Part shown: positions 1-64,000 of the stretch, one piece after another
How the letters are laid out: each line of letters begins with the position of its first letter
Numbering within the stretch: position 1 is the stretch's first letter
Assembly (NCBI RefSeq): GCF_013782625.1
Contig: NZ_CP056199.1
Span: forward strand, 1,630,588 to 1,694,587
Direction of reading: 5' to 3'
Source: Enterobacter sp. RHBSTW-00994
GTDB lineage: Bacteria; Pseudomonadota; Gammaproteobacteria; Enterobacterales; Enterobacteriaceae
DNA: 64,000 bases
Made by a program: the position numbers and the translations under genes
The notes under the pieces: generated by a model
The model's input: only the letters and a program-made list of their open reading frames with translations
Databases searched by the model: none
Told to the model about the DNA's origin: nothing

Positions 1-10
1 CAACGCTCAT
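1..10 (-). CDS. asnS: Asparagine-tRNA ligase, first codons only (partial)
   Basis: The reverse strand reads ATG AGC GTT G at the very edge of the window, preceded by a purine-rich GAGAG stretch. Met-Ser-Val is the start of AsnS in enterobacteria, and asnS lies exactly here, downstream of and in the same direction as pncB, in E. coli. Only three codons are visible, so the call rests on synteny plus this match. Confidence 0.6.
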
Positions 11-177
11 AATATTCTCTCTGTTAATAGTCGGAAAAAATAAACACTTGTCCGCCCTCATAGGGGGGATATCTATGTTACCTGGCATCCGCCGTCAGAC
101 AAGCAGATTTCGCAGTCAAAAGAGAAGAAATCGGAAATAAATAGGAAGGAGGGAGCTGGTCAGGCTCCCGAAAGCGG
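11..177 (-). promoter_or_regulatory. Intergenic region upstream of asnS, downstream of pncB
   Basis: This spacer must hold the end of the pncB transcript and the asnS promoter. A short inverted repeat, GGGAGC and GCTCCC around 151-169, lies just after the pncB stop. It lacks a good T-run, so it is only a weak terminator candidate. Confidence 0.35.
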
Positions 178-1380
178 TTAACTGGCTTTTTTAACCTGCG
201 GCAAATCGAAGGCTTTACGTAATGCACGCACAAACGCTTTGTCATGGCAGATGGTTTTGCCTGGGCTGTCAGAAAGTTTCGCGACCGGCTTACCGTTACA
301 TTCCACCAGTTTTATGACGATGTTCAGTGGTTTCACCTGAGGGATATCGCAGGTCAGTCGTGTCCCGATCCCAAAACTCAGGTTAACTCTGGAGGAAAAC
401 TGGCGATAGAGATCGACAGCTTTCGGCAGATCAAGGTTGTCAGAGAAGACCAGCACTTTGCTCAGCGGGTCGATACCCAGTTTTTCATAGTGCGCGATAG
501 CTTTCTCACCCCATTCTCCTGGATCCCCTGAATCATGACGTAATCCCTGATAGCGTGTGGCGAATTCGGGCCCAAAGTCACGCAGGAAGGCATCCATGGT
601 AATGCAGTCAGTCAGTGCGATACCGAGCTGATCTGGATATTCATCGAGCCAGGCGGCCAGAGCCGCACGCTGGCTGGTTGCCAGATCGGGGCTGATTTGT
701 TGATGCGCCTGGAACCACTCGTGAGCCTGAGTGCCCATCGGGGTCAGATCCAGACGACGGGCCAGATCATAGTTACTCGTGCCGACAAACCAGGACTCTT
801 TTTGCAGGCGCTCAACAATGGCCTGCTGTACTTCGCGGGAGAAACGACGGCGCGTGCCAAAGTCCATCAACCGGAAGTGAGACATATCCAGTGTTTCGGT
901 CAACTGAGTAAATTCAGCCAGTTTATGTTCCAGTGACGCTACGGCCTGTTCGACACCGGTTTCCGGTGAGCGGTAGCGGTGAACCAGTTCGCTAATGACC
1001 GCCAGAAGCGGGACTTCCCACATGATCACTTCGCGCCACGGACCTTCCAGGCGGATATGCAGCTTACCGTTGTTGTTGGTAACGGTCACTTGTTCCGGGT
1101 TATAGCGGAAATCACGTAGCCAGTTCAGGTAGTCTTGTTTAAAGAAAGGTAGCCCTGAAAGCCACTGATATTCATCGTCTTGCAGCGTCAGATGCCGCAT
1201 AGCATCGACCTGTTCGCGGATGGAATCTGCGTAGATACCCAGCAAGTCATCACCCCGGCAGCGAAACTCAGCCGCGACATGGACATCGTAATAGTGGTGA
1301 AAAACGGCTTGCTGCATATGCAGTTTATACGCATCGGTATCCAGCAACGTATGCAGAACCGGAGAAGCGAATTGAGTCAT
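178..1380 (-). CDS. pncB: Nicotinate phosphoribosyltransferase
   Basis: PncB joins nicotinate to PRPP with ATP hydrolysis to give nicotinate mononucleotide in the cytoplasmic NAD salvage pathway. The 400-residue product has the family's usual length and starts [10 protein letters not shown]. An in-frame upstream start would add 16 residues absent from homologues, so I use the ATG at 1380. His220, in GTQAHEW, corresponds to the histidine phosphorylated during catalysis. The gene is monocistronic and divergent from pepN, as in E. coli. A NadR-type operator lies 30 bases upstream. No irregularities are seen. Confidence 0.97.
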
Positions 1381-1409
1381 AGGTGCGCAGTAGCATCCTC
1401 TCACAGGAG

Positions 1410-1427
1410 CGTTTAGTACAATAAACA
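1410..1427 (-). promoter_or_regulatory. NadR operator upstream of pncB
   Basis: The 18-mer CGTTTAGTACAATAAACA is an almost perfect copy of the TGTTTA-N6-TAAACA box bound by the NAD repressor NadR. It lies just upstream of the pncB start, where NadR is known to act in E. coli and Salmonella. Assigned by motif and position. Confidence 0.7.
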
Positions 1428-1645
1428 ACTACAGAAACCGCTGGAGTATACCTTGTTTAGCGATTTATTGAACCCCGATCACAACATAAGCTCACGTTAT
1501 GGTCGAGGGCATTTTGTGCCGCGTGTTATACAAATGTAGCGAAAAAGGTGTTTGTAACTGAAAAGATGAACATTCTGCATAGCGCGATCTACACAACAGG
1601 AATAGACTGGATTCGTTATTCGACAAACGATGCATAAGGTTTTCT

Positions 1646-4258
1646 ATGACACAACAGCCACAAGCCAAATACCGCCACGACTATCGTGCGCCGGATTACC
1701 TGATTAGCGATATCGATCTGACTTTTGACCTGGATGCCACTAAAACCGTTGTGACGGCGGTGAGCCAGGTATCGCGCCAGAGCGCGACTGCAGTACCGCT
1801 GCGTCTTGATGGTGAAGACCTGACGCTGGTCTCCGTGCATATTAATGATGAAGTGTGGTCTGACTATAAAGAAGAAGGCAACCAACTGGTCATTAACAGC
1901 CTGCCTGAACACTTCACGCTGCGCATCGTGAACGAAATTAGTCCTGCGGCTAATACCGCGTTGGAAGGGCTTTACCTCTCTGGTGTTGCGCTTTGCACCC
2001 AGTGCGAAGCGGAAGGTTTTCGTCACATCACCTGGTATCTCGATCGTCCGGATGTTCTGGCTCGTTTCACCACCAGAATTATCGCTGATAAGGCCCTCTA
2101 CCCATTCCTGCTCTCTAACGGCAACCGTGTAGGTGAAGGCGAGCTGGAAAATGGCCGTCATTGGGTGCAGTGGCAGGATCCGTTCCCGAAACCGTGCTAT
2201 CTGTTTGCGCTGGTCGCGGGTGACTTTGATGTACTGCGCGATACCTTCAAAACCCGTTCAGGTCGTGAAGTCGCGCTGGAGCTGTTTGTTGACCGTGGCA
2301 ACCTTGACCGTGCTCCGTGGGCAATGACCTCCCTTATCAATTCGATGAAGTGGGATGAAGAGCGCTTTGGTCTTGAATACGATCTCGACATTTATATGAT
2401 CGTTGCAGTCGACTTCTTCAACATGGGCGCAATGGAGAACAAAGGCCTCAACGTCTTTAACTCCAAATACGTACTGGCGCGAACTGATACCGCAACCGAT
2501 AAAGATTACCTCGACATTGAGCGCGTTATTGGTCACGAGTATTTCCATAACTGGACAGGTAACCGTGTGACCTGTCGTGACTGGTTCCAGTTGAGCCTCA
2601 AAGAGGGCTTAACGGTCTTCCGCGATCAGGAGTTCAGCTCCGATCTGGGTTCGCGCGCGGTTAACCGTATCAACAACGTGCGTACGATGCGTGGTCTGCA
2701 GTTTGCGGAAGATGCCAGCCCAATGGCACATCCGATCCGTCCGGATAAAGTGATTGAAATGAACAATTTCTACACCCTGACGGTGTATGAGAAAGGTGCT
2801 GAAATCATTCGCATGATCCATACGCTGCTCGGTGAAGAAAACTTCCAGAAGGGGATGCAGCTTTACTTTGAACGTCATGATGGCAGTGCGGCCACCTGTG
2901 ATGATTTTGTGCAGGCAATGGAAGACGCCTCTAACGTCGACCTGTCCCATTTCCGTCGCTGGTACAGCCAGGCTGGTACGCCGGTTGTCACGGTCAAAGA
3001 CGATTACAACCCGGAAACGGAGCAGTACACCCTGACCATCAGCCAGCGCACACCACCGACGGCTGAGCAGGAAGAAAAACATCCTCTGCATATTCCGTTC
3101 AGTATTGAACTGTATGATAACGAAGGAAAAGTGATCCCACTGCAAAAAGGCGGTCACCCGGTACATCATGTGCTGAACGTCACACAGGCCGAGCAGACGT
3201 TCATCTTCGATAACGTCTACTTCCAGCCGGTTCCTGCTCTGCTGTGTGAATTCTCTGCGCCAGTGAAGCTGGAATACAAATGGAGCGATCAGCAGCTCAC
3301 GTTCCTGATGCGTCATGCGCGTAATGACTTCTCTCGCTGGGATGCCGCACAAAGCCTGCTGGCAACCTACATCAAGCTGAACGTTAATCGTCATCAGCAA
3401 GGACAACCGCTGTCTCTGCCGGTTCACGTGGCTGATGCGTTCCGCGCGATCCTGCTTGATGAAGCGATCGACCCCGCGTTGGCCGCAGAAATTCTGACGC
3501 TACCTTCGGCAAGCGAGATTGCTGAACTGTTCGATATCATCGATCCAATTGCTATCGTGGCGGTGCGCGAAGCGCTAACCCGCACACTGGCAACCGAGCT
3601 GGCGGATGAGTTCCTGGCCATATACAACGCCAACAAGCTTGACGCGTATCGTGTGGAACATGCGGATATCGGCAAACGCTCTCTGCGTAATACCTGCCTG
3701 CGCTATCTGGCCTTTGGCGAAGTGGAACTGGCCGACACGCTGGTTAGTACGCAGTATCACCAGGCTGACAACATGACGGATGCGCTCGCTGCGCTTGCCG
3801 CAAGCGTTGCCGCTGAACTGCCGTGTCGTGATGCGTTGATGCAAGAGTATGACGACAAATGGCATCAGGATGGTCTGGTTATGGATAAGTGGTTCATTTT
3901 GCAATCCACCAGCCCGTCTGCGGATGTGTTGAAAACTGTGCGTGGATTACTGACGCACCGCTCCTTTACCATGAGCAACCCGAACCGTGTTCGTTCGCTG
4001 ATTGGTGCATTTGCCAGCAGCAACCCGGCGGCGTTCCATGCTGAAGATGGCAGTGGCTACCAGTTCATGGTTGAAATGCTGACTGAACTGAATAGCCGTA
4101 ACCCGCAGGTGGCCTCACGCCTGATTGAGCCGCTGATTCGTCTGAAACGCTACGATGCGAAACGCCAGGCGAAAATGCGCGCCGCGCTCGAGCAGTTAAA
4201 AGGGCTGGAAAACTTGTCTGGCGATCTGTACGAGAAGATTGCTAAGGCGCTGGCGTAA
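1646..4258 (+). CDS. pepN: Aminopeptidase N (M1 zinc metallopeptidase)
   Basis: PepN removes N-terminal residues from cytosolic peptides late in ATP-dependent protein turnover. The 870-residue product has exactly the E. coli length. The substrate-recognition motif GAMEN is at about residues 261-265. The zinc site HEYFH starts at residue 297, with the third ligand glutamate about 20 residues on (KEGLTVF region). The N-terminal beta domain, thermolysin-like core and C-terminal helical domain are all intact. It is transcribed alone, divergently from pncB. Confidence 0.98.
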   Translation: MTQQPQAKYRHDYRAPDYLISDIDLTFDLDATKTVVTAVSQVSRQSATAVPLRLDGEDLTLVSVHINDEVWSDYKEEGNQLVINSLPEHFTLRIVNEISPAANTALEGLYLSGVALCTQCEAEGFRHITWYLDRPDVLARFTTRIIADKALYPFLLSNGNRVGEGELENGRHWVQWQDPFPKPCYLFALVAGDFDVLRDTFKTRSGREVALELFVDRGNLDRAPWAMTSLINSMKWDEERFGLEYDLDIYMIVAVDFFNMGAMENKGLNVFNSKYVLARTDTATDKDYLDIERVIGHEYFHNWTGNRVTCRDWFQLSLKEGLTVFRDQEFSSDLGSRAVNRINNVRTMRGLQFAEDASPMAHPIRPDKVIEMNNFYTLTVYEKGAEIIRMIHTLLGEENFQKGMQLYFERHDGSAATCDDFVQAMEDASNVDLSHFRRWYSQAGTPVVTVKDDYNPETEQYTLTISQRTPPTAEQEEKHPLHIPFSIELYDNEGKVIPLQKGGHPVHHVLNVTQAEQTFIFDNVYFQPVPALLCEFSAPVKLEYKWSDQQLTFLMRHARNDFSRWDAAQSLLATYIKLNVNRHQQGQPLSLPVHVADAFRAILLDEAIDPALAAEILTLPSASEIAELFDIIDPIAIVAVREALTRTLATELADEFLAIYNANKLDAYRVEHADIGKRSLRNTCLRYLAFGEVELADTLVSTQYHQADNMTDALAALAASVAAELPCRDALMQEYDDKWHQDGLVMDKWFILQSTSPSADVLKTVRGLLTHRSFTMSNPNRVRSLIGAFASSNPAAFHAEDGSGYQFMVEMLTELNSRNPQVASRLIEPLIRLKRYDAKRQAKMRAALEQLKGLENLSGDLYEKIAKALA

Positions 4259-4262
4259 TATG

Positions 4263-4294
4263 AAAAAGCCCGGTAGCGCTATGCTTACCGGGCT
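4263..4294 (-). terminator. Rho-independent terminator between pepN and ssuB
   Basis: AGCCCGGTA pairs with TACCGGGCT across a 10-base loop. On the minus strand the hairpin is followed by a run of five T, so it fits the end of the ssu operon. On the plus strand it directly follows the pepN stop, without a T-run. Confidence 0.75.
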
Positions 4295-4373
4295 ACGATG
4301 TTCTCTCGCCCCGTGTTAGACCGGGTCATCGGTTTTTTCCCTTTCCCTTCAGGGGAGGGCCGGGATGAGGGCA

Positions 4374-5144
4374 TCAGCCATTAGCTTTAATTAATGCTCT
4401 TTCACTCACATCACGCTTCATTACCCGATCCAGCACTTCCGCTTCCAGCTCTGCCAGTTTTGCAGAGCCGACACGTCTCGGGCGTGGAATATCAACCGTC
4501 AGATCAAGACCAATCTTACCTTCTTCTATGAGTAACACGCGATCGGCCATTGCCACGGCTTCGCTCACGTCATGAGTTACCAACAGTACCGTAAAGCCAT
4601 GCTCCTGCCACAGGGTCTCGATGAGATCCTGCATCTCTATTCGTGTCAGGGCGTCGAGTGCACCGAGCGGTTCATCGAGCAGCAGCAATCCGGGGCGGTG
4701 AATCAGTGCCCTGGCCAGCGCCACGCGCTGTTTCTGTCCGCCTGAAAGCGCGGCAGGCCATTCACCGGCGCGGTTTTCCAGACCCACAGCTGCCAATGCC
4801 TGATGCGCGTTGCCCCGCCAGTTACCTTTCAGACCCAGGCCGACGTTATCAATCACCGTTTTCCAGGGCAGCAGGCGAGCGTCCTGAAACATCATGCGGG
4901 TATCATCCTGAATAGTTGCCAGCGGTGTTGTACCTGCCAGAATCTCGCCGCCACTGGGAGATTCCAGCCCTGCTAAAAGACGCAGGAGGGTACTCTTGCC
5001 GCCGCCGCTACGACCCACAACGGCCACAAATTGCCCGGCGGGGATATGCAGATCCAGCGCATTAAGAATGGTGTTTTTACTGTAGCGTTTAGTGACGCCG
5101 CTCAGTAGCAGCGGTGTCCCCTGGTTCAGTCGGGCGGTATTCAT
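4374..5144 (-). CDS. ssuB: Aliphatic sulfonate ABC transporter, ATP-binding protein
   Basis: SsuB is the ATPase of the SsuABC importer, which takes up alkanesulfonates as a sulfur source. The 256-residue protein has Walker [10 protein letters not shown] near residues 44-52, the signature LSGGQ, Walker B LLLLDEP and a switch histidine in VTHD. It is the last gene of ssuEADCB, and its ATG overlaps the ssuC stop by four bases. E. coli SsuB is nearly identical in layout. Confidence 0.96.
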
Positions 5145-5932
5145 GCTTTAACCTCCTGAGTCGTGTAGGCCGGGTTCCATCGTAACCAGCTTCGTTCCAG
5201 CCACTGGGCGCTGACATCTGCCAGTTTACCGAGCAGGGCGTAAAGAATGATGGCCACCACCACCACGTCGGTTTGCAGAAATTCACGGGCATTCATGGCC
5301 AGATAACCAATTCCGGCGTTAGCTGAAATAGTCTCGGCGACAATTAATGTCAGCCACATCAGACCGAGAGCAAACCGGACGCCAACCATGATGGAGGGCA
5401 GGGCGCCCGGCAGGATCACATTGATAAAAAGAGAAAAGCCAGATAACCCGTAGCTGCGCGCCATCTCCACCAGACCACGATCGATGTTGCGGATCCCATG
5501 CCAGGTATTAATGTAAATCGGAAACAACGTTCCCAAAGCCACGAGGAAAATCTTGGCGCTTTCATCGATGCCAAACCACAAAATAACCAGCGGAATTAAT
5601 GCCAGATGTGGCACGTTGCGTAGCATCTGAATTGAGGTATCCAGCAACCGCTCGCCCCAACGGGATAAGCCACTAATCAGGCCGAGCGTCAGGCCAATAC
5701 TTCCGCCAATCGAAAAGCCAATCACTGCACGCCAGGAGCTGATCGCGAGATGTTGCCATAATTCACCGCTCACGCTGAGTGACCAGAATGCTTCAACGAC
5801 CCCTTCCGGAGAGGGCAGAATGCGGCTCGACAGCCAGCCCGCAGAAGAGGCGAGTTGCCAGACGATGACGATCCCGACGGGTAAAAACCAGGGGGCAGCA
5901 CGCAGCAGCCATTTTTGCGATGTGGCAGACAT
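5141..5932 (-). CDS. ssuC: Aliphatic sulfonate ABC transporter, permease
   Basis: This is the inner-membrane channel subunit of the SsuABC sulfonate importer. The 263-residue protein has about six hydrophobic helices, beginning near residue 12. The binding-protein-dependent transport motif with its conserved glycine lies in the C-terminal half ([17 protein letters not shown]), where SsuB docks. It sits between ssuD and ssuB in the operon and overlaps ssuB by four bases. Confidence 0.96.
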
Positions 5933-5941
5933 GGTGGCTCC

Positions 5942-7087
5942 TTAGCTTTGCGCGACTTTCCGGGGAATAAACTCGTTAGCCACGGCTTCGCCCTGTAGCT
6001 GTAATGTCCGGGGTTGTGGAATTTCCGGGATGGCAACATCCAGATGCGGGAATAACAGTTCACCCACTTTGTACGCTTCTTCCAGATGCGGATATCCGGA
6101 CAAAATAAAGCTGTCGATCCCAAGCGCCGCATATTCATTAATACGCGCCGCGACGGTTGGACCATCCCCAACCAGTGCAGTCCCTGCGCCACCACGAACC
6201 AGGCCGACACCCGCCCACAGATTCGGGCTGATCTCCAGGTTTTCGCGTTTACCATTATGCAGTGAGGCCATCCGGTGTTGCCCAACGGAATCCGTTTTGG
6301 CAAACGCCGCCTGGGCTTTCGCGATGGTGTTATCATCCAGATGTGAAATCAGACGGTCAGCAGCCTGCCAGGCTTCTTCATTGGTTTCGCGCACAATGAC
6401 ATGCAAGCGAATGCCAAAACGCACGCTACGACCCAGTGCCGCAGCTTTGGCGCGCACCTGGGCAATCTTCTCTTTTACCAGCTCAGGCGGTTCGCCCCAC
6501 GTCAGATAGAGGTCAACCTGTTCTGCGGCCAGATCCTGCGCGACATCGGATGACCCACCAAAATAGAGAGGGGGGCGTGGCTGCTGTACCGGAGGGAAAT
6601 AGAGCTTCGCATCACGGACGTGAACATGTTTTCCTTCAAAGGTGACGGTTTCGCCTTCCAGCAAACGACGCCAGACGCGGGTGAATTCAGCAGAGGCTTC
6701 ATAACGTTCTGTGTGATCAAGGAACACGCCATCGCCCGCTAATTCTTGTGGATCGCTGCCTGTCACCAGGTTAAACAGGGCTCGTCCGTTTGAAAGCCTG
6801 TCAAGGGTTGCCGCCTGGCGCGCAGCCACGGTAGGGGAGACAACGCTTGGGCGCAACGCCACGAGAAACTTCAGACGTTGGGTGACCGGGATCATCGACG
6901 CGGCCACCAGCCACGCATCTTCGCAGGAGCGTCCTGTTGGGATCAGTACTCCGGTAAAACCGATCCTGTCTGCAGCCTGCGCAATTTGTTGCAGATAGCC
7001 GTGGTCAACCGGGCGGGAACCTTCTTCTGTGCCAAGATAGTGTCCATCACCGTGGGTGGGTAAAAGCCAGAAAAGATTCAGACTCAT
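5942..7087 (-). CDS. ssuD: FMNH2-dependent alkanesulfonate monooxygenase
   Basis: SsuD uses FMNH2 and O2 to split alkanesulfonates into aldehyde and sulfite, so their sulfur can be used when sulfate is scarce. The 381-residue protein is full length for this bacterial-luciferase-like TIM barrel. The conserved active-site cysteine is Cys55 in GRSCEDAW. It depends on the reductase SsuE, encoded first in the operon, for FMNH2. Its start overlaps the ssuA stop by four bases, pointing to coupled translation. Confidence 0.97.
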
Positions 7088-8046
7088 GATTTCGTTCCTT
7101 CTTTGCTTGCGGGTTGCCAGATACGGTCACGAATGTTTACCTGCTTTGGTACAAGGCGATTTTGATAAAAGAGATCTGCAGTCTGTTGCTGAAGTGCCGC
7201 AACATGTTCATTCAGCGGGGTAATCGTGGTCGGTGGACGGTGATCGAGATAGCTGGCGATAACAGGCTCAGGTAACCCCATTGTTTTTGCCAGTAACGTA
7301 ATGCTTTCCTGACGCTGGCTCTGGGTTAACGCATCTGCCTGAGTAAAGGTGTCGAGAACGCCCTGAATAAATGCTCCGTTTTTTTCCGCATATGGACGCG
7401 CTGCGAGATAGAACGAACCGGTCTGTTTCAGCGTTGTGCCATCTTTTAATACTCTTACGCCACCCTGTAGTAACGCTGCGGAGTAGTAAGGATCCCAGAT
7501 AGCCCATGCGTCAACATTTCCTTGCTGGAACGCAGCTCGCGCATCCGCCGGAGTCAGATAAACAGGCTGAATATCAGTGAATTTAAGCCCCGCTTCCTGT
7601 AAGGCTCTCAGCAGCAGATTGTGTGAACTGGAGCCTTTCTGGAACGCCACTTTGTGACCTTTTAGCTCAGCCACGTTCTTAATGGCACTGTTTTCAGGAA
7701 CAAGGATGACTTCGGCTTTGGGTTTTGCCGGTTCAACGCCAACGTAAACCAGATCCGCTCCGGCAGCCTGCGCGAAGATAGGTGGAATATCGCCAGTACT
7801 GCCGAGATCAATACTGCCGATATTGAGCGCTTCCAGCATTTGTGGTCCGGCAGGAAACTCTATCCATGAGAATTTTGTCTCCGGATAGCGTTTTTCCAGC
7901 AGCTGGTGGCTTTTTGCCAGAACCATACTGACGCTGCCTTTTTGGTAGCCAATTCGCAGGCTTTCTGGTGCATTCTCCGCCGCCTGAGCCAGGGCTGAAA
8001 TCGCCATCAGCCCTGCCAGCCCAATACGGGTCAATGTTTTAAACAT
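7084..8046 (-). CDS. ssuA: Aliphatic sulfonate ABC transporter, substrate-binding protein
   Basis: SsuA is the periplasmic receptor that delivers alkanesulfonates to SsuCB. I use the ATG at 8046, giving 320 residues that begin [13 protein letters not shown] two codons upstream is also open but less likely. The N-terminus is a Sec signal with hydrophobic core [15 protein letters not shown] and probable cleavage after AQAA. The mature part starts near [10 protein letters not shown], typical of the NitT/TauT-type family. The start lies inside the last codons of ssuE. Confidence 0.95.
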
Positions 8047-8614
8047 GTGCAACCCCCTGTGGTTGAGTCAATGTAGGAACCTGAGCATCTTTGCGGTGCA
8101 AGGCCTGCCAGAAGGTTTCCAGTGCGCTGTCGAGACGGGTTTGCAGATTCGGCGTGAAGTGCGGTTTATGCTGATAATCAATAACCTGCGAGTCATCAGC
8201 AAAGACGCCGTGCAGGATCTCCTGCGCCTTTAAGGCACTGAGGACAGGTTTCAGGGCGTAATCGACAGCCAGTAAATGGGCTACTGTACCGCCGGTTGCC
8301 AGCGGCAAAACCACTTTGCCGTCCAGAGCGCGTTCCGGTAACAGATCAAGCAAGGTTTTTAATGCGCCAGAAAAAGAAGCCTTATAGATGGGGGTCGCCA
8401 CGATTAACCCGTCAGCCTCTTTGAGCTGTTCAATCAGGGTGTTGAGCGCCGGGCTATCGAATCGGGCGTAGAGCAGATCTTCCGGTTCAAAGTTGTGCAG
8501 ATTCCAGTGGCACACTTCAATATCCAGAGCGTTAAGTTTTTCACGGGCATATTCCAGTAATGCGCTGGAACGAGAAGGGAAGCGTGGACTTCCAGCCAGA
8601 GTGATGACGCGCAT
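8039..8614 (-). CDS. ssuE: NAD(P)H-dependent FMN reductase for SsuD
   Basis: SsuE reduces FMN with NAD(P)H and supplies FMNH2 to SsuD. The 191-residue flavodoxin-like protein starts MRVITLAGSPRFPSRS, containing the GSPR flavin phosphate loop. It is the first gene of the ssu operon. The 248-base gap to divergent pyrD should hold its promoter and, as in E. coli, the binding site for the sulfur-limitation activator Cbl, which I cannot define by eye. Confidence 0.97.
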   Translation of the reverse strand: MRVITLAGSPRFPSRSSALLEYAREKLNALDIEVCHWNLHNFEPEDLLYARFDSPALNTLIEQLKEADGLIVATPIYKASFSGALKTLLDLLPERALDGKVVLPLATGGTVAHLLAVDYALKPVLSALKAQEILHGVFADDSQVIDYQHKPHFTPNLQTRLDSALETFWQALHRKDAQVPTLTQPQGVAHV

Positions 8615-8751
8615 GTATGCTCCTTATAACCAATTGTTTGCTTTTATCTAACATTAATAACAATTTTCAGGAGTGTGACATTGCGGTGTTATTCCACTAA
8701 ATGATTTATCTGCAATTAAAATGCAGAAAATTGCATAAAGAGAGGGCTGCG

Positions 8752-8767
8752 AAGTAAACGATTGCGT
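8752..8767 (+). promoter_or_regulatory. PurR operator upstream of pyrD
   Basis: AAGTAAACGATTGCGT matches 13 of 16 positions of the PurR palindrome ACGCAAACGTTTGCGT. It lies about 110 bases before pyrD, a known PurR target in E. coli. Confidence 0.7.
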
Positions 8768-8818
8768 TTTACGCGTCTTTTTTGCCGCAGGTCAATTCCC
8801 TTTCTTGAGACAATCGCA

Positions 8819-8846
8819 GATAATACGCCCCCGGTTTGCACACCGG
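8819..8846 (+). promoter_or_regulatory. pyrD -10 element and leader hairpin
   Basis: A -10-like GATAAT at 8819-8824 is followed by a run of C and a perfect six-base-pair hairpin CCCGGT/ACCGGG at about 8829-8846, just before the ribosome site. In E. coli and Salmonella, pyrD expression depends on CTP/GTP-sensitive start-site choice that adds or removes this hairpin. The conserved layout suggests the same control here. Confidence 0.65.
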
Positions 8847-8862
8847 GAATCCAGGAGAGTTC

Positions 8863-9873
8863 ATGTACTACCCCTTCGTTCGTAAAGCCCTTTTCCAGCT
8901 CGATCCAGAGCGCGCTCATGAATTTACATTTCAGCAATTACGCCGTATCACGGGTACGCCACTGGAAGCACTGGTGCGTCAGAACGTGCCAGAAAAACCT
9001 GTGCAATGCATGGGACTGACCTTCAAAAACCCACTGGGTCTGGCGGCGGGTCTGGATAAAAATGGCGAGTGCATTGATGCACTGGGTGCGATGGGGTTCG
9101 GCTCCATCGAAATCGGGACGGTGACACCGCGTCCGCAACCAGGTAATGATAAACCGCGTTTGTTCCGTTTGGTGGAAGCCGAAGGGTTGATCAACCGGAT
9201 GGGCTTTAATAACCTTGGTGTTGATCATCTGGTTGTGAACGTTAAAAAAGCACATTTTGACGGCGTGTTAGGCATCAATATTGGCAAGAATAAAGACACG
9301 CCAGTAGAGCAGGGCAAAGACGACTATCTGATTTGTATGGAAAAAGTCTACGCTTATGCCGGTTATATTGCGGTGAATATTTCCTCACCGAATACGCCGG
9401 GGCTGCGCTCTTTGCAATATGGTGAAGCACTGGACGATCTGCTGAGTGCCATTAAAAATAAACAAAATGAGCTGCAGGCGATCCACCATAAATATGTTCC
9501 TGTCGCGGTTAAGATCGCTCCGGATCTTTCTGTCGAAGAATTGATCCAGGTGGCAGATAGTTTAGTTCGGCATAATATCGATGGTGTTATTGCAACCAAT
9601 ACCACCCTCGATCGTTCCCTGGTTCAGGGAATGAAAAACTGTGACGAAACGGGTGGTTTGAGTGGTCGTCCGGTACAATTAAAAAGTACAGAAATTATTC
9701 GTGCTCTGTCTGCCGAATTAAAAGGACAGCTTCCCATTATTGGTGTGGGTGGAATTGATTCTGTCATTGCTGCACGTGAGAAGGTTGCTGCCGGAGCATC
9801 TCTGGTTCAGATCTATTCTGGCTTTATTTTTAAAGGCCCGCAGTTGATTAAAGAAATCGTCACTCATATCTAA
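8863..9873 (+). CDS. pyrD: Dihydroorotate dehydrogenase (quinone), class 2
   Basis: PyrD oxidises dihydroorotate to orotate, the fourth step of UMP synthesis, passing electrons through FMN to membrane quinones. The 336-residue protein matches E. coli PyrD in length. It has the class 2 N-terminal helical membrane-contact region ([10 protein letters not shown]) and the catalytic base Ser175 in NISSPNTPG. The ATG at 8863 follows GGAGAG at good spacing; an upstream in-frame start would run through the leader hairpin. Monocistronic, with its own terminator. Confidence 0.98.
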
Positions 9874-9889
9874 TCTTTTCTCGTAATCA

Positions 9890-9926
9890 GACAACCAGGG
9901 CTTTATTTCCAGCCCTGGTTGTTTTA
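9890..9926 (+). terminator. Rho-independent terminator of pyrD
   Basis: CAACCAGGGCT pairs with AGCCCTGGTTG, followed by TTTTATATT, directly after pyrD. Confidence 0.9.
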
Positions 9927-10039
9927 TATTCCGTCACTGTTGCTTATTTAGACATTATGGTCTTTTATTATTGATGTTATAAACGAAGCGACAATCAGGA
10001 CATTTTTAGAACAGGATGTTTCGGGGACGGGAGAGACAA

Positions 10040-10582
10040 ATGCGAATTAAACCTGACGATAACTGGCGCTGGTATTTTTGCGACGAACATGATCGCATGA
10101 TGCTGGATTTAGCCAATGGCATGTTGTTTCGCTCTCGTTTTGCACGCCGTATGCTTACTCCGGATGCGTTCGCCCCTTCAGGCTTTTGCGTCGATGATGC
10201 TGCGCTTTATTTCTCATTTGAAGAGAAATGCCGTGACCTTGAGCTGTCTAAAGAACAGCGTGCTGAACTGGTGCTAAACGCCCTGGTTGCTATCCGTTTC
10301 CTTAAACCCCAGATGCCTAAAAGCTGGCATTTTCTGGCGCACGGTATCAGCTGGATGCCGGTGACAGGTGATGCTGCCAGTGTGAGTCTTAGCGATACGG
10401 CGGAAGAGGTGAGTTTGCTGGTGGTTGAACCCGGTGAAAATGCAGCCTTGTGTTTGCTGGCGCAACCCGGTGTGACGATTGCCGGACGCATGATGCAGTT
10501 GGGTGATGCGATTAAAGTGATGAATGACAGGCTGAAACCACAGCTACGCGCAGATGCTTTCAGCCTTGAGCAAGCTGTTTAA
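10040..10582 (+). CDS. zapC: Cell division protein ZapC
   Basis: ZapC binds FtsZ and promotes lateral association of Z-ring filaments. The 180-residue product starts [11 protein letters not shown] and keeps the E. coli length and C-terminus (FSLEQAV). I use the ATG at 10040, after GGGAGAG; the upstream in-frame ATG adds eight residues not found in homologues. Its 3' end overlaps that of the convergent ycbX by four bases. Confidence 0.95.
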
Positions 10583-11688
10583 GGTGCTAGCTGTAATGAC
10601 GTTTTAGGCACACAGCTACAACAAAGGATTGTACCATCGTCCCCAATGGCTGATTTCTTCAGCGCAGTGACTTCCCCTTCAACCAGCGTCACGCGGCAAC
10701 ACCCGCAGATCCCCGCGCGACATGAATACGGAACGCGAATACCTGCCTGTTCGAGTTGCTCAAGCAACACCTGCTGATTATTCCCGCGCAGCGTTTGCCC
10801 TTGCCACTGAAGCGTCACTGCACGTGTTGGGTGAACTTCCACCTTGACCGTTTCTTCTGTCACTCCGGTCCCATACGCTTTGCCAGGACCTGTTGCGAGG
10901 ATCTCGACTTCATCACCCACGCGAATCATGCCGCTGTTACGCGGGATCAGATTCTGTCCAAAATCAACATCGCCGTTATCCTGCGCTGTCCGGAAAGATT
11001 GCAGTGTTTTAAGTGGCTCGCCGGACGGGTGTTTTTGGCCTTTCTCGGGGCTGACCGTGGTAAAGATGCAGCGACTACAGGGCTTCACTACATCAAAAAT
11101 CACGCTACCGATACGAATGACTTTCCAGGTGTCCTCTTCCCACGCCTGTGCTCCTGTAACGACCAGGTTAGGACGGAACTGTTCCATTTGAACGCTCGCT
11201 TTGCATCGGTTTTGCACATCACGCAGAGATGCTTCACTGGTAAGCAGGAACGGGAATCCATCAGCGAAGGAGAGTGGAACCGCTTCATAGCGCTTCACTC
11301 GCCGGGTCAGTTCGGGGCCGACCCAACGTAGCTGGACGCTACGGGAGAAAAAGCCACTCAACCACTGATTGATCTCATCAGGCGCGATACGGGCAGTGAA
11401 ATGGTTACCCCAGACTTCGGTCGGCGCATCGACAGGCGCAAAATCACTAAAGCGGACGACGACGCTGGAATCATCGGGGGCAGTCAGGTGTAAACCATCA
11501 TACAAAGGGGATGGTGTAAAGCGCACCATTTGTGGAAACTGACGTGCCGTAATAAAGGTTCCGTCTGGTTCAGTTACCATGAAAATGCGATCAAAGGCGA
11601 AACCGCTGACGTCAGCAAGCGCATGAGTCAGGCCAATGCCGCGCATTGATTTGACCGGATGAATAAAAAGCCTGGATAACGTCACCAC
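10579..11688 (-). CDS. ycbX: MOSC and 2Fe-2S ferredoxin domain protein YcbX
   Basis: YcbX is a molybdenum-cofactor-dependent protein that reduces N-hydroxylated bases such as 6-N-hydroxylaminopurine in E. coli. The 369-residue protein has an N-terminal MOSC barrel domain and a central MOSC domain with the cofactor cysteine in VKPCSRCIF. The C-terminal plant-type 2Fe-2S domain (about residues 285-369) has [10 protein letters not shown] and a distal CCSC. Start [14 protein letters not shown] agrees with the family. It is convergent with zapC. Confidence 0.94.
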
Positions 11689-11791
11689 TGTTCATACCCT
11701 CGAACGAATGAAAATAAGCCCTCAACTTTATGACATACACTCCATATTAGCTATAATGCGCAGCAATTTTCTTAGAGTAATAAGTGACGAT

Positions 11792-13900
11792 ATGAATTCT
11801 CTGTTTGCCAGTACGGCCCGTGGGCTGGAAGAGCTGTTAAAAACTGAACTTGAAGGCCTGGGGGCGCAAGCCTGTCAGGTGGTTCAGGGTGGTGTCCACT
11901 TTGAGGGCGACACGCGGCTTATTTACCAGAGCCTGATGTGGAGTCGCCTGGCGTCGCGCATCATGCTGCCTCTGGGCGCATGTAAGGTGTATAGCGATCT
12001 TGACTTGTACCTTGGCGTACAGGCCATTGACTGGACAGAGATTTTTGCACCAGATGCAACTTTCGCCGTGCATTTTAGTGGGCTGAATGACGAAATTCGT
12101 AACAGCCAGTACGGTGCGCTGAAGGTAAAAGATGCGATTGTCGACAGCTTCACCCGTAAAAACCTGGAGCGTCCGAATGTCGATCGTGAAAATCCCGATC
12201 TGCGCATTAACGTGTGGCTCAACAAAGAAACGGCGAATATCTCCCTGGATCTGTGCGGAGAAGGTCTCCACCAGCGTGGTTACCGCGATCGTGCGGGTAT
12301 CGCGCCGATCAAAGAGAACCTGGCAGCAGCAATAGTGATGCGTTCAGGCTGGCAGGCCGGTACACCTCTGCTCGATCCGATGTGTGGCTCTGGCACGTTA
12401 CTCATTGAAGCGGCAATGCTGGCAACAGACCGGGCTCCGGGTCTGCATCGTGGACACTGGGGTTTTAGTGGATGGGCGCAGCATGACGAGGCCATCTGGA
12501 AAGAAGTCAAAGCCGAAGCGCAGGTTCGCGCTCGTAAAGGGCTGGCGGATTACACGTCGCATTTCTATGGTTCAGACAGTGATTCTCGGGTCATTGAGCG
12601 TGCGCGCAGCAACGCCCGTCGCGCAGGTATCGCCGATCTTGTCACCTTTGAGGTGAAGGATGTGGCGCAGCTCAGCAATCCTCTGCCAAAAGGCCCCTAC
12701 GGAACGGTAATCAGTAACCCGCCGTACGGTGAACGTCTTGATAGTGAACCTGCGCTGATTGCCCTGCATAGCTTGTTGGGTCGCACGATGAAAGACGCTT
12801 TCGGTGGCTGGAATTTGTCACTGTTTAGTGCCTCCCCGGAGCTGCTGAGTTGCCTGCAACTGCGTGCTGAGCGTCAGTTCAAAGCCAAAAATGGTCCACT
12901 GGACTGCGTGCAGAAAAACTACCATCTGACGGAAAAAGAGGGTGATAGTAAGCCATCATCTGTGGCGGAAGATTATGCTAACCGCCTGCGTAAGAACCTG
13001 AAAAAATTTGAAAAATGGGCGAAGCAGGAAGGAATCGAATGCTACCGCTTATATGATGCAGACCTGCCAGAATATAACGTTGCCGTTGACCGCTATGCGG
13101 ACTGGATTGTGGTGCAGGAGTATGCTCCACCAAAAACCGTTGATGCGCAGAAAGCACGTCAGCGTCTGTTAGATATTATTGCTGCCACTATCAGTGTGCT
13201 TGGTATTGCGCCAAACAAGCTGGTTCTGAAAACCCGTGAGCGCCAGAAAGGGAAAAATCAGTATCAGAAGATGGGTGAAAAAGGTGATTTTATCGAAGTG
13301 GGCGAATACAACGCTCGCCTTTGGGTCAACCTGACTGATTACCTGGATACAGGTCTGTTCCTTGACCACCGCATCGCACGTCGTATGTTGGGTCAGATGA
13401 GTAAAGGTAAAGATTTCCTTAACTTGTTCTCCTATACCGGCAGCGCCAGCGTGCATGCTGGGCTTGGTGGCGCACGCAGCACGACCACCGTGGATATGTC
13501 CCGCACGTATCTGGAGTGGGCAGAGCGCAACCTGCGTCTGAATGGGCTTACCGGTCGCCCACATCGTCTGCTTCAGGCGGATGTGCTGGGTTGGCTGCGT
13601 GAGACAGATGAGCAGTTTGATCTGATCTTCATCGACCCACCGACATTCTCTAACTCCAAGCGAATGGAAGATACCTTTGACGTCCAGCGCGATCATTTGC
13701 GTCTGATGACCGATCTAAAACGTCTGCTGCGTAAAGGCGGCACGATTATGTTCTCGAACAACAAACGCGGCTTCCGCATGGATAATGACGGGCTGGCAGC
13801 ACTGGGATTGAAAGCACAAGAAATTAGCCAAAAAACGCTGTCTCAGGACTTTGCCCGTAATCGTCAAATCCACAACTGCTGGTTGATTACCGCAGTCTGA
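11792..13900 (+). CDS. rlmL: Bifunctional 23S rRNA methyltransferase (m2G2445 / m7G2069)
   Basis: RlmL (RlmKL) methylates G2445 (N2) and G2069 (N7) of 23S rRNA. The 702-residue protein contains an N-terminal THUMP region, a first Rossmann methyltransferase with NPPYGER near residue 309, and a second one with DPPTFSNS near residue 615. I chose the ATG at 11792 because [11 protein letters not shown] is the known N-terminus; a longer frame to 11708 runs through the promoter. uup follows after 12 bases, as in E. coli. Confidence 0.97.
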
Positions 13901-13912
13901 AAGGAAAAATAA

Positions 13913-15820
13913 ATGTCACTAATTAGCATGCACGGCGCCTGGCTGTCTTTCAGCGATGCGCCCCTTCTCGATGATACTGAACTGCACATCGAAGATAATG
14001 AACGAGTCTGTCTGGTAGGCCGTAACGGTGCGGGTAAATCCACGCTGATGAAGATCCTTAACCGTGAGCAAGGTCTGGATGACGGACGTATTGTATACGA
14101 GCAGGATCTGATTGTTTCCCGCTTGCAGCAGGATCCGCCGCGCAATGTTGCGGGTAGCGTGTATGACTTTGTCGCAGAAGGGATCTCTGAACAGGCGGAA
14201 TACCTGAAGAGTTATCACGACATCTCACATCTGGTGATGACCGATCCAAGCGAGAAAAACCTCAATGAGATGGCGCGCTTACAGGAACTGCTGGATCACC
14301 ACGGACTGTGGCAACTGGAAAGCCGCATCACCGAGGTTCTGGAGCAGTTGGGCCTGGAAGCTGATATGGAACTGGCGTCTCTCTCTGGTGGCTGGTTGCG
14401 TAAAGCGGCACTGGGCCGCGCGCTGGTAAGTGGTCCGAAAGTGTTGCTGCTGGACGAGCCAACTAACCACCTGGACATTGAAGCTATCGACTGGCTGGAG
14501 GGGTTCCTGAAGACCTTTAACGGCACGATTATCTTTATCTCGCATGACCGTTCGTTTATTCGCAACATGGCGACCCGTATTGTCGATCTCGATCGCGGCA
14601 AGCTGGTCACCTATCCAGGTGATTACGATACGTATCTGCTGGAAAAAGAAGAGAACCTGCGCGTTGAAGAACTCCAGAATGCTGAGTTTGACCGCAAGCT
14701 GGCGCAAGAAGAAGTCTGGATCCGTCAGGGGATCAAAGCGCGTCGTACCCGTAATGAAGGCCGTGTCCGCGCCCTGAAAGCGATGCGTAATGAACGCAGT
14801 GCGCGCCGTGAAGTGATGGGCAGCGCGAAGATGCAGGTTGAAGAGGCGTCCCGCTCCGGAAAAATTGTCTTTGAAATGGAAGACGTTAACTATCAGGTGG
14901 ACGGAAAAGTGTTGGTCAAAGACTTTTCTGCCCAGGTACAGCGTGGCGATAAAATTGCCCTGATTGGCCCTAACGGCTGCGGTAAAACTACGCTACTCAA
15001 ACTGATGTTAGGCCAGTTACAGGCTGATAGCGGACGCGTGCATTGCGGCACGAAACTGGAAGTGGCGTACTTCGACCAACACCGTGCTGAGCTGGATCCG
15101 GACAGAACGGTGATGGACAACCTTGCCGAGGGTAAACAGGAAGTGATGGTGAACGGGAAGCCACGCCATGTACTGGGCTATTTGCAGGACTTCCTGTTCC
15201 ATCCTAAACGTGCCATGACGCCTGTCCGTGCTTTATCCGGTGGTGAGCGTAACCGTCTTTTGCTGGCCCGTTTATTCCTGAAACCAAGTAACCTGTTGAT
15301 TCTTGATGAACCGACGAACGATCTGGATGTCGAAACCCTGGAACTGCTGGAAGAGCTGATCGATGGTTATCAGGGTACGGTGATGCTGGTGAGTCACGAT
15401 CGTCAGTTCGTTGACAACACCGTAACCGAGTGCTGGATTTTTGAAGGTGAAGGGCGTATTGGTCAGTACGTCGGCGGGTATCACGATGCACGCGGACAGC
15501 AATCTCAGTCGCTCATACAAAAACAGTCAAAACTCAAAGTGGGAACGGAACCTGTTGTCGCAAAAGCAGAAACTGTTAAAAAACCGACTGTGAAAATGAG
15601 CTATAACCTGCAACGCGAACTCGAAGGGCTGCCTCAGCGTCTTGAGGAGCTGGAAGCGTCACTCGAAGCTCTGCAAATTCAGGTAGCAGATGCCTCCTTC
15701 TTTACGCAGTCGCACGACTATACTCAGAAAATATTGGCAGAGCTTACCCAGGCTGAACAGGCACTGGAGGAAGCATTTGAACGCTGGGAGTACCTTGAGT
15801 CTCTGAAAAACGGCGTATAA
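13913..15820 (+). CDS. uup: ABC-F family ATPase Uup
   Basis: Uup is a soluble tandem ABC-F ATPase that binds ribosomes and DNA; loss raises precise transposon excision in E. coli. The 635-residue protein has two ATPase cassettes: Walker A GRNGAGKST near residue 37 with LSGGWLRKA and LLLDEPTNHLD, and GPNGCGKTT near residue 352 with LSGGERNRL and LILDEPTNDLD. A charged linker follows, then a C-terminal coiled coil from about residue 560. It is close behind rlmL. Confidence 0.97.
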   Translation: MSLISMHGAWLSFSDAPLLDDTELHIEDNERVCLVGRNGAGKSTLMKILNREQGLDDGRIVYEQDLIVSRLQQDPPRNVAGSVYDFVAEGISEQAEYLKSYHDISHLVMTDPSEKNLNEMARLQELLDHHGLWQLESRITEVLEQLGLEADMELASLSGGWLRKAALGRALVSGPKVLLLDEPTNHLDIEAIDWLEGFLKTFNGTIIFISHDRSFIRNMATRIVDLDRGKLVTYPGDYDTYLLEKEENLRVEELQNAEFDRKLAQEEVWIRQGIKARRTRNEGRVRALKAMRNERSARREVMGSAKMQVEEASRSGKIVFEMEDVNYQVDGKVLVKDFSAQVQRGDKIALIGPNGCGKTTLLKLMLGQLQADSGRVHCGTKLEVAYFDQHRAELDPDRTVMDNLAEGKQEVMVNGKPRHVLGYLQDFLFHPKRAMTPVRALSGGERNRLLLARLFLKPSNLLILDEPTNDLDVETLELLEELIDGYQGTVMLVSHDRQFVDNTVTECWIFEGEGRIGQYVGGYHDARGQQSQSLIQKQSKLKVGTEPVVAKAETVKKPTVKMSYNLQRELEGLPQRLEELEASLEALQIQVADASFFTQSHDYTQKILAELTQAEQALEEAFERWEYLESLKNGV

Positions 15821-15833
15821 ACAGGGATAACAT

Positions 15834-17087
15834 ATGTGTGACCAGCACCATGCCGACCGGCATATATTATGCTCGCAATGCGATATGCTCGTGGCGCTGC
15901 CAGAGCTGGGTCACGGACATAAAGCTCTCTGCCCACGTTGTGGCGCTACGCTGACAACAGAGTGGGACGCGCCAAGGCAGCGTCCCACTGCTTATGCTAT
16001 TGCTGCCTTGTTCATGTTGTTGCTCTCGAATCTCTTCCCCTTCATTTATATGAAGGTGGGAGGGATAACCAGCCAGGTTGATTTACTCGAAATACCTGGC
16101 GTGATGTTCTCAGAAAATTACGCCAGCCTGGGCACGTTTTTTCTCCTGTTCGTCCAGATTGTTCCGGCTTTTTGTCTGGTGGTGATCCTGCTGCTGGTTA
16201 ATCGTGTGCGGATGCCTGCTGCTCTCAAAATAAAACTCGCGCGGATCCTGTTTCAGCTGAAAAGCTGGGGAATGGCGGAGATTTTTCTGGCGGGGATTCT
16301 GGTTAGTTTTGTGAAGCTAATGGCGTATGGCGATGTAGGAATCGGTAGCAGTTTTGTTCCCTGGTGCTTGTATTGTGTACTACAGTTACGGGCTTTTCAG
16401 TGCGTAGACAGACGTTGGGCGTGGGATGACATTGCGCCAGCACCGACATTCCCACAGACGGTAAAAGTGGGAGTGCCGGGGATCCGCCAGGGGCTACGTT
16501 CATGTTCCTGCTGTACCGCGGTTCTGCCTGCCGGGATGGATGTGTGCCCGCGCTGTGGCACAAGAGGTCATGTACGGCGTAAGAATAGTCTCCAGTGGAC
16601 GATGGCCCTGCTGGTGACATCCATCATGCTTTATCTACCTGCCAACATATTGCCCATTATGATCACCGATTTGCTCGGCGATAAAATGCCATCAACAATT
16701 ATGGCGGGTGTCATATTGTTATGGGGGGAAGGGTCGTATCCCGTAGCACTGGTGATTTTCATTGCCAGCATTATGGTTCCCACATTAAAAATGATCGCGA
16801 TCGCCTGGCTTTGCTGGGATGCGAAGGGACACGGTAAGCGCGACAGTGAGCGCATGCACCTGATTTATGAAGTTGTTGAATTTGTCGGTCGCTGGTCAAT
16901 GATTGATGTTTTTGTCATTGCCGTCCTGTCGGCGCTGGTGCGTATGGGAGGACTGATGAGTATTTATCCCGCTATGGGGGCGCTGATGTTTGCGCTGGTC
17001 GTTATTATGACCATGTTTGCGGCCATGACCTTCGACCCTCGTTTATCGTGGGATCGTGAGCCAGAGTCAAGCCATGAGGAAGAGTAA
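15834..17087 (+). CDS. pqiA: Intermembrane lipid transport system inner-membrane protein PqiA
   Basis: PqiA is the multi-pass inner-membrane partner of PqiB in a lipid-trafficking bridge between inner and outer membranes. The 417-residue protein is a duplication of the PqiA domain. Each half opens with paired CxxC motifs (CSQC and CPRC; CSCC and CPRC) and carries four hydrophobic helices. It begins 13 bases after uup and overlaps the predicted extended pqiB frame; in E. coli the operon is SoxRS-inducible by paraquat. Confidence 0.96.
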   Translation: MCDQHHADRHILCSQCDMLVALPELGHGHKALCPRCGATLTTEWDAPRQRPTAYAIAALFMLLLSNLFPFIYMKVGGITSQVDLLEIPGVMFSENYASLGTFFLLFVQIVPAFCLVVILLLVNRVRMPAALKIKLARILFQLKSWGMAEIFLAGILVSFVKLMAYGDVGIGSSFVPWCLYCVLQLRAFQCVDRRWAWDDIAPAPTFPQTVKVGVPGIRQGLRSCSCCTAVLPAGMDVCPRCGTRGHVRRKNSLQWTMALLVTSIMLYLPANILPIMITDLLGDKMPSTIMAGVILLWGEGSYPVALVIFIASIMVPTLKMIAIAWLCWDAKGHGKRDSERMHLIYEVVEFVGRWSMIDVFVIAVLSALVRMGGLMSIYPAMGALMFALVVIMTMFAAMTFDPRLSWDREPESSHEEE

Positions 17088-17091
17088 GAGC

Positions 17092-18732
17092 ATGGAAAAT
17101 AAGAGTGGAGAGGCTAAAGTGCAGAAGGTCAAAAACTGGTCTCCGGTATGGATCTTCCCAATCGTAACTGCACTGATTGGTGCATGGATACTGTTTTATC
17201 ATTACAGTCACCAGGGGCCGGAAGTCACGCTTATCACCACAAATGCAGAGGGAATTGAAGGGGGTAAAACCACCATCAAAAGCCGTAGCGTAGATGTGGG
17301 GGTCGTGGAAACGGCAACCCTGACTGATGATTTGACCCATGTTGAAATCAAGGCTCGTCTGAATGCTGGAATGGAAAAACTGTTGCACAGTGATTCCGTA
17401 TTCTGGGTTGTAAAACCACAGATTGGTCGTGAGGGTATCAGTGGTTTGGGGACGTTACTTTCCGGGGCTTACATTGAGCTGCAGCCGGGAAACAAGGGCA
17501 ACGCACCCGGAAAATATAATCTTCTGGATTCACCGCCACTTGCTCCGCCGGATGCAAAAGGTATCCGCGTGATCCTCGACAGCAAAAAAGCCGGTCAGTT
17601 AACGGCGGGTGATCCCGTATTGTTCCGCGGCTATCGCGTTGGCTCTGTTGAGACGAGTTCGTTTGACCCGCAAAAAAGAACCATCAGTTATCAACTGTTT
17701 ATCAATGCACCTAACGACCGGCTGGTGACCAGTAACGTCCGTTTCTGGAAAGACAGCGGGATCGCGGTGGATCTGACATCGGCAGGTATGCGTGTAGAAA
17801 TGGGATCCTTAACCACGCTCTTTGGCGGTGGTGTAAGTTTTGATGTACCGGAAGGCATGGATCTCGGTCAGCCTGTTGCAGAAAAGACGCCGTTCAGGCT
17901 GTTTGATGATCAGAAAAGCATTCAGGATGCTCTCTATACCGATCACATTGACTACCTGATGTTCTTTAAAGACTCTGTTCGCGGTTTGCAGCCGGGAGCG
18001 CCTGTTGAGTTCCGTGGCATTCGTCTGGGGACCGTTGGGCAAGTTCCGTTCTTTGTTCCTGGACTTCGTCAGGTCCTGGATGATGATTACCGTATCCCTG
18101 TTCTGATCCGTATTGAACCTGAGCGTCTCATCAACCAGATTGGTGAAAATCAGGATATTGGCGCGCACATCACTGAATTAATGAACCGTGGCCTGCGCGG
18201 GTCGCTGAAAACCGGTAACCTGGTAACGGGGGCACTGTATGTGGATATGGACTTCTATCCGAAAGCACCTGCAATTACCGGTATCCGCGAATTTGGCGGC
18301 TACAAGATTATCCCAACTGTGAGTAGCGGCCTTGCGCAGATCCAGCAGCGTCTTATGGAAACACTGGATAAGATTAATAATCTGCCACTGAATCCGATGA
18401 TTGAAGCCGCAACAAGCTCGCTGAGTGAGAGCCAGGCGACGATGCGCCGTCTGCAGACCACGCTGGATAATATCAACAAGATCACTGCAAGCCAGTCTAT
18501 GCAGCAATTGCCGCAGGATATGCAGAAAACATTGCGCGAGCTGAATCGCAGTATGCAGGGCTTCCAGCCGGGCTCGGCTGCCTATAACAAGATGGTGGCA
18601 GATATGCAACGTCTTGATCAGGTTTTACGTGAACTGCAGCCTGTGCTTAAAACGCTCAATGAGAAGAGCAATGCGCTGGTGTTTGAAGCGAAAGACAAAA
18701 AGGATCCTGAGCCGAAGAGGGCAAAAGAATGA
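17092..18732 (+). CDS. pqiB: Intermembrane transport MCE-domain protein PqiB
   Basis: PqiB forms a periplasmic tube of stacked hexameric MCE rings through which lipids move between the membranes. The 546-residue protein has one N-terminal transmembrane helix (about residues 19-40), three MCE domains and a long C-terminal helical region that forms the needle. The start at 17092 gives MENKSGEAKVQKVKNW, as in E. coli. It begins four bases after the pqiA stop and overlaps pqiC by four bases. Confidence 0.97.
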   Translation: MENKSGEAKVQKVKNWSPVWIFPIVTALIGAWILFYHYSHQGPEVTLITTNAEGIEGGKTTIKSRSVDVGVVETATLTDDLTHVEIKARLNAGMEKLLHSDSVFWVVKPQIGREGISGLGTLLSGAYIELQPGNKGNAPGKYNLLDSPPLAPPDAKGIRVILDSKKAGQLTAGDPVLFRGYRVGSVETSSFDPQKRTISYQLFINAPNDRLVTSNVRFWKDSGIAVDLTSAGMRVEMGSLTTLFGGGVSFDVPEGMDLGQPVAEKTPFRLFDDQKSIQDALYTDHIDYLMFFKDSVRGLQPGAPVEFRGIRLGTVGQVPFFVPGLRQVLDDDYRIPVLIRIEPERLINQIGENQDIGAHITELMNRGLRGSLKTGNLVTGALYVDMDFYPKAPAITGIREFGGYKIIPTVSSGLAQIQQRLMETLDKINNLPLNPMIEAATSSLSESQATMRRLQTTLDNINKITASQSMQQLPQDMQKTLRELNRSMQGFQPGSAAYNKMVADMQRLDQVLRELQPVLKTLNEKSNALVFEAKDKKDPEPKRAKE

Positions 18733-19295
18733 AAAAGTGGCTATTGATTGTTGGCGCTCTGTTTTTAACGGCCTGCAGTTCTGGTGTCGAAAATAAGAGT
18801 TACTATCAGTTGCCCCTCTCGACGCAGACAGGGGGGCAAAGCACGGCCAGCCAGGGTAATCGCCTGCTATGGGTAGAGCAAGTCGCTGTGCCTGATTATC
18901 TCGCCGGTAATGGTGTGGTCTATCAGACCAGCGATGTGCAGTACGTTATTGCCACGAATAACCTGTGGGCCAGCCCGCTTGACCAGCAGTTGCGTAATAC
19001 GCTGGTTGCCAATCTTGGGAGCCAGCTCCCAGGCTGGGTTGTCGCCTCACAGCCTCTGGGAAGTGATCAGGACACCCTGAATGTTACCGTGACAGGATTC
19101 CATGGCCGCTATGATGGCAAAGTGGTGATAAGCGGTGAATGGCTATTAAACCATCAGGGGCAGTTGATTAAACGTCCTTTCCATCTTGAGTTGAAACAGC
19201 AAAAAGATGGATACGACGAGATGGTGAAAGTGTTAGCGCAAGGGTGGGCGCAAGAATCGGCCAGTATCGCTCGTGAGATTTCGCCGCTTCCATAA
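18729..19295 (+). CDS. pqiC: Outer-membrane lipoprotein PqiC
   Basis: PqiC is the lipid-anchored outer-membrane docking partner of PqiB (ABC-type transport auxiliary lipoprotein family, DUF330). The 188-residue precursor starts MKKWLLIVGALFLTACSS, with lipobox LTAC and acylation at Cys16. Its ATG overlaps the pqiB stop by four bases, making pqiABC one coupled operon that ends at the terminator just downstream. Confidence 0.95.
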   Translation: MKKWLLIVGALFLTACSSGVENKSYYQLPLSTQTGGQSTASQGNRLLWVEQVAVPDYLAGNGVVYQTSDVQYVIATNNLWASPLDQQLRNTLVANLGSQLPGWVVASQPLGSDQDTLNVTVTGFHGRYDGKVVISGEWLLNHQGQLIKRPFHLELKQQKDGYDEMVKVLAQGWAQESASIAREISPLP

Positions 19296-19314
19296 GTAAA
19301 ATTCATCGACATAA

Positions 19315-19351
19315 GGCGCGGTCAGCAACACGCTGATTGCGCTTTTTTTTT
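19315..19351 (+). terminator. Rho-independent terminator of pqiABC
   Basis: A GC-rich hairpin (GCGC..GTCAGC pairing with GCTGAT..GCGC) is followed by eight or more T residues, 20 bases after pqiC. Confidence 0.85.
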
Positions 19352-19549
19352 CGTTTTGACTTCAGCTTGTTACCTGTGCCGCGTCACATTTTTTGTACAA
19401 ATGGTTTTTTGTATAGCTCACAAATATGACACTGGCGTGAATTTTGCGCATTGACGCTGAGAGTGATTCGGGTTATTCGTTATCTGTGGTTGCACATTTT
19501 GCAGCCACTGTTTTCTTTCCACCAGACCAAAGAATGAGGGAAACGAGGC

Positions 19550-19717
19550 ATGAAGAGACAGAAACGAGATCGCCTGGAACGGGCTCATCAACGTGGTTAT
19601 CAGGCGGGCATCGCCGGACGCTCAAAAGAAATGTGTCCTTATCAGACGATAAATCAAAGGTCACAATGGTTGGGAGGCTGGCGAGAAGCCATCGGAGACA
19701 GGGTAATTCTTGCTTGA
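19550..19717 (+). CDS. rmf: Ribosome modulation factor
   Basis: Rmf dimerises 70S ribosomes into inactive 100S particles in stationary phase. This 55-codon frame encodes MKRQKRDRLERAHQRGYQ and so on, nearly identical to E. coli Rmf including the RSQWLGGWREA core. It is small, strongly basic and preceded by GAGGC. It lies between pqiC and fabA as in E. coli. The 250 bases upstream after the pqiC terminator hold its promoter, which I did not resolve. Confidence 0.97.
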   Translation: MKRQKRDRLERAHQRGYQAGIAGRSKEMCPYQTINQRSQWLGGWREAIGDRVILA

Positions 19718-19737
19718 TGACGTCTCTTTAGAAACAG

Positions 19738-19770
19738 AAACCTCCGCAATGCGGAGGTTTCGCCTTTTCT
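19738..19770 (+). terminator. Rho-independent terminator of rmf
   Basis: AAACCTCCGC and GCGGAGGTTT pair around a three-base loop and are followed by CGCCTTTTC. It lies between rmf and the convergent fabA and may serve both. Confidence 0.8.
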
Positions 19771-19793
19771 GGTGATGTAAAACAGAAAAGTAA

Positions 19794-20312
19794 TTAGAAA
19801 GCAGACGTATCCTGGAACAAGCCAACTTTCAGATCGTTTGCGGTGTAAATCAGGCGGCCATCAACCAGCACTTCGCCATCCGCCAGGCCCATAATAAGAC
19901 GACGGTTAACAATGCGTTTGAAGTGAATACGGTAGGTGACTTTCTTCGCAGAAGGCAGAACCTGACCGGTGAATTTCACTTCACCTACACCCAGTGCGCG
20001 GCCTTTGCCTTCGCCGCCGAGCCAGCCCAGATAGAAGCCAACCAACTGCCACATTGCATCAAGGCCCAGGCAACCTGGCATTACCGGATCGCCAATAAAG
20101 TGGCAACCGAAGAACCACAGGTCCGGATTGATATCGAGTTCCGCTTCTACGTAGCCCTTATCGAAATTGCCGCCTGTTTCGGTCATTTTCACGACACGGT
20201 CCATCATCAGCATGCTCGGAGCCGGTAACTGTGGGCCTTTAGCGCCAAACAGTTCACCGCGACCAGAGGCAAGAAGGTCTTCTTTTGTATAGGATTCGCG
20301 TTTATCTACCAT
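19794..20312 (-). CDS. fabA: 3-hydroxydecanoyl-ACP dehydratase/isomerase
   Basis: FabA dehydrates 3-hydroxydecanoyl-ACP and isomerises the product to the cis-3 form, the branch point to unsaturated fatty acids. The 172-residue protein is the exact family length, with catalytic His71 (FGCHFIGD) and Asp85 (CLGLDAMW). It works as a cytoplasmic dimer. Operators for FabR and FadR lie between it and lonH. Confidence 0.98.
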
Positions 20313-20350
20313 GTTCTCAGTAAGCCTTATTTTAGTGAAGCACGCAGGAT

Positions 20351-20384
20351 AGCTAACACGTGTACGCTGAACAAGTCCGATCAG
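20351..20384 (-). promoter_or_regulatory. FabR and FadR operators of fabA
   Basis: The plus strand shows AGCTAACACGTGTACGCT (20351-20368), an interrupted palindrome like the FabR site of E. coli fabA. CTGAACAAGTCCGATCAG (20367-20384) reads CTGATCGGACTTGTTCAG on the minus strand, matching the FadR activator site of fabA. The FadR site runs into the lonH stop codon. Assigned from similarity to known E. coli sites. Confidence 0.75.
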
Positions 20385-22141
20385 TTCGGATTAAACCAGC
20401 CTAGCCAGCGTAACGGCCATGGATAACGATGACGAGCGTCCTGCTGTGTTGCCTGAGCGATACGTTCCTGTATCGTCTGCATCAATGTTGTTTGACCTTC
20501 ACCATCCCATACCAGATTAGTCAGTAAAGGAAGAGCATCCTCAATGCCTTCAATGGCCCAGATAGCGAATTGCTCCTGTTCCACGGCGTTAAGAAGCTCC
20601 TGGCTCAGACTCAAGTGGCGAGCGTTGGCCGCAGGGACAATGACACCCTGTTTGCCATTAAGACCACGTTGCTGGCAGATAGAGAAGAAACCTTCAATTT
20701 TTTCATTCAGCCCGCCAACAGGCTGCGCACGACCAAATTGATCGACGGAACCAGTGATGGCGATATTCTGGTTGATTGGCACTTCAGCCAGGGCGCTGAT
20801 GAGCGCGCACAGCTCAGCCATTGAGGCGCTGTCACCATCGACTTCACTGTAGGACTGCTCAAAAGTCAGTGAAGCAGAGAAGGGGATTTGCTGCTCAAGT
20901 TGCAGCTCCGACATCAGGAACGCCTGCATGATCATCATGCCTTTAGCATGAATATTGCCGCCAAGTTCTGCTTTACGTTCGATGTCTGTAAATTCACCGT
21001 CACCAACATGCACGACGCAACTGATACGTGAAGGTTCACCAAACGCACGAGGATGGCCTGGGAACTCAATGACCGACAGGGCATTGATTTGGCCGATGCG
21101 CTCGCCTTCGGTTTCTACCAGAATCTGTTCGAGCAGAATTTCATCCTGCATACGATCAGCGAGATAGCCTTCACGCCACTCGCGCTGTGCAAGCATTTGG
21201 GTAAGCTGCTCCCCTGTAAAGGAGCCTTCTCCGCTTATGACTCCCACTTCGCGAAGTTGTTTGCTGATCCACAGTGGGCAAAGCGGCAATGTTTCCTGAT
21301 CGCCTGTATAGCGGACTGCCTCACGAATTAAGCCAGGCCAGGCGTCAGTCGCCGGTGTCGGTAATTGATAGCGTGTTGCAACGGACATCACCCATTGACA
21401 CCACTGGGCCATATCATCACCGTCGGCAATCTGAAGATTGTCTTCGTATTCGGTGTAGACGGCGAGATCGGCTAGTTCTGGCTCCATCTCCTGAAAATCG
21501 GCCAGCGATTCACGATCGCCTGTCAGTACCACTGTGAGTGACAACGGCATTGATGGGATAGCAACGGGTAATGGGCGAGACTCATCATATCCGACCCAGT
21601 CAAAACGTTGCTGGCTGACAATCGTTTTCAGGCGCATCCATAGCAGCGGTTGGGCAAGAAGCGTGCGCAGAGCGATGATTAGCACACCACCGTTCGCTCG
21701 ATGTACGAGACCAGGCTGCAGTGATAATTCGCCGTTGAACTGGCGCAGACAGCCAAACAGTTGTTCAGCTTCGACCCAATTAGCGGTGATCACTTCGCCT
21801 TTTGCCGCAAAGCGGTCATCAGCCTGCAAAGCGGGTTCGAAAGTAACATCACGCCCAGCGATACGATATTGACCACCATAGACTGAGTCCGTTTCTGGCT
21901 GCAACTGACGCATTGCATCACCCAGAAGTGTCAGGTACTCGGCTTCTTCCGGAGCTTTGAGCAGCATGAAAGGAGATGTTGCCCATGGGCTTAACACCTG
22001 CTCCAGCGCATAATGCAAACGTGGTTGTGTCTCGCTGAGTATGAATTCGTTTTCTTTGGTGAGTTCTGGCTGTGCAAACAGTTCCTGATAGCTCTCGGTA
22101 TCTGGAACCAGGTCACGCCATGCAAGTTTCGTAATGGTCAA
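20381..22141 (-). CDS. lonH: Lon-like protease LonH (YcbZ)
   Basis: This is a 586-residue protein of the YcbZ/LonH family, same length as in E. coli. The C-terminal Lon (S16) proteolytic domain holds the Ser-Lys dyad: serine in GDSASMAE near residue 437 and lysine in NEKIEGFF near residue 480. The N-terminal part has degenerate AAA-like features. Its substrates are poorly known. It directly precedes fabA on the same strand, as in E. coli. The locus name ycbZ is equally used. Confidence 0.9.
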
Positions 22142-22327
22142 AGTTGATGTTTTTTAGTCAGATGTAAAACCGTGGAGTATACCGTAAGCGGTGGATTCTG
22201 CCCATGCGGTATTCTGCATTTCCGGCAGCGAAAGCACCGTATCGATTCACAGGATATGATTTCTTTTCAGCAGATTGCCAAAAAACTGATATTCTGAACA
22301 GAGTTACGTGGTAACACTGAGAACGCA

Positions 22328-22780
22328 ATGAAATATCAACAACTGGAAAACCTCGAAAGCGGATGGAAATGGAAGTACCTGGTCAAAAAGCATCGTGAAG
22401 GCGAGCTGATCACCTGCTATATCGAAGCCAGCGCGGCGAAAGACGCAGTGGATATTTTGCTGACCTTAGAAAATGAACCGGTGAAGGTTAATAGCTGGAT
22501 AGAGAAGCATATCAATCCGGCGTTACTGAACCGGATGAAGCAAACTATCCGCGCTCGCCGTAAACGGCATTTTAATGCTGAGCATCAGCATACCCGCAAA
22601 AAGTCTATCGATCTGGAGTTTATGGTCTGGCAGCGACTGGCAGGGCTTGCTCAGCGGCGTGGAAAAACACTATCTGAAACGATTGTGCAACTGATTGAAG
22701 ATGCCGAGCACAAAGAAAAGTATGCGAGCCAGATGTCGACACTGAAGAACGATTTACAGGCGCTGCTGGGTAAAAAATAG
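22328..22780 (+). CDS. matP: Macrodomain Ter protein MatP
   Basis: MatP binds matS sites, organises the terminus macrodomain and links it to the divisome through ZapB. The 150-residue protein has the N-terminal helical domain, the central ribbon-helix-helix region (around [18 protein letters not shown]) and a C-terminal coiled coil, as in E. coli. It is divergent from lonH and convergent with ompA, sharing a bidirectional terminator. Confidence 0.97.
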
Positions 22781-22803
22781 CGTTTCACTTTTCTTTGGAC
22801 AAT

Positions 22804-22832
22804 AAAAAACCCCGCTATGCGGGGTTTTTTTT
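22804..22832. terminator. Bidirectional terminator between matP and ompA
   Basis: AAAAAACCCCGC pairs with GCGGGGTTTTTT around TAT. Both strands give a GC stem followed by T residues, so it can end both converging transcripts. Confidence 0.92.
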
Positions 22833-22844
22833 AAAGACGATAAC

Positions 22845-23900
22845 TTATGCCGCTGGCTGAGTTACAACGTCTTTGATGCCTTTAACTTCGATCTCAACGC
22901 GACGATCTGGAGCCAGGCAATCGATCAGTGCAGCGCGAGCTTTCACGTTGTCACAGGTAGAACCGGTAACTGGGTTAGATTTACCCATACCACGTGGAGA
23001 GATCTTGTTAGCTGGGATACCTTTAGAGATCAGGTAATCAACAACAGACTGAGCACGTTTTTCAGACAGATTCTGGTTGTAAGCGTCAGAACCGATACGG
23101 TCAGTGAAGCCCAGAACTACTACAGAACCATCTTTAGGATCCAGGTTGCTCAGCTGAGAGTACAGCTGATCAAGCGCCTGCTGACCTTCTGGTTTCAGAG
23201 TTGCTTTGTTGAAGTTGAACAGAACGTCAGACTTCAGAGTGAAGTGCTTGGTCTGTACTTCTGGAGCTGGAGCTGGAGCCGGAGCAACTACTGGCGCTGC
23301 TTCTTCCTGCTGGCCGAAACGGTAGGAAACACCTACGCTCAGCATGCCGTTGTCTGGACGAACACCAACGGTGTTGCCGTCGCCAATGTTGTTAACCCAC
23401 TGGTATTCCAGACGAGTAGCGATATCACGGGTCACAGCCCACTCAACACCACCAGCGAATACTGGGGAAACACCAGTGTCGTGGTTGTCACCAGCAATGT
23501 TGTTGCTGGAGTCAGCGCGCCATACCATGCCGCCCAGACGGGTGTACACGTCCAGATCGTCAGTTACTGGGTAACCCAGTTTAGCGGTCAGCTGAACGCC
23601 TTGAGCTTTGAAAGCGCCATTTACGGTGTCGCCTTTGTATGGCATACGACCTAACCAGTCGTAACCCATTTCAAAACCAACATACGGGTTAACCTGATAG
23701 CCACCGAACGCACCTGCACCGAGCTGGCTTTCGTGAGTTGGGCCGTCGTTGTTCAGGGAGCTGTTGTACCAGCCAGTGTCATGGAACTGAGACCAGCCCA
23801 GTTTACCACCTGCATACCAGGTATTATCTTTCGGAGCGGCCTGCGCTACGGTAGCGAAGCCAGCCAGTGCCACTGCAATCGCGATAGCTGTCTTTTTCAT
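22845..23900 (-). CDS. ompA: Outer membrane protein A
   Basis: OmpA is the abundant outer-membrane porin that anchors the envelope to peptidoglycan. The 351-residue precursor starts [21 protein letters not shown] (cleaved signal), followed by the eight-strand barrel, a Pro-Ala-rich hinge ([11 protein letters not shown]) and the OmpA-like peptidoglycan-binding domain with its disulfide pair. The start at 23900 is fixed by the signal peptide; an upstream in-frame extension is the untranslated leader. Loop sequences resemble Enterobacter rather than E. coli. Confidence 0.98.
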
Positions 23901-24254
23901 TTTTTGCGCCTCGTTATCATCCAAAATTTGCCATGAAAATCTCAAGGAGAAATCACGGTTAAATCCTTCACCTGGGGGCGTGGTCAAATATAAGTCTACC
24001 GATATCTTCGGCTTAGGCCGAGCACCCCTGGCGATGTAAAGTCTACAACGTAGCTAGAAACTTACAAGTGTGAACTCCGTCAGGCATATGAAAAAAAAAG
24101 TTCCGTATACCTATTATTTAACATTTTTTGAACGGATTTTGTGCAGTAAAATTAATGAGAACCGCACCAGACAAGCCTTGCCGCAGTTTTACCGCATTGA
24201 ACTAATTGCGCGTCTTGTGGTCGAAAAAAATTCCAGGAAAAATCTCAATTTTAC
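23901..24254 (-). promoter_or_regulatory. ompA promoter, CRP-like site and long structured leader
   Basis: This 354-base gap carries the conserved ompA leader. Reading the minus strand, the transcript should begin near 24032 (GCCAGGGGTGCTCGG). It forms the stabilising 5' hairpin TCGGC-CTAA-GCCGA, then runs about 130 bases to the start, with the ribosome site in GATAACGAGGCGC where the sRNA MicA pairs in E. coli. A CRP-like TGACGGAGTTCACA sits at 24069-24082. The AT-rich stretch to sulA shows no further gene. Confidence 0.75.
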
Positions 24255-24764
24255 TCAATGATACAAATTAGAGTGAATTTTTAGCCCAGACAGGTGTCCT
24301 TTGCCGTGAGGAACAGGGCGAATAGGTCTCATGATAAAACCGATCGCATCACCTTCTTCTGCAGCTTCAGCCAGCCGATAATGTTCTTCTTCCGTCAATT
24401 CTTCCGGCAACCAGCCAATTACCACACTGTAGTTTCCGGTACGTAATGCCCGGATCATCGACTCAACTGTATCGCACGGCGAGAGTTGATTAATCTGCAT
24501 CACCTTTGTCAGCGGGAGTCCTGCTGATTGAACCCATTCGCGGCTCAATTTTTGCTGGGGTGTTAGCCAAAGCTGCCAGCGAGATTGTTGACCAAGCTGC
24601 TGCAATAACGGCAGCAATAAGAGTTGCGTTAACAGGGGCTGGTCTTCACGGTAAACCACTTCGCTGATAAGCCCTGTTGAAACGCGCTCGACGGATTTCT
24701 GCGCGACATTGCCTGCGGTAGAAGAGAAAGATGTTGAGCGATTTGCATAGCCTGAAGTGTACAT
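24255..24764 (-). CDS. sulA: SOS cell division inhibitor SulA
   Basis: SulA blocks FtsZ polymerisation during the SOS response and is degraded by Lon. The 169-residue product has the E. coli length, the conserved core [20 protein letters not shown] and the C-terminal Lon degron ending in NLYH. I start at MYTSGYA (24764); the longer frame would run through the LexA box. A perfect-looking LexA site lies 21 bases upstream. Confidence 0.96.
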
Positions 24765-24784
24765 AATCATTCCAGCCCTGTAGT

Positions 24785-24804
24785 TACTGTATGAATATAC
24801 AGTA
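24785..24804 (-). promoter_or_regulatory. LexA box of sulA
   Basis: TACTGTATGAATATACAGTA fits the SOS box TACTG(TA)5CAGTA at all the conserved CTGT and ACAG positions and sits directly before sulA. Confidence 0.92.
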
Positions 24805-24981
24805 ACTCCTGTGTGCCTAAAGATCAACCTCATTTTCGGAAAGCAACTCGCAAATTTTGTTTGTTGTTGGCATGTTGTGAAAAATCATCTTGCTCAAGAA
24901 GAAGAAGTTGCCTATTTTTCTGCTACTGGATCCGGTAGTAAGAAAAAGCGTTGTTACTTGATGATTTTAAAGGGAAATATC

Positions 24982-25608
24982 ATGAAAAAGATATCTTATG
25001 AACGGATTTATAAATCACAGGAATATCTCTCCTCGTTAGGCGATATCCAGCATCGTGCACTTTTTGGCGGTTATACCCTTGCGGTTGACGATGCCGTATT
25101 TGCCATGGTTTCCGAGGGTGAGCTCTATCTTCGCGCCTGTGAGCAAAGCACCAGGTACTGTGTAAAGCACTCTTCTTCTTTTCTGACTTTATTGAAACGG
25201 GGGCGTCCAGTCCTTCTCAATTATTACCGGGTGGATGAGGGGCTCTGGCAGGACAGGGAAAGGTTACTTCAGCTCTCTTCCTTTGCACTGGAATCGGCAA
25301 GGAAGGAGCGACATCAGCGACATCAACGAAACCGACTGAAAGATCTTCCGAACCTGACGTTTCAGATCGAAGTACTGCTCTATGAAGCGGGTATCACAAA
25401 TGAAGAAACGCTACGAGGGCTTGGTGCAAAGACAAGCTGGCTGAAAATAAGAAAGAACAACAAACAACTGGGTATTAAAGTGCTGTTTGCGCTGGAAGGT
25501 GCAATCGAGGGGCTGCATGAAGCGGCGCTCCCGACGCCTATTCGCCGGGAGCTAACAGAATGGTTTAATGCGCTGACTGAGCCACGTGAGAACCATTCCG
25601 CCAGGTAG
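24982..25608 (+). CDS. tfoX: Competence/CRP-S regulator Sxy (TfoX)
   Basis: Sxy/TfoX acts with CRP at CRP-S promoters of DNA uptake genes. The 208-residue protein has an N-terminal TfoX domain (MKKISYERIYKSQEYL, with FGGYTLAVDDAVFAMV) and a C-terminal TfoX domain (about residues 110-190). The ATG at 24982 follows AAAGGGAA. The region upstream is long and may fold, as the E. coli leader does. Its 3' end overlaps convergent yccS by 44 bases. Identity to E. coli Sxy is clearly lower than for its neighbours. Confidence 0.93.
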   Translation: MKKISYERIYKSQEYLSSLGDIQHRALFGGYTLAVDDAVFAMVSEGELYLRACEQSTRYCVKHSSSFLTLLKRGRPVLLNYYRVDEGLWQDRERLLQLSSFALESARKERHQRHQRNRLKDLPNLTFQIEVLLYEAGITNEETLRGLGAKTSWLKIRKNNKQLGIKVLFALEGAIEGLHEAALPTPIRRELTEWFNALTEPRENHSAR

Positions 25609-27727
25609 CAATTTGCTGCTGCAGTCGGCAAATTTCCGGCAGCAAAGCAATAAGCAGGCCGACTTGCTGGAGGACCAGTGGCGCTTTGTTGTCGGAGCCA
25701 GGATCCAGGTGAGCAATACGTTGAGCAAGTTCGTCCAGAGACTGTTGAACTCGTGGCTCATCTGATGGGCGGTGGTGCAGGGCATCGTCAACGTAACATA
25801 CCGCATCATCCAGCAGGGTAAGGATGCCGGGGTTGGTCAGCTTCTCACGGTGCGCACCCAGTGTAGAGATATAGCTTGTGAATGTGTGGTTGAGACACAA
25901 AAGACGAAATGCGGTTTCCCGTATCTCAGTTGTTGCTCGTGGCTCCGTTGACATATTGGATACAACCGAAGCTAATTCTGCATCACTGTTATGCGCATCG
26001 CGCCGGGCGATACGATAGGCCAGACGGTTATCACGTCCCTGATGGTACTGCTCAAGAATGGCATCAAGGTATCGACAGTTGGCATTCATTGCCCGATCCA
26101 GCACGCGTGGTAAATTGCGAAAGCGCCAGTCAGGCCAGATAAAACTCACAGCCGCCCAGGCAATAGCACAGCCAATAAGGGTATCGATGACGCGGGGAAG
26201 TGCGACTTCAAACCCTTCCCCTAGCAGGTTGAAGCACAGTAATACCAGCAGTGTGATGAACATGGTCGCATGTGCATACTGCACATTACGGAATGCGAAG
26301 AAGAGTACGCCAGTAATCACAATAAGGATGAGTTGCCCTTCGAGTGAGGGAACGAAATACAGCAAGGGTAATCCGACGGCAACCCCCACCAGTGTCCCGA
26401 TGATTCTCAGCGCCAGTCGGTGGCGCGTGGCGTTATAGTTTGGCTGGCAGACAAACAGACTGGTTAGCAGTATCCAGTAACCATGGTGCAATCCGGTGAT
26501 CTGGATAAAGGCGTAGCCTACACAGAGCACGAGTGACATCCTGACCGCATGGCGGAATAACGCGGATTCTGGCGTAAAGTTGCGGCTCAAACGCAACCAC
26601 ATATCGCTAAAGCTGTGCACGCTATCATCAGCCAACTGGTTTTCTGCGTCGTTTCCTGGCATTGCCATTGCTTGTTCGGACTCAATGGTCGCCAGTTGGG
26701 CATCAATCGCACGCAAATTATTGAGCAGGAAACCCAGGGCTTTTATTTGCTCCGGAGATGTTCCGCTGGCCTGAACGCGGTCGAGTGCTGCGTCAAGATG
26801 GCTGAAGGCTCGCTCGAAGCGCGAGTCGTGCTGATAGGGCGTGCGCAACAAAATGGACCTTGCCAGTTGCTGACAAGCCTGAGATTGCATTGAGAGTAAG
26901 CGCTGGAAGCGGAACATAACATCGCTATAGCGAAACTTCTCACGCAGGGCGGCGTACTGAACGTGTGATGAACTTGCACGTTCATGAATATCCTGTGCAG
27001 CAAAGTAGTAATGTAATGTGCGGCGCGTCCCTCGCTGTCCACGATCGCCGCGCAGGCGCGTGAGCAGGGAGGCTTTCGTCTGATTTAACATCGCGACAAG
27101 CTGCCCGTTTGCCAGGGCGAGATCGTAAAGCGGGGCCTGGCTCTCTTCTTCTATATCCGGGTCAAATAACCGGGATTTGAGCTCCAGGTATTGGGCCAAC
27201 AGTTCGTAGCTGCGGGCGAGGTTATCCTGCAATGCCCGAACCGGAAAAATAAGATGCCCGGTTAGCGTGAGCAGGTTGTACCAGATTGCACCCAGCAACA
27301 GCAGCAGAGGCTGTTGATACCACTGGTCATAGAGTGACACGCCCAGCATGGTATAGATAGCAATCAGTAGTGCACCAAACGCGATGGTGGCATAACGCTG
27401 GCCCAGCCCGCCCAGCAGAATAAAACCGCTGGTGGAGAGTGTCAGTCCCAACGCGAACAGCCATGGCCACGGGAACAGCAGTTCGACCGATGAAGAGGCG
27501 ATGAAAAAACAGAGTAATGTAATAACCAGATTTCGCAGACGTCCGGTCAGGCGATCGTCCAGATCGGCCAGCGCCCCGGCAACAACGCCAAGGGTGAGTG
27601 GGATGGTCAGTTTGACGTCATTCAACCACCAGGGCAGGGCGACAGTACCGCACAGTGCGATAAAAATCCTGGCGTTATAAAGCCAGGTGCTGTTCCATGT
27701 ATAGCGGCGAAATAATGGGCTTAGCAT
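25565..27727 (-). CDS. yccS: Inner-membrane protein YccS (YccS/YhfK family)
   Basis: This is a 720-residue membrane protein of the YccS/YhfK family (aromatic acid exporter-like, FUSC fold). Two blocks of about six hydrophobic helices (near residues 15-160 and 395-530) flank a soluble helical domain, with a C-terminal cytoplasmic helical domain. Physiological substrate unknown. Gene order yccS-yccF matches E. coli, with 18 bases between the genes. Confidence 0.92.
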   Translation of the reverse strand: MLSPLFRRYTWNSTWLYNARIFIALCGTVALPWWLNDVKLTIPLTLGVVAGALADLDDRLTGRLRNLVITLLCFFIASSSVELLFPWPWLFALGLTLSTSGFILLGGLGQRYATIAFGALLIAIYTMLGVSLYDQWYQQPLLLLLGAIWYNLLTLTGHLIFPVRALQDNLARSYELLAQYLELKSRLFDPDIEEESQAPLYDLALANGQLVAMLNQTKASLLTRLRGDRGQRGTRRTLHYYFAAQDIHERASSSHVQYAALREKFRYSDVMFRFQRLLSMQSQACQQLARSILLRTPYQHDSRFERAFSHLDAALDRVQASGTSPEQIKALGFLLNNLRAIDAQLATIESEQAMAMPGNDAENQLADDSVHSFSDMWLRLSRNFTPESALFRHAVRMSLVLCVGYAFIQITGLHHGYWILLTSLFVCQPNYNATRHRLALRIIGTLVGVAVGLPLLYFVPSLEGQLILIVITGVLFFAFRNVQYAHATMFITLLVLLCFNLLGEGFEVALPRVIDTLIGCAIAWAAVSFIWPDWRFRNLPRVLDRAMNANCRYLDAILEQYHQGRDNRLAYRIARRDAHNSDAELASVVSNMSTEPRATTEIRETAFRLLCLNHTFTSYISTLGAHREKLTNPGILTLLDDAVCYVDDALHHRPSDEPRVQQSLDELAQRIAHLDPGSDNKAPLVLQQVGLLIALLPEICRLQQQIATWRNGSHVAQSAH

Positions 27728-27745
27728 CAGCAGGGCCAGTCCTTA

Positions 27746-28192
27746 TTACTGAAAACGACGACGGGCATTTGCTTCACGTGCAGCCTGCGCGACTTCTACC
27801 GGGACAACCCGACGCCCGACTGGCCACAGCGCGATAGCGGCAATTTTGAAATTAGCGAGACCCACCGGAATGCCAATGATCGTGATGCATTGTGCAATGC
27901 CAGCAAAGATGTGCATCAGACACAGCCACCAGCCAAAGAAAATCAGCCACAGGATATTCAGTACGGTTCCGCCTGTATTCATCAGCGAATTTTTTCCGTC
28001 CGGGTTCAGTTCATCAACATGAATGGCTTCATTACCATATGGGATAAAGGACAGTTTGGTTATTTCCCAGCAGGAGCGTGTCAGTGGCAGGGTAAAAATG
28101 AGCACAATGCTTACCAGAGTGGCAAAAAGCCAGGAAAGTGTGGTGGCAAAACCGCCAAGGACAAAATTCAAAACATTCAGAACGGTACGCAT
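27746..28192 (-). CDS. yccF: Inner-membrane protein YccF
   Basis: YccF is a 148-residue membrane protein with two YccF domains. Hydrophobic helices lie near residues 8-38, 75-100 and 103-125, with a GGTVLNILWLIFFGWWL repeat unit. Function unknown. It is upstream of yccS in a likely two-gene operon and divergent from helD. Confidence 0.92.
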   Translation of the reverse strand: MRTVLNVLNFVLGGFATTLSWLFATLVSIVLIFTLPLTRSCWEITKLSFIPYGNEAIHVDELNPDGKNSLMNTGGTVLNILWLIFFGWWLCLMHIFAGIAQCITIIGIPVGLANFKIAAIALWPVGRRVVPVEVAQAAREANARRRFQ

Positions 28193-28315
28193 AAATCCTC
28201 AGTTCCTTTCGATATGATTAACGCTAAGTGATTGTAACGTTTTTTTAGGCTGGAGCACCTTAAAACTGGCAGTTAAACTGTCAGGTAAATTATCTCTTCG
28301 TGGATTCGGCTGGAC

Positions 28316-30370
28316 ATGGAACTGAAAGCAACTTCTTTGGGCAAACGCCTGGCGCAGCACCCGTACGACAAGGTTGTGCTGCTTAATGCAGGGGTTAAAG
28401 TCTCTGGTGAACGTCACGAATATCTCATTCCGTTTAATCAACTTCTGGCGATCCACTGCAAGCGAGGGCTGGTATGGGGCGAACTGGAGTTCGTACTTCC
28501 GGCGGGAAAAGTGGTACGACTTCACGGGACGGAGTGGGCTGAAACGCTGCGTTTTCATCATCATCTGAATACGCTCTGGCAGCAGTGGAGTGGCGATATG
28601 AGCCTCGTCGCGGCACAGGTTTTGCACCAGGTTCTGGATGAGATCGCGCAAAGCAGTGAGCAGCAGAAATGGCTTACCCGCCAGCAAACCGCGGGTTTGC
28701 AGCAAAAAATAAGCCGGGCGCTTGCCGCACTTCCCATTCCCGTTTCACGTCTGGATGAGTTTGATAATTGCCGGGACGCCTGGCGTCAATGCCAGGCGTG
28801 GTTGAATGATGTTGACCAAAGCCGGCTTGCCCATAATCAGGCATGGACCGAGACCATGCTTACGCAGTACGCCGATTTCTTCAGCCATATTGAATCGTCA
28901 CCTTTGAATCCTGCGCAGGCTCGTGCGGTGGTCAACGGTGAGCAATCGCTACTCGTGCTGGCGGGTGCAGGGAGTGGTAAAACGTCGGTGCTGGTTGCTC
29001 GCGCGGGATGGTTGCTGACGACAGGTGAAGCTACTGCCGACCAAATTCTGCTGCTGGCATTTGGCCGCAAGGCAGCACAGGAGATGGATGAACGTATCCA
29101 GACGCGGCTACATACTCGCGATATCACCGCCAGGACGTTCCATGCACTGGCGTTATCAATAATCCAGCAGGGCAGCAAAAAAGTCCCCTCTATTAGTAAG
29201 CTGGAAAATGATACTCGGGCCCGTCAGGCACTTTTTATCAGCGCCTGGCAGCAACAGTGCAGTGAGAAAAAAGCGCAGGCAAAAGGGTGGCGGCAGTGGC
29301 TGGAAGAAGAGTTGAACTGGGAGATCCCTGAAGGCAGCTTCTGGCAGGATGAAAAACTGGCACGCCGCTTAGGTTCGCGTTTTGACCGTTGGGTAAGCCT
29401 GATGCGTATGCATGGCGGCACTCAGGCAGAGATGATTGAGAGTGCGCCGGAAACGATCCGTGCACTGTTTTCAAAACGCGTCAAACTGATGGCTCCGCTG
29501 CTGAAAGCCTGGAAAACGGCGTTGAAGGATGAAAACGCGGTCGATTTTTCCGGACTTATCCACCAGGCCATTATTATTCTGGAAAAAGGCCGCTTTGTGA
29601 GCCCCTGGAAGCATATCCTTGTGGATGAGTTTCAGGATATCTCCCCGCAGCGTGCGGCACTGTTATCGGCCTTGCGCGCGCAAAACAAACATACCTCGTT
29701 GTTTGCCGTCGGTGATGACTGGCAGGCAATTTACCGCTTCAGCGGGGCGCAACTTTCATTGACCACTGCGTTTCACCACTACTTTGGTGAAGGTGACCGC
29801 AGCGATTTAGATACAACTTATCGTTTCAATTCGCGGATTGGCGAAATAGCCAACCGCTTTATTCAGCAAAACCCGCATCAACTGGTTAAACCACTCAACA
29901 GCCTGACAGTGGGAGATAAGAAAGCCGTCATGTTGCTGGCTGATGACCAGCTTGAACCGCTTCTCGACAAACTGAGTGGCTACGCTAAACCGGACGAACG
30001 TATTCTGGTACTGGCGCGATACCACCATCTCAAACCTACTTCGCTTGAAAAAGCAGCAACCCGCTGGCCGACGCTCCAGATCGATTTCATGACGATCCAC
30101 GCCAGTAAAGGGCAGCAGGCAGATTATGTCATTGTAGTGGGACTAAAAGACGGAAGTGACGGTTTCCCAGCGCCAGCGCGTGAGTCGGTGATGGAGCAGG
30201 CATTATTGCCCACACCTGAAGACTATCCGGATGCAGAGGAGCGTCGTTTGTTGTATGTCGCACTCACGCGTGCGCGCCATCGTGTATGGCTACTGTTCAA
30301 CAAAGATGAGCCGTCAGGGTTTGTTGAGGTGTTGAAGGGGATAGATGTGCCCGTGGCGAAAAAACCCTAG
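28316..30370 (+). CDS. helD: DNA helicase IV
   Basis: HelD is a superfamily 1 3'-to-5' DNA helicase. The 684-residue protein has the UvrD-like core: Walker A LAGAGSGKTS near residue 217, the DEFQD Walker B (VDEFQDISP near residue 435), GDDWQAIYRFSG, and motif VI VALTRAR near the C-terminus. An N-terminal helicase-IV-specific domain precedes the core. Length equals E. coli HelD. Confidence 0.97.
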   Translation: MELKATSLGKRLAQHPYDKVVLLNAGVKVSGERHEYLIPFNQLLAIHCKRGLVWGELEFVLPAGKVVRLHGTEWAETLRFHHHLNTLWQQWSGDMSLVAAQVLHQVLDEIAQSSEQQKWLTRQQTAGLQQKISRALAALPIPVSRLDEFDNCRDAWRQCQAWLNDVDQSRLAHNQAWTETMLTQYADFFSHIESSPLNPAQARAVVNGEQSLLVLAGAGSGKTSVLVARAGWLLTTGEATADQILLLAFGRKAAQEMDERIQTRLHTRDITARTFHALALSIIQQGSKKVPSISKLENDTRARQALFISAWQQQCSEKKAQAKGWRQWLEEELNWEIPEGSFWQDEKLARRLGSRFDRWVSLMRMHGGTQAEMIESAPETIRALFSKRVKLMAPLLKAWKTALKDENAVDFSGLIHQAIIILEKGRFVSPWKHILVDEFQDISPQRAALLSALRAQNKHTSLFAVGDDWQAIYRFSGAQLSLTTAFHHYFGEGDRSDLDTTYRFNSRIGEIANRFIQQNPHQLVKPLNSLTVGDKKAVMLLADDQLEPLLDKLSGYAKPDERILVLARYHHLKPTSLEKAATRWPTLQIDFMTIHASKGQQADYVIVVGLKDGSDGFPAPARESVMEQALLPTPEDYPDAEERRLLYVALTRARHRVWLLFNKDEPSGFVEVLKGIDVPVAKKP

Positions 30371-30377
30371 TCTGATT

Positions 30378-30404
30378 GCCGGGTGGGTATTCATCCCACC
30401 CGGC
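30378..30404. terminator. Terminator hairpin between helD and mgsA
   Basis: GCCGGGTGGG pairs perfectly with CCCACCCGGC around a seven-base loop, between two converging genes. There is no long T-run, so efficiency is uncertain. Confidence 0.65.
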
Positions 30405-30411
30405 ACGACCT

Positions 30412-30870
30412 CTATTTCAGTCGTTCTGCCAGATAACGCGGATAATCCGGGATCAGGATCTCCACCGGCGTGTTGAATTGTGGCGAGTCAATAATAAAGT
30501 CCGCTGTTGAGAGATTGGTTGCCACCGGGATATTCCATACAGTGGCAAGACGCAGCAACGCTTTGACGTCCGGGTCATGTGGCACGGCATTAAGCGGGTC
30601 CCAGAAGAAAATCAGAACATCAATTTTACCTTCCGAAATTTGTGCGCCTACCTGTTGATCGCCACCCAGCGGGCCACTCAACATGGCATTGACGGCTAAT
30701 CCTGTTTCGCGACTGATCAGATTGCCGGTTGTGCCCGTCGCAGAGAGTGTGTGTTTTTCCAGCTGCGCCTGATGGCGGCGAACCCAGTTAAGAAGCATCT
30801 GTTTGCAGTGATCGTGCGCCACCAGCGCAATGTGTTTGCGTTCCGGGAGCGTGCGTGTTGTCAGTTCCAT
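30412..30870 (-). CDS. mgsA: Methylglyoxal synthase
   Basis: MgsA converts dihydroxyacetone phosphate to methylglyoxal and phosphate, an overflow bypass of glycolysis. The 152-residue protein matches E. coli, with catalytic Asp71 (GGDQQVG) and His98 (AVPHDP). Convergent with helD, upstream of which yccT lies on the same strand. Confidence 0.97.
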
Positions 30871-30950
30871 AATCTTTTCCGTCAGGTTAACTGGCTACAA
30901 GATGACGGGAAGCGCCTGATGCTGCAAGAGAAAGGGCAAAAAAATGTGGC

Positions 30951-31613
30951 TTAGGACGAAGGTTGTTGTTTCGCCCATTGCAGAAACCGGGCACGTGTAT
31001 CGGGGTCAGCCTGCTGGAACCAGAATTTAAGGCGTTGTTCGGTGAGTGTCTGAGATTGCGGTGGAATAACATCCAGTTCCGATACACCGGAGAGCAGCGT
31101 GCTGTCATCAGCCATCATTGTGGCAAACTGCGGTAGCGAAGCACGTTTCCCTGCTTTGTTGTAGATCTCAGTATCGGCTTCGTAATCAGGACCTTTTGGC
31201 GTTTTCGTCAATGCCAAAATATCCAGTTTTACCGGTATAGGCATCGCGTCACCATCAAGCAGTTCAAGGCGAGGGGCTGATTCGAAAGCCTGTGACTCTT
31301 TTTCTGTTTCCAGACGGGGCAGACTAAAATTAACCTGGCTGATGCGCTGAGTGTTAAAGCTGGCGATAAGCGGCGGAGAGATGTACATCCGCTGCTCGTG
31401 GTTTGCGAGGCGGATTGTTTTTTCGATCCGAAACACAAGCTGGTGCGGGCCATTATCGAGTTCAATACTGTCTGCACCACGGAGTAGCGAGCTGGATACT
31501 TTTTTACCGTCCAGCACCAACAGGTCAATATCGGTAGAGAGCCGAAGCGTGGTCGCAAATACGCAGACTGGCATCACTAAAGCAATTACAGCAGAGGCAA
31601 TGCCGGTTCTCAT
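30951..31613 (-). CDS. yccT: Secreted DUF2057 protein YccT (curli inhibitor CsgI in E. coli)
   Basis: YccT is a 220-residue periplasmic protein of the UPF0319 family. The start at 31613 gives [20 protein letters not shown], a Sec signal with cleavage after VFA; the upstream in-frame start adds 11 non-conserved residues. In E. coli the protein has been reported to inhibit curli assembly and named CsgI. Whether that applies here is inferred. Confidence 0.9.
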
Positions 31614-31786
31614 AGGGTGCTCCTGTTGAAAATATCTTTTTCGCAATAATGTATCTAAATTTTTCGGTTATCACGTTTACTAACATATAGACATATTCCG
31701 CTATTTTGCCCTCATACATCTGTATGGGATGGATGGTTGCGATGTCCGGTTTGACGTACACTTTAGAAAAAGCCAGGAGGAAGACC

Positions 31787-32200
31787 ATGAAAGAGAACGA
31801 TATTGCGGACATTCTGACGTCGACTCGTACTATTGCGCTGGTGGGGGCGAGCGATAAACCCGATCGCCCAAGCTATCGGGTGATGAAATATCTCCTGGAT
31901 CAGGGATACCATGTCATTCCGGTGTCGCCAAAAGTCGCCGGGAAGACGTTGTTAGGCCAGCAAGGGTATGCCACGCTGGCCGACGTGCCTGAAAAAGTCG
32001 ATATGGTGGATGTCTTTCGCAACTCAGAGGCGGCATGGGGCGTAGCACAAGACGCTATCGCCATTGGCGCGAAAACGCTATGGATGCAGTTAGGCGTGAT
32101 CAATGAACAAGCTGCGGTGCTGGCACGTGAGGCGGGGCTGAAGGTGGTGATGGATCGCTGTCCGGCGATTGAACTTCCCCGTCTGGGACTGGCGAAGTAA
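31787..32200 (+). CDS. yccU: CoA-binding protein YccU
   Basis: This 137-residue protein is a CoA-binding Rossmann domain (CoA_binding_2), with the nucleotide loop in [16 protein letters not shown]. Its role is not established. Start at 31787 after AGGAGGAAG; a longer upstream frame has no conserved residues. Convergent with hspQ and sharing a bidirectional terminator. Confidence 0.93.
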
Positions 32201-32203
32201 CAA

Positions 32204-32231
32204 AAAAAGCCCGGCGGATACCGGGCTTTTT
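32204..32231. terminator. Bidirectional terminator between yccU and hspQ
   Basis: AAAAAGCCCGG and CCGGGCTTTTT pair around CGGATA, giving T-runs in both directions. Confidence 0.9.
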
Positions 32232-32238
32232 AACATTA

Positions 32239-32616
<378 letters not shown>

Positions 32617-32617
<1 letters not shown>

Positions 32618-33807
32618 TACATGACGCGACAGGCAAACCCTTTCAGATACAGCCCTTCCGGGTAGGTAGCGATCACCGGGTGATCGGCTGCCTGACGGAA
32701 CTGCTCTATAAATTGTATATCACGGCCAGCATCTATTGCGGCGTCAGCGATGATTTTCTGAAATAAATCTGTGGTCATCAGGCCAGAGCAGGAGAAGGTC
32801 AGCAGTACACCGCCTGGATTCAACAGCTGGATAGCCAGCATATTGATATCTTTGTAACCGCGGCATGCCCCCATCAGTTGGCTTTTGTTTTCGACAAACT
32901 TCGGTGGATCCATCACGATCACGTCGAACTTTTCACCTTGATCGCGGTATTTGCGCAGTAGCTTAAAGACATCGTCTCGGACGAACTCGGCTTTGCTCAG
33001 ATCCAGCTTGTTCAGCTCGACGTTTTGTTTGGCCACATCGAGTGCCTCCTGGGAGGTATCGACGCTCACGACCTGGCTGCAGCCCCCCATCAGTGCGGAA
33101 ACCGCAAACCCGCCGGTATAGGAGAAGCAGTTGAGGACGCGCTTGTTTGCAACGTACTGACGTGTTGCGAGACGGCTGTCACGTTGATCGAGGTAATAAC
33201 CGGTTTTGTGACCGCCCTGAATATCCACCAGCAGTTTCATGCCATGTTCTTCAATAGGCAGCAGGGCGGGTGGCAGTTCGCCTGTTACCGGGCCTTGTGT
33301 CAGCTCCATACCCTCTTTTTTACGAACCGCCACATCACTACGATCGTAAATCGCGCATTCCGGGTAGAGGGATTGCAGGGCGCTAATCAGCGCCGCACGC
33401 TGGTATTCCGCGCCCGCGCTCAGCAACTGAAGCACCAGGAAGTGACCGAAGCGATCGATTGTCACGCCTGGCAGCCCGTCCGACTCACCGGCAATCAGGC
33501 GGTAGCTGTCCAGTCCGTCACGCTTTGCCAGCCATTCACGCCACTGCTGGGCTTGCTGCAGGCGGCGGGTGAAGAAGGCAATATCAATCGTTTCGTCTTT
33601 ATCGAATGTCCAGACACGGGCGCGGATTTGGGATGCAGGCGAGTATGCGCCGCGCGCTAACCATTTTCCCTGGTGGTCAACGATATCGAGGGTTTCACCG
33701 AGGCTGGCTTTGCCTTCCATGCGGGCAACTGCGCCGGAAAAGACCCAGGGATGGCGGCGCAGTAATGACTTCTCGCGGCCTTTGGCTAACACTAAACGTA
33801 CACTCAT
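32617..33807 (-). CDS. rlmI: 23S rRNA (cytosine-1962-C5)-methyltransferase
   Basis: RlmI methylates C1962 of 23S rRNA. The 396-residue protein has an N-terminal PUA domain ([23 protein letters not shown]), a central linker and a C-terminal Rossmann methyltransferase with VMDPPKFVE and the catalytic cysteine in FSCSGLM. Same length as in E. coli. Divergent from yccX. Confidence 0.97.
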
Positions 33808-33902
33808 AATTTGCTATTCTGTCGATTCCAATGAAATGGCCGCCATTTTCCCGAGTTCAGTGAGGAAATGCAACGCGCCAGGCACGGATAAGGAAAATGA
33901 AG

Positions 33903-34184
33903 ATGTCAAAAGTCTGCACAATGGCCTGGGTTTACGGCATGGTTCAGGGCGTTGGGTTTCGCTACAGCACGCAGCGCGAGGCGATCCAGCTTGGTTTAAC
34001 GGGGTATGCGCGCAATATGGATGATGGAAGCGTGGAGGTGGTTGCCTGTGGTGATGCGGAACAGGTCAGCAAGCTTGTGGCATGGCTGAAAGCCGGTGGG
34101 CCACGCAGCGCACGGGTCGATAACGTTCTGACAGAACCCCATCAACCCGGCCGGGAATACGTTAATTTTGGTATTCGCTATTAA
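33903..34184 (+). CDS. yccX: Acylphosphatase
   Basis: This 93-residue enzyme hydrolyses acyl phosphates. The phosphate loop VQGVGFR (catalytic arginine) and the catalytic asparagine in [10 protein letters not shown] are present. Two ATGs two codons apart are possible; the second (33903) is better spaced from AAGGA and matches E. coli MSKVC. The 3' end overlaps tusE by four bases. Confidence 0.93.
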
Positions 34185-34510
34185 ATGCATTTCACTGGTT
34201 TTGGCAGACCGGCGATTTTGGTCGCCTGTTTTGCCGGGCCTTTCGGGAACAGACGATACAGATAGCGGCTATTGCCTTTCTCTTCGCCAAATTTGTTCGC
34301 CATCGCCTTTACCAGCATGCGAATAGCAGGAGATGTATTAAATTCCAGATAGAATTCGCGCACGAATCGCACCACTTCCCAGTGTTCTGGCGACAGGACA
34401 ATCGCCTCTTTCTCTGCAATCACCTCTGCCAGCGCTTCGCTCCACTGGCTGCTTTCTTTCAGATAACCGTCGTTGTCGGTTTCGATCTCTCTACCTTCAA
34501 AGCTCAACAT
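34181..34510 (-). CDS. tusE: Sulfurtransferase TusE
   Basis: TusE accepts persulfide sulfur from TusBCD and passes it to MnmA for 2-thiolation of tRNA wobble uridine. The 109-residue protein has the DsrC fold, and the active cysteine is the penultimate residue (KPVKCI). A second in-frame ATG two codons upstream exists; 34510 fits the E. coli start. Confidence 0.95.
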
Positions 34511-34548
34511 AGTCATTCACACGTCAGTCAAAAACCGGTGCAGTGTAG

Positions 34549-34577
34549 CAAAAAACAAAGCCCCGCATAAGCGGGGC
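34549..34577 (-). terminator. Rho-independent terminator of yccA
   Basis: On the minus strand GCCCCGC-TTAT-GCGGGGC is followed by TTTGTTTTTTG, 20 bases after the yccA stop. Confidence 0.88.
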
Positions 34578-34597
34578 CTGTTTCAGCTCAGTATGAG

Positions 34598-35257
34598 TTA
34601 ATCGCGGCTGGCGAAGCCCAGGATGCTCAACAGGCTGACGAAGATGTTGTACAGTGACACATACAGGCTCACGGTTGCGCGGATGTAGTTGGTCTCGCCG
34701 CCGTGAATGATATTGCTGGTTTCATACAGGATTGCACCTGAGGAGATCAGGATGAACACAGCGCTAATCGCCAGGTGCAGGGCAGGCAGTTGCAGGAAGA
34801 TATTCGCAACCATGCCGACCAGCACAATCACAATACCGGCCATCAGCATACCGCCCAGGAAGGACATGTCTTTGCGCGTGGTCAGTACGTAGGCCGAGCA
34901 GCAGAAGAACACCAGCGCCGTTCCGCCCAGAGCCATGCCGATCACATCACCCATACCGGCAGACAAATACGCATTCAGAATGGGCCCCAGAATGTAGCCC
35001 AGGAAGCCGGTGAAGGCGAATGCAGACAAAATACCAACCGGTTTATCCGCCGTCTTATAGGTCAGGAACATCAAACCATACATACCGACGAGCGTCAGGA
35101 TCAGCCCCGGCGAAGGCAGCATCAGTACAGTACTGGCCGTCGCGGTGATGGCAGAAAACGCCAGCGTCAGGCTGAGCATGAAATAGGTGTTACGCAGCAC
35201 TTTGTGGGTGCTGAGCAGCGATGTGCGGTCGCGTGAAGAACTAATAATACGATCCAT
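34598..35257 (-). CDS. yccA: FtsH protease modulator YccA (BAX inhibitor-1 family)
   Basis: YccA is a 219-residue, seven-helix inner-membrane protein that binds and restrains FtsH, protecting SecY when translocons are jammed. The N-terminal cytosolic tail [15 protein letters not shown], which FtsH recognises, and the BI-1 helices match E. coli throughout. A CpxR-type box lies upstream, consistent with its known membership of the Cpx regulon. Confidence 0.96.
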
Positions 35258-35326
35258 GAGTCACTCTCTTATGACAGATGTAATTAACGGCAAGAATAGA
35301 AAACAGCGCGTCAGTAACAAAGTGGT

Positions 35327-35341
35327 TTTACCCATCTTTAC
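35327..35341 (-). promoter_or_regulatory. CpxR box upstream of yccA
   Basis: The minus strand reads GTAAAGATGGGTAAA, an exact GTAAA-N5-GTAAA CpxR site, 70 bases before yccA. E. coli yccA is Cpx-controlled. Confidence 0.75.
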
Positions 35342-35527
35342 TCAACACCTTAGGCTAAGGGGTGGTTGTTTCTTCTACAGAAATACTTTTCCGCAGAATG
35401 AACAGCGGTTTAGCGAGTTTATTCAGATCAACATCTTATAGGTTACTGAAAAATATTGCGTTCTTTCACTTTGGACGCTAAGAGTAATTCCCGGATCGTC
35501 AAAAAAACAGACAATAAGGCGAAGGAA

Positions 35528-37156
35528 ATGAAACCACAAACACGCACTAACTTTACACTCTCTTTGTTAACCGCAGGCATCCTGTGCGCCAGCACAGCGA
35601 CGTGGGCGGCTAATGTGCCGGCAGGAACCCAACTGGCAGAGAAACAGGAACTGGTCAGGAATAATGGTAGCGAGCCCGCTTCACTCGACCCGCATAAAGT
35701 CGAAAGCGATGTCGAATTCAATATTATCAGCGATTTGTTCGAAGGGCTGGTGAGTGTATCCCCTACAGGTGAGATACAGCCTCGTCTGGCTGAAAAGTGG
35801 GAAAATAAAGACAATACGGTCTGGACATTCCACCTGCGTCCGGGCATTACCTGGAGTGACGGAACCGCCATTACCGCACAGGATGTGGTGTGGAGCTGGC
35901 AGCGTCTGGTTGACCCGAAAACCGCGTCTCCGTATGCCAGCTACCCGGGCAATATGCACATCACCAATGCGGCGGATATCGCACAAGGGAAAAAAGCCCC
36001 TGATTCGCTGGGCGTAAAAGCCATTGACGACACCACACTGGAAGTGACGCTCACCCAGCCAAATGCGGCATTCCTTGCGATGCTGGCGCACCCGTCACTG
36101 GTTCCCGTCGATAAAGTGTTGATTGGCCGCTATGGTGATAAATGGACCAAGCCGGAACACTTTGTGAGCAGCGGAGCTTACACATTATCGCAGTGGGTGG
36201 TCAACGAGCGGATAGTTGCCGAGCGTAACCCGCGCTACTGGGACAATGCGCACACCGTGATCAACAAAGTGACCTACCTGCCGATCACCTCTGAAGCATC
36301 CGATGTAAACCGTTATAAGGCCGGGGAAATTGACATCGTCTATACCGTGCCTATCAATCAGTTTGCGCAGTTGCAAAAAACCATGGGCAAAGAGCTGGAC
36401 GTTTCCCCGCAGCTTGCCACTTACTATTATGAATTCAACACCACGCGGCCTCCCTTCAACGACGTGCGTGTACGTAAAGCGCTGAACATGGCACTTGATA
36501 AAGACATCATTGCTGAAAAAGTGTTAGGGCAGGGGCAGCGTCCGGCGTGGCTTATCAGCCAGCCTGAGATTGGCGGCGTGACGCTGCACAATCCTGGTTA
36601 CGCCAGTTGGCCGATGGACAAACGCATTGCCGAAGCCAAAAAGCTGCTGAATGAAGCTGGTTTCAATGCGGGTCATCCTCTGAGCTTTAATCTGCTCTAC
36701 AACACCTCCGAATCGCATCAGCGTATTGCGATTGCCGCCAGCTCCATGTGGAAGAAAAATCTCGGCGTGGAGGCGAAGCTGCAAAACCAGGAGTGGAAAA
36801 CCATGCTGGATACGATGCATACCCATAACTTCGATGCAGTGCGTTACGCCTGGATTGCGGATTATGACGATGCGGCGACCTTCCTGAACAACTTCCGCAC
36901 CGGTGACAGCGAAAACACCAGCCAGTACAGCAACCCGGCCTATGATGAAGCGCTGGTTAACGCCGCAAAAGCGAAAACCACGCAAGAGCGCGGCGCGTTC
37001 TATCAGCAGGCGGAAGATCTACTGGGCCGTGATGTGCCGGCAATTCCGGTATATCACTATGTCCGCACGCATCTGGTGAAACCGTGGGTGGGGGGCTTTA
37101 CTCCGGATAAACTGGGGTATTACTACACCAAAGATATGTACATCAAAAAACACTAA
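35528..37156 (+). CDS. OppA/MppA-like peptide-binding protein (orphan)
   Basis: This is a 542-residue periplasmic binding protein of solute-binding family 5. The signal peptide begins MKPQTRTNFTLSLLTAGILC and ends near TWAA. The mature part has the hallmarks of oligopeptide receptors: EPASLDPHK, FEGLVSVSPTGEIQP, a central YYEFNTTRPPFNDVRVRKALN and the C-terminal YHYVRTHLVKPWVGGF. The ATG at 35528 follows AAGGCGAAGG. No permease or ATPase gene is adjacent, so it may deliver to the Opp permease encoded elsewhere, as MppA does. It is not in this position in E. coli K-12. The exact peptide ligand cannot be told. Confidence 0.88.
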   Translation: MKPQTRTNFTLSLLTAGILCASTATWAANVPAGTQLAEKQELVRNNGSEPASLDPHKVESDVEFNIISDLFEGLVSVSPTGEIQPRLAEKWENKDNTVWTFHLRPGITWSDGTAITAQDVVWSWQRLVDPKTASPYASYPGNMHITNAADIAQGKKAPDSLGVKAIDDTTLEVTLTQPNAAFLAMLAHPSLVPVDKVLIGRYGDKWTKPEHFVSSGAYTLSQWVVNERIVAERNPRYWDNAHTVINKVTYLPITSEASDVNRYKAGEIDIVYTVPINQFAQLQKTMGKELDVSPQLATYYYEFNTTRPPFNDVRVRKALNMALDKDIIAEKVLGQGQRPAWLISQPEIGGVTLHNPGYASWPMDKRIAEAKKLLNEAGFNAGHPLSFNLLYNTSESHQRIAIAASSMWKKNLGVEAKLQNQEWKTMLDTMHTHNFDAVRYAWIADYDDAATFLNNFRTGDSENTSQYSNPAYDEALVNAAKAKTTQERGAFYQQAEDLLGRDVPAIPVYHYVRTHLVKPWVGGFTPDKLGYYYTKDMYIKKH

Positions 37157-37260
37157 GGCTCAGTGGTACGATTTTATGCTGATAAAATGGCCAATGCGTT
37201 GTCTATTCAACCGATTAAACGCGCTTTGGCTATTTTTCAGGCGAACGATTGTGTTCATGC

Positions 37261-37289
37261 TTTACAGGACGCAATGAGGTGTTTATAGT
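37261..37289 (+). promoter_or_regulatory. Promoter of first tRNA-Ser
   Basis: TTTACA (37261-37266) and TATAGT (37284-37289) are separated by 17 bases and followed by a GC-rich discriminator (GCGCCTC), the pattern of stringently controlled stable-RNA promoters. Confidence 0.75.
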
Positions 37290-37301
37290 GCGCCTCACTT
37301 A

Positions 37302-37389
37302 GGAAGCGTGGCCGAGCGGTTGAAGGCACCGGTCTTGAAAACCGGCGACCCGAAAGGGTTCTAGAGTTCGAATCTCTACGCTTCCGCCA
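37302..37389 (+). tRNA. serT: tRNA-Ser (anticodon UGA), first copy
   Basis: This 88-base gene has a perfect acceptor stem (GGAAGCG/CGCTTCC), anticodon stem-loop with CTTGAAA (anticodon TGA), the long variable arm of serine tRNAs (CCCGAAAGGG), a T arm with TTCGAAT and an encoded CCA. It occupies the position of E. coli serT after yccA. Confidence 0.98.
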
Positions 37390-37395
37390 AATTCG

Positions 37396-37429
37396 AAAAC
37401 CCTGCGATAGCGATATCGCAGGGTTTTTT
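37396..37429 (+). terminator. Terminator of first tRNA-Ser
   Basis: AAAACCCTGCGATA pairs perfectly with TATCGCAGGGTTTT around GCGA, followed by T residues. Confidence 0.92.
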
Positions 37430-37480
37430 GCTTTTCTGCGGTGCGAAAACGCAGGAGATGAAAATTAGAAAAATTCCTGC

Positions 37481-37509
37481 TTTACAAGGCGCTAATAGAT
37501 GTTTATAGT
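37481..37509 (+). promoter_or_regulatory. Promoter of second tRNA-Ser
   Basis: TTTACA (37481-37486) and TATAGT (37504-37509) with a 17-base spacer and the same discriminator as the first copy. The spacer differs at several positions from copy one. Confidence 0.75.
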
Positions 37510-37521
37510 GCGCCTCACTTT

Positions 37522-37609
37522 GGAAGCGTGGCCGAGCGGTTGAAGGCACCGGTCTTGAAAACCGGCGACCCGAAAGGGTTCTAGAGTTCGAATCTCTACG
37601 CTTCCGCCA
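37522..37609 (+). tRNA. serT: tRNA-Ser (anticodon UGA), second copy
   Basis: The 88 bases are identical to the copy 220 bases upstream, including the encoded CCA. It has its own promoter and terminator, so the tandem is a duplication of a whole transcription unit rather than a polycistronic tRNA operon. Confidence 0.98.
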
Positions 37610-37615
37610 AATTTG

Positions 37616-37650
37616 AAAACCCTGTGATAGCAATATCACAGGGTTTTTTC
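37616..37650. terminator. Terminator of second tRNA-Ser
   Basis: AAAACCCTGTGATA pairs with TATCACAGGGTTTT around GCAA, followed by TTC. The stem can also work for the gene converging from the right, giving a T-run on the minus strand too. Confidence 0.9.
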
Positions 37651-37665
37651 ATTTCAGAATACGAT

Positions 37666-39099
37666 TTACGGAAACCGGTATCCCATCAAAGCGAAAAGCG
37701 TTTCGCCACCCTGAACACTGGCAGAGAGAAAGCCCTCATCAGTCAGTGCCAGCGGGCGTCGCGTTACCGAGTTTCCGACATTGCCGCCAATAATCTCGAT
37801 TTCATCAGCGCTCACGGAAACGACCAAATCCGTATGGCTGTTGTAATGACCCAGATGTTGATGATCGTAATCGACGACTTTATCGCTGTCCCTGTCCCAG
37901 CACACCAAATCCCCCACCTGGGGTTTGCGTTCGTTTAGCCTGAATCCCCAATACAGTGCGTTGGTATTCCCCTGGTTTCTGTCCCGGATAGATTTGCTGA
38001 TGTACGTCGCATGCGAGGCGGAATATGCGAAGCGGTTCTCCGCACCAGACTGGCGCATGATCCAGGAAATAAAGGCTGCCGACCAGGGCCATTCATGATC
38101 CCGGCCGTCCAGATCATCTCGTCCAATGTTCTCCCAGTACTGGCCGACCCGTTGCCACCAGCCATCTTCACCCTCTTTATGCCCAATCTGCAGGATAGAT
38201 CCTTTGCGGTTGTAACGTTGTCCACCAAAGAAGGTCCATTGCTCGATGGCACTGGACGCGACATTGGCTGCAAAGCCTGATGCAAGAGCAACCGCTGGGG
38301 AGCTGTTTGTGACGGGAGCGGCGCCGCCACTCCCCGCCGCGGGCGAGCCGATAAACGCGATGGTACTGGCGATAACCGGCTGGGTCGTATTACCCGTCGG
38401 GAGCGGTATGGTGGGCGACGGTTCGACAAGGACGCCATGCGCATTAATGGGGATCTGAGAGAGAGCCCAGTTCCCGCGCGCAATTTCGAATCGCAAGCAT
38501 TTGGTTCGGTAAACGGTAGGGTGGAGCTCAGGGTTGCTGTGTGTCGCTAGCCATGCGTCCCTGACATCAACATACTGGGTAATCCATTTACGTTCATTGC
38601 CGCCATTCGCTGGGGGAACTTCCGGAAAGCGGGAGCGCAGGAAGGGGAGAATACCATTGCTATGGATGAAGGAGTCGTAGATGACGAGCATGGAGAGCGC
38701 CTCCTGAAAACCGTACTTCTGCGCCCAGTTAAATGCGGGAGTGAAATATCGCGCATCAAAAAATGTATCCTGCACGGACTTCATGACGGGGTCTTTACTG
38801 CCAGCCTGCACCAGCAGAGAGATGAACTGGGCATGATCCACCAGGGGGGTTTGCCCAATCAGAGACACGAACGGGGCCAGTGCCGCGCTGAATAGCCCAT
38901 TCGCGTTGACATACTGGCTAATCAGTTCCTGAAGGTTTCCATATTCCGTTGTTTGCGAACGGCCATAGGTGATTTGTCGAATCCGGTGTGGGCCATCATG
39001 GAAGATGGCGATTGCCGCATAATCCCCTCCGGCAGAGCCTGTTTCGAACGCATTCAGAACGCGTTCACACAGGCTTTTTTGTACAGGCGTGAGTATCAT
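37666..39099 (-). CDS. GH46 chitosanase-like / DUF2272 double-domain protein
   Basis: The 477-residue product has two enzyme-like parts. Residues 1-200 resemble GH46 chitosanases of the lysozyme superfamily: an acidic residue in LNAFETGS, the ITYGRSQTTEYGNL segment, then the helical VYFDP-type and DVRDAW regions. A low-complexity Pro/Ala/Ser/Gly linker follows (about 220-290). The C-terminal 170 residues look like DUF2272 (PWSAAFISWIMR, HATYI, GDLVCWDRD, HTDLVV, GGNVGNSV), an NlpC/P60- or CHAP-like fold with a possible Cys/His pair. There is no signal peptide. I start at the ATG at 39099 because GGGGG precedes it; a start seven codons upstream lacks a ribosome site. Peptidoglycan or another amino-sugar polymer is the likely substrate, inferred only. 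The domain calls are from memory of the families. Confidence 0.75.
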   Translation of the reverse strand: MILTPVQKSLCERVLNAFETGSAGGDYAAIAIFHDGPHRIRQITYGRSQTTEYGNLQELISQYVNANGLFSAALAPFVSLIGQTPLVDHAQFISLLVQAGSKDPVMKSVQDTFFDARYFTPAFNWAQKYGFQEALSMLVIYDSFIHSNGILPFLRSRFPEVPPANGGNERKWITQYVDVRDAWLATHSNPELHPTVYRTKCLRFEIARGNWALSQIPINAHGVLVEPSPTIPLPTGNTTQPVIASTIAFIGSPAAGSGGAAPVTNSSPAVALASGFAANVASSAIEQWTFFGGQRYNRKGSILQIGHKEGEDGWWQRVGQYWENIGRDDLDGRDHEWPWSAAFISWIMRQSGAENRFAYSASHATYISKSIRDRNQGNTNALYWGFRLNERKPQVGDLVCWDRDSDKVVDYDHQHLGHYNSHTDLVVSVSADEIEIIGGNVGNSVTRRPLALTDEGFLSASVQGGETLFALMGYRFP

Positions 39100-39198
39100 A
39101 AAACCCCCTTTTCTGAGCATGAGTCGATAAGGCTATCTGCTGAGTTCGTGCCTGACGGCGCTCGCGGAAAAGAGTAAAAGCCCGATATACATCCGGCC

Positions 39199-40122
39199 TT
39201 ATGTGTTCTTTTTCCTGGATTTGCCGGGTTCAGGCGGTTTTGGCCCGGTGGAGCGTATCTGCATAACGCGCTGAAGAATGTCGAACCAGAACGGGCCGCC
39301 CAGCGAGACGGCGAAGATGGTGATAAGCAAACCAATGGCTTTTGTCAGGTATCCCCATCCGATGGGAAGGGTCTTCCATCCGAGCGAGAAACCAACAGAC
39401 TGCACAGCCGACATGGCCTGGTTGTAGTCAGTTCTGGCTTTTTCGGCCGGATCGACGGGCGGTGAGCCAGGGTCATTACTGACGCGATGGGGACTCTCTC
39501 GCGTGTATTGTTCCGTTATTACCAGCATCTGCTCCCGTGCTACCGGATTGGCTGCCAGCAATGTCGCCAGGTTGATTGTGTCAACGTTTGCACTGCTGAC
39601 CAGGAAGGCGGCAACAATCAGCGTTATGGTCTGCGTTCGGCGCTTGTACCAGCCGGAAGCACGATCCATTGCAGCATCGAATTGTGCTTCAACCGCTTTA
39701 CGAAATTTGTCGGTGTCGTTACCTGTCTGCATCACCAGCGTGTCAAGAACACCTTTTATGCGATTATCCTCGACGGAGCCCGGCAGGGCGTTTACCCCAG
39801 CGGAGAGTGTCGACATCGCACTCCGCCCAATGACGAGCGCCTGCACGACCTGTCCGACAATTGCCGACGGAATGTAAGAGGGGCGTCCTGCGTTCCCTTT
39901 GCTAAGCGACTGGATCAATGGATGGTCAAAAAATTGCGTGACAAATTGCGTATTTGGGGCCAGTTCTCCTGAAAATAACTCGTTAAGCGCAGCTTCCAGA
40001 TTTTTGCTACGAAAACCCGTTCCGGCAGAAATGGCCTCCACGATGGACGTGCAGGCTATTCCAAACATGAAATAGACGGTCATAAGCCCAATCAGTACAT
40101 CAAGCATCTCCAGTCCAAACAT
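39199..40122 (-). CDS. Uncharacterised membrane protein of the islet
   Basis: I do not recognise a named family for this 307-residue protein. It has an N-terminal hydrophobic helix (residues 8-28, LIGLMTVYFMFGIACTSIVE), a soluble helical part with SKGNAGRPSYIPSAIVGQVVQALV, a second hydrophobic segment near 163-185 (TLIVAAFLVSSANVDTINL) and a third near 265-285 (IGLLITIFAVSLGGPFWFDIL). A basic Pro/Lys tail follows. The ATG at 40122 follows AAGGGG. It lies 99 bases upstream of the GH46-like/DUF2272 gene on the same strand, so the two are probably co-transcribed. An accessory, release or immunity role is conceivable but unproven. Confidence 0.7.
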   Translation of the reverse strand: MFGLEMLDVLIGLMTVYFMFGIACTSIVEAISAGTGFRSKNLEAALNELFSGELAPNTQFVTQFFDHPLIQSLSKGNAGRPSYIPSAIVGQVVQALVIGRSAMSTLSAGVNALPGSVEDNRIKGVLDTLVMQTGNDTDKFRKAVEAQFDAAMDRASGWYKRRTQTITLIVAAFLVSSANVDTINLATLLAANPVAREQMLVITEQYTRESPHRVSNDPGSPPVDPAEKARTDYNQAMSAVQSVGFSLGWKTLPIGWGYLTKAIGLLITIFAVSLGGPFWFDILQRVMQIRSTGPKPPEPGKSRKKNT

Positions 40123-40373
40123 GTTGTTCCCCTTATTGTCCGCGAAACACGGCTGGTTGCTCCCGGAAACATTGCAGGTTGTAGACTGAGAATATGCACT
40201 GAGGGTGAGAGATGAGCGTTAAGAGGTTCGTCGTAATTTGAGGCGGGCAGTCAATCGTTAGTCGCAGTTTTTGGCCATAAAATGAGGCATACACTTTTAT
40301 CTGAGCAGCCCAGCGCCGGTGTGTTTTTCATAGACGCGTAAATGAATGAGCCCATTCGCCTCAGGAGACGATC

Positions 40374-41027
40374 ATGTTTTATTTCCGGATTAATAAACTG
40401 CGCATATTTGATAACCATGAGAATGCGTTTCTCTTTTTCAAACGTGACCTTGCGCAAGTTAAGCTGATCAGTTTTGTCACGGCCGATGACCAAATACCGA
40501 TACTGGATGCGTGGATCGCCGAAATCGATACAGCCAGGAAGGCACAGCTTCTTGAACAGGCTGTTCGACAGATTGCGTCGACGCGGGTGCTGACTGAAAT
40601 TGCCAACGTTAAAGACAATGCGGTTCTGACGTTTGGGGATACCGGATATGTGCTCTATCAGTCTGTGGCGATCCCGGAGGATTTTAACTGGTGTCTTATT
40701 GCAACGGAGGGAGACGACAACGTACGAGCTATCGGTGAGCAACTCGATAGCATTGTGAACCATCCTGAGTTTGACCGTTTTGCCGCAAACATGGGCACGT
40801 TGATTCTGGGGGCGGCAAATCCCGCGTATGCCGCAGGTGTGATAGTCACAAAGTTTTTGACGACGGTGGCGGCCGATGCGCTCAAGAAAAATGGTGATGA
40901 CCAGTTGGGCATTCTGTATATGTCACTCAACAGAAAAGAGCACTATCTCTACGGCGAGCGGAAAAGAGACGGGATCCCCGATCTGACCGGGAACTTACGC
41001 GTGGATTATTCCATTTTTGCGTTCTGA
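40374..41027 (+). CDS. Uncharacterised 217-residue protein of the islet
   Basis: No named family recognised. The N-terminus (MFYFRINKLRIFDNHE) looks like beta strands. A helical middle follows (about 50-80), then an acidic segment, a strongly hydrophobic Ala-rich stretch at about 141-172 (LILGAANPAYAAGVIVTKFL) and a tail rich in charged and aromatic residues (HYLYGERKRDGIPDLTGNLR, then VDYSIFAF) that looks like a conserved signature. No signal peptide. The ATG follows AGGAGA at good spacing. It is divergent from the membrane protein gene across a 251-base gap that presumably holds both promoters. Confidence 0.7.
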   Translation: MFYFRINKLRIFDNHENAFLFFKRDLAQVKLISFVTADDQIPILDAWIAEIDTARKAQLLEQAVRQIASTRVLTEIANVKDNAVLTFGDTGYVLYQSVAIPEDFNWCLIATEGDDNVRAIGEQLDSIVNHPEFDRFAANMGTLILGAANPAYAAGVIVTKFLTTVAADALKKNGDDQLGILYMSLNRKEHYLYGERKRDGIPDLTGNLRVDYSIFAF

Positions 41028-41040
41028 CAACCCACAGACA

Positions 41041-41072
41041 AACCACAAGGCATGACACACCACCTTGTGGTT
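41041..41072. terminator. Inverted repeat between islet and hpxE
   Basis: AACCACAAGG pairs perfectly with CCTTGTGGTT over a 12-base loop, between two converging genes. Neither side has a strong T-run, so it is a hairpin that probably ends transcription but may not be a classical terminator. Confidence 0.55.
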
Positions 41073-41081
41073 CAACCATCC

Positions 41082-42047
41082 CTATAGCCCAATCACCAGT
41101 TCCCCTGAGTGACTCCGGGAGCAGCACAGCGCTACCTGCTGATCCGCAGCGGCTTTCTCCGCCGCCGACTGAACCGTATCCCGGTGATCCACCACGCCAT
41201 CAATCACGGGCGTCAGGCACGCGCCGCAAATCCCCATTTCACAGGAGAGCGGAACCGCAACGCCGTTAGCCAGCAGCACCTGGGCTATGGTCTTATCCGC
41301 AGGTACAGGCCAGCTTTCACCGGTAGAGGAGAGGGTGACGGTAAAAACGTCGCCGTTATCGCTGCCAGAACAGGACGACACCGGCTGGAAAGCCTCGCTG
41401 TGGATCTGCGTCTCGGACCAGCCCAGGGACACGCCAGCATCGCGTACCTGAGCCATAAAACCTTCCGGGCCGCAGACGTAGGCATGTAAACCCCCATCAG
41501 GCGGAGGCAGAACCTCCATCAGTGTGGTGCGTGGGCTCTGCCCGTCACGGGAGCTATGGAGCACGTAAGTACCATACCTGAACGGGCGTGACAGGGCCTG
41601 AAGGAAGGCAGCACTGCCTGGGTGTTTGACATAGTAATGCAGCGTAAACGGCGTTTCTGAGGCCTCCAGATGCAAGGCCATCGCGTACAGCGGCGTAATG
41701 CCAATACCCGCAGCCAGCAGCAGAACGTGCTGTGCCTCCTGTAGCGGGAACAGATTGCGCGGTGAGGAGATAAGCAACGTCTGACCGGGGCGTAGCATCT
41801 CATGAATATAGCGTGATCCGCCGCGAGACTGCGCTTCCCGCGCCACGCAGATAAGATAGCGCTTTTCCTCACGCTGCCCGGTCAGCGAATACTGACGGAC
41901 AATCCCGCAAGGCAGATGGACGTCGATATGTGCCCCAGGTTGCCAGTCAGGAAGTGTCTCCCCGTTGGCTGAAACCAGCCTGACCGCCAGGCTCTTATCG
42001 CCCTGACGCCATAATCCCTCAACCATAACGCTCAGCATCTCACTCAT
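41082..42047 (-). CDS. hpxE: (Hypo)xanthine oxygenase reductase component HpxE
   Basis: HpxE passes electrons from NAD(P)H to the Rieske oxygenase HpxD, which together replace xanthine dehydrogenase in Klebsiella. The 321-residue protein has the phthalate-dioxygenase-reductase order: a flavin-binding barrel (QYSLTGQ motif), a pyridine nucleotide domain (LLLAAGIGITPLYAM) and a C-terminal plant-type 2Fe-2S domain (CEMGICGACLTP). Start at 42047, with GGAGG six bases before; the longer frame overlaps hpxD. It is the last gene of hpxO-hpxD-hpxE. Confidence 0.9.
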   Translation of the reverse strand: MSEMLSVMVEGLWRQGDKSLAVRLVSANGETLPDWQPGAHIDVHLPCGIVRQYSLTGQREEKRYLICVAREAQSRGGSRYIHEMLRPGQTLLISSPRNLFPLQEAQHVLLLAAGIGITPLYAMALHLEASETPFTLHYYVKHPGSAAFLQALSRPFRYGTYVLHSSRDGQSPRTTLMEVLPPPDGGLHAYVCGPEGFMAQVRDAGVSLGWSETQIHSEAFQPVSSCSGSDNGDVFTVTLSSTGESWPVPADKTIAQVLLANGVAVPLSCEMGICGACLTPVIDGVVDHRDTVQSAAEKAAADQQVALCCSRSHSGELVIGL

Positions 42048-42060
42048 GACGCGCCTCCAG

Positions 42061-43098
42061 TCACACCAGGAAAAATTCGCCAAAACCCATTTTTTTCAGC
42101 CCACGGCGATAGGCAATAGAGCTTCTGTCCGCAGGAATATGGGCTTCCAGAGTGAGATCCAGCGGAAGTCTTTCCGGCCGCTGGGTCTCCACCATCAGGC
42201 GATCTTCTTCAAACACCCGTAAATTGAAGGCATGAACATCTTCAACCGGAATATGCAGGTCAAAATTCCGCGCGATAGGGGCAAACATACGCGTCACGCG
42301 GGAAGATACCGGTGAGGCGGCGTTCATGATCACCAGCCGTGATTCGCCCGGAAAGTGGATCGTAAGCGTGGCGGTAAATGGCAGGTGCATCTCAAAATGA
42401 CGCAACCACTGGAAGCCTTCCGGCGCACGCAAATCAGAGTTGGCCGGGTAATTGCTCACCGAACTCCAGTAATCCGCAATGAAGCCAAACCCGGTTTCCT
42501 GCGGCTGATACACCGGAACGACCTGGTTATCCGGGTCGGCAAAGGTATCCGTGTGGATCCACGCGAAGTGGGCGACATCGAGAAACCCTTCCACCTGGCG
42601 ACCGGCAAAGCCGTTAACCTCAAACGCCGGGCAGTTAATCTGCTGAAACCCTGCGTCGTCCCAGTGGGGCATCGTGGGGAGCGGCATCGGGTTTTCAGGC
42701 TCCCAGGCGAGACAGGTCCAGATCAGGCCATAGCGCTCTTCCACGGCAAAGCTGGTCAGATTCAGTTTTGCCGGCACGGGCTGGTCAGGGCTTGAGGGAA
42801 TTCGGTTACAACGTCCGTCCTCGCCAAAACGTAAACCGTGGTAAGGACAGATAATGCCCTCCTCGTCGTGAAATCCGAGCGTCAGCGGCACGCCGCGATG
42901 GGGGCAGACGTCGCGTGCAACCACCACCTGGTCTTTAATGCGATAGATCACCAGTTGTTCATCGAGCAAGGTGGCTTTAACCGGGGCCGGGCCAATGTCA
43001 CATGCCCGCGCGACCGGATGCCAGCATTTCGCCAGGCGCAGCCAGTCTTCTGGCTCAAAGGTGCAATGGGCGGGTGGGGTAGGGAGTTCTCTTCTCAT
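42061..43098 (-). CDS. hpxD: (Hypo)xanthine Rieske oxygenase component HpxD
   Basis: HpxD is the terminal oxygenase that hydroxylates hypoxanthine and xanthine to urate with HpxE. The 345-residue protein has a Rieske centre with Cys65, His67, Cys84 and His87 (CPHRG and CPYHG). The mononuclear iron site has Asp174, His177 and His182 in DVAHFAWIH. Start MRRELPTP is preceded by GGAAGGA. In published Klebsiella clusters hpxDE have their own promoter and the activator gene hpxR beside them; here hpxD starts only 31 bases after hpxO. Confidence 0.92.
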   Translation of the reverse strand: MRRELPTPPAHCTFEPEDWLRLAKCWHPVARACDIGPAPVKATLLDEQLVIYRIKDQVVVARDVCPHRGVPLTLGFHDEEGIICPYHGLRFGEDGRCNRIPSSPDQPVPAKLNLTSFAVEERYGLIWTCLAWEPENPMPLPTMPHWDDAGFQQINCPAFEVNGFAGRQVEGFLDVAHFAWIHTDTFADPDNQVVPVYQPQETGFGFIADYWSSVSNYPANSDLRAPEGFQWLRHFEMHLPFTATLTIHFPGESRLVIMNAASPVSSRVTRMFAPIARNFDLHIPVEDVHAFNLRVFEEDRLMVETQRPERLPLDLTLEAHIPADRSSIAYRRGLKKMGFGEFFLV

Positions 43099-43129
43099 GG
43101 TTATCCTTCCTGCCGGTAAGGCAACAGTG

Positions 43130-44284
43130 TCAGCCTAAAGGTCCGCCCTGAATGGTGTCGCACAGGCCATTAATAATGCGCTCGCCGGTTTCTGCTTCGA
43201 GCTCTTTGTACCACGCCTGAGTCAGCGCCATATCTTTGCCGTGAGTGATGTCACAGCGTTTGCGTGCCTTGAGTACCAGGTCGCGGACGCGGTCACAGCG
43301 CAGGGCCTCATACTGACGTAGCGCCAGCTCAATGTTGTGGTTTTCGCGCAGACAATCTCCCAGCACCACGGCGTCTTCCATTGCGGCGCAACCGCCCTGG
43401 CCGATATCCGGCGTGGTGCTGTGTCCTGCATCGCCCAGCAGGGCGACGTTGCCGCGCACCAGGCTGTCGAACGGATCGATATCATGGATCTCAATCCGGT
43501 TGGTGGTTGTGGGATCAAGCGCCGCGATAAGTTTCTGTACCGGCTCGGCCCAGCCGCTGAAATAGCGGGTGAGATCGGCCCGCAGGGTGCTGCGATCTTC
43601 AGCAAGCCCCGCTGGTAGCGGTACGTCAAAGAAGAAATAGAAACGCCCCCCGGAGACGGGCATCAGCGATACGCGTTTGCCTTCGCCGACAAACGTCGTC
43701 CACTGATGTGCAGGGGCGATGGTTTCGTCAATCTCCACCAGACCATTCCAGTTAACGTAACCGGCATAGCGACGCTCCGGGGTATAGCCCAGAACATATG
43801 GACGCAACACTGAATGACTGCCGTCGGCAGCAATCAGAAAATCGCCCTGCGCCGTTGTACCGTCCATAAAGTGGACGGTGACGCCCTCGGCCGTCTCATT
43901 GACCTGCGTGACGCGTTTGCCGAACTGCACCGCGTCGCGTCCCCAGAAATCGAGCATTTCCCGTTGCAGCTCGGTGCGCGATACAGGGCAGGGTCTGCCG
44001 CCTGTACGCGCCACCAGCGGCGCGAGGCTAAACTGGGTGAGAATATCGCCGCGTTGATAGTCGCAATAGGCCATCTCATGCATCGGGCCGCCATAGGTTT
44101 CCATCATCTCGCCCATGCCAAGATGGTTCATGCACTTCACGCCGTTAGGCCAGACGGAGATGGCCGCGCCTACGGGCTTGATCTCTTTCACAGCTTCAAA
44201 CACGGTACACACAATGCCGGCATTTTTGAGTGCCACGGCTGCGCTTAATCCGCCAATCCCCGCACCAATCACGATGGCTTTCAT
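43130..44284 (-). CDS. hpxO: FAD-dependent urate hydroxylase HpxO
   Basis: HpxO uses NADH, FAD and O2 to hydroxylate urate to 5-hydroxyisourate, replacing classical uricase. The 384-residue protein has the K. pneumoniae length. It shows the FAD loop GAGIGGLSAA, the DG motif (ADGSHS), GDAGHSTTPDIGQGG, and the substrate-site residues Arg204 and Tyr216. Start at 44284 after AGGAGAG; a longer open frame covers the promoter region. A sigma-54 promoter precedes it. The product feeds HpxT and HpxQ, encoded divergently. Confidence 0.96.
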   Translation of the reverse strand: MKAIVIGAGIGGLSAAVALKNAGIVCTVFEAVKEIKPVGAAISVWPNGVKCMNHLGMGEMMETYGGPMHEMAYCDYQRGDILTQFSLAPLVARTGGRPCPVSRTELQREMLDFWGRDAVQFGKRVTQVNETAEGVTVHFMDGTTAQGDFLIAADGSHSVLRPYVLGYTPERRYAGYVNWNGLVEIDETIAPAHQWTTFVGEGKRVSLMPVSGGRFYFFFDVPLPAGLAEDRSTLRADLTRYFSGWAEPVQKLIAALDPTTTNRIEIHDIDPFDSLVRGNVALLGDAGHSTTPDIGQGGCAAMEDAVVLGDCLRENHNIELALRQYEALRCDRVRDLVLKARKRCDITHGKDMALTQAWYKELEAETGERIINGLCDTIQGGPLG

Positions 44285-44319
44285 GCTTCTCTCCTTTTGC
44301 AGGTGGTGTAACGGGAAAG

Positions 44320-44335
44320 AGCAATTTGCGTACCA
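44320..44335 (-). promoter_or_regulatory. Sigma-54 promoter of hpxO(DE)
   Basis: The minus strand reads TGGTACGCAAATTGCT: GG-N10-GC with one mismatch to TGGCAC-N5-TTGCW. The transcript would start near 44309, 25 bases before hpxO. Prediction from sequence only. Confidence 0.65.
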
Positions 44336-44377
44336 GAGTGGCAAAGTAAGAGTTAACGGCATCATTCCCGCGTGATG

Positions 44378-44394
44378 TGCACTGACGTGGTGCG
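44378..44394. promoter_or_regulatory. NtrC-type enhancer between hpxO and hpxQ
   Basis: TGCACTGACGTGGTGCG keeps the TGCAC-N6-GGTGC core and spacing of the NtrC site. It lies about 75 bases from the predicted hpxO start and 120 from the predicted hpxQ start, so it could serve both. Confidence 0.65.
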
Positions 44395-44479
44395 TGTTGA
44401 CCCTGATGTTGCCATTTTGTGAATCAATAATTTCCAAACCAGGGGCCGGGAATCGACTGTTTCACAGAGTGCGAAAGAG

Positions 44480-44495
44480 TGGCGTGCTTTGTGCA
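44480..44495 (+). promoter_or_regulatory. Sigma-54 promoter of hpxQT
   Basis: TGGCGTGCTTTGTGCA keeps GG-N10-GC, with a start expected near 44505, 25 bases before hpxQ. In K. pneumoniae the equivalent hpxPQT operon is known to depend on sigma-54 and NtrC. Confidence 0.65.
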
Positions 44496-44529
44496 ATGAC
44501 CTGACAACACGATTTCAACGGGAAACACC

Positions 44530-45030
44530 ATGATTGCACTGAATGATTTTAATCGACTGGAGCACGACGAGGCTGTCGCCTGCTTACGTCCGTGTGTGGC
44601 CATTGAGAGCTGGTCTGAGGCCCTGGCAGATGCCCGTCCTTTTGCCAGCCTGTCAGCCTTGTTTGATTATGGGCATGGGATTTCTCTCGCCTGGGACGAA
44701 GCCGCACTGGCTCAGGCGCTCAGCGCTCATCCCCGTATCGGGGAAAAGCCAGCAGGCCAGCAGACGCACGCGGCGATGTCTCGCCAGGAGCAGTCTGCGG
44801 TTAACGACTGCGACGCCGATCTTACACAGTCTCTGAGGGAGGGGAATGCCCGTTATGAGGCCCGGTTTGGGCGTGTCTTTTTGATCCGCGCGAAAGGACG
44901 TAGCGGAGAGGCGATCCTGCAGGCACTGGAACAGCGTCTGAAAAACAGCGATGCTGAAGAGGTGCAGTCAGCCCTGACGCAACTGCGCGAAATCACGTTA
45001 TTACGGCTGGAAGGAGTGGTTGGCGAATGA
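44530..45030 (+). CDS. hpxQ: OHCU decarboxylase HpxQ
   Basis: HpxQ decarboxylates 2-oxo-4-hydroxy-4-carboxy-5-ureidoimidazoline stereospecifically to S-allantoin. The 166-residue helical protein has the family marks LSAHPRIGEKPA (catalytic histidine) and the GNARYEARFGRVFLIRAKGRS block. It is first in a two-gene operon and overlaps hpxT by four bases. The permease gene hpxP that precedes hpxQ in Klebsiella is not here. Confidence 0.94.
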   Translation: MIALNDFNRLEHDEAVACLRPCVAIESWSEALADARPFASLSALFDYGHGISLAWDEAALAQALSAHPRIGEKPAGQQTHAAMSRQEQSAVNDCDADLTQSLREGNARYEARFGRVFLIRAKGRSGEAILQALEQRLKNSDAEEVQSALTQLREITLLRLEGVVGE

Positions 45031-45350
45031 ATACACTCAGTACCCATATTCTCGATATCTCCACAGGTAAACCCGCACAGGGCGTGACGGTTCGTCTTGA
45101 GTGCCACGGTGAGGTGGTTGCGGCGGAGATCACCAATGATAACGGTCGTATCCGTGAATTTGTCCCCTTCCTGACGGCGGGGCACTACCGCCTGGTGGCG
45201 GAGACAGGTCTGTGGTTTAGCGCAACGGGCCGCAATACGGTCTACCCCTGCGCGCAAATTGATTTTGTGGTGGGAGAGACGGCAGATGAGCACTTCCATC
45301 TGCCGTTTGTCATTGCACCGGGAGGCTGGTCAACTTACCGTGGCAGTTGA
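45027..45350 (+). CDS. hpxT: 5-Hydroxyisourate hydrolase HpxT
   Basis: HpxT, a transthyretin-related protein, hydrolyses 5-hydroxyisourate made by HpxO. The 107-residue protein has the N-terminal STHILDISTGKPA motif and the diagnostic C-terminal YRGS. It has no periplasmic signal peptide, so it acts in the cytoplasm. Start overlaps the hpxQ stop, and the 3' end overlaps convergent guaD by 21 bases. Confidence 0.96.
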   Translation: MNTLSTHILDISTGKPAQGVTVRLECHGEVVAAEITNDNGRIREFVPFLTAGHYRLVAETGLWFSATGRNTVYPCAQIDFVVGETADEHFHLPFVIAPGGWSTYRGS

Positions 45351-46649
45351 CCATACCTGCTGACCATTGACCCAGGTTTCGCTAATATTGCGCTCATCTC
45401 CCAGAGTCATCAGCACGAATAACTGCTCATACACATCCTTACAGCGTCCATTACGCAGGCGCTGTAACGGGGTTACTGCCGGGTCAATCACCACAAAATC
45501 GGCCTCTTTACCTGGAGTGAAATTACCAATTTTGTGATCCAGTCGCAGGGCATGTGCGCCGCCCAGCGTGGCGTGGTAGAAGGCTTCACTGGCGCGTAGC
45601 CGGTAGCTCTGTAACTGACCGACCTTATAGGCCTCGCCCAGCGTGCGCAGCATGCTGAACGTCGTTCCCGCCCCCACATCTGTTCCGATGCCCATCCGCA
45701 CTCTGTTTTGCCAGCAGGCGGGTAAGCGAAACAGACCGCTGCCGAGAAACAGGTTAGACGTGGGGCAAAACGCGACCGCCGAGCCGGTATCATGCAGACA
45801 CTGCCACTCTTTCTCGTGCAGATGAATACCATGGGCAAAAACGCTGCGCTCTCCGGTCAGTCCATAGTGGTGATACACATCCAGATAACGCTCATGCTCC
45901 GGCCAGAGATCGTTTACCCAGGCCACTTCGTTCGGGTTTTCGCTCAGGTGGGTTTGCAGCCAGGTGTCCGGAAACTCCTCTCTGAGCAGGCTGACTGCAG
46001 CGAGAAGCTCAGGGGAGGAGGTCGGGGCAAAGCGTGGTGTAATGGCATACCCCAGCCGTCCCTGATGCTGCCAGCGCAGGATAAGCTCCCGCGTCTGGCG
46101 GTAGCTCTGTCCGGCGGTTTCGGTCAGGTAATCAGGTGTATGCCGGTCCATCATCACTTTACCAGCAATCAGCCGCATGTTGAGGCGCAGGGCCTCGCGA
46201 AACAGCGCGTCGACGGATTCAGGATGTAATGTGCAAAACACCAGCGCCGTCGTCGTGCCGTGGCTCACCAGTTGATTCACGAAAAATTCGGCTATCCCGG
46301 CGGCATACGCTTCATCGGCAAACTGACTCTCCACTGGAAATGTGTAGGTGGTTAGCCACTCCAGAAGCTGCTCGCCAAACGCGCCAATCATCTCCGTTTG
46401 CGGATAATGGACGTGTGCATCGACAAAGCCAGGCAGCAACAGCTTGCCCCGCAGGTCGGTGTAACCTTTATGGGGATCAAGGTACTGCTCACCTTCACGC
46501 CAGGCCATGTGCGCCACGATGTTGCCGTCCTGAATAAACAACAACCCATCGTCAAGGTAGCGTGCGTGGTGGGCGATAGCGTCTGCGCTGTCGCAGACTT
46601 CGGCAATATCAAAGAATGCGCCGCGGATCGCTGTCTGATAATCCATCAT
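45330..46649 (-). CDS. guaD: Guanine deaminase
   Basis: GuaD deaminates guanine to xanthine, feeding it into HpxDE. The 439-residue amidohydrolase has zinc ligands His79 and His81 (DAHVHYP) and the conserved FAPTSSPEL, QTHLSENPNEV and GIGTDVGAGTTFSML segments. Two adjacent ATGs (46649 and 46646) are possible; the E. coli protein also begins MM. The longer frame is untranslated. A sigma-54 promoter lies 40 bases upstream. It is downstream of hpxC on the same strand. Confidence 0.95.
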   Translation of the reverse strand: MMDYQTAIRGAFFDIAEVCDSADAIAHHARYLDDGLLFIQDGNIVAHMAWREGEQYLDPHKGYTDLRGKLLLPGFVDAHVHYPQTEMIGAFGEQLLEWLTTYTFPVESQFADEAYAAGIAEFFVNQLVSHGTTTALVFCTLHPESVDALFREALRLNMRLIAGKVMMDRHTPDYLTETAGQSYRQTRELILRWQHQGRLGYAITPRFAPTSSPELLAAVSLLREEFPDTWLQTHLSENPNEVAWVNDLWPEHERYLDVYHHYGLTGERSVFAHGIHLHEKEWQCLHDTGSAVAFCPTSNLFLGSGLFRLPACWQNRVRMGIGTDVGAGTTFSMLRTLGEAYKVGQLQSYRLRASEAFYHATLGGAHALRLDHKIGNFTPGKEADFVVIDPAVTPLQRLRNGRCKDVYEQLFVLMTLGDERNISETWVNGQQVWSTATVS

Positions 46650-46690
46650 GATTCCTGCCTTATTGTTTGCGTTGCGGGTAAGCAGGAAAA

Positions 46691-46706
46691 AGCAAAAACA
46701 GTGCCA
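46691..46706 (-). promoter_or_regulatory. Sigma-54 promoter of guaD
   Basis: The minus strand reads TGGCACTGTTTTTGCT, a full match to TGGCAC-N5-TTGCW, with the start expected near 46680. In K. pneumoniae guaD is reported to be controlled through NtrC. Confidence 0.75.
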
Positions 46707-46717
46707 GTATGAGAGGA

Positions 46718-46738
46718 GCCGCAGCACTGTGCTGCGGC
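46718..46738 (-). terminator. Palindrome between hpxC and guaD
   Basis: GCCGCAGCAC-T-GTGCTGCGGC is a perfect 21-base palindrome, 15 bases after the hpxC stop. It could be an hpxC terminator hairpin (no T-run) or a protein site upstream of the guaD promoter. Confidence 0.45.
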
Positions 46739-46752
46739 CAGGTCAGGCGGGG

Positions 46753-48249
46753 TTACTCTTTTTGCGCTGCGATGTTTGCGCGAAAGTGTGTCTCTGTGGC
46801 TGCAACGCGCTCTTCGCGTGCCAGCCAGCGGTAGGTTGCGCCCCCCAGGAACACACCGATAAACCAGCTAAAGTTTGCCACTTCGTGCAGGGAAGGGATA
46901 AAGCTGATGACCAGACCAATCGCCACGGAGGGAATCAGTGCCCCAATGGCCTTCGGGTTAAAGCCGTTGCGATACCAGTATTTGCCTTTCGGCGTATCGT
47001 CAAATAGATCGTCTACGGAAACGTTGCCGCGTTTAATCAGATAAAAGTCCGCAATCAGAATACCGAACAGCGGGCCGATAAACGCGCCGAGCACATCCAG
47101 GGTGTAGTGGATAAGTTCCGGGGAGTTAAAGAGGTTCCACGGGGTTAACAGAATAGAGCCGACGGCGGCAATCATCCCGCCGGTGCGGAAGCTGATCTTC
47201 TGTGGTGAACAGTTGGAGAAATCAAACGCCGGGGAGACAAAGTTCGCCACGATGTTAATACCGATAGTGGCGGTAATCATGGTCAGCAGGCCAATCGCCA
47301 CGGCCAGGTCGTTACCTACACGACTGACGGTTTCAATCGGATCGGTGATCATGCGGCCAAACAGCGACTGCGTGCCGGAAACAATGACCACGGTGACAAT
47401 CGAGAACAACAGGAAGTTGAATGGTAAGCCCCAGCGGTTGCCCCGGCGGATCTCACCCATGCTTTTACCGTAACGGGAGAAGTCACCGAAGTTGAGCAGC
47501 GGGCCGGAGAAGTAAGAGACAACCAGTGCCGTAGCGGTAATCATCTGCCAGGTTTGCTCGCCCGCGCTCAGCGATTTGCTGGCGAGGGTAAAGGAGATCC
47601 CGTCGAAACCCGTCTTGTATACAATCCATCCTGCCAGCGCCAGCATCACCACATAGACAGCCGGACCGGCGATATCGATAAAGCGCTTAATGGCGCTCAT
47701 ACCATGCCAGAAGACCATCGCCTGTAGCACCCACATGATGGCAAAGCAGACCCAGCCAAGATGCGACAGCCCCAGGAATGAATCCGTGGTCAGGGCGCTC
47801 AGCGACGGCCAGAATTTCAGCCCGACCAGCATCAGGGCATTTGCGGCAAGGTAGGTCTGAATGCCGTACCAGGCAAAGGCGATAAGCCCGCGGATCACCG
47901 CCGGAATGTTGGCCCCGAACACGCCAAAGGCCTGACGGCAGATGACTGCATAAGGCACGCCCGCCATCTGGCTTGGTTTCGCCACCAGATTGGCGCATAA
48001 CTGCACAATACAAATCCCCACCAGCAGGCAGAGCAACACCTGCCAGCTTGCCAGCCCGAGCGTGAAGAAACTCGCGGCGACAACATATCCCCCCATGCTA
48101 TGAACATCCGACATCCAGAAAGAAAAGATGTTGTACCAGCTCCAGTTCTGGTCACGCGTGGGTGCCAGATCCTCATTGCAAAGCCGAGGGCTGTATACAG
48201 CACCGGAATCAGCGGCCTTAACCTGATGCGCGTTTTGTGTATTTGGCAT
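46753..48249 (-). CDS. hpxC: NCS1-family purine/allantoin permease HpxC
   Basis: This 498-residue inner-membrane protein has about 12 hydrophobic helices and NCS1 (nucleobase:cation symporter) features. These include the N-terminal NEDLAPTRDQNWSWYNIFSF and a membrane core starting WMSDVHSMGGYV. Allantoin, or another purine-ring product, is the expected substrate from its place beside the allantoinase operon. With hpxP missing it may be the island's only secondary transporter. It is divergent from hpxS. Confidence 0.88.
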   Translation of the reverse strand: MPNTQNAHQVKAADSGAVYSPRLCNEDLAPTRDQNWSWYNIFSFWMSDVHSMGGYVVAASFFTLGLASWQVLLCLLVGICIVQLCANLVAKPSQMAGVPYAVICRQAFGVFGANIPAVIRGLIAFAWYGIQTYLAANALMLVGLKFWPSLSALTTDSFLGLSHLGWVCFAIMWVLQAMVFWHGMSAIKRFIDIAGPAVYVVMLALAGWIVYKTGFDGISFTLASKSLSAGEQTWQMITATALVVSYFSGPLLNFGDFSRYGKSMGEIRRGNRWGLPFNFLLFSIVTVVIVSGTQSLFGRMITDPIETVSRVGNDLAVAIGLLTMITATIGINIVANFVSPAFDFSNCSPQKISFRTGGMIAAVGSILLTPWNLFNSPELIHYTLDVLGAFIGPLFGILIADFYLIKRGNVSVDDLFDDTPKGKYWYRNGFNPKAIGALIPSVAIGLVISFIPSLHEVANFSWFIGVFLGGATYRWLAREERVAATETHFRANIAAQKE

Positions 48250-48300
48250 GAAACCTGCTCCTGTGAATGAAAACCCGTTTAATGGGATTACAAACGGTGT

Positions 48301-48316
48301 TGCAGGATCCAGGCCA
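48301..48316 (-). promoter_or_regulatory. Possible sigma-54 promoter of hpxC
   Basis: The minus strand reads TGGCCTGGATCCTGCA: GG-N10-GC is kept, but three consensus positions differ. Weaker than the others in this island. Confidence 0.4.
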
Positions 48317-48328
48317 AAATAATAAATC

Positions 48329-48360
48329 TTGTATGCAATATTTTATTTTTATGTATACGA
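48329..48360 (+). promoter_or_regulatory. HpxS-like sites flanking a NAC-like site
   Basis: Two similar half-palindromes, TTGTATGCAA (48329-48338) and ATGTATACGA (48351-48360), flank ATA-N9-TAT (48338-48352), the NAC consensus. In K. pneumoniae, HpxS binds tandem sites at the hpxSAB promoter with a NAC site between them; the same arrangement is visible here. Confidence 0.6.
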
Positions 48361-48393
48361 TTCGATATCGGAAAGTAAAAAGTGGAGTGGTTA

Positions 48394-49110
48394 ATGAACA
48401 ACGTGAAAAGTCTGCATGCCGCGCCAGACCTGCATGACAAAGACGAATCCATCTATCAGTCGCTGATGACAGCCATTGTCGAACATCAGTTGCTGCCGGG
48501 AAGCAAATTACCGGAAGAGGCGCTGGCCGAGGTGTTTGGCGTTAGCCGCACGGGCATCCGCAAGGTGCTGCAACGACTCGCGGCTGTGCAAATGGTCACG
48601 TTAACGCCCAAACGTGGTGCACACGTCGCCAGTCCGACGGTAGAAGAGGCACAGCATATCTTTCGTACCCGCGCATTACTGGAGGTGGCAAATCTGCCCG
48701 ATGTGCTGGCGCACTGTCAGCCGCCGCACCTGGCGGCACTGGAGGCGATCATCCGTCAGGAACAGCAGGCGCACGAGGCCTACGACGGCCCGGCGGCGAT
48801 CCGTCACTCTGCTGATTTTCATATTCAGTTGCAGGCCATTTCAGGCAATCAGGTGCTCACTGAAATGGTGACCAGCCTGAGCCAGCGTTCGTCACTGGTC
48901 ATCGCCGCATGGGGCGCGCCGTGGCGTCAGGGTTGCCGCTGTAACGACCATGAGCAGCTGGTGGATCTGCTGCGCCAGAAAGCACTTCAGCCGTTAAGTG
49001 ATGCCCTGATGCACCATTTTGAACATATTGTCGCCAGCCTTTGCTTTGAGCGGGCGGGTGAATGCTTACCTGATTTTGCCCGGCTGTTTGCGGGCCACAA
49101 GGAGTCGTAA
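48394..49110 (+). CDS. hpxS: GntR-family allantoin regulator HpxS
   Basis: HpxS controls hpxSAB in response to allantoin. The 238-residue protein has an N-terminal winged helix (about residues 20-85; PEEALAEVFGVSRTGIRKVLQRL) and a C-terminal all-helical FCD effector domain of FadR type. I use the ATG at 48394, with GGAG six bases upstream; a GTG four codons earlier lacks a ribosome site. First gene of hpxSAB; its stop TAA overlaps the hpxA ATG by one base. Confidence 0.92.
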   Translation: MNNVKSLHAAPDLHDKDESIYQSLMTAIVEHQLLPGSKLPEEALAEVFGVSRTGIRKVLQRLAAVQMVTLTPKRGAHVASPTVEEAQHIFRTRALLEVANLPDVLAHCQPPHLAALEAIIRQEQQAHEAYDGPAAIRHSADFHIQLQAISGNQVLTEMVTSLSQRSSLVIAAWGAPWRQGCRCNDHEQLVDLLRQKALQPLSDALMHHFEHIVASLCFERAGECLPDFARLFAGHKES

Positions 49111-49853
49111 TGTCATCTGTGTGTATACAAGTGATCAACCCCAATACCAATCCGGGGATGACTGAAACCATCGGTGCAGCCGCGCGAGCCGTTGCGGCGC
49201 CGGGAACCGAGATCCTGGCCGTTTGCCCGAGCGAAGGTGTGCCCTCTATCGAAGGTCACTTTGATGAAGCCATTGCGGCGGTCGGCGTTCTCGAGCAAAT
49301 CAGCGCGGGACGCCAGCAGGGGGTGGATGGTCATGTTATCGCCTGCTTTGGCGATCCGGGTCTGCTCGCTGCGCGTGAGCTGGCTCAGGGGCCGGTGATA
49401 GGCATCGCGGAAGCCGCCATGCACATGGCGACAATGGTGGCGACGCGTTTTTCTATTGTCACCACTTTGCCGCGCACGCTGATCATCGCTCGCCACCTTC
49501 TGCACCAGTATGGTTTTCAGGATCACTGTGCTGCCCTGCATGCGATCGACTTACCGGTTCTGGCACTTGAAGACGGTAGCGGTCTGGCACAGGAGAAAGT
49601 CCGGGCGCGGTGTATTCAGGCGATTAAAGAGGATGGCAGCGGGGCGATTGTGCTGGGCTGTGGCGGGATGGCGACCCTGGCGCAGGAGCTGACGCGTGAG
49701 CTGCATGTGCCGGTGATTGACGGCGTCAGTGCGGCGGTGAAGATGGTTGAATCGCTGGTGGCACTGGGGCTATCGACCAGTAAACAGGGCGATCTCGCTT
49801 TTCCGGAACGCAAGGCGTTGAGCGGTAAATTTCAGGTATTGAATCCATTTTAA
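49110..49853 (+). CDS. hpxA: Allantoin racemase HpxA
   Basis: HpxA interconverts R- and S-allantoin, so both can enter the allantoinase step. The 247-residue Asp/Glu/hydantoin racemase has its two catalytic cysteines at Cys79 (ACFGDPG) and Cys184 (LGCGGMA), at the same positions as the K. pneumoniae enzyme. Middle gene of hpxSAB. Confidence 0.95.
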   Translation: MSSVCIQVINPNTNPGMTETIGAAARAVAAPGTEILAVCPSEGVPSIEGHFDEAIAAVGVLEQISAGRQQGVDGHVIACFGDPGLLAARELAQGPVIGIAEAAMHMATMVATRFSIVTTLPRTLIIARHLLHQYGFQDHCAALHAIDLPVLALEDGSGLAQEKVRARCIQAIKEDGSGAIVLGCGGMATLAQELTRELHVPVIDGVSAAVKMVESLVALGLSTSKQGDLAFPERKALSGKFQVLNPF

Positions 49854-49869
49854 TTTTAAGGGGGTCGTG

Positions 49870-50802
49870 ATGGCGCTTTTTGAACAGGACTATCCGCGTG
49901 ACTTGCGCGGATATGCGGGGAAACCACCGCATGCGCAGTGGCCAAACCAGGCCCGTATTGCCGTCCAGTTTGTTCTCAATTACGAAGAGGGGGCGGAGAA
50001 CCATGTGCTGCATGGTGACGCGGGTTCTGAGCAATTTCTCTCGGACATCATCGGAGCAGCCAGCTACCCGGACCGACATATGTCGATGGATTCCCTCTAT
50101 GAATACGGCAGCCGGGCCGGGTTCTGGCGTATCCATAATGAATTTAGCCGGCGCGGGCTGCCTTTAACGGTCTTCGGCGTGGCGATGGGGCTGGCGCGCC
50201 ATCCTGATATCGTCGGGGCTATTAAAACCGCGAATTACGATGTCGTCAGCCACGGCTGGCGCTGGATCCACTATCAGAATATGGACATCGCTCAGGAGCG
50301 CGAGCACCTGCAAAAAGCGGTGCACGTTCTGACCGATCTGTTTGGCAAGCCGCCAACGGGTTGGTACACCGGACGCGACAGCCCCAACACCCGTCAGCTG
50401 GTGGTGGAGCACGGTGGGTTTGACTATGACAGTGACTACTACGGTGACGATTTACCTTTCTGGACTGAGGTGGCGTGCAGTGACGGCGCACGCAAGCCGC
50501 ACCTGATTGTGCCCTATACCCTTGATGCCAACGACATGCGTTTCGCCACGGCGCAAGGGTTCAACACCGCAGAGCAGTTCTACACCTATCTGAAAGACAG
50601 CTTTGATGTGCTCTACGAAGAGGGCGAAGACGCTCCCAAAATGATGTCCATTGGCATGCACTGCCGTCTTTTGGGACGTCCGGGACGGTTCCGCGCACTG
50701 CAACGTTTTCTGGATTACGTCCAGCAGCATGACCGCGTGTGGGTCTGTACGCGCCAGCAGATCGCCGATCACTGGCGGGAAGCGCATCCTTTCCAGAGAT
50801 AA
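49870..50802 (+). CDS. hpxB: Allantoinase HpxB (PuuE type)
   Basis: HpxB opens the allantoin ring to allantoate. The 310-residue protein belongs to the metal-independent PuuE family with a polysaccharide-deacetylase fold, not the zinc amidohydrolase AllB. Typical segments are QFVLNYEEGAE, SHGWRWIHYQ and YTGRDSPNTRQLV. The ATG at 49870 is preferred to the GTG directly before it because of spacing from AAGGGGG. Last gene of hpxSAB. Confidence 0.94.
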   Translation: MALFEQDYPRDLRGYAGKPPHAQWPNQARIAVQFVLNYEEGAENHVLHGDAGSEQFLSDIIGAASYPDRHMSMDSLYEYGSRAGFWRIHNEFSRRGLPLTVFGVAMGLARHPDIVGAIKTANYDVVSHGWRWIHYQNMDIAQEREHLQKAVHVLTDLFGKPPTGWYTGRDSPNTRQLVVEHGGFDYDSDYYGDDLPFWTEVACSDGARKPHLIVPYTLDANDMRFATAQGFNTAEQFYTYLKDSFDVLYEEGEDAPKMMSIGMHCRLLGRPGRFRALQRFLDYVQQHDRVWVCTRQQIADHWREAHPFQR

Positions 50803-50865
50803 AGATCATCCAGACTTCTCTGCTGCCTGGAGGGGGGAGCGCAGTGCGAAGCACCGATTTTCTGC

Positions 50866-50901
50866 GGGGCCGCGGGGATGGATAAGAGGGAGCGCGGCCC
50901 C
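50866..50901. terminator. GC-rich inverted repeat between hpxB and hpxZ
   Basis: GGGGCCGCG pairs perfectly with CGCGGCCCC across an 18-base loop in the 173-base gap between converging operons. No T-run follows, so it is a hairpin of unknown strength. The gap otherwise shows no gene. Confidence 0.5.
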
Positions 50902-50975
50902 CTTATCCCGTTCACGGGTTGAGAAATGACAATATTCACAGGTCAAAAGGTGAACGGCGTTAACCGCATAGTCCG

Positions 50976-51365
50976 TCAACTGGACATTAAACTCACCTGT
51001 GCCCCCACAATCCTCCACCCGTAAGAAAATCTCACCCACGTCTGTTGCTGGCGTCCAATTCGCTCCGTTCCCTCACGCGTAAACTCCGTACTGCACACTG
51101 CATAATCCTCCCCAAAAGTGGTGATCACCGTATGGCGCAACACCCGCTGCAATCCGGCTGAAGGGCGCGCGGCACGAAAAGCACGGATCTCATCAATACC
51201 GTACAGGTTTTCTCCCGCCCCCAGTCGCACGGTGTTTTTGTCATGCCAGAAGAGTTCATCCAGCACCGCAATATTGTTACTGACCAGCGCATCCTCATAG
51301 CGATAAAACGCTGCGGTGACGTCGGCCAGTACCCATGGCAGGTTAATGTCATCGTGACTGATCAT
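50976..51365 (-). CDS. hpxZ: DUF3225 protein HpxZ (AtzH-like)
   Basis: HpxZ is a 129-residue SnoaL/NTF2-like protein of the DUF3225 family, related to AtzH of cyanuric acid degradation. It is the last gene of hpxWXYZ and overlaps hpxY by four bases. Its role is not firmly known; the operon is assigned to the oxalurate-to-oxamate end of purine breakdown. It may hydrolyse a carbamoyl intermediate or assist HpxXY. Confidence 0.85.
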   Translation of the reverse strand: MISHDDINLPWVLADVTAAFYRYEDALVSNNIAVLDELFWHDKNTVRLGAGENLYGIDEIRAFRAARPSAGLQRVLRHTVITTFGEDYAVCSTEFTREGTERIGRQQQTWVRFSYGWRIVGAQVSLMSS

Positions 51366-52759
51366 TGCACCATCTCCGCTGGACGGGCATCGGTGATCCC
51401 GCTCTCTTCCAGTACCCGCGCAACACGCAGGCAGGCCTGTTCGTTAAACGGCGCAGCAATCAGTTGCAGGCCAATGGGAAGTCCTTCAGAGGTACGCAGC
51501 GGTACGGTCGTGACCGGTAGCCCTAAAAACGAAATTGGTTGAGTGAGCATCCCCATGCTGGCGCGAACTGGCAGTGACTGACCGTTGATCTCCATTGTTT
51601 GCTCACCAATCCGCGTAGCACTGCAGGGTGTGGCGGGGGCGATCAGCACGTCGGCTTGGGTAAACAGGGCTTTGCATGTCTGCTGGGCGTGGCGACGAAA
51701 ACGCTGAGCCTGGATATACCAGGCAGAAGGGATCATCGCCCCTGCCAGCAGGCGTTCACGGGAGTGCGGTTCAAACCGCTCCGGTAGGGTGCGAAGCGCC
51801 GGAAGATACTGATTTCCCCCCTCTGATGCGCTGATGATAAAGGCAGCTGAACGGGCCAGTTCCGCCTCCGGGAAAAGCAATTCGTCGCGCACATCAAGCG
51901 CTTTTGCCACGCGTGCAACGGCATCACGCGCATCGCTGTCGCTCCAGGTCGCGAAGTACCCGCCGAGCACAGCGCAACGCAATCCCTCCAGCCCTCTTGA
52001 AAGCAACGGACGGGTTTGCTCCCGCGAACTCTCCGCCTGAAAACCGTCACTGGTATCGCGTCCCTGAAGGGCATCGTAAACCGATGCGAGATCGCTCACC
52101 CGACGGGCGAAAGGGCCGATATGATCCAGGCTGGCGACAAACGGGTGGCTGCCGGAACGGGAAAGGCGGCCAAAGGTTGGCTTCAGCCCGTAGAGTCCGC
52201 ATAAAGAGGCGGGCACGCGAATGGAGCCGTTGGTGTCTGTCCCGAGAGAAAAATGGACCAGGCCAGAGGCCACGGCCGCAGCTGATCCTCCCGACGACCC
52301 TCCGGCAATGCGCGCCAGATCGTGCGGGTTGTGTGTCGCACCGTAGTGGCTGTTTTCGGTCGTAAACCCGTAAGCGTAGGCATCCATGTTGACCATTCCG
52401 GAGAGCAATCCTCCGGCGCTACGCAACTGACGCACCGCAAAACAATCTGCCGTGGCGGCAGGACGCTGGCTGAACAGCTCCGCGCCGGCGAGGGTGGTAT
52501 GCCCGGCAACATCAAACAGATTTTTCACCGCGTAGGGAATTCCGGCCAGCGGCGGCAGGGGACGTTTCTCCCGACGCAGGGTATCGATATTGTCGGCCTC
52601 CGCCAGCATCCGTTCTTCGGTGATGGCGGTCCAGGCGTTGATCTGCGGGTTTAGGTCAGCGATAGCATCCAGTGTCTGACGCGCAATCTCGCGGGCGCTG
52701 AGTTCGCCTGCGGCTAACGCCCGCTGGATTTCACTCATACTCATGGCGTGTAGCATCAT
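51362..52759 (-). CDS. hpxY: Amidase-signature enzyme HpxY (AtzE-like)
   Basis: This 465-residue amidase has the Ser-Ser-Lys site: Lys79 (AVKNLFDVAG), the cis serine in GGSSGGS at 153-159 and the nucleophile Ser179 (DTNGSIRVPAS). It resembles AtzE and GatA. The small GatC-like HpxX encoded just before it should be its partner. Oxalurate hydrolysis is the expected reaction from pathway context and is not proven from sequence. The ATG overlaps the hpxX stop (ATGA). Confidence 0.9.
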   Translation of the reverse strand: MMLHAMSMSEIQRALAAGELSAREIARQTLDAIADLNPQINAWTAITEERMLAEADNIDTLRREKRPLPPLAGIPYAVKNLFDVAGHTTLAGAELFSQRPAATADCFAVRQLRSAGGLLSGMVNMDAYAYGFTTENSHYGATHNPHDLARIAGGSSGGSAAAVASGLVHFSLGTDTNGSIRVPASLCGLYGLKPTFGRLSRSGSHPFVASLDHIGPFARRVSDLASVYDALQGRDTSDGFQAESSREQTRPLLSRGLEGLRCAVLGGYFATWSDSDARDAVARVAKALDVRDELLFPEAELARSAAFIISASEGGNQYLPALRTLPERFEPHSRERLLAGAMIPSAWYIQAQRFRRHAQQTCKALFTQADVLIAPATPCSATRIGEQTMEINGQSLPVRASMGMLTQPISFLGLPVTTVPLRTSEGLPIGLQLIAAPFNEQACLRVARVLEESGITDARPAEMVQ

Positions 52760-52944
52760 GCTTTATATACTCCTGCGATCTCCAGACGGTCATCCAGTGG
52801 CAATGCCATCAACGGCGCAGCCATGGCCGCAATGCGGCTGAACTGGAGCTGTAGCTCGGTGCGGCGAGCGTCATCCAGTTCGACGCCCAGAAGGGACTCC
52901 ATCTGGGCCAGGTAGGTATGCCAGTCGGGTTGGGGGGTAGTCAT
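52756..52944 (-). CDS. hpxX: Small DUF4089 subunit HpxX (AtzG/GatC-like)
   Basis: HpxX has 62 residues and matches the AtzG/DUF4089 family, shrunken GatC relatives that stabilise AtzE-type amidases. It shows WHTYLAQMESLLGVELDD and LMALPLDDRLEIAGVYK, with the C-terminal strand that wraps round the amidase. GGAG precedes the ATG. It lies 14 bases after hpxW and is translationally coupled to hpxY. Confidence 0.88.
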   Translation of the reverse strand: MTTPQPDWHTYLAQMESLLGVELDDARRTELQLQFSRIAAMAAPLMALPLDDRLEIAGVYKA

Positions 52945-52958
52945 GGGTGGGTTTCTCC

Positions 52959-54542
52959 TCAGAATCCGGCGGCGGAGCCGTTGCTGCGTGGGTCGAATGC
53001 GCCTTCAAACAGGCCGTTGGGGTGGCGAACAATCGCCCCTGCGTGCCCCATCGCTTCGCTAAAGTCCGGGAACACTTCGACGTCATGGCCCAGCGCCCGC
53101 AGATGGTCAAGCGTGTGCGATGAGAAGCGTCCCTCCAGTTTTAAGGTGTCGGAGGTTTGGCCCCAGGTGCGCCCCAGTAGCCAGCGCGGGCGGGTGATGC
53201 TCTCCTGTAGCGGCACGCCCTGGATCACATAGCGTGTAAACAGGGCTGCCTGGGTCTGCGGTTGTCCGTCACCGCCCATAGAGCCATAGACCATCACCCG
53301 TCCGTCATGCAGTCTTGCCGCTGCCGGGTTCAGGGTATGGAACGGTTGTTTACCGGGGGCGAGGGCCAGAAGGTGGGCAGGATCGAGACTGAAAGATGCC
53401 CCACGGTTTTGCCAGACAATCCCCGTGTCGGGCAGGACCACGCCGCTGCCAAATTCATGGTAAATGCTCTGGATAAACGAGACAGCAAGGCCACTGCTGT
53501 CCATGACACCCATCCACACCGTGTCCCCTGGGCCTTTACCTGTGCCCCACGGCGCAGCCTGGTTATCGTCAATTCGCCCAGCCAGCGCCTGAAGTTTGGC
53601 GGACTCCAGCAGGCCCTGAATATCCGTTTTCAGATCGCGCGGATCGGTGATGTGGGCATCCCGCAGACCAAAGGCCAGTTTGGTGGCTTCCACAATGCGG
53701 TGCAGGGTGGTCGCGTCATCGGCATCCGCCATGTTAAGGCAATCGGTGATCCCGAGGATGGCCAGTGACACCAGCCCCTGCGTGGGTGGCGCGAGGTTCC
53801 ACACCTCGCCCTGCTGATGCTGTAGCCTGAGTGGTGTGGTCCGCCGCGCGACGTGCTGATTCAGATCGGCAAGGGTGATGGGAAGGCCATATTTTTCCAT
53901 GCCGTGGGCCAGACATTCCGCCAGCGGACCACGGTAAAAACTGTCCAGCCCCTCTTCGGCCAACTGTGTCAGGGTAGAGGCCAGCGCAGGCTGATAAAAA
54001 CGGCTCCCGACCTGAGGAGGTTCACCGTCCACAAGCCAGGTCTCGGCAAAACCGGGAACCTCTTTCAATTCGGCTAATTTACTGGCCGTGGCACTGGCCT
54101 GAGAGGCCGTAACCGGCGTGCCGTTCCGCGCGTAACCAATGGCATCAGACAGCAGGCGACTCAATGGCAGCGCCTTGCCGCACATTTCGTGCGAAACCTT
54201 CAGTGCTTCGTCCCAACCGCTCACCGTGCCTGCCACGGTGAGGGCGGCACGCGGGCCGCGATGAGGGATATGCGCGTGATCGCGGTAGGCGTCCAGCGTC
54301 GCCAGCGAGCCTGCCGCACCGCTGGCATCGATAGCAACCGGCTCGCCATCGGGTGGGATGATAAGCCAGAAGCCATCGCCGCCCAGACCGTTCATATGGG
54401 GATAGACAACGGCTATCGTGGCGGCTGCCGCGACCATCGCCTCAATGGCGCTGCCACCTTCGCGCAAGACAGCCAGCGCGCTCTGGCTGGCAAGATGGTG
54501 GGGGGCGACCGCCATCCCGTGTACGGAAACATTACTGTGCAT
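52959..54542 (-). CDS. hpxW: Oxamate amidohydrolase HpxW
   Basis: HpxW hydrolyses oxamate to oxalate and ammonia, releasing the last purine nitrogen. The 527-residue protein belongs to the gamma-glutamyltransferase Ntn-hydrolase family. Autocleavage should occur before the nucleophile Thr341 (GPGDTVWMG), giving a large and a small subunit. No signal peptide, unlike periplasmic Ggt. First gene of hpxWXYZ, divergent from hpxU, behind a sigma-54 promoter. Confidence 0.93.
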   Translation of the reverse strand: MHSNVSVHGMAVAPHHLASQSALAVLREGGSAIEAMVAAAATIAVVYPHMNGLGGDGFWLIIPPDGEPVAIDASGAAGSLATLDAYRDHAHIPHRGPRAALTVAGTVSGWDEALKVSHEMCGKALPLSRLLSDAIGYARNGTPVTASQASATASKLAELKEVPGFAETWLVDGEPPQVGSRFYQPALASTLTQLAEEGLDSFYRGPLAECLAHGMEKYGLPITLADLNQHVARRTTPLRLQHQQGEVWNLAPPTQGLVSLAILGITDCLNMADADDATTLHRIVEATKLAFGLRDAHITDPRDLKTDIQGLLESAKLQALAGRIDDNQAAPWGTGKGPGDTVWMGVMDSSGLAVSFIQSIYHEFGSGVVLPDTGIVWQNRGASFSLDPAHLLALAPGKQPFHTLNPAAARLHDGRVMVYGSMGGDGQPQTQAALFTRYVIQGVPLQESITRPRWLLGRTWGQTSDTLKLEGRFSSHTLDHLRALGHDVEVFPDFSEAMGHAGAIVRHPNGLFEGAFDPRSNGSAAGF

Positions 54543-54578
54543 GGGGAGTCCTCATGACCCGAAAGAGGATCTGAGGGT

Positions 54579-54594
54579 TGCAAAAGCTGTTCCA
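54579..54594 (-). promoter_or_regulatory. Sigma-54 promoter of hpxWXYZ
   Basis: The minus strand reads TGGAACAGCTTTTGCA: GG-N10-GC with one mismatch to TGGCAC-N5-TTGCA. Start expected near 54569, 26 bases before hpxW. Confidence 0.7.
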
Positions 54595-54598
54595 GTTC

Positions 54599-54614
54599 TG
54601 AGAGAAAAGTTTCA
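54599..54614. promoter_or_regulatory. Candidate HpxU operator 1
   Basis: TGAGAG-AAAA-GTTTCA is an imperfect copy of the inverted repeat TGAAAC-N4-GTTTCA, just upstream of the hpxW -24 element. Confidence 0.45.
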
Positions 54615-54730
54615 CGCCAGCCATAACGCATCTTTTTAATAAGATGGCATGCATAATGAAAGGCAGATACCCTACATCCATTCGCGTTGCAGTAATGCGC
54701 ATTGCCGCCTGGAGTATGAGAGGCGTGCAG

Positions 54731-54746
54731 TGAAACGAAAGTTACA
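54731..54746. promoter_or_regulatory. Candidate HpxU operator 2
   Basis: TGAAAC-GAAA-GTTACA has one mismatch to the perfect inverted repeat and lies 8 bases before the hpxU start, suiting autoregulation. Confidence 0.5.
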
Positions 54747-54754
54747 GAGGTCTT

Positions 54755-55594
54755 ATGGAACAGCTTGATGAACGACTGAAAGGGCAGTATGGGTCACTCT
54801 CGCCGCAGGAACAGCGGGTAGCCGATTTCATTTTCGATCACTTCGACGACCTCATTAGCTACAACAGTGCCGAACTGGCACAACTGAGCGGAGTATCGAA
54901 AGCCACGGTAAGCCGCCTGTTTAAGCGTCTGGGCTACGAAAAGTATAAGGATATGCGTGAGGAGCTGCGCACGTTGCGTCAGAGCGGCATGCCGCTGACG
55001 GATAACCGTGATGCGGTACAGGGCAACACTTTGCTGGCGCGCCACTACAAGCAGGAGATGGCCAACCTGACGCAGTGGGTGAATGCCCTGGATGCCCGGC
55101 AATTTGCCGAGGCGATGGCCTGCATGGTCAGGGCGCGGCGGATCATCATTATTGGGATGCGAAATGCCTATCCTGCGGCGCTTCACCTGCGCCAGCAGCT
55201 GTTACAGGCGCGCGGCCAGGTGCTGGTGCTGCCCCAGCCGGGGCAGAGTTTGAGCGAAGAGCTGGTGGATTTCACCCCGGACGATCTGGTGGTAGTTATG
55301 GCGTTTCGCCGCCGTCCCCGCATTATTCGCCCGCTGCTGCAACAGTTGCAAACCGACGGTATTCCGGTTCTGTTGATGTGTGAGCCGCAGGCGCACGGTC
55401 TTTTTCCGCTGTCGAACTGGCAGCTTTGTGCTCCGCTCGACAGCGTATCCGCCTACGACAGCTATTCGTCGGTGAACAGTTTAATCAACCTGCTAGCCAA
55501 TGCTTTTCTGCATGAGATTCTGGATAAAGGCCGCCCACGCATTCACGAGATCGCCACGCTTTACCAACAGCTGGATGAGCTGGAGCAACGATAA
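54755..55594 (+). CDS. hpxU: RpiR-family repressor HpxU
   Basis: HpxU is the RpiR-type repressor of allantoate catabolism genes described in K. pneumoniae. The 279-residue protein has an N-terminal HTH_6 domain (AELAQLSGVSKATVSRLFKR near residues 38-57) and a C-terminal SIS domain (about 125-265), which probably binds a pathway intermediate. It is divergent from hpxWXYZ and upstream of hpxFGHIJK, with a strong terminator between. Confidence 0.92.
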   Translation: MEQLDERLKGQYGSLSPQEQRVADFIFDHFDDLISYNSAELAQLSGVSKATVSRLFKRLGYEKYKDMREELRTLRQSGMPLTDNRDAVQGNTLLARHYKQEMANLTQWVNALDARQFAEAMACMVRARRIIIIGMRNAYPAALHLRQQLLQARGQVLVLPQPGQSLSEELVDFTPDDLVVVMAFRRRPRIIRPLLQQLQTDGIPVLLMCEPQAHGLFPLSNWQLCAPLDSVSAYDSYSSVNSLINLLANAFLHEILDKGRPRIHEIATLYQQLDELEQR

Positions 55595-55615
55595 TGGGGC
55601 GTCAGGCTGGTGCTT

Positions 55616-55632
55616 TGCATTAAATTGGTGCA
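55616..55632. promoter_or_regulatory. NtrC-type enhancer upstream of hpxF
   Basis: TGCATTAAATTGGTGCA has the 17-base span and outer half sites of the NtrC consensus, about 145 bases before the predicted hpxF transcript start. It lies just after the hpxU stop and before its terminator. Confidence 0.6.
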
Positions 55633-55637
55633 ATAAA

Positions 55638-55677
55638 CGAAAGGGGAAATGAGTCATTATTTCCCCTTTCGTTTTTT
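55638..55677 (+). terminator. Rho-independent terminator of hpxU
   Basis: CGAAAGGGGAAAT pairs perfectly (13 bp) with ATTTCCCCTTTCG around an 8-base loop, followed by six T. Confidence 0.95.
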
Positions 55678-55740
55678 AAATGTCTTGTATTTCCTGTCTT
55701 CGTAATGATTTTTATCCGTGAGCATCGGTTTTGTGTTCCT

Positions 55741-55756
55741 TGGCACATTAGTTGCA
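55741..55756 (+). promoter_or_regulatory. Sigma-54 promoter of hpxFGHIJK
   Basis: TGGCACATTAGTTGCA is a full match to TGGCAC-N5-TTGCA. The transcript should begin near 55768, about 40 bases before hpxF. Confidence 0.85.
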
Positions 55757-55769
55757 AAAGTTAACTCAA

Positions 55770-55785
55770 CGAATCTTTTGTTTCA
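55770..55785. promoter_or_regulatory. Candidate HpxU operator 3
   Basis: CGAATC-TTTT-GTTTCA, two mismatches to TGAAAC-N4-GTTTCA, lies at the predicted transcript start, where a repressor would block initiation or early elongation. Confidence 0.45.
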
Positions 55786-55808
55786 TGTTAACGTAACGGG
55801 TAAACACC

Positions 55809-56591
55809 ATGAAAAAACTGTTGATTGCACTGGCCGGGGTCGCTTGTCTGTTTACACAACTGCCAGCACATGCTGACCAGCTTCAGGACATTGAAAAACG
55901 CGGAACCCTCCGCATTGCCGTACCGCAGGATTTCCCACCGTTTGGTTCGGTCGGAACCGATCTCCAGCCGCAGGGCTATGACATCGATATGGCGCGCTAT
56001 CTGGCGAAGCAGATGAAGCTCAAACTGCAACTGGTTCCGGTCACAAGCGCCAACCGCGTGCCGTATCTGCAAACGGATAAAGTGGATCTGGTGATCTCCA
56101 GCCTCGGTAAAAATGCCGAGCGTGAAAAGGTGATTGATTTCAGTCGCGCCTATGCGCCGTTCTTCCTCGGTGTGTTTGGCCCGAAAGGGGCAGAACTGAA
56201 AGACGCCAGTGCGCTGAGCGGTAAAACCATTGGTGTGACGCGCGGTGCAGTGGAAGACATGGTATTGACCAGCCTCGCACCGAAAGATGCCGATGTGAAA
56301 CGCTACGAGGACAACAACACCACGTTGTCGGCCTATCTTTCCGGCCAGGTGCAGTACGTGGCAACCGGCAACCTTGTGGTGGCCGCAATTTCCCGCCAGA
56401 ACGCGGATAAAGCCCCCGTACCGAGCTTTATGCTGAAAGATTCACCGTGCTTTATTGGCCTGAAAAAGAATGAGCCCGCTCTGAAAGCGAAAGTGGATGC
56501 GCTGATCGAGCAGGGGATCAAGGACGGTACGCTGAACGCGCTGTCGGAACAGTGGATGAAAGCCCCTCTGCCTGCAAGCCTTGGCGTTTAA
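55809..56591 (+). CDS. hpxF: ABC transporter substrate-binding protein HpxF
   Basis: This is a 260-residue family 3 (polar amino acid type) periplasmic receptor. The signal peptide begins MKKLLIALAGVACLF and ends near AHA. The mature protein starts DQLQDIEKRGTLRIAVPQDFPP, then GYDIDMARYLAKQM. As first gene of hpxFGHIJK it is expected to bind allantoate or a related ureide; the ligand is inferred. hpxG follows after nine bases. Confidence 0.88.
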   Translation: MKKLLIALAGVACLFTQLPAHADQLQDIEKRGTLRIAVPQDFPPFGSVGTDLQPQGYDIDMARYLAKQMKLKLQLVPVTSANRVPYLQTDKVDLVISSLGKNAEREKVIDFSRAYAPFFLGVFGPKGAELKDASALSGKTIGVTRGAVEDMVLTSLAPKDADVKRYEDNNTTLSAYLSGQVQYVATGNLVVAAISRQNADKAPVPSFMLKDSPCFIGLKKNEPALKAKVDALIEQGIKDGTLNALSEQWMKAPLPASLGV

Positions 56592-56600
56592 GGCGAGTGA

Positions 56601-57266
56601 ATGACAGAACAACTTCATTTTTCTGAACTCTGGCCCTATTTACCCGCTTTGCTGGCAGGGCTGTGGGTCACGGTACAACTGACCGTGATGGCGACGATTG
56701 GCGGGCTGGCTATCGGTATTTTCGGGGCCGCCATTCGCAGCGGGCGGCCGACCTGGTTCAGCCGGATCTGGGGCGGCTACGTAGAAGTGATTCGTAACAC
56801 GCCGTTTGTGGTACAGCTCTTTTTTATCGTCTTCGGTCTGCCCAACATGGGGCTGAAAATGACGGCGGGGGAAGCCGCGCTGCTGGCGATGATTGTCAAT
56901 CTGGGCGCTTACAGTACCGAGATTGTCCGCGCCGGGATCCAGGTGACGCCGAAAGGACAATGGGAAGCCGGGCGCGTGCTCGGTCTGACCCGTACGCAGA
57001 CGTTCATCCGCGTGGTACTGCCCCCGGCGTTGCAGCGAATTTATCCCGCGCTGGTGAGCCAGTGCATTATCGTCATGCTGGGTTCGTCGGTGGTGTCTCA
57101 GGTCTCTTATGAAGAGCTGACCTTTGCCGCCAACCTGATCCAGTCACGCACGTTCCTGAGCTTTGAGGTGTATCTGGTGACGACCGGGATTTACTTAGCG
57201 CTGTCGATTATTCTGCGCCAGCTGATGATGGCAGCAGGACGCAAATGGCTGGGGGTGCAGGCATGA
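56601..57266 (+). CDS. hpxG: ABC transporter permease HpxG
   Basis: A 221-residue inner-membrane permease of the His/Glu/Gln/Arg/opine family. It has about five hydrophobic helices, the GAYSTEIVRAGIQ segment and the ATPase-contact loop GQWEAGRVLGLTRTQTF. It pairs with HpxH as a heterodimeric channel. Its stop overlaps the hpxH ATG. Confidence 0.88.
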   Translation: MTEQLHFSELWPYLPALLAGLWVTVQLTVMATIGGLAIGIFGAAIRSGRPTWFSRIWGGYVEVIRNTPFVVQLFFIVFGLPNMGLKMTAGEAALLAMIVNLGAYSTEIVRAGIQVTPKGQWEAGRVLGLTRTQTFIRVVLPPALQRIYPALVSQCIIVMLGSSVVSQVSYEELTFAANLIQSRTFLSFEVYLVTTGIYLALSIILRQLMMAAGRKWLGVQA

Positions 57267-57922
57267 TGACCACCTTTACCGACTGGGACATTATCCGCAA
57301 CCTGTTGCTCGCCGGGCGCTGGACGGTGCTGCTTTCGCTCGTCGCCTTTGTCGGCGGGGCCATGGTGACCTTGCCGCTGCTGTTGCTGCGTCTGACGGGG
57401 GGACATACGGTAAAGCGGCTGATCCGGGGTTACATTGAGCTGTTTCAGGGGACGCCGTTGCTGATGCAACTGTTTCTGGCCTTCTTCGGCGTGGCGCTGT
57501 TTGGCATTGACGTTTCACCCTGGACTGCCGCCTCGCTGGCGTTAACGTTCTACACCAGTGCGTTTTTGCTGGATATCTGGTTTGGCAGTATCCGGGCGTT
57601 GCCAAAAGGGCAATGGGAAGCCTCGCGCTGTCTGGGGCTGAGCTTCGGGCAGACCCTGTTCAGGGTGGTTGCCCCGCAGGCGTTACGCATTGCTATTGCG
57701 CCAACGGTGGGTTTTGCCGTGCAGGTGATTAAGGGCACGGCGCTGGCGTCGATTATCGGTTTCATCGAACTGACCAAAGCCGGAACGATGCTGACCAATG
57801 TCACGTATCAGCCATTTAAAGTCTTTGCGCTGGTGGCGCTGGGCTATTTCATTCTGTGTTATCCGCTGTCGCGCTACAGCCGTTATCTGGAGACAAAATT
57901 CAATGCCTCTCATCACCATTAA
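57263..57922 (+). CDS. hpxH: ABC transporter permease HpxH
   Basis: The second permease subunit, 219 residues, is of the same family as HpxG, with the loop GQWEASRCLGLSFGQTLF contacting the ATPase. The ATG at 57263 overlaps the hpxG stop by four bases; an upstream in-frame start lies inside hpxG. Its 3' end overlaps hpxI by 20 bases. Confidence 0.88.
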   Translation: MMTTFTDWDIIRNLLLAGRWTVLLSLVAFVGGAMVTLPLLLLRLTGGHTVKRLIRGYIELFQGTPLLMQLFLAFFGVALFGIDVSPWTAASLALTFYTSAFLLDIWFGSIRALPKGQWEASRCLGLSFGQTLFRVVAPQALRIAIAPTVGFAVQVIKGTALASIIGFIELTKAGTMLTNVTYQPFKVFALVALGYFILCYPLSRYSRYLETKFNASHHH

Positions 57923-58640
57923 TCAGGTGCAGAAGTACTACGGCGACAACCACGTGCTCAAGGGTGTCGATCTGGATATCGATATGGGACAGGTGATTTC
58001 GATTATCGGGCGCAGTGGGTCTGGAAAAAGCACGCTGTTACGCTGTATCAACGGCCTTGAAGGTTATCAGGACGGCAGTATTAAACTCGGCGGCATGACC
58101 ATCACCGATCGGGACTCCCAGGCGCGTGAAATCAGCCGCTCGGTAGGCATGGTGTTCCAGAACTTCAACTTGTTCCCGCACATGACGGCGCTGGAAAACG
58201 TGATGCTTGCACCACGACGGGTGCTGAAAAAAAGTGCCGACGAATGTCGCGAGCTGGCAAAGCAGATGCTGGAAAAAGTGGGGCTGGGAGACCGGCTGGA
58301 TTACTCTCCCTCCAGCCTTTCTGGCGGTCAGCAGCAACGTGTGGCGATTGCCAGGGCGCTGGCGATGTCGCCTAAAGTTTTACTCTGTGACGAGATAACC
58401 TCTGCGCTTGATCCTGAACTGGTGGGCGAAGTGCTCAAAGTGCTGGAACAACTGGCAGCAGAAGGCATGACCTTGATCCTCGTCACCCATGAAATGAATT
58501 TTGCCCGCGAAGTGGGCGACCGCGTGGTGTTTATGCATCAGGGACGCGTCTGGGAGCAGGGCGACAGTAAAACGCTGTTTGCCAACCCGCAGACTACTGA
58601 GCTGAAGCAGTTTATCTCTTCTGTGCGCGGCCTCAATTAA
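57903..58640 (+). CDS. hpxI: ABC transporter ATP-binding protein HpxI
   Basis: The 245-residue ATPase of the HpxFGHI importer has Walker A GRSGSGKST near residue 39, Q-loop MVFQNFNLFPHMT, signature LSGGQQQRVAIARAL, Walker B VLLCDEITSALDPE and switch VTHEM. The start MPLITINQV at 57903 is preceded by GGAGA. A longer frame inside hpxH is rejected. Confidence 0.9.
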   Translation: MPLITINQVQKYYGDNHVLKGVDLDIDMGQVISIIGRSGSGKSTLLRCINGLEGYQDGSIKLGGMTITDRDSQAREISRSVGMVFQNFNLFPHMTALENVMLAPRRVLKKSADECRELAKQMLEKVGLGDRLDYSPSSLSGGQQQRVAIARALAMSPKVLLCDEITSALDPELVGEVLKVLEQLAAEGMTLILVTHEMNFAREVGDRVVFMHQGRVWEQGDSKTLFANPQTTELKQFISSVRGLN

Positions 58641-58655
58641 CCTAAGGACACTAAG

Positions 58656-59897
58656 ATGGATATCGCTCAATTTCCGCAACTCAATCCGCCGCCACGTCTG
58701 TTGATGGGGCCAGGACCGATTAACGCCGACCCGCGCGCACTGCGTGCTATGTCGAGCCAGTTGATTGGTCAGTACGATCCGGCGATGACCCATTACATGA
58801 ACGAAGTGATGGCGCTTTATCGTGGCGTATTTCGTACCGACAACCGCTGGACAATGCTGGTGGATGGCACGTCGCGCGCGGGGATTGAAGCGATCCTGAT
58901 TTCGGCGATCCGTCCTGGTGACAAAGTGCTGGTTCCGGTCTTTGGACGCTTTGGGCATCTGCTGTGCGAAATTGCCCGGCGTTGTCGCGCAGAGGTACAC
59001 ACTATTGAGGTTCCATGGGGCGAGGTGTTCACCCCGGATCAGGTGGAAGATGCCATCAAGCGGGTACGTCCGCGAATGCTGCTGACGGTGCAGGGCGATA
59101 CGTCAACGACCATGTTGCAACCGCTTGCTGAACTGGGGGCGATTTGCCGCCGTTACGATGTGCTGTTTTATACCGATGCCACCGCATCGCTGGGTGGTAA
59201 CGCGCTGGAAACCGATGCCTGGGCGCTGGATGCCGTTTCCGCCGGGATGCAGAAATGCCTCGGAGGCCCATCAGGGACATCGCCCATTACCCTGAGCGCG
59301 CGCATGGAAGAGGCGATCCGCCGCCGCAAATGCGTGGAAGAGGGCATCCGAACGGACGCCCACCATGACGGAGTGGATGAGATGGTCTACTCCAACTACT
59401 TCGATCTCGGCATGGTGATGGACTACTGGGGGCCAGAGCGCCTGAACCACCATACCGAAGCCACCACCGCGCTGTTTGGCGCGCGCGAGTGCGCGCGTCT
59501 GATCCTGCAGGAAGGGCTGGATAACGGCATTGCGCGTCACAAACTGCACGGTGATGCGTTGCTAAAAGGCATTCAGTCGATGGGGCTGGAAACTTTCGGT
59601 GACCTGAAGCACAAGATGAATAATGTGCTGGGCGTGGTGATCCCGCAGGGGGTCAATGGTGACCAGGTGCGCAAGCTGATGCTGGAGGATTTCGGCATCG
59701 AGATCGGTACATCCTTTGGTCCACTGCATGGCAAGGTGTGGCGTATTGGTACGATGGGGTACAACGCGCGTAAAGACTGTGTGATGACCACGCTGAGTGC
59801 GCTTGAATCGGTGCTGAACTACCTGAGATTCACCACGACGCAGGGCGCGGCGATGCAGGCGGCGTGGGATCATTATCGCAGCGAGACGGCGCTATGA
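58656..59897 (+). CDS. hpxJ: Ureidoglycine aminotransferase HpxJ
   Basis: HpxJ is a PLP enzyme that transaminates ureidoglycine with an oxo acid such as glyoxylate, steering allantoate breakdown towards oxalurate. The 413-residue class V fold protein has the PLP lysine at Lys200 (AGMQKCLGGPSG) and the N-terminal LLMGPGPINADPRAL motif shared with alanine-glyoxylate aminotransferases. Overlaps hpxK by four bases. Confidence 0.92.
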   Translation: MDIAQFPQLNPPPRLLMGPGPINADPRALRAMSSQLIGQYDPAMTHYMNEVMALYRGVFRTDNRWTMLVDGTSRAGIEAILISAIRPGDKVLVPVFGRFGHLLCEIARRCRAEVHTIEVPWGEVFTPDQVEDAIKRVRPRMLLTVQGDTSTTMLQPLAELGAICRRYDVLFYTDATASLGGNALETDAWALDAVSAGMQKCLGGPSGTSPITLSARMEEAIRRRKCVEEGIRTDAHHDGVDEMVYSNYFDLGMVMDYWGPERLNHHTEATTALFGARECARLILQEGLDNGIARHKLHGDALLKGIQSMGLETFGDLKHKMNNVLGVVIPQGVNGDQVRKLMLEDFGIEIGTSFGPLHGKVWRIGTMGYNARKDCVMTTLSALESVLNYLRFTTTQGAAMQAAWDHYRSETAL

Positions 59898-61141
59898 GTC
59901 CATTAACCCGCCAGCAGGCGGCTGAACGTGTCATGGACAGGGCAGATGAACTGGCGGCCATCAGTGAAACCCCGGATGCCCTGACCAGGGTCTCGCTTTC
60001 GCCTGAGCATTTGCAGGCTAACCAGCGTGTCGGCCAGTGGATGCAACACGCAGGGATGACCGTCTGGCAGGACAGTGTGGGAAACCTGTGTGGGCGCTAT
60101 GAAGGTGAACAGGAGGGGGCGCCTGCGGTGTTGTTAGGCTCGCACCTGGACACTGTACGCAATGCCGGGCGCTACGACGGTATGCTTGGCGTGCTTACCG
60201 CCATTGAGGTGGTGGACAACCTGCATCGGCGGGGCGCACGTCTGGCGCAAGCGATTGAGATTGTAGGTTTTTGCGATGAAGAAGGGACGCGCTTTGGCAT
60301 CACGCTGCTGGGCAGTCGTGGCCTGACGGGAACCTGGCCGGAGAGCTGGCTGGCAACCACTGATGCTGAAGGGATCAGCGTGGCGCAGGCAATGGTGCAG
60401 GTGGGGCTTGATCCTGCGCGGATCTCACATGCTGCGCGCAACGTGGCGGACATCAGTAGCTATCTGGAATTGCATATCGAGCAAGGGCCGTGTCTGGAGC
60501 AGAAAGGGCTGGCGCTGGGCGTTGTTGAGGCGATCAACGGGGCGCGGCGTTTGCGCTGCCAGTTTACCGGCGAGGCAGGGCACGCGGGCACTGTACCCAT
60601 GAATCACCGTAAGGATGCACTTGCCGCCGCCGCAGAGTGGATGGTCGCAGTGGAGAGCACCACACAACGGCATGGTAACAATCTGGTTGCTACGGTGGGG
60701 GAGATCCGGTGTGTTCCGGGAGCGGTGAATGTGATCCCGGGTGAAGTGACGCTCTCACTCGATATTCGTGGCCCACAGGATGGCCCTCTGGATGCGCTGC
60801 TGGGCGAACTGCTGACACTGGCGGAGGCGGTTGCCGGACGTCGTGAAGTGTACTTTAGCGCCGAGGAGTTCTACCGCATTGCCGCCACACCATGCGATTT
60901 CCGTCTGCAAACCCTGATTGGGGAAGCGGTAGCCGCGGTGCAGGGGGAGTCGTTATCTCTGCCCAGCGGAGCGGGACATGATGCCATTGCCATGGCTGAG
61001 CGCTGGCCGGTCGGGATGTTGTTTATGCGCTGCAAAGGCGGTATTAGCCACCATCCGGCGGAATCGGTACAGGCTGAAGACGTGGCGCTGGCGATCGAGG
61101 CGTTTGGCCGGGCAGTCACCTCGCTGGCGGCATCCCGGTGA
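59894..61141 (+). CDS. hpxK: Allantoate amidohydrolase HpxK
   Basis: HpxK hydrolyses allantoate to ureidoglycine, CO2 and ammonia. The 415-residue M20-type binuclear metallohydrolase has metal-site residues His84 and Asp95 (GSHLDTVRNAGRYDG) and Glu129/Glu130 (FCDEEGTRFG), and a lid/dimer domain in the middle. I start at 59894, overlapping the hpxJ stop (ATGA). Last gene of the operon. Confidence 0.93.
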   Translation: MSPLTRQQAAERVMDRADELAAISETPDALTRVSLSPEHLQANQRVGQWMQHAGMTVWQDSVGNLCGRYEGEQEGAPAVLLGSHLDTVRNAGRYDGMLGVLTAIEVVDNLHRRGARLAQAIEIVGFCDEEGTRFGITLLGSRGLTGTWPESWLATTDAEGISVAQAMVQVGLDPARISHAARNVADISSYLELHIEQGPCLEQKGLALGVVEAINGARRLRCQFTGEAGHAGTVPMNHRKDALAAAAEWMVAVESTTQRHGNNLVATVGEIRCVPGAVNVIPGEVTLSLDIRGPQDGPLDALLGELLTLAEAVAGRREVYFSAEEFYRIAATPCDFRLQTLIGEAVAAVQGESLSLPSGAGHDAIAMAERWPVGMLFMRCKGGISHHPAESVQAEDVALAIEAFGRAVTSLAASR

Positions 61142-61148
61142 TTTTGTG

Positions 61149-61186
61149 CCCTGCCTTATCCTGCTGAAACCAGGATAAGGCAGGGG
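61149..61186. terminator. Strong hairpin at the right end of the hpx island
   Basis: CCCTGCCTTATCCTG pairs perfectly (15 bp) with CAGGATAAGGCAGGG around a 7-base loop, between converging genes. No clear T-run follows, yet position and stability suggest a bidirectional end of transcription. Confidence 0.7.
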
Positions 61187-61190
61187 CGCG

Positions 61191-62090
61191 TTATTGACGT
61201 CTTATGATCACCAGTAGCCCACATACAACCAGCCCCGTCCCCAGAAGTTGTTCAACTGAGATCGGTTCATCCAGCAGCCACCAGCTAAAGACGAGCGTCA
61301 GAATCGGCCCAATCAGGCCGATCAACACGGCCCTTGCCGCGCCAATACGGGAGACCGCCGACGAGAGCCAGAAGATAGGCATCACGGTAGAAAACAGAGC
61401 CATCCCGGCGCTGTAGGCATAAACCGGCCAGGGCAGGATCAGTGAGGTCAGTGGACGAACGGCAAGAAAATGGGTTTGGGTCGCCAGAACAGAAATCAGC
61501 AGTGCCAGTACCGAGAATTTGATCGCTCCCATCCGACCAATGGCGATTTCCGATCCAGCGCTGTAGATGGCGTATAAAAACGCGCAGCCCAATACCAGTG
61601 AGCCGCCGATCACGACGGAGCGTATGTCTTCTGAGACATTCAGGTCATGGACAAAGGCAACCAAAATCCCGCCATAGGCGAGAAGCATCGCCAGCAGAAG
61701 TTTCCGCTCAAAGGTTTTCCCTAAGAAGAAGACCCCGATCAGAATCGTCAGCATCGGGTAGGTGAACAAAATCAGCCGTTCCAGTCCGGCAGAGATGTAC
61801 TGCAGCCCCATAAAGTCGAGCATGCTCGAGCCGTAGTACCCCACAACACCCAGCAAGAACAGCAGGGCATAATCTTTACCCCGAAGCGCCGGGCCTTTGC
61901 GCAGAACCGGAATCGCGGTAAGCAGGATAAGTGGTAAGGCCATCGACATGCGCAACATCAGCAGGGTGACGGGATCGACGGGAGCCACCTGATAGGCCAG
62001 CTTGACGAAAATGGCTTTAAACGAAAAGCCAAAGGCGGCCAGCACGGCAAGGCCGAACCCGAGCATGTGCGGAGTCAGTTTGCGCTTCAA
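61191..62090 (-). CDS. EamA/DMT-family transporter
   Basis: A drug/metabolite exporter-type membrane protein of about 299 residues with ten hydrophobic helices in two EamA repeats (FGFSFKAIFVKLAYQ at the start; LLDEPISVEQLLGTGLVV near the end). I propose a TTG start at 62090 giving MKRKLTPHMLG, overlapping the stop of the upstream hydrolase gene (TTGA). A GTG at 62126 or an ATG at 62066 are alternatives. Substrate unknown. Likely co-transcribed with the hydrolase. Confidence 0.82.
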   Translation of the reverse strand: MKRKLTPHMLGFGLAVLAAFGFSFKAIFVKLAYQVAPVDPVTLLMLRMSMALPLILLTAIPVLRKGPALRGKDYALLFLLGVVGYYGSSMLDFMGLQYISAGLERLILFTYPMLTILIGVFFLGKTFERKLLLAMLLAYGGILVAFVHDLNVSEDIRSVVIGGSLVLGCAFLYAIYSAGSEIAIGRMGAIKFSVLALLISVLATQTHFLAVRPLTSLILPWPVYAYSAGMALFSTVMPIFWLSSAVSRIGAARAVLIGLIGPILTLVFSWWLLDEPISVEQLLGTGLVVCGLLVIIRRQ

Positions 62091-62914
62091 CGGACGGTTT
62101 CCTGCAACGCGTGGATCTTCTGCCACATCAGCACCGGGTTTGAGTACATCGGGAAATGCCCACAGTCCGGGATCTCAGCCAACTGTACGCCGCGTTTCTG
62201 AATGTAGTCCAGGTAGGAGAGCGTAGCGTTTTGCTCACCATACATGAACATTTTCGGACAGGGGAGATTAAGGAACTTTGCCATCAGTTCGCCGTGATCG
62301 GAGTGTTCCACCATCGAGGTAAAAATAGGGCGAACGGCTTCAGCCTGGACGTTATGCCTCAGGCGAGCGGCATACAACGCACTGGCCCAGTGGGGGGCAT
62401 GCCGGGTTCGTTCGATAAAGTCGTGGAAAAATTGCACATCATCGCCTTCGGGGTAATCCAGCACCTGACGGCTCAGGAAGCAATCTTCCGGGGTGATATT
62501 GCCTTCGATATCAACAAAGCTCAGTACCCGGTCGGGGTGGGCATGAGCCAGCATCAGGGCGGTAAGTCCTCCCATCGAGTGGCCCACCAGATGAAAACGT
62601 GTAAAACCCGCCTGTTCAATCAGGTTGAGTGCTGTCTCCGCCAGAAAAGGAATCGTGATTTTTTTTAGATCGGGGCAATGGGTTTCGCCACAGCCGGGGG
62701 CGTCATATGCGAGGAAAGGGCAATCGCTAAATGCCGCATAACGCACGATATCGGCATAATCCTCTTTGGTCGAGCCAAAGCCATGCAGAAAAACAATGGG
62801 GTCTCGTGTCCCTGTTCGGTGCAGGGCCGCAACCTGCATCGGTGTACCTTTCACCGTGGCTGTATACGTCTGGCTGTGGAATTCGTGGTTCAACTCTTCT
62901 TCCTTTTTACGCAT
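62087..62914 (-). CDS. Alpha/beta hydrolase
   Basis: A 275-residue alpha/beta hydrolase with oxyanion motif FLHGFGS, nucleophile Ser113 in GHSMGG and catalytic His in DCGHFPM near residue 255; a cap region lies between. The ATG at 62914 has no good ribosome site. A TTG at 62893, preceded by AAGGA, may be the true start and would remove seven residues. Substrate unknown. Divergent from the LysR gene, which may control it. Confidence 0.85.
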   Translation of the reverse strand: MRKKEEELNHEFHSQTYTATVKGTPMQVAALHRTGTRDPIVFLHGFGSTKEDYADIVRYAAFSDCPFLAYDAPGCGETHCPDLKKITIPFLAETALNLIEQAGFTRFHLVGHSMGGLTALMLAHAHPDRVLSFVDIEGNITPEDCFLSRQVLDYPEGDDVQFFHDFIERTRHAPHWASALYAARLRHNVQAEAVRPIFTSMVEHSDHGELMAKFLNLPCPKMFMYGEQNATLSYLDYIQKRGVQLAEIPDCGHFPMYSNPVLMWQKIHALQETVR

Positions 62915-63026
62915 GTTGTGTCAGGAAGGTGATGATCCTGATATCCATTCGATATGTATATTCGTAATAAACTAACCCTGTGATACGTTTTATATATGAA
63001 ATAAGTGAACTACTCTCTGAGGGACA

Positions 63027-63917
63027 ATGATCAATTTCCGTATTATTCGCCATATGTGGCTGTTCCTGGCCGTCGCTGAGGAGAAACACTTTGGCCGCGC
63101 GGCCAAAAAGCTCGGGATGACGCAACCGCCGCTAACGCAGCAGATCCAGGTGCTGGAGCAGTCCCTGAAAGTGCAGCTTTTTGATCGCTCAAAGCGCAAG
63201 GTTCAGCTCACCCCCGTTGGGCTGGCAATTCTTCCGGCGGTGAAAAAATTCGCCGAGCAGGTCGAAAGGCTGGAACTGGCTATTACGGAAGCGGTTGCCG
63301 GGCACACGGGCATCCTCACCATTGGTGCAATCAGCACTGCGATGCTGGATGTGTTACCGGCGTTACTGGATAAAATGAAAACACAGTATCCTGATATTGT
63401 TATTTCGATCAAAGAGATAGACAGTGCGGAGGCGATCCCGGCCCTGCAAAACGGTGAGCTTGATCTGGCCTTTGCCCGCCTCACCGGAGATGCCGGAGAC
63501 GGCGTTGAGTTATTACCCCTCTCCAGTGCGGAACTGGTAGTGGCGCTGCCGCGCCATCACCCTCTGGCCTGCCAGAGCCAAATCAACATTCGTGAATTAC
63601 TGCATGAAGAGTGGGTGATGTTCTCCCGGCATCTCAGCCCGGTCTACTTTGACAGTATCACCACCGCCTGTCGCCAGGAGGGGTTTTCGCCCCGCATCAT
63701 CCATGAGGCGCGTTCTGTTGCGTCACAAATCGCCTTTGTCGGCTGTGGTCAGGGGATTGCACTGGTCCCGGCTTCGCTTGAACGGTTATCCCCGGCGAGT
63801 GTGGTGACACTGCCTCTGGCTAAGCGTATCGAGGTGATCACCACGGCGGTGGCATGGTCGTCCGCCAGGGCGAATCCCCTGGCGAACAAGTTTCTGGAAA
63901 TTATCAGGCAGGAATAA
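63027..63917 (+). CDS. LysR-family transcriptional regulator
   Basis: The 296-residue protein has a LysR winged helix-turn-helix at 1-60 (KHFGRAAKKLGMTQPPLTQQIQVLE) and a periplasmic-binding-like effector domain similar to the BenM/CatM group. The 112-base gap to the divergent hydrolase gene should hold its operator; I see no clear T-N11-A palindrome I would defend. It is not beside hpxD, so I do not call it hpxR. Confidence 0.9.
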   Translation: MINFRIIRHMWLFLAVAEEKHFGRAAKKLGMTQPPLTQQIQVLEQSLKVQLFDRSKRKVQLTPVGLAILPAVKKFAEQVERLELAITEAVAGHTGILTIGAISTAMLDVLPALLDKMKTQYPDIVISIKEIDSAEAIPALQNGELDLAFARLTGDAGDGVELLPLSSAELVVALPRHHPLACQSQINIRELLHEEWVMFSRHLSPVYFDSITTACRQEGFSPRIIHEARSVASQIAFVGCGQGIALVPASLERLSPASVVTLPLAKRIEVITTAVAWSSARANPLANKFLEIIRQE

Positions 63918-63921
63918 TGTC

Positions 63922-64000
63922 TAGGCGACGGAGCGCACGACGTTGTCGATATCCGCGCTCACACGCACATCCTGCTCGTCAAACACCATGCAGTGGCGGT
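63922..64000 (-). CDS. C-terminal end of an unidentified protein (partial)
   Basis: The reverse strand stays open from the window edge to a TAG at 63922-63924 and encodes RHCMVFDEQDVRVSADIDN followed by VVRSVA at the end. The stop lies just after the LysR gene, in convergent orientation. Too short to identify. Confidence 0.45.

Follow-up and report, generated by a model that had tools for sequence, protein, structure and literature searches.

A three-gene islet beside tandem tRNA-Ser genes of Enterobacter sp. RHBSTW-00994: a possible lysis or release cassette

Background

The closest described counterparts of the locus presented here are the phage holin-endolysin-spanin cassettes and the type 10 secretion systems of Salmonella, Serratia (ChiWXYZ) and Yersinia entomophaga, which the available part of PMC13284979 describes as derivatives of phage lytic cassettes, and in which bacteria open the envelope with a wall hydrolase and a membrane protein. 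Few routes are known for folded leaderless proteins, and holin-like release is among them, according to the portion of PMC9527704 at hand. Two enzyme families are also relevant. The GH46 'cluster E' proteins are multimodular, are often annotated as peptidoglycan-binding and were without reported activity in the available sections of the 2015 review PMC4663542, while DUF2272 is a papain-like family with a serine at the nucleophile position, whose members may be secreted into a competitor's periplasm and work there as a peptidoglycan amidase, with Tse1 named (PMC10318531, in the part available).

In common with the phage cassettes, the islet has a membrane protein next to a predicted wall hydrolase that is leaderless, and in common with the type 10 systems it combines such a hydrolase with a membrane protein in bacteria, but unlike the latter none of its three proteins has a PHROG holin match at E 1. 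Among the literature titles on related subjects, none names a pair of a GH46-DUF2272 enzyme and this membrane protein.

Results and discussion

The islet is a single insertion

The three open reading frames of the preliminary description are all present in the window (the whole 64,000-nucleotide stretch of DNA analysed), and its observations were borne out as a whole, including the tandem tRNA-Ser genes and the position of hya after serT in E. coli, which is true of the one E. coli record examined. The features are as follows, with MP denoting the membrane protein (P0002):

37254..37434, + strand: 181-nt repeat, copy 1, with tRNA-Ser(TGA) at 37302-37389
37474..37654, + strand: 181-nt repeat, copy 2, with tRNA-Ser(TGA) at 37522-37609
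37655..41082, no strand: islet, a single 3428-bp insertion (blastn against the empty site L149 in sibling genome G021)
37666..39120, - strand: P0001, 484 aa, predicted peptidoglycan hydrolase with two domains and no leader
37723..38112, - strand: DUF2272 domain of P0001, papain-like, residues 337-466 (Pfam)
38458..39093, - strand: GH46-type domain of P0001, residues ~10-221
39199..40122, - strand: MP, three-helix membrane protein, 307 aa, proposed holin-like partner
40123..40373, no strand: MP-P0003 intergenic region (divergent genes)
40374..41027, + strand: P0003, 217 aa

The 181-nt repeat is tandem, and the islet starts at the base following the end of copy 2 (37654), its borders being the tRNA-Ser terminator on one side and a convergent reductase gene on the other. 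In the empty site of G021 the blastn match to window positions 36902-37654 runs without a gap into the match to 41083-42300, and P0001, MP and P0003 are thus one unit insertion. In sibling genomes the cargo at the serT site varies. No consensus promoter-like site was found in the intergenic region between MP and P0003.

Within a set of 246 genomes of the family, MP is present in four, always beside a peptidoglycan hydrolase, and all three gene kinds are together in two of these four. One related genome has the same three gene kinds at a second site, at a different tRNA cluster, rearranged and with a GH19 enzyme replacing GH46-DUF2272; this set sits beside tRNA-Leu and yecA, flanks which E. coli has together. 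MP and the GH46-DUF2272 enzyme are also found in Citrobacter R56 (at another site) and in genome G154. The called MP and enzyme reading frames overlap by 4 nt in Citrobacter R56, an overlap which would vanish with a start at the conserved MILTPVQ methionine. Given the clean empty site and the related sets at other sites, the islet is not simply a series of reading frames that fell together by chance.

That three unrelated genes were carried in together is very improbable. In its favour, P0003 is without MP in three of the five genomes that have it, and in Citrobacter R56 and G154 the MP and enzyme genes are accompanied by no P0003 match, but the second site with its different arrangement and the wall hydrolase beside MP in all four MP genomes of the family argue against it. 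P0003 itself has no match in Pfam, NCBIfam or PADLOC and a best PHROG match at E 0.027, its relatives in the searched sets all belong to the family of the window, and it is a candidate cargo by position only.

P0001 is a predicted two-headed peptidoglycan hydrolase

Both domains of P0001 match Pfam profiles above the cut-off of 27 bits, GH46 with 39.1 bits (E 8.1e-10) and DUF2272 with 110.8 bits (E 9.7e-32), and the protein also matches solved chitosanases (5.7e-11). A stronger Shine-Dalgarno sequence precedes M8, which is therefore probably the start (position 39099). By inspection there is no signal peptide, in agreement with the preliminary description: the N-terminus (MILTPVQKS) has no hydrophobic leader, and a single segment scores above 1.4 (residues 76-94). 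A signal peptide is present in the great majority of the cluster A-D chitosanases of GH46 (PMC4663542, available sections).

With the residue roles given in the same part of that review, including a GlcN-binding Asp at the -2 subsite, E26 and D42 of P0001 align with the GH46 catalytic acids, and N62 occupies the position of the GlcN-binding Asp. In an alignment of 11 GH46 sequences the catalytic Glu is kept in ten (P0001 included) and the catalytic Asp in seven, with a gap in the other four, while the GlcN-binding Asp is found in none, being N, K or S instead. P0001 thereby resembles 'cluster E', in which the catalytic residues are mostly present and the GlcN-binding Asp is unconserved, and differs from it in the DUF2272 fusion and the MP pairing, both of which go unmentioned in the available text of PMC4663542. 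Similarly, Ser347 (in PWSAAF) lies at the presumed nucleophile position of DUF2272, as in the family described in the accessible part of PMC10318531, the difference being the fusion to a GH46 domain. Within the literature covered, no paper was found that pairs a chitosanase with DUF2272, and none that joins type VI secretion with GH46. From its sequence, P0001 is a predicted peptidoglycan hydrolase with a glycan-cutting GH46 and a peptide-cutting DUF2272 domain, and it and the partner-type enzymes are presumably active.

A role in the use of chitosan or chitin, which the names GH46 and GH19 and the match to solved chitosanases might suggest, is hardly credible given that P0001 is without a signal peptide, has its GlcN-binding Asp replaced and carries a second head that is papain-like (PMC10318531, as far as available).

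MP as a proposed stand-in for a holin

MP is encoded on the same strand as P0001 and opposite to P0003, and has hydrophobic segments at residues ~9-27, 165-183 and 262-280, as expected from the preliminary description of a three-helix membrane protein with a divergent 217-residue neighbour. It has nothing above the curated cut-offs in Pfam or NCBIfam, where weak sub-threshold matches only were obtained, and at E 1 neither PADLOC nor PHROGs gave a match. The predicted structure is a confident model, for which Foldseek gave no match in the PDB at E 0.001; a distant relation to holins is still compatible with this. In contrast to the membrane protein of a phage cassette, MP is large, about three times the typical holin size, and a search of 50,697 phage records yielded nothing that matches it. 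One clear relative is encoded on a viral contig that also has phage-like genes, and hence MP cannot be said never to occur in phages.

We suggest that the islet may be a small lysis or release cassette of bacterial genes in which MP takes the place of the holin, a reading we hold tentatively. P0001 would be the leaderless hydrolase, its GH46 head (of the lysozyme superfamily) cutting glycan and its DUF2272 head cutting peptide; MP, in the inner membrane, would give the folded enzyme access to the wall, much as holins do for endolysins, either by transporting or by licensing it, and the cell would be lysed, or opened for release. P0003 could be cargo or a regulator. The related locus L023, in a Gallionella MAG, has spanin-like genes as phage cassettes do, in a gene run of MP, a C92 amidase, a GH19 endolysin and two Rz-like spanin matches, whereas a simple scan of the window's islet for spanins gave no reading frame in the 40-199 aa range that has either an early membrane helix or a lipobox.

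The MP family repeatedly pairs with unrelated wall hydrolases

The MP family is widespread (at least 555 loci, of which 80 named loci were used in the neighbour counts) and is mostly without hydrolase neighbours, but a wall-hydrolase pairing was found by exemplar search at 11 of the 80 named loci (69 without). The partners, by Pfam or PHROG, are Amidase_2, GH19, M15, CHAP/Hydrolase_2, C92 and GH46+PG_binding_1. Wall-acting genes made up 11/152 of the genes adjacent to MP vs 1/455 of those at least three genes away, counts which are biased since the exemplars were drawn from MP neighbours: only three of the 11 adjacent matches are non-exemplars (L042, L043 and L085), L085 nearly duplicates L080, and L055, with no Pfam or PHROG match, was counted solely through its own exemplar. 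With L055 and L085 removed, nine adjacent genes stand against 1/455 distal genes (p ~2e-5).

Among the 25 families listed by each Pfam scan, the downstream neighbours (69 of 77 genes scanned, eight omitted beforehand) included Amidase_2, M15 and GH19 twice each and GH46/DUF2272 once, and the upstream neighbours (68 of 75, seven omitted) PG_binding_1 twice; for 140 of 303 distal control genes the 25 listed families include none of wall hydrolases, although the control set still holds one GH19-like gene by phmmer (in L060). The GH19 domains of L072 and L094 are below the Pfam cut-off (23.4 vs 25.5), and the L094 partner matches PHROG endolysins. MP also adjoins patatin, subtilisin-type and metallophosphoesterase genes, the last of which are present among the control genes too.

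In a Pseudomonadota sample, judged by exemplars and by eye and including one contig (L210) that stops at MP, a wall hydrolase was beside MP at one of 11 loci, with ten without. This sole positive (G447) had already been found through the enzyme search. In that search P0001 matched in 29 genomes besides the window's; of the eight that were inspected, six have the GH46 part and two have DUF2272, and MP was beside one, so that MP adjoins one of the six GH46-type loci found enzyme-first in other Pseudomonadota. The co-occurrence on which the preliminary description depended thus holds for MP and a hydrolase in the family, while outside it MP mostly lacks such a neighbour, and P0003 often lacks MP.

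A mostly hydrolase-free neighbourhood and a wide distribution are expected of a general envelope protein, and MP could serve wall growth or division as a regulator or an anchor, tethering various hydrolases to the membrane without lysis. We consider this rather unlikely: P0001 and its GH19 counterpart, both without a signal peptide by inspection, would need passage to reach the wall, and the spanin-like genes of L023 suit release.

The exchange of hydrolases (wall enzymes, patatin, subtilisin-type, metallophosphoesterase) around one MP family would also fit a conflict or abortive infection module, in which MP would act as a sensor of envelope damage or phage entry, activating the co-encoded killer hydrolase, as would the varied cargo at the serT site in siblings and a caspase-domain gene adjoining a GH46 relative in Rhizobium. 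Against this, the three islet proteins have no PADLOC match at E 1, and no nucleotide-signal or known sensor domain by Pfam, which leaves it a rather unlikely but not a negligible explanation.

A wall hydrolase with two domains and no leader is a typical effector, and immunity proteins are normally enzyme-specific. The architecture of P0001 would therefore suit an antibacterial effector delivered by a secretion system, with MP as the immunity protein, but a single MP family alongside unrelated partner enzymes would not. DUF2272 has been suggested as a secreted peptidoglycan amidase (PMC10318531, in the part available), yet no secretion-marker domain was found in the three islet proteins, nor in the scans of MP neighbours within the 25 families listed; we regard this explanation as improbable. 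The preliminary description had offered both a toxin with a partner and a lysis or defence module with a membrane partner, and is partly supported: the latter fits best of its options, while the former, in the immunity sense, fits less well.

Extending the lysis or release reading, MP would represent a new class of bacterial translocators outside the known holins, present in many phyla and passing or licensing leaderless folded hydrolases, which we regard as doubtful. If so, its substrates would be amidases, GH19, GH46 and M15 enzymes, perhaps also patatins and subtilases, with P0003 as its cargo or switch in the Enterobacteriaceae, and home-grown lysis or release cassettes would have been overlooked, since an unannotated family occupies their holin slot. 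A widespread unclassified protein that pairs with exchangeable wall hydrolases would offer a new handle on bacterial self-lysis or content release, and would give proteins like those of 'cluster E' (PMC4663542, available sections) a testable role.

Finally, an MP tree was made by a quick method from 86 rows (the window, L110, L019, five plasmid rows and 78 of the 80 named loci, with L024 and L062 left out). The starred branches force at least three changes in GH19 pairing, and the MPs of the window and of L023 share a starred clade of eight rows.

The islet and its insertion site

The three open reading frames of the preliminary description are present as it reported them, and together with the neighbouring tRNA genes they are arranged as follows:

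37254-37654, two tandem 181-nt copies, each with one tRNA-Ser(TGA)
37666..39120 (-), P0001, predicted two-domain enzyme of 484 aa
39199..40122 (-), MP, three-helix membrane protein of 307 aa
40374..41027 (+), P0003, protein of 217 aa, divergent from the MP gene

Because the genus sibling G021 joins the two flanks directly, with its match to 36902-37654 abutting that to 41083-42300 without a gap, we delimit the islet as 37655-41082, which starts at the base directly 3' of the second tRNA-Ser repeat copy. MP was found in 1/61 genomes of the genus, only that of the window. The family is probably Enterobacteriaceae, judged from related genomes: the family member G266 shares its MP position with Citrobacter sp. 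R56. The serT-type site was read in 20 sibling stretches out of the 60 other genus genomes and is variable among them, with tandem tRNA-Ser copies in three, a single copy within the stretch in eight, and two copies separated by 1.2 kb without a called gene in one. In another 8/20 there are called genes between two tRNA-Ser copies, and the site therefore resembles a hotspot for cargo in which the tRNA is duplicated.

An inverted repeat read from the sequence (AACCACAAGG/CCTTGTGGTT, 41041-41072) lies between convergent genes at the islet's right end, and is perhaps a terminator. The adjoining region (41082-44437) carries genes for a Rieske-type oxygenase, a reductase and an FAD monooxygenase which presumably resembles HpxO; a similar monooxygenase is found near a weak P0003 relative in locus L020.

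Predicted properties of the islet proteins

P0001 consists of a GH46 and a DUF2272 domain with an Ala/Pro/Gly-rich linker between them; no signal peptide was seen by inspection, and the better ribosome site is upstream of M8. Residues E26 and D42 align with the GH46 catalytic acids. In chitosanases the preference for GlcN comes from one Asp (PMC4663542); this residue is Asn in P0001, and the Asp is missing in 11/11 aligned sequences. DUF2272 is described as a papain-like domain with serine replacing cysteine, and its activity is termed speculative (PMC10318531); the serine at the presumed nucleophile position of P0001 is Ser347. Both heads point to peptidoglycan as their predicted target.

MP has three hydrophobic segments, and Pfam, NCBIfam, PADLOC and PHROG searches gave no family over the curated cut-off. 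Its AlphaFold2 model (78 rows, mean pLDDT 93) had no PDB match at E 0.001 with Foldseek, while hydropathy and the positive C-terminus weakly suggest an N-out, C-in topology in which loop 28-164 would be cytoplasmic. P0003 was without match in Pfam, NCBIfam and PADLOC, and PHROG gave nothing better than E 0.027.

Conservation of the islet genes in the family

Samples totalling 246 family genomes were searched for the three genes. MP is present in four and full-length GH46-DUF2272 in three, always adjoined by MP (3/3), and P0003 in five (one match weak), two of which also contain MP. Between copies MP is constant while the enzyme differs. In Citrobacter R56 and G154, where P0003 was not found, MP adjoins GH46-DUF2272 between a LysR-type gene and a gene which we take to be csiD-like, and in G069 P0003 and a GH19 enzyme share one strand with MP on the other, the set lying between tRNA-Leu and yecA. 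These flanks are 4000 bp apart in G069 vs 1143 bp in the best E. coli match, and 80% of the G069 stretch was present in 0/5426 E. coli genomes.

MP is absent from G272 and G163, in which P0003 forms the N-terminal part of a protein of 760 or ~900 aa, with a small membrane protein adjacent. At L017:6758-9715 and L018:7026-10420 the P0003 domain opens a long Ala/Pro/Gln-rich protein; the neighbouring small membrane protein weakly matches two PHROGs of unknown function.

Gene neighbourhoods of the wider MP family

A single scan across named genomes yielded at least 555 MP relatives, and many phyla are represented among the best 80, which were used for the neighbour counts. A gene was counted as wall-acting if it encoded Amidase_2, GH19, M15, CHAP, C92, GH46, a peptidoglycan-binding domain or the unclassified protein of L055. 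Such a gene is adjacent to MP in 11/80 loci, compared with 1/455 of the genes at least three positions away, a comparison biased by search exemplars drawn from MP neighbours; the excess of the pairing over chance is known only roughly. MP is also found next to genes for patatins, subtilisin-type proteins and metallophosphoesterases. Three further wall-acting neighbours come from plasmid loci L002, L003 and L004, and in plasmid loci L005, L006 and L007 the next gene is not wall-acting by annotation. Among 359 sampled Pseudomonadota genomes, MP is present in 12 including that of the window; in the other 11 it is adjoined once by a wall hydrolase (G447, GH46 with a peptidoglycan-binding domain) and once by a patatin. 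As G447 was already known from the P0001-side search, the fresh set numbers 10, with a wall hydrolase adjacent in 0/10. On the MP tree (quick method, 86 rows) the number of changes required is at least three for the GH19 pairing and 11 for the wall-hydrolase label. The pairing of MP with wall hydrolases recurs, yet is not general across the MP family.

L023, a contig from a Gallionella MAG, is an informative relative; its MP belongs, with that of the window, to a clade of eight rows starred on the tree. Here MP is followed by a C92 papain-like amidase, a GH19 protein with a match (2.5e-71) to one of the phage endolysin families, a protein of 172 aa that starts with a hydrophobic helix and is otherwise charged and coiled-coil-like (best PHROG Rz-like spanin, weak at 1.9e-4), and an overlapping 110-aa lipoprotein-like protein (PHROG Rz-like spanin, 5.5e-6). 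As judged from these matches, the genes are ordered as in a lysis cassette, MP apparently taking the holin's place. No phage structural genes were seen by eye among the called genes of the 21 kb, and three of the eight clade rows (L022, L025, L026) have no wall hydrolase adjacent to MP. There were no MP matches among 50,697 phage records; one MP relative, of 578 aa, is encoded by a viral contig from IMG/VR (L112:7194-8930), on which a repressor-like gene and other phage-like genes were recognised by eye. Of the functions suggested in the preliminary description the lysis module is the best supported, with MP as its putative holin-like partner, and we file the islet as a variant of lysis/release cassettes, outside holins and type 10 secretion systems.

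Additional loci

The genome of the window contains a second pair at G000:C1:601447 (L111:7397-9207, about 601400-603200), in which a 211-aa DUF2272 protein adjoins another membrane protein, of 384 aa, to which Pfam assigns no family. On a Rhizobium plasmid (L113:3899-7597) a caspase-domain gene is followed by a GH46 relative and a murein L,D-transpeptidase-type gene. Within the window, a minus-strand ORF of 192 aa, which we take to resemble SulA, has a near-consensus LexA site with two mismatches at its 5' part (24785-24804).
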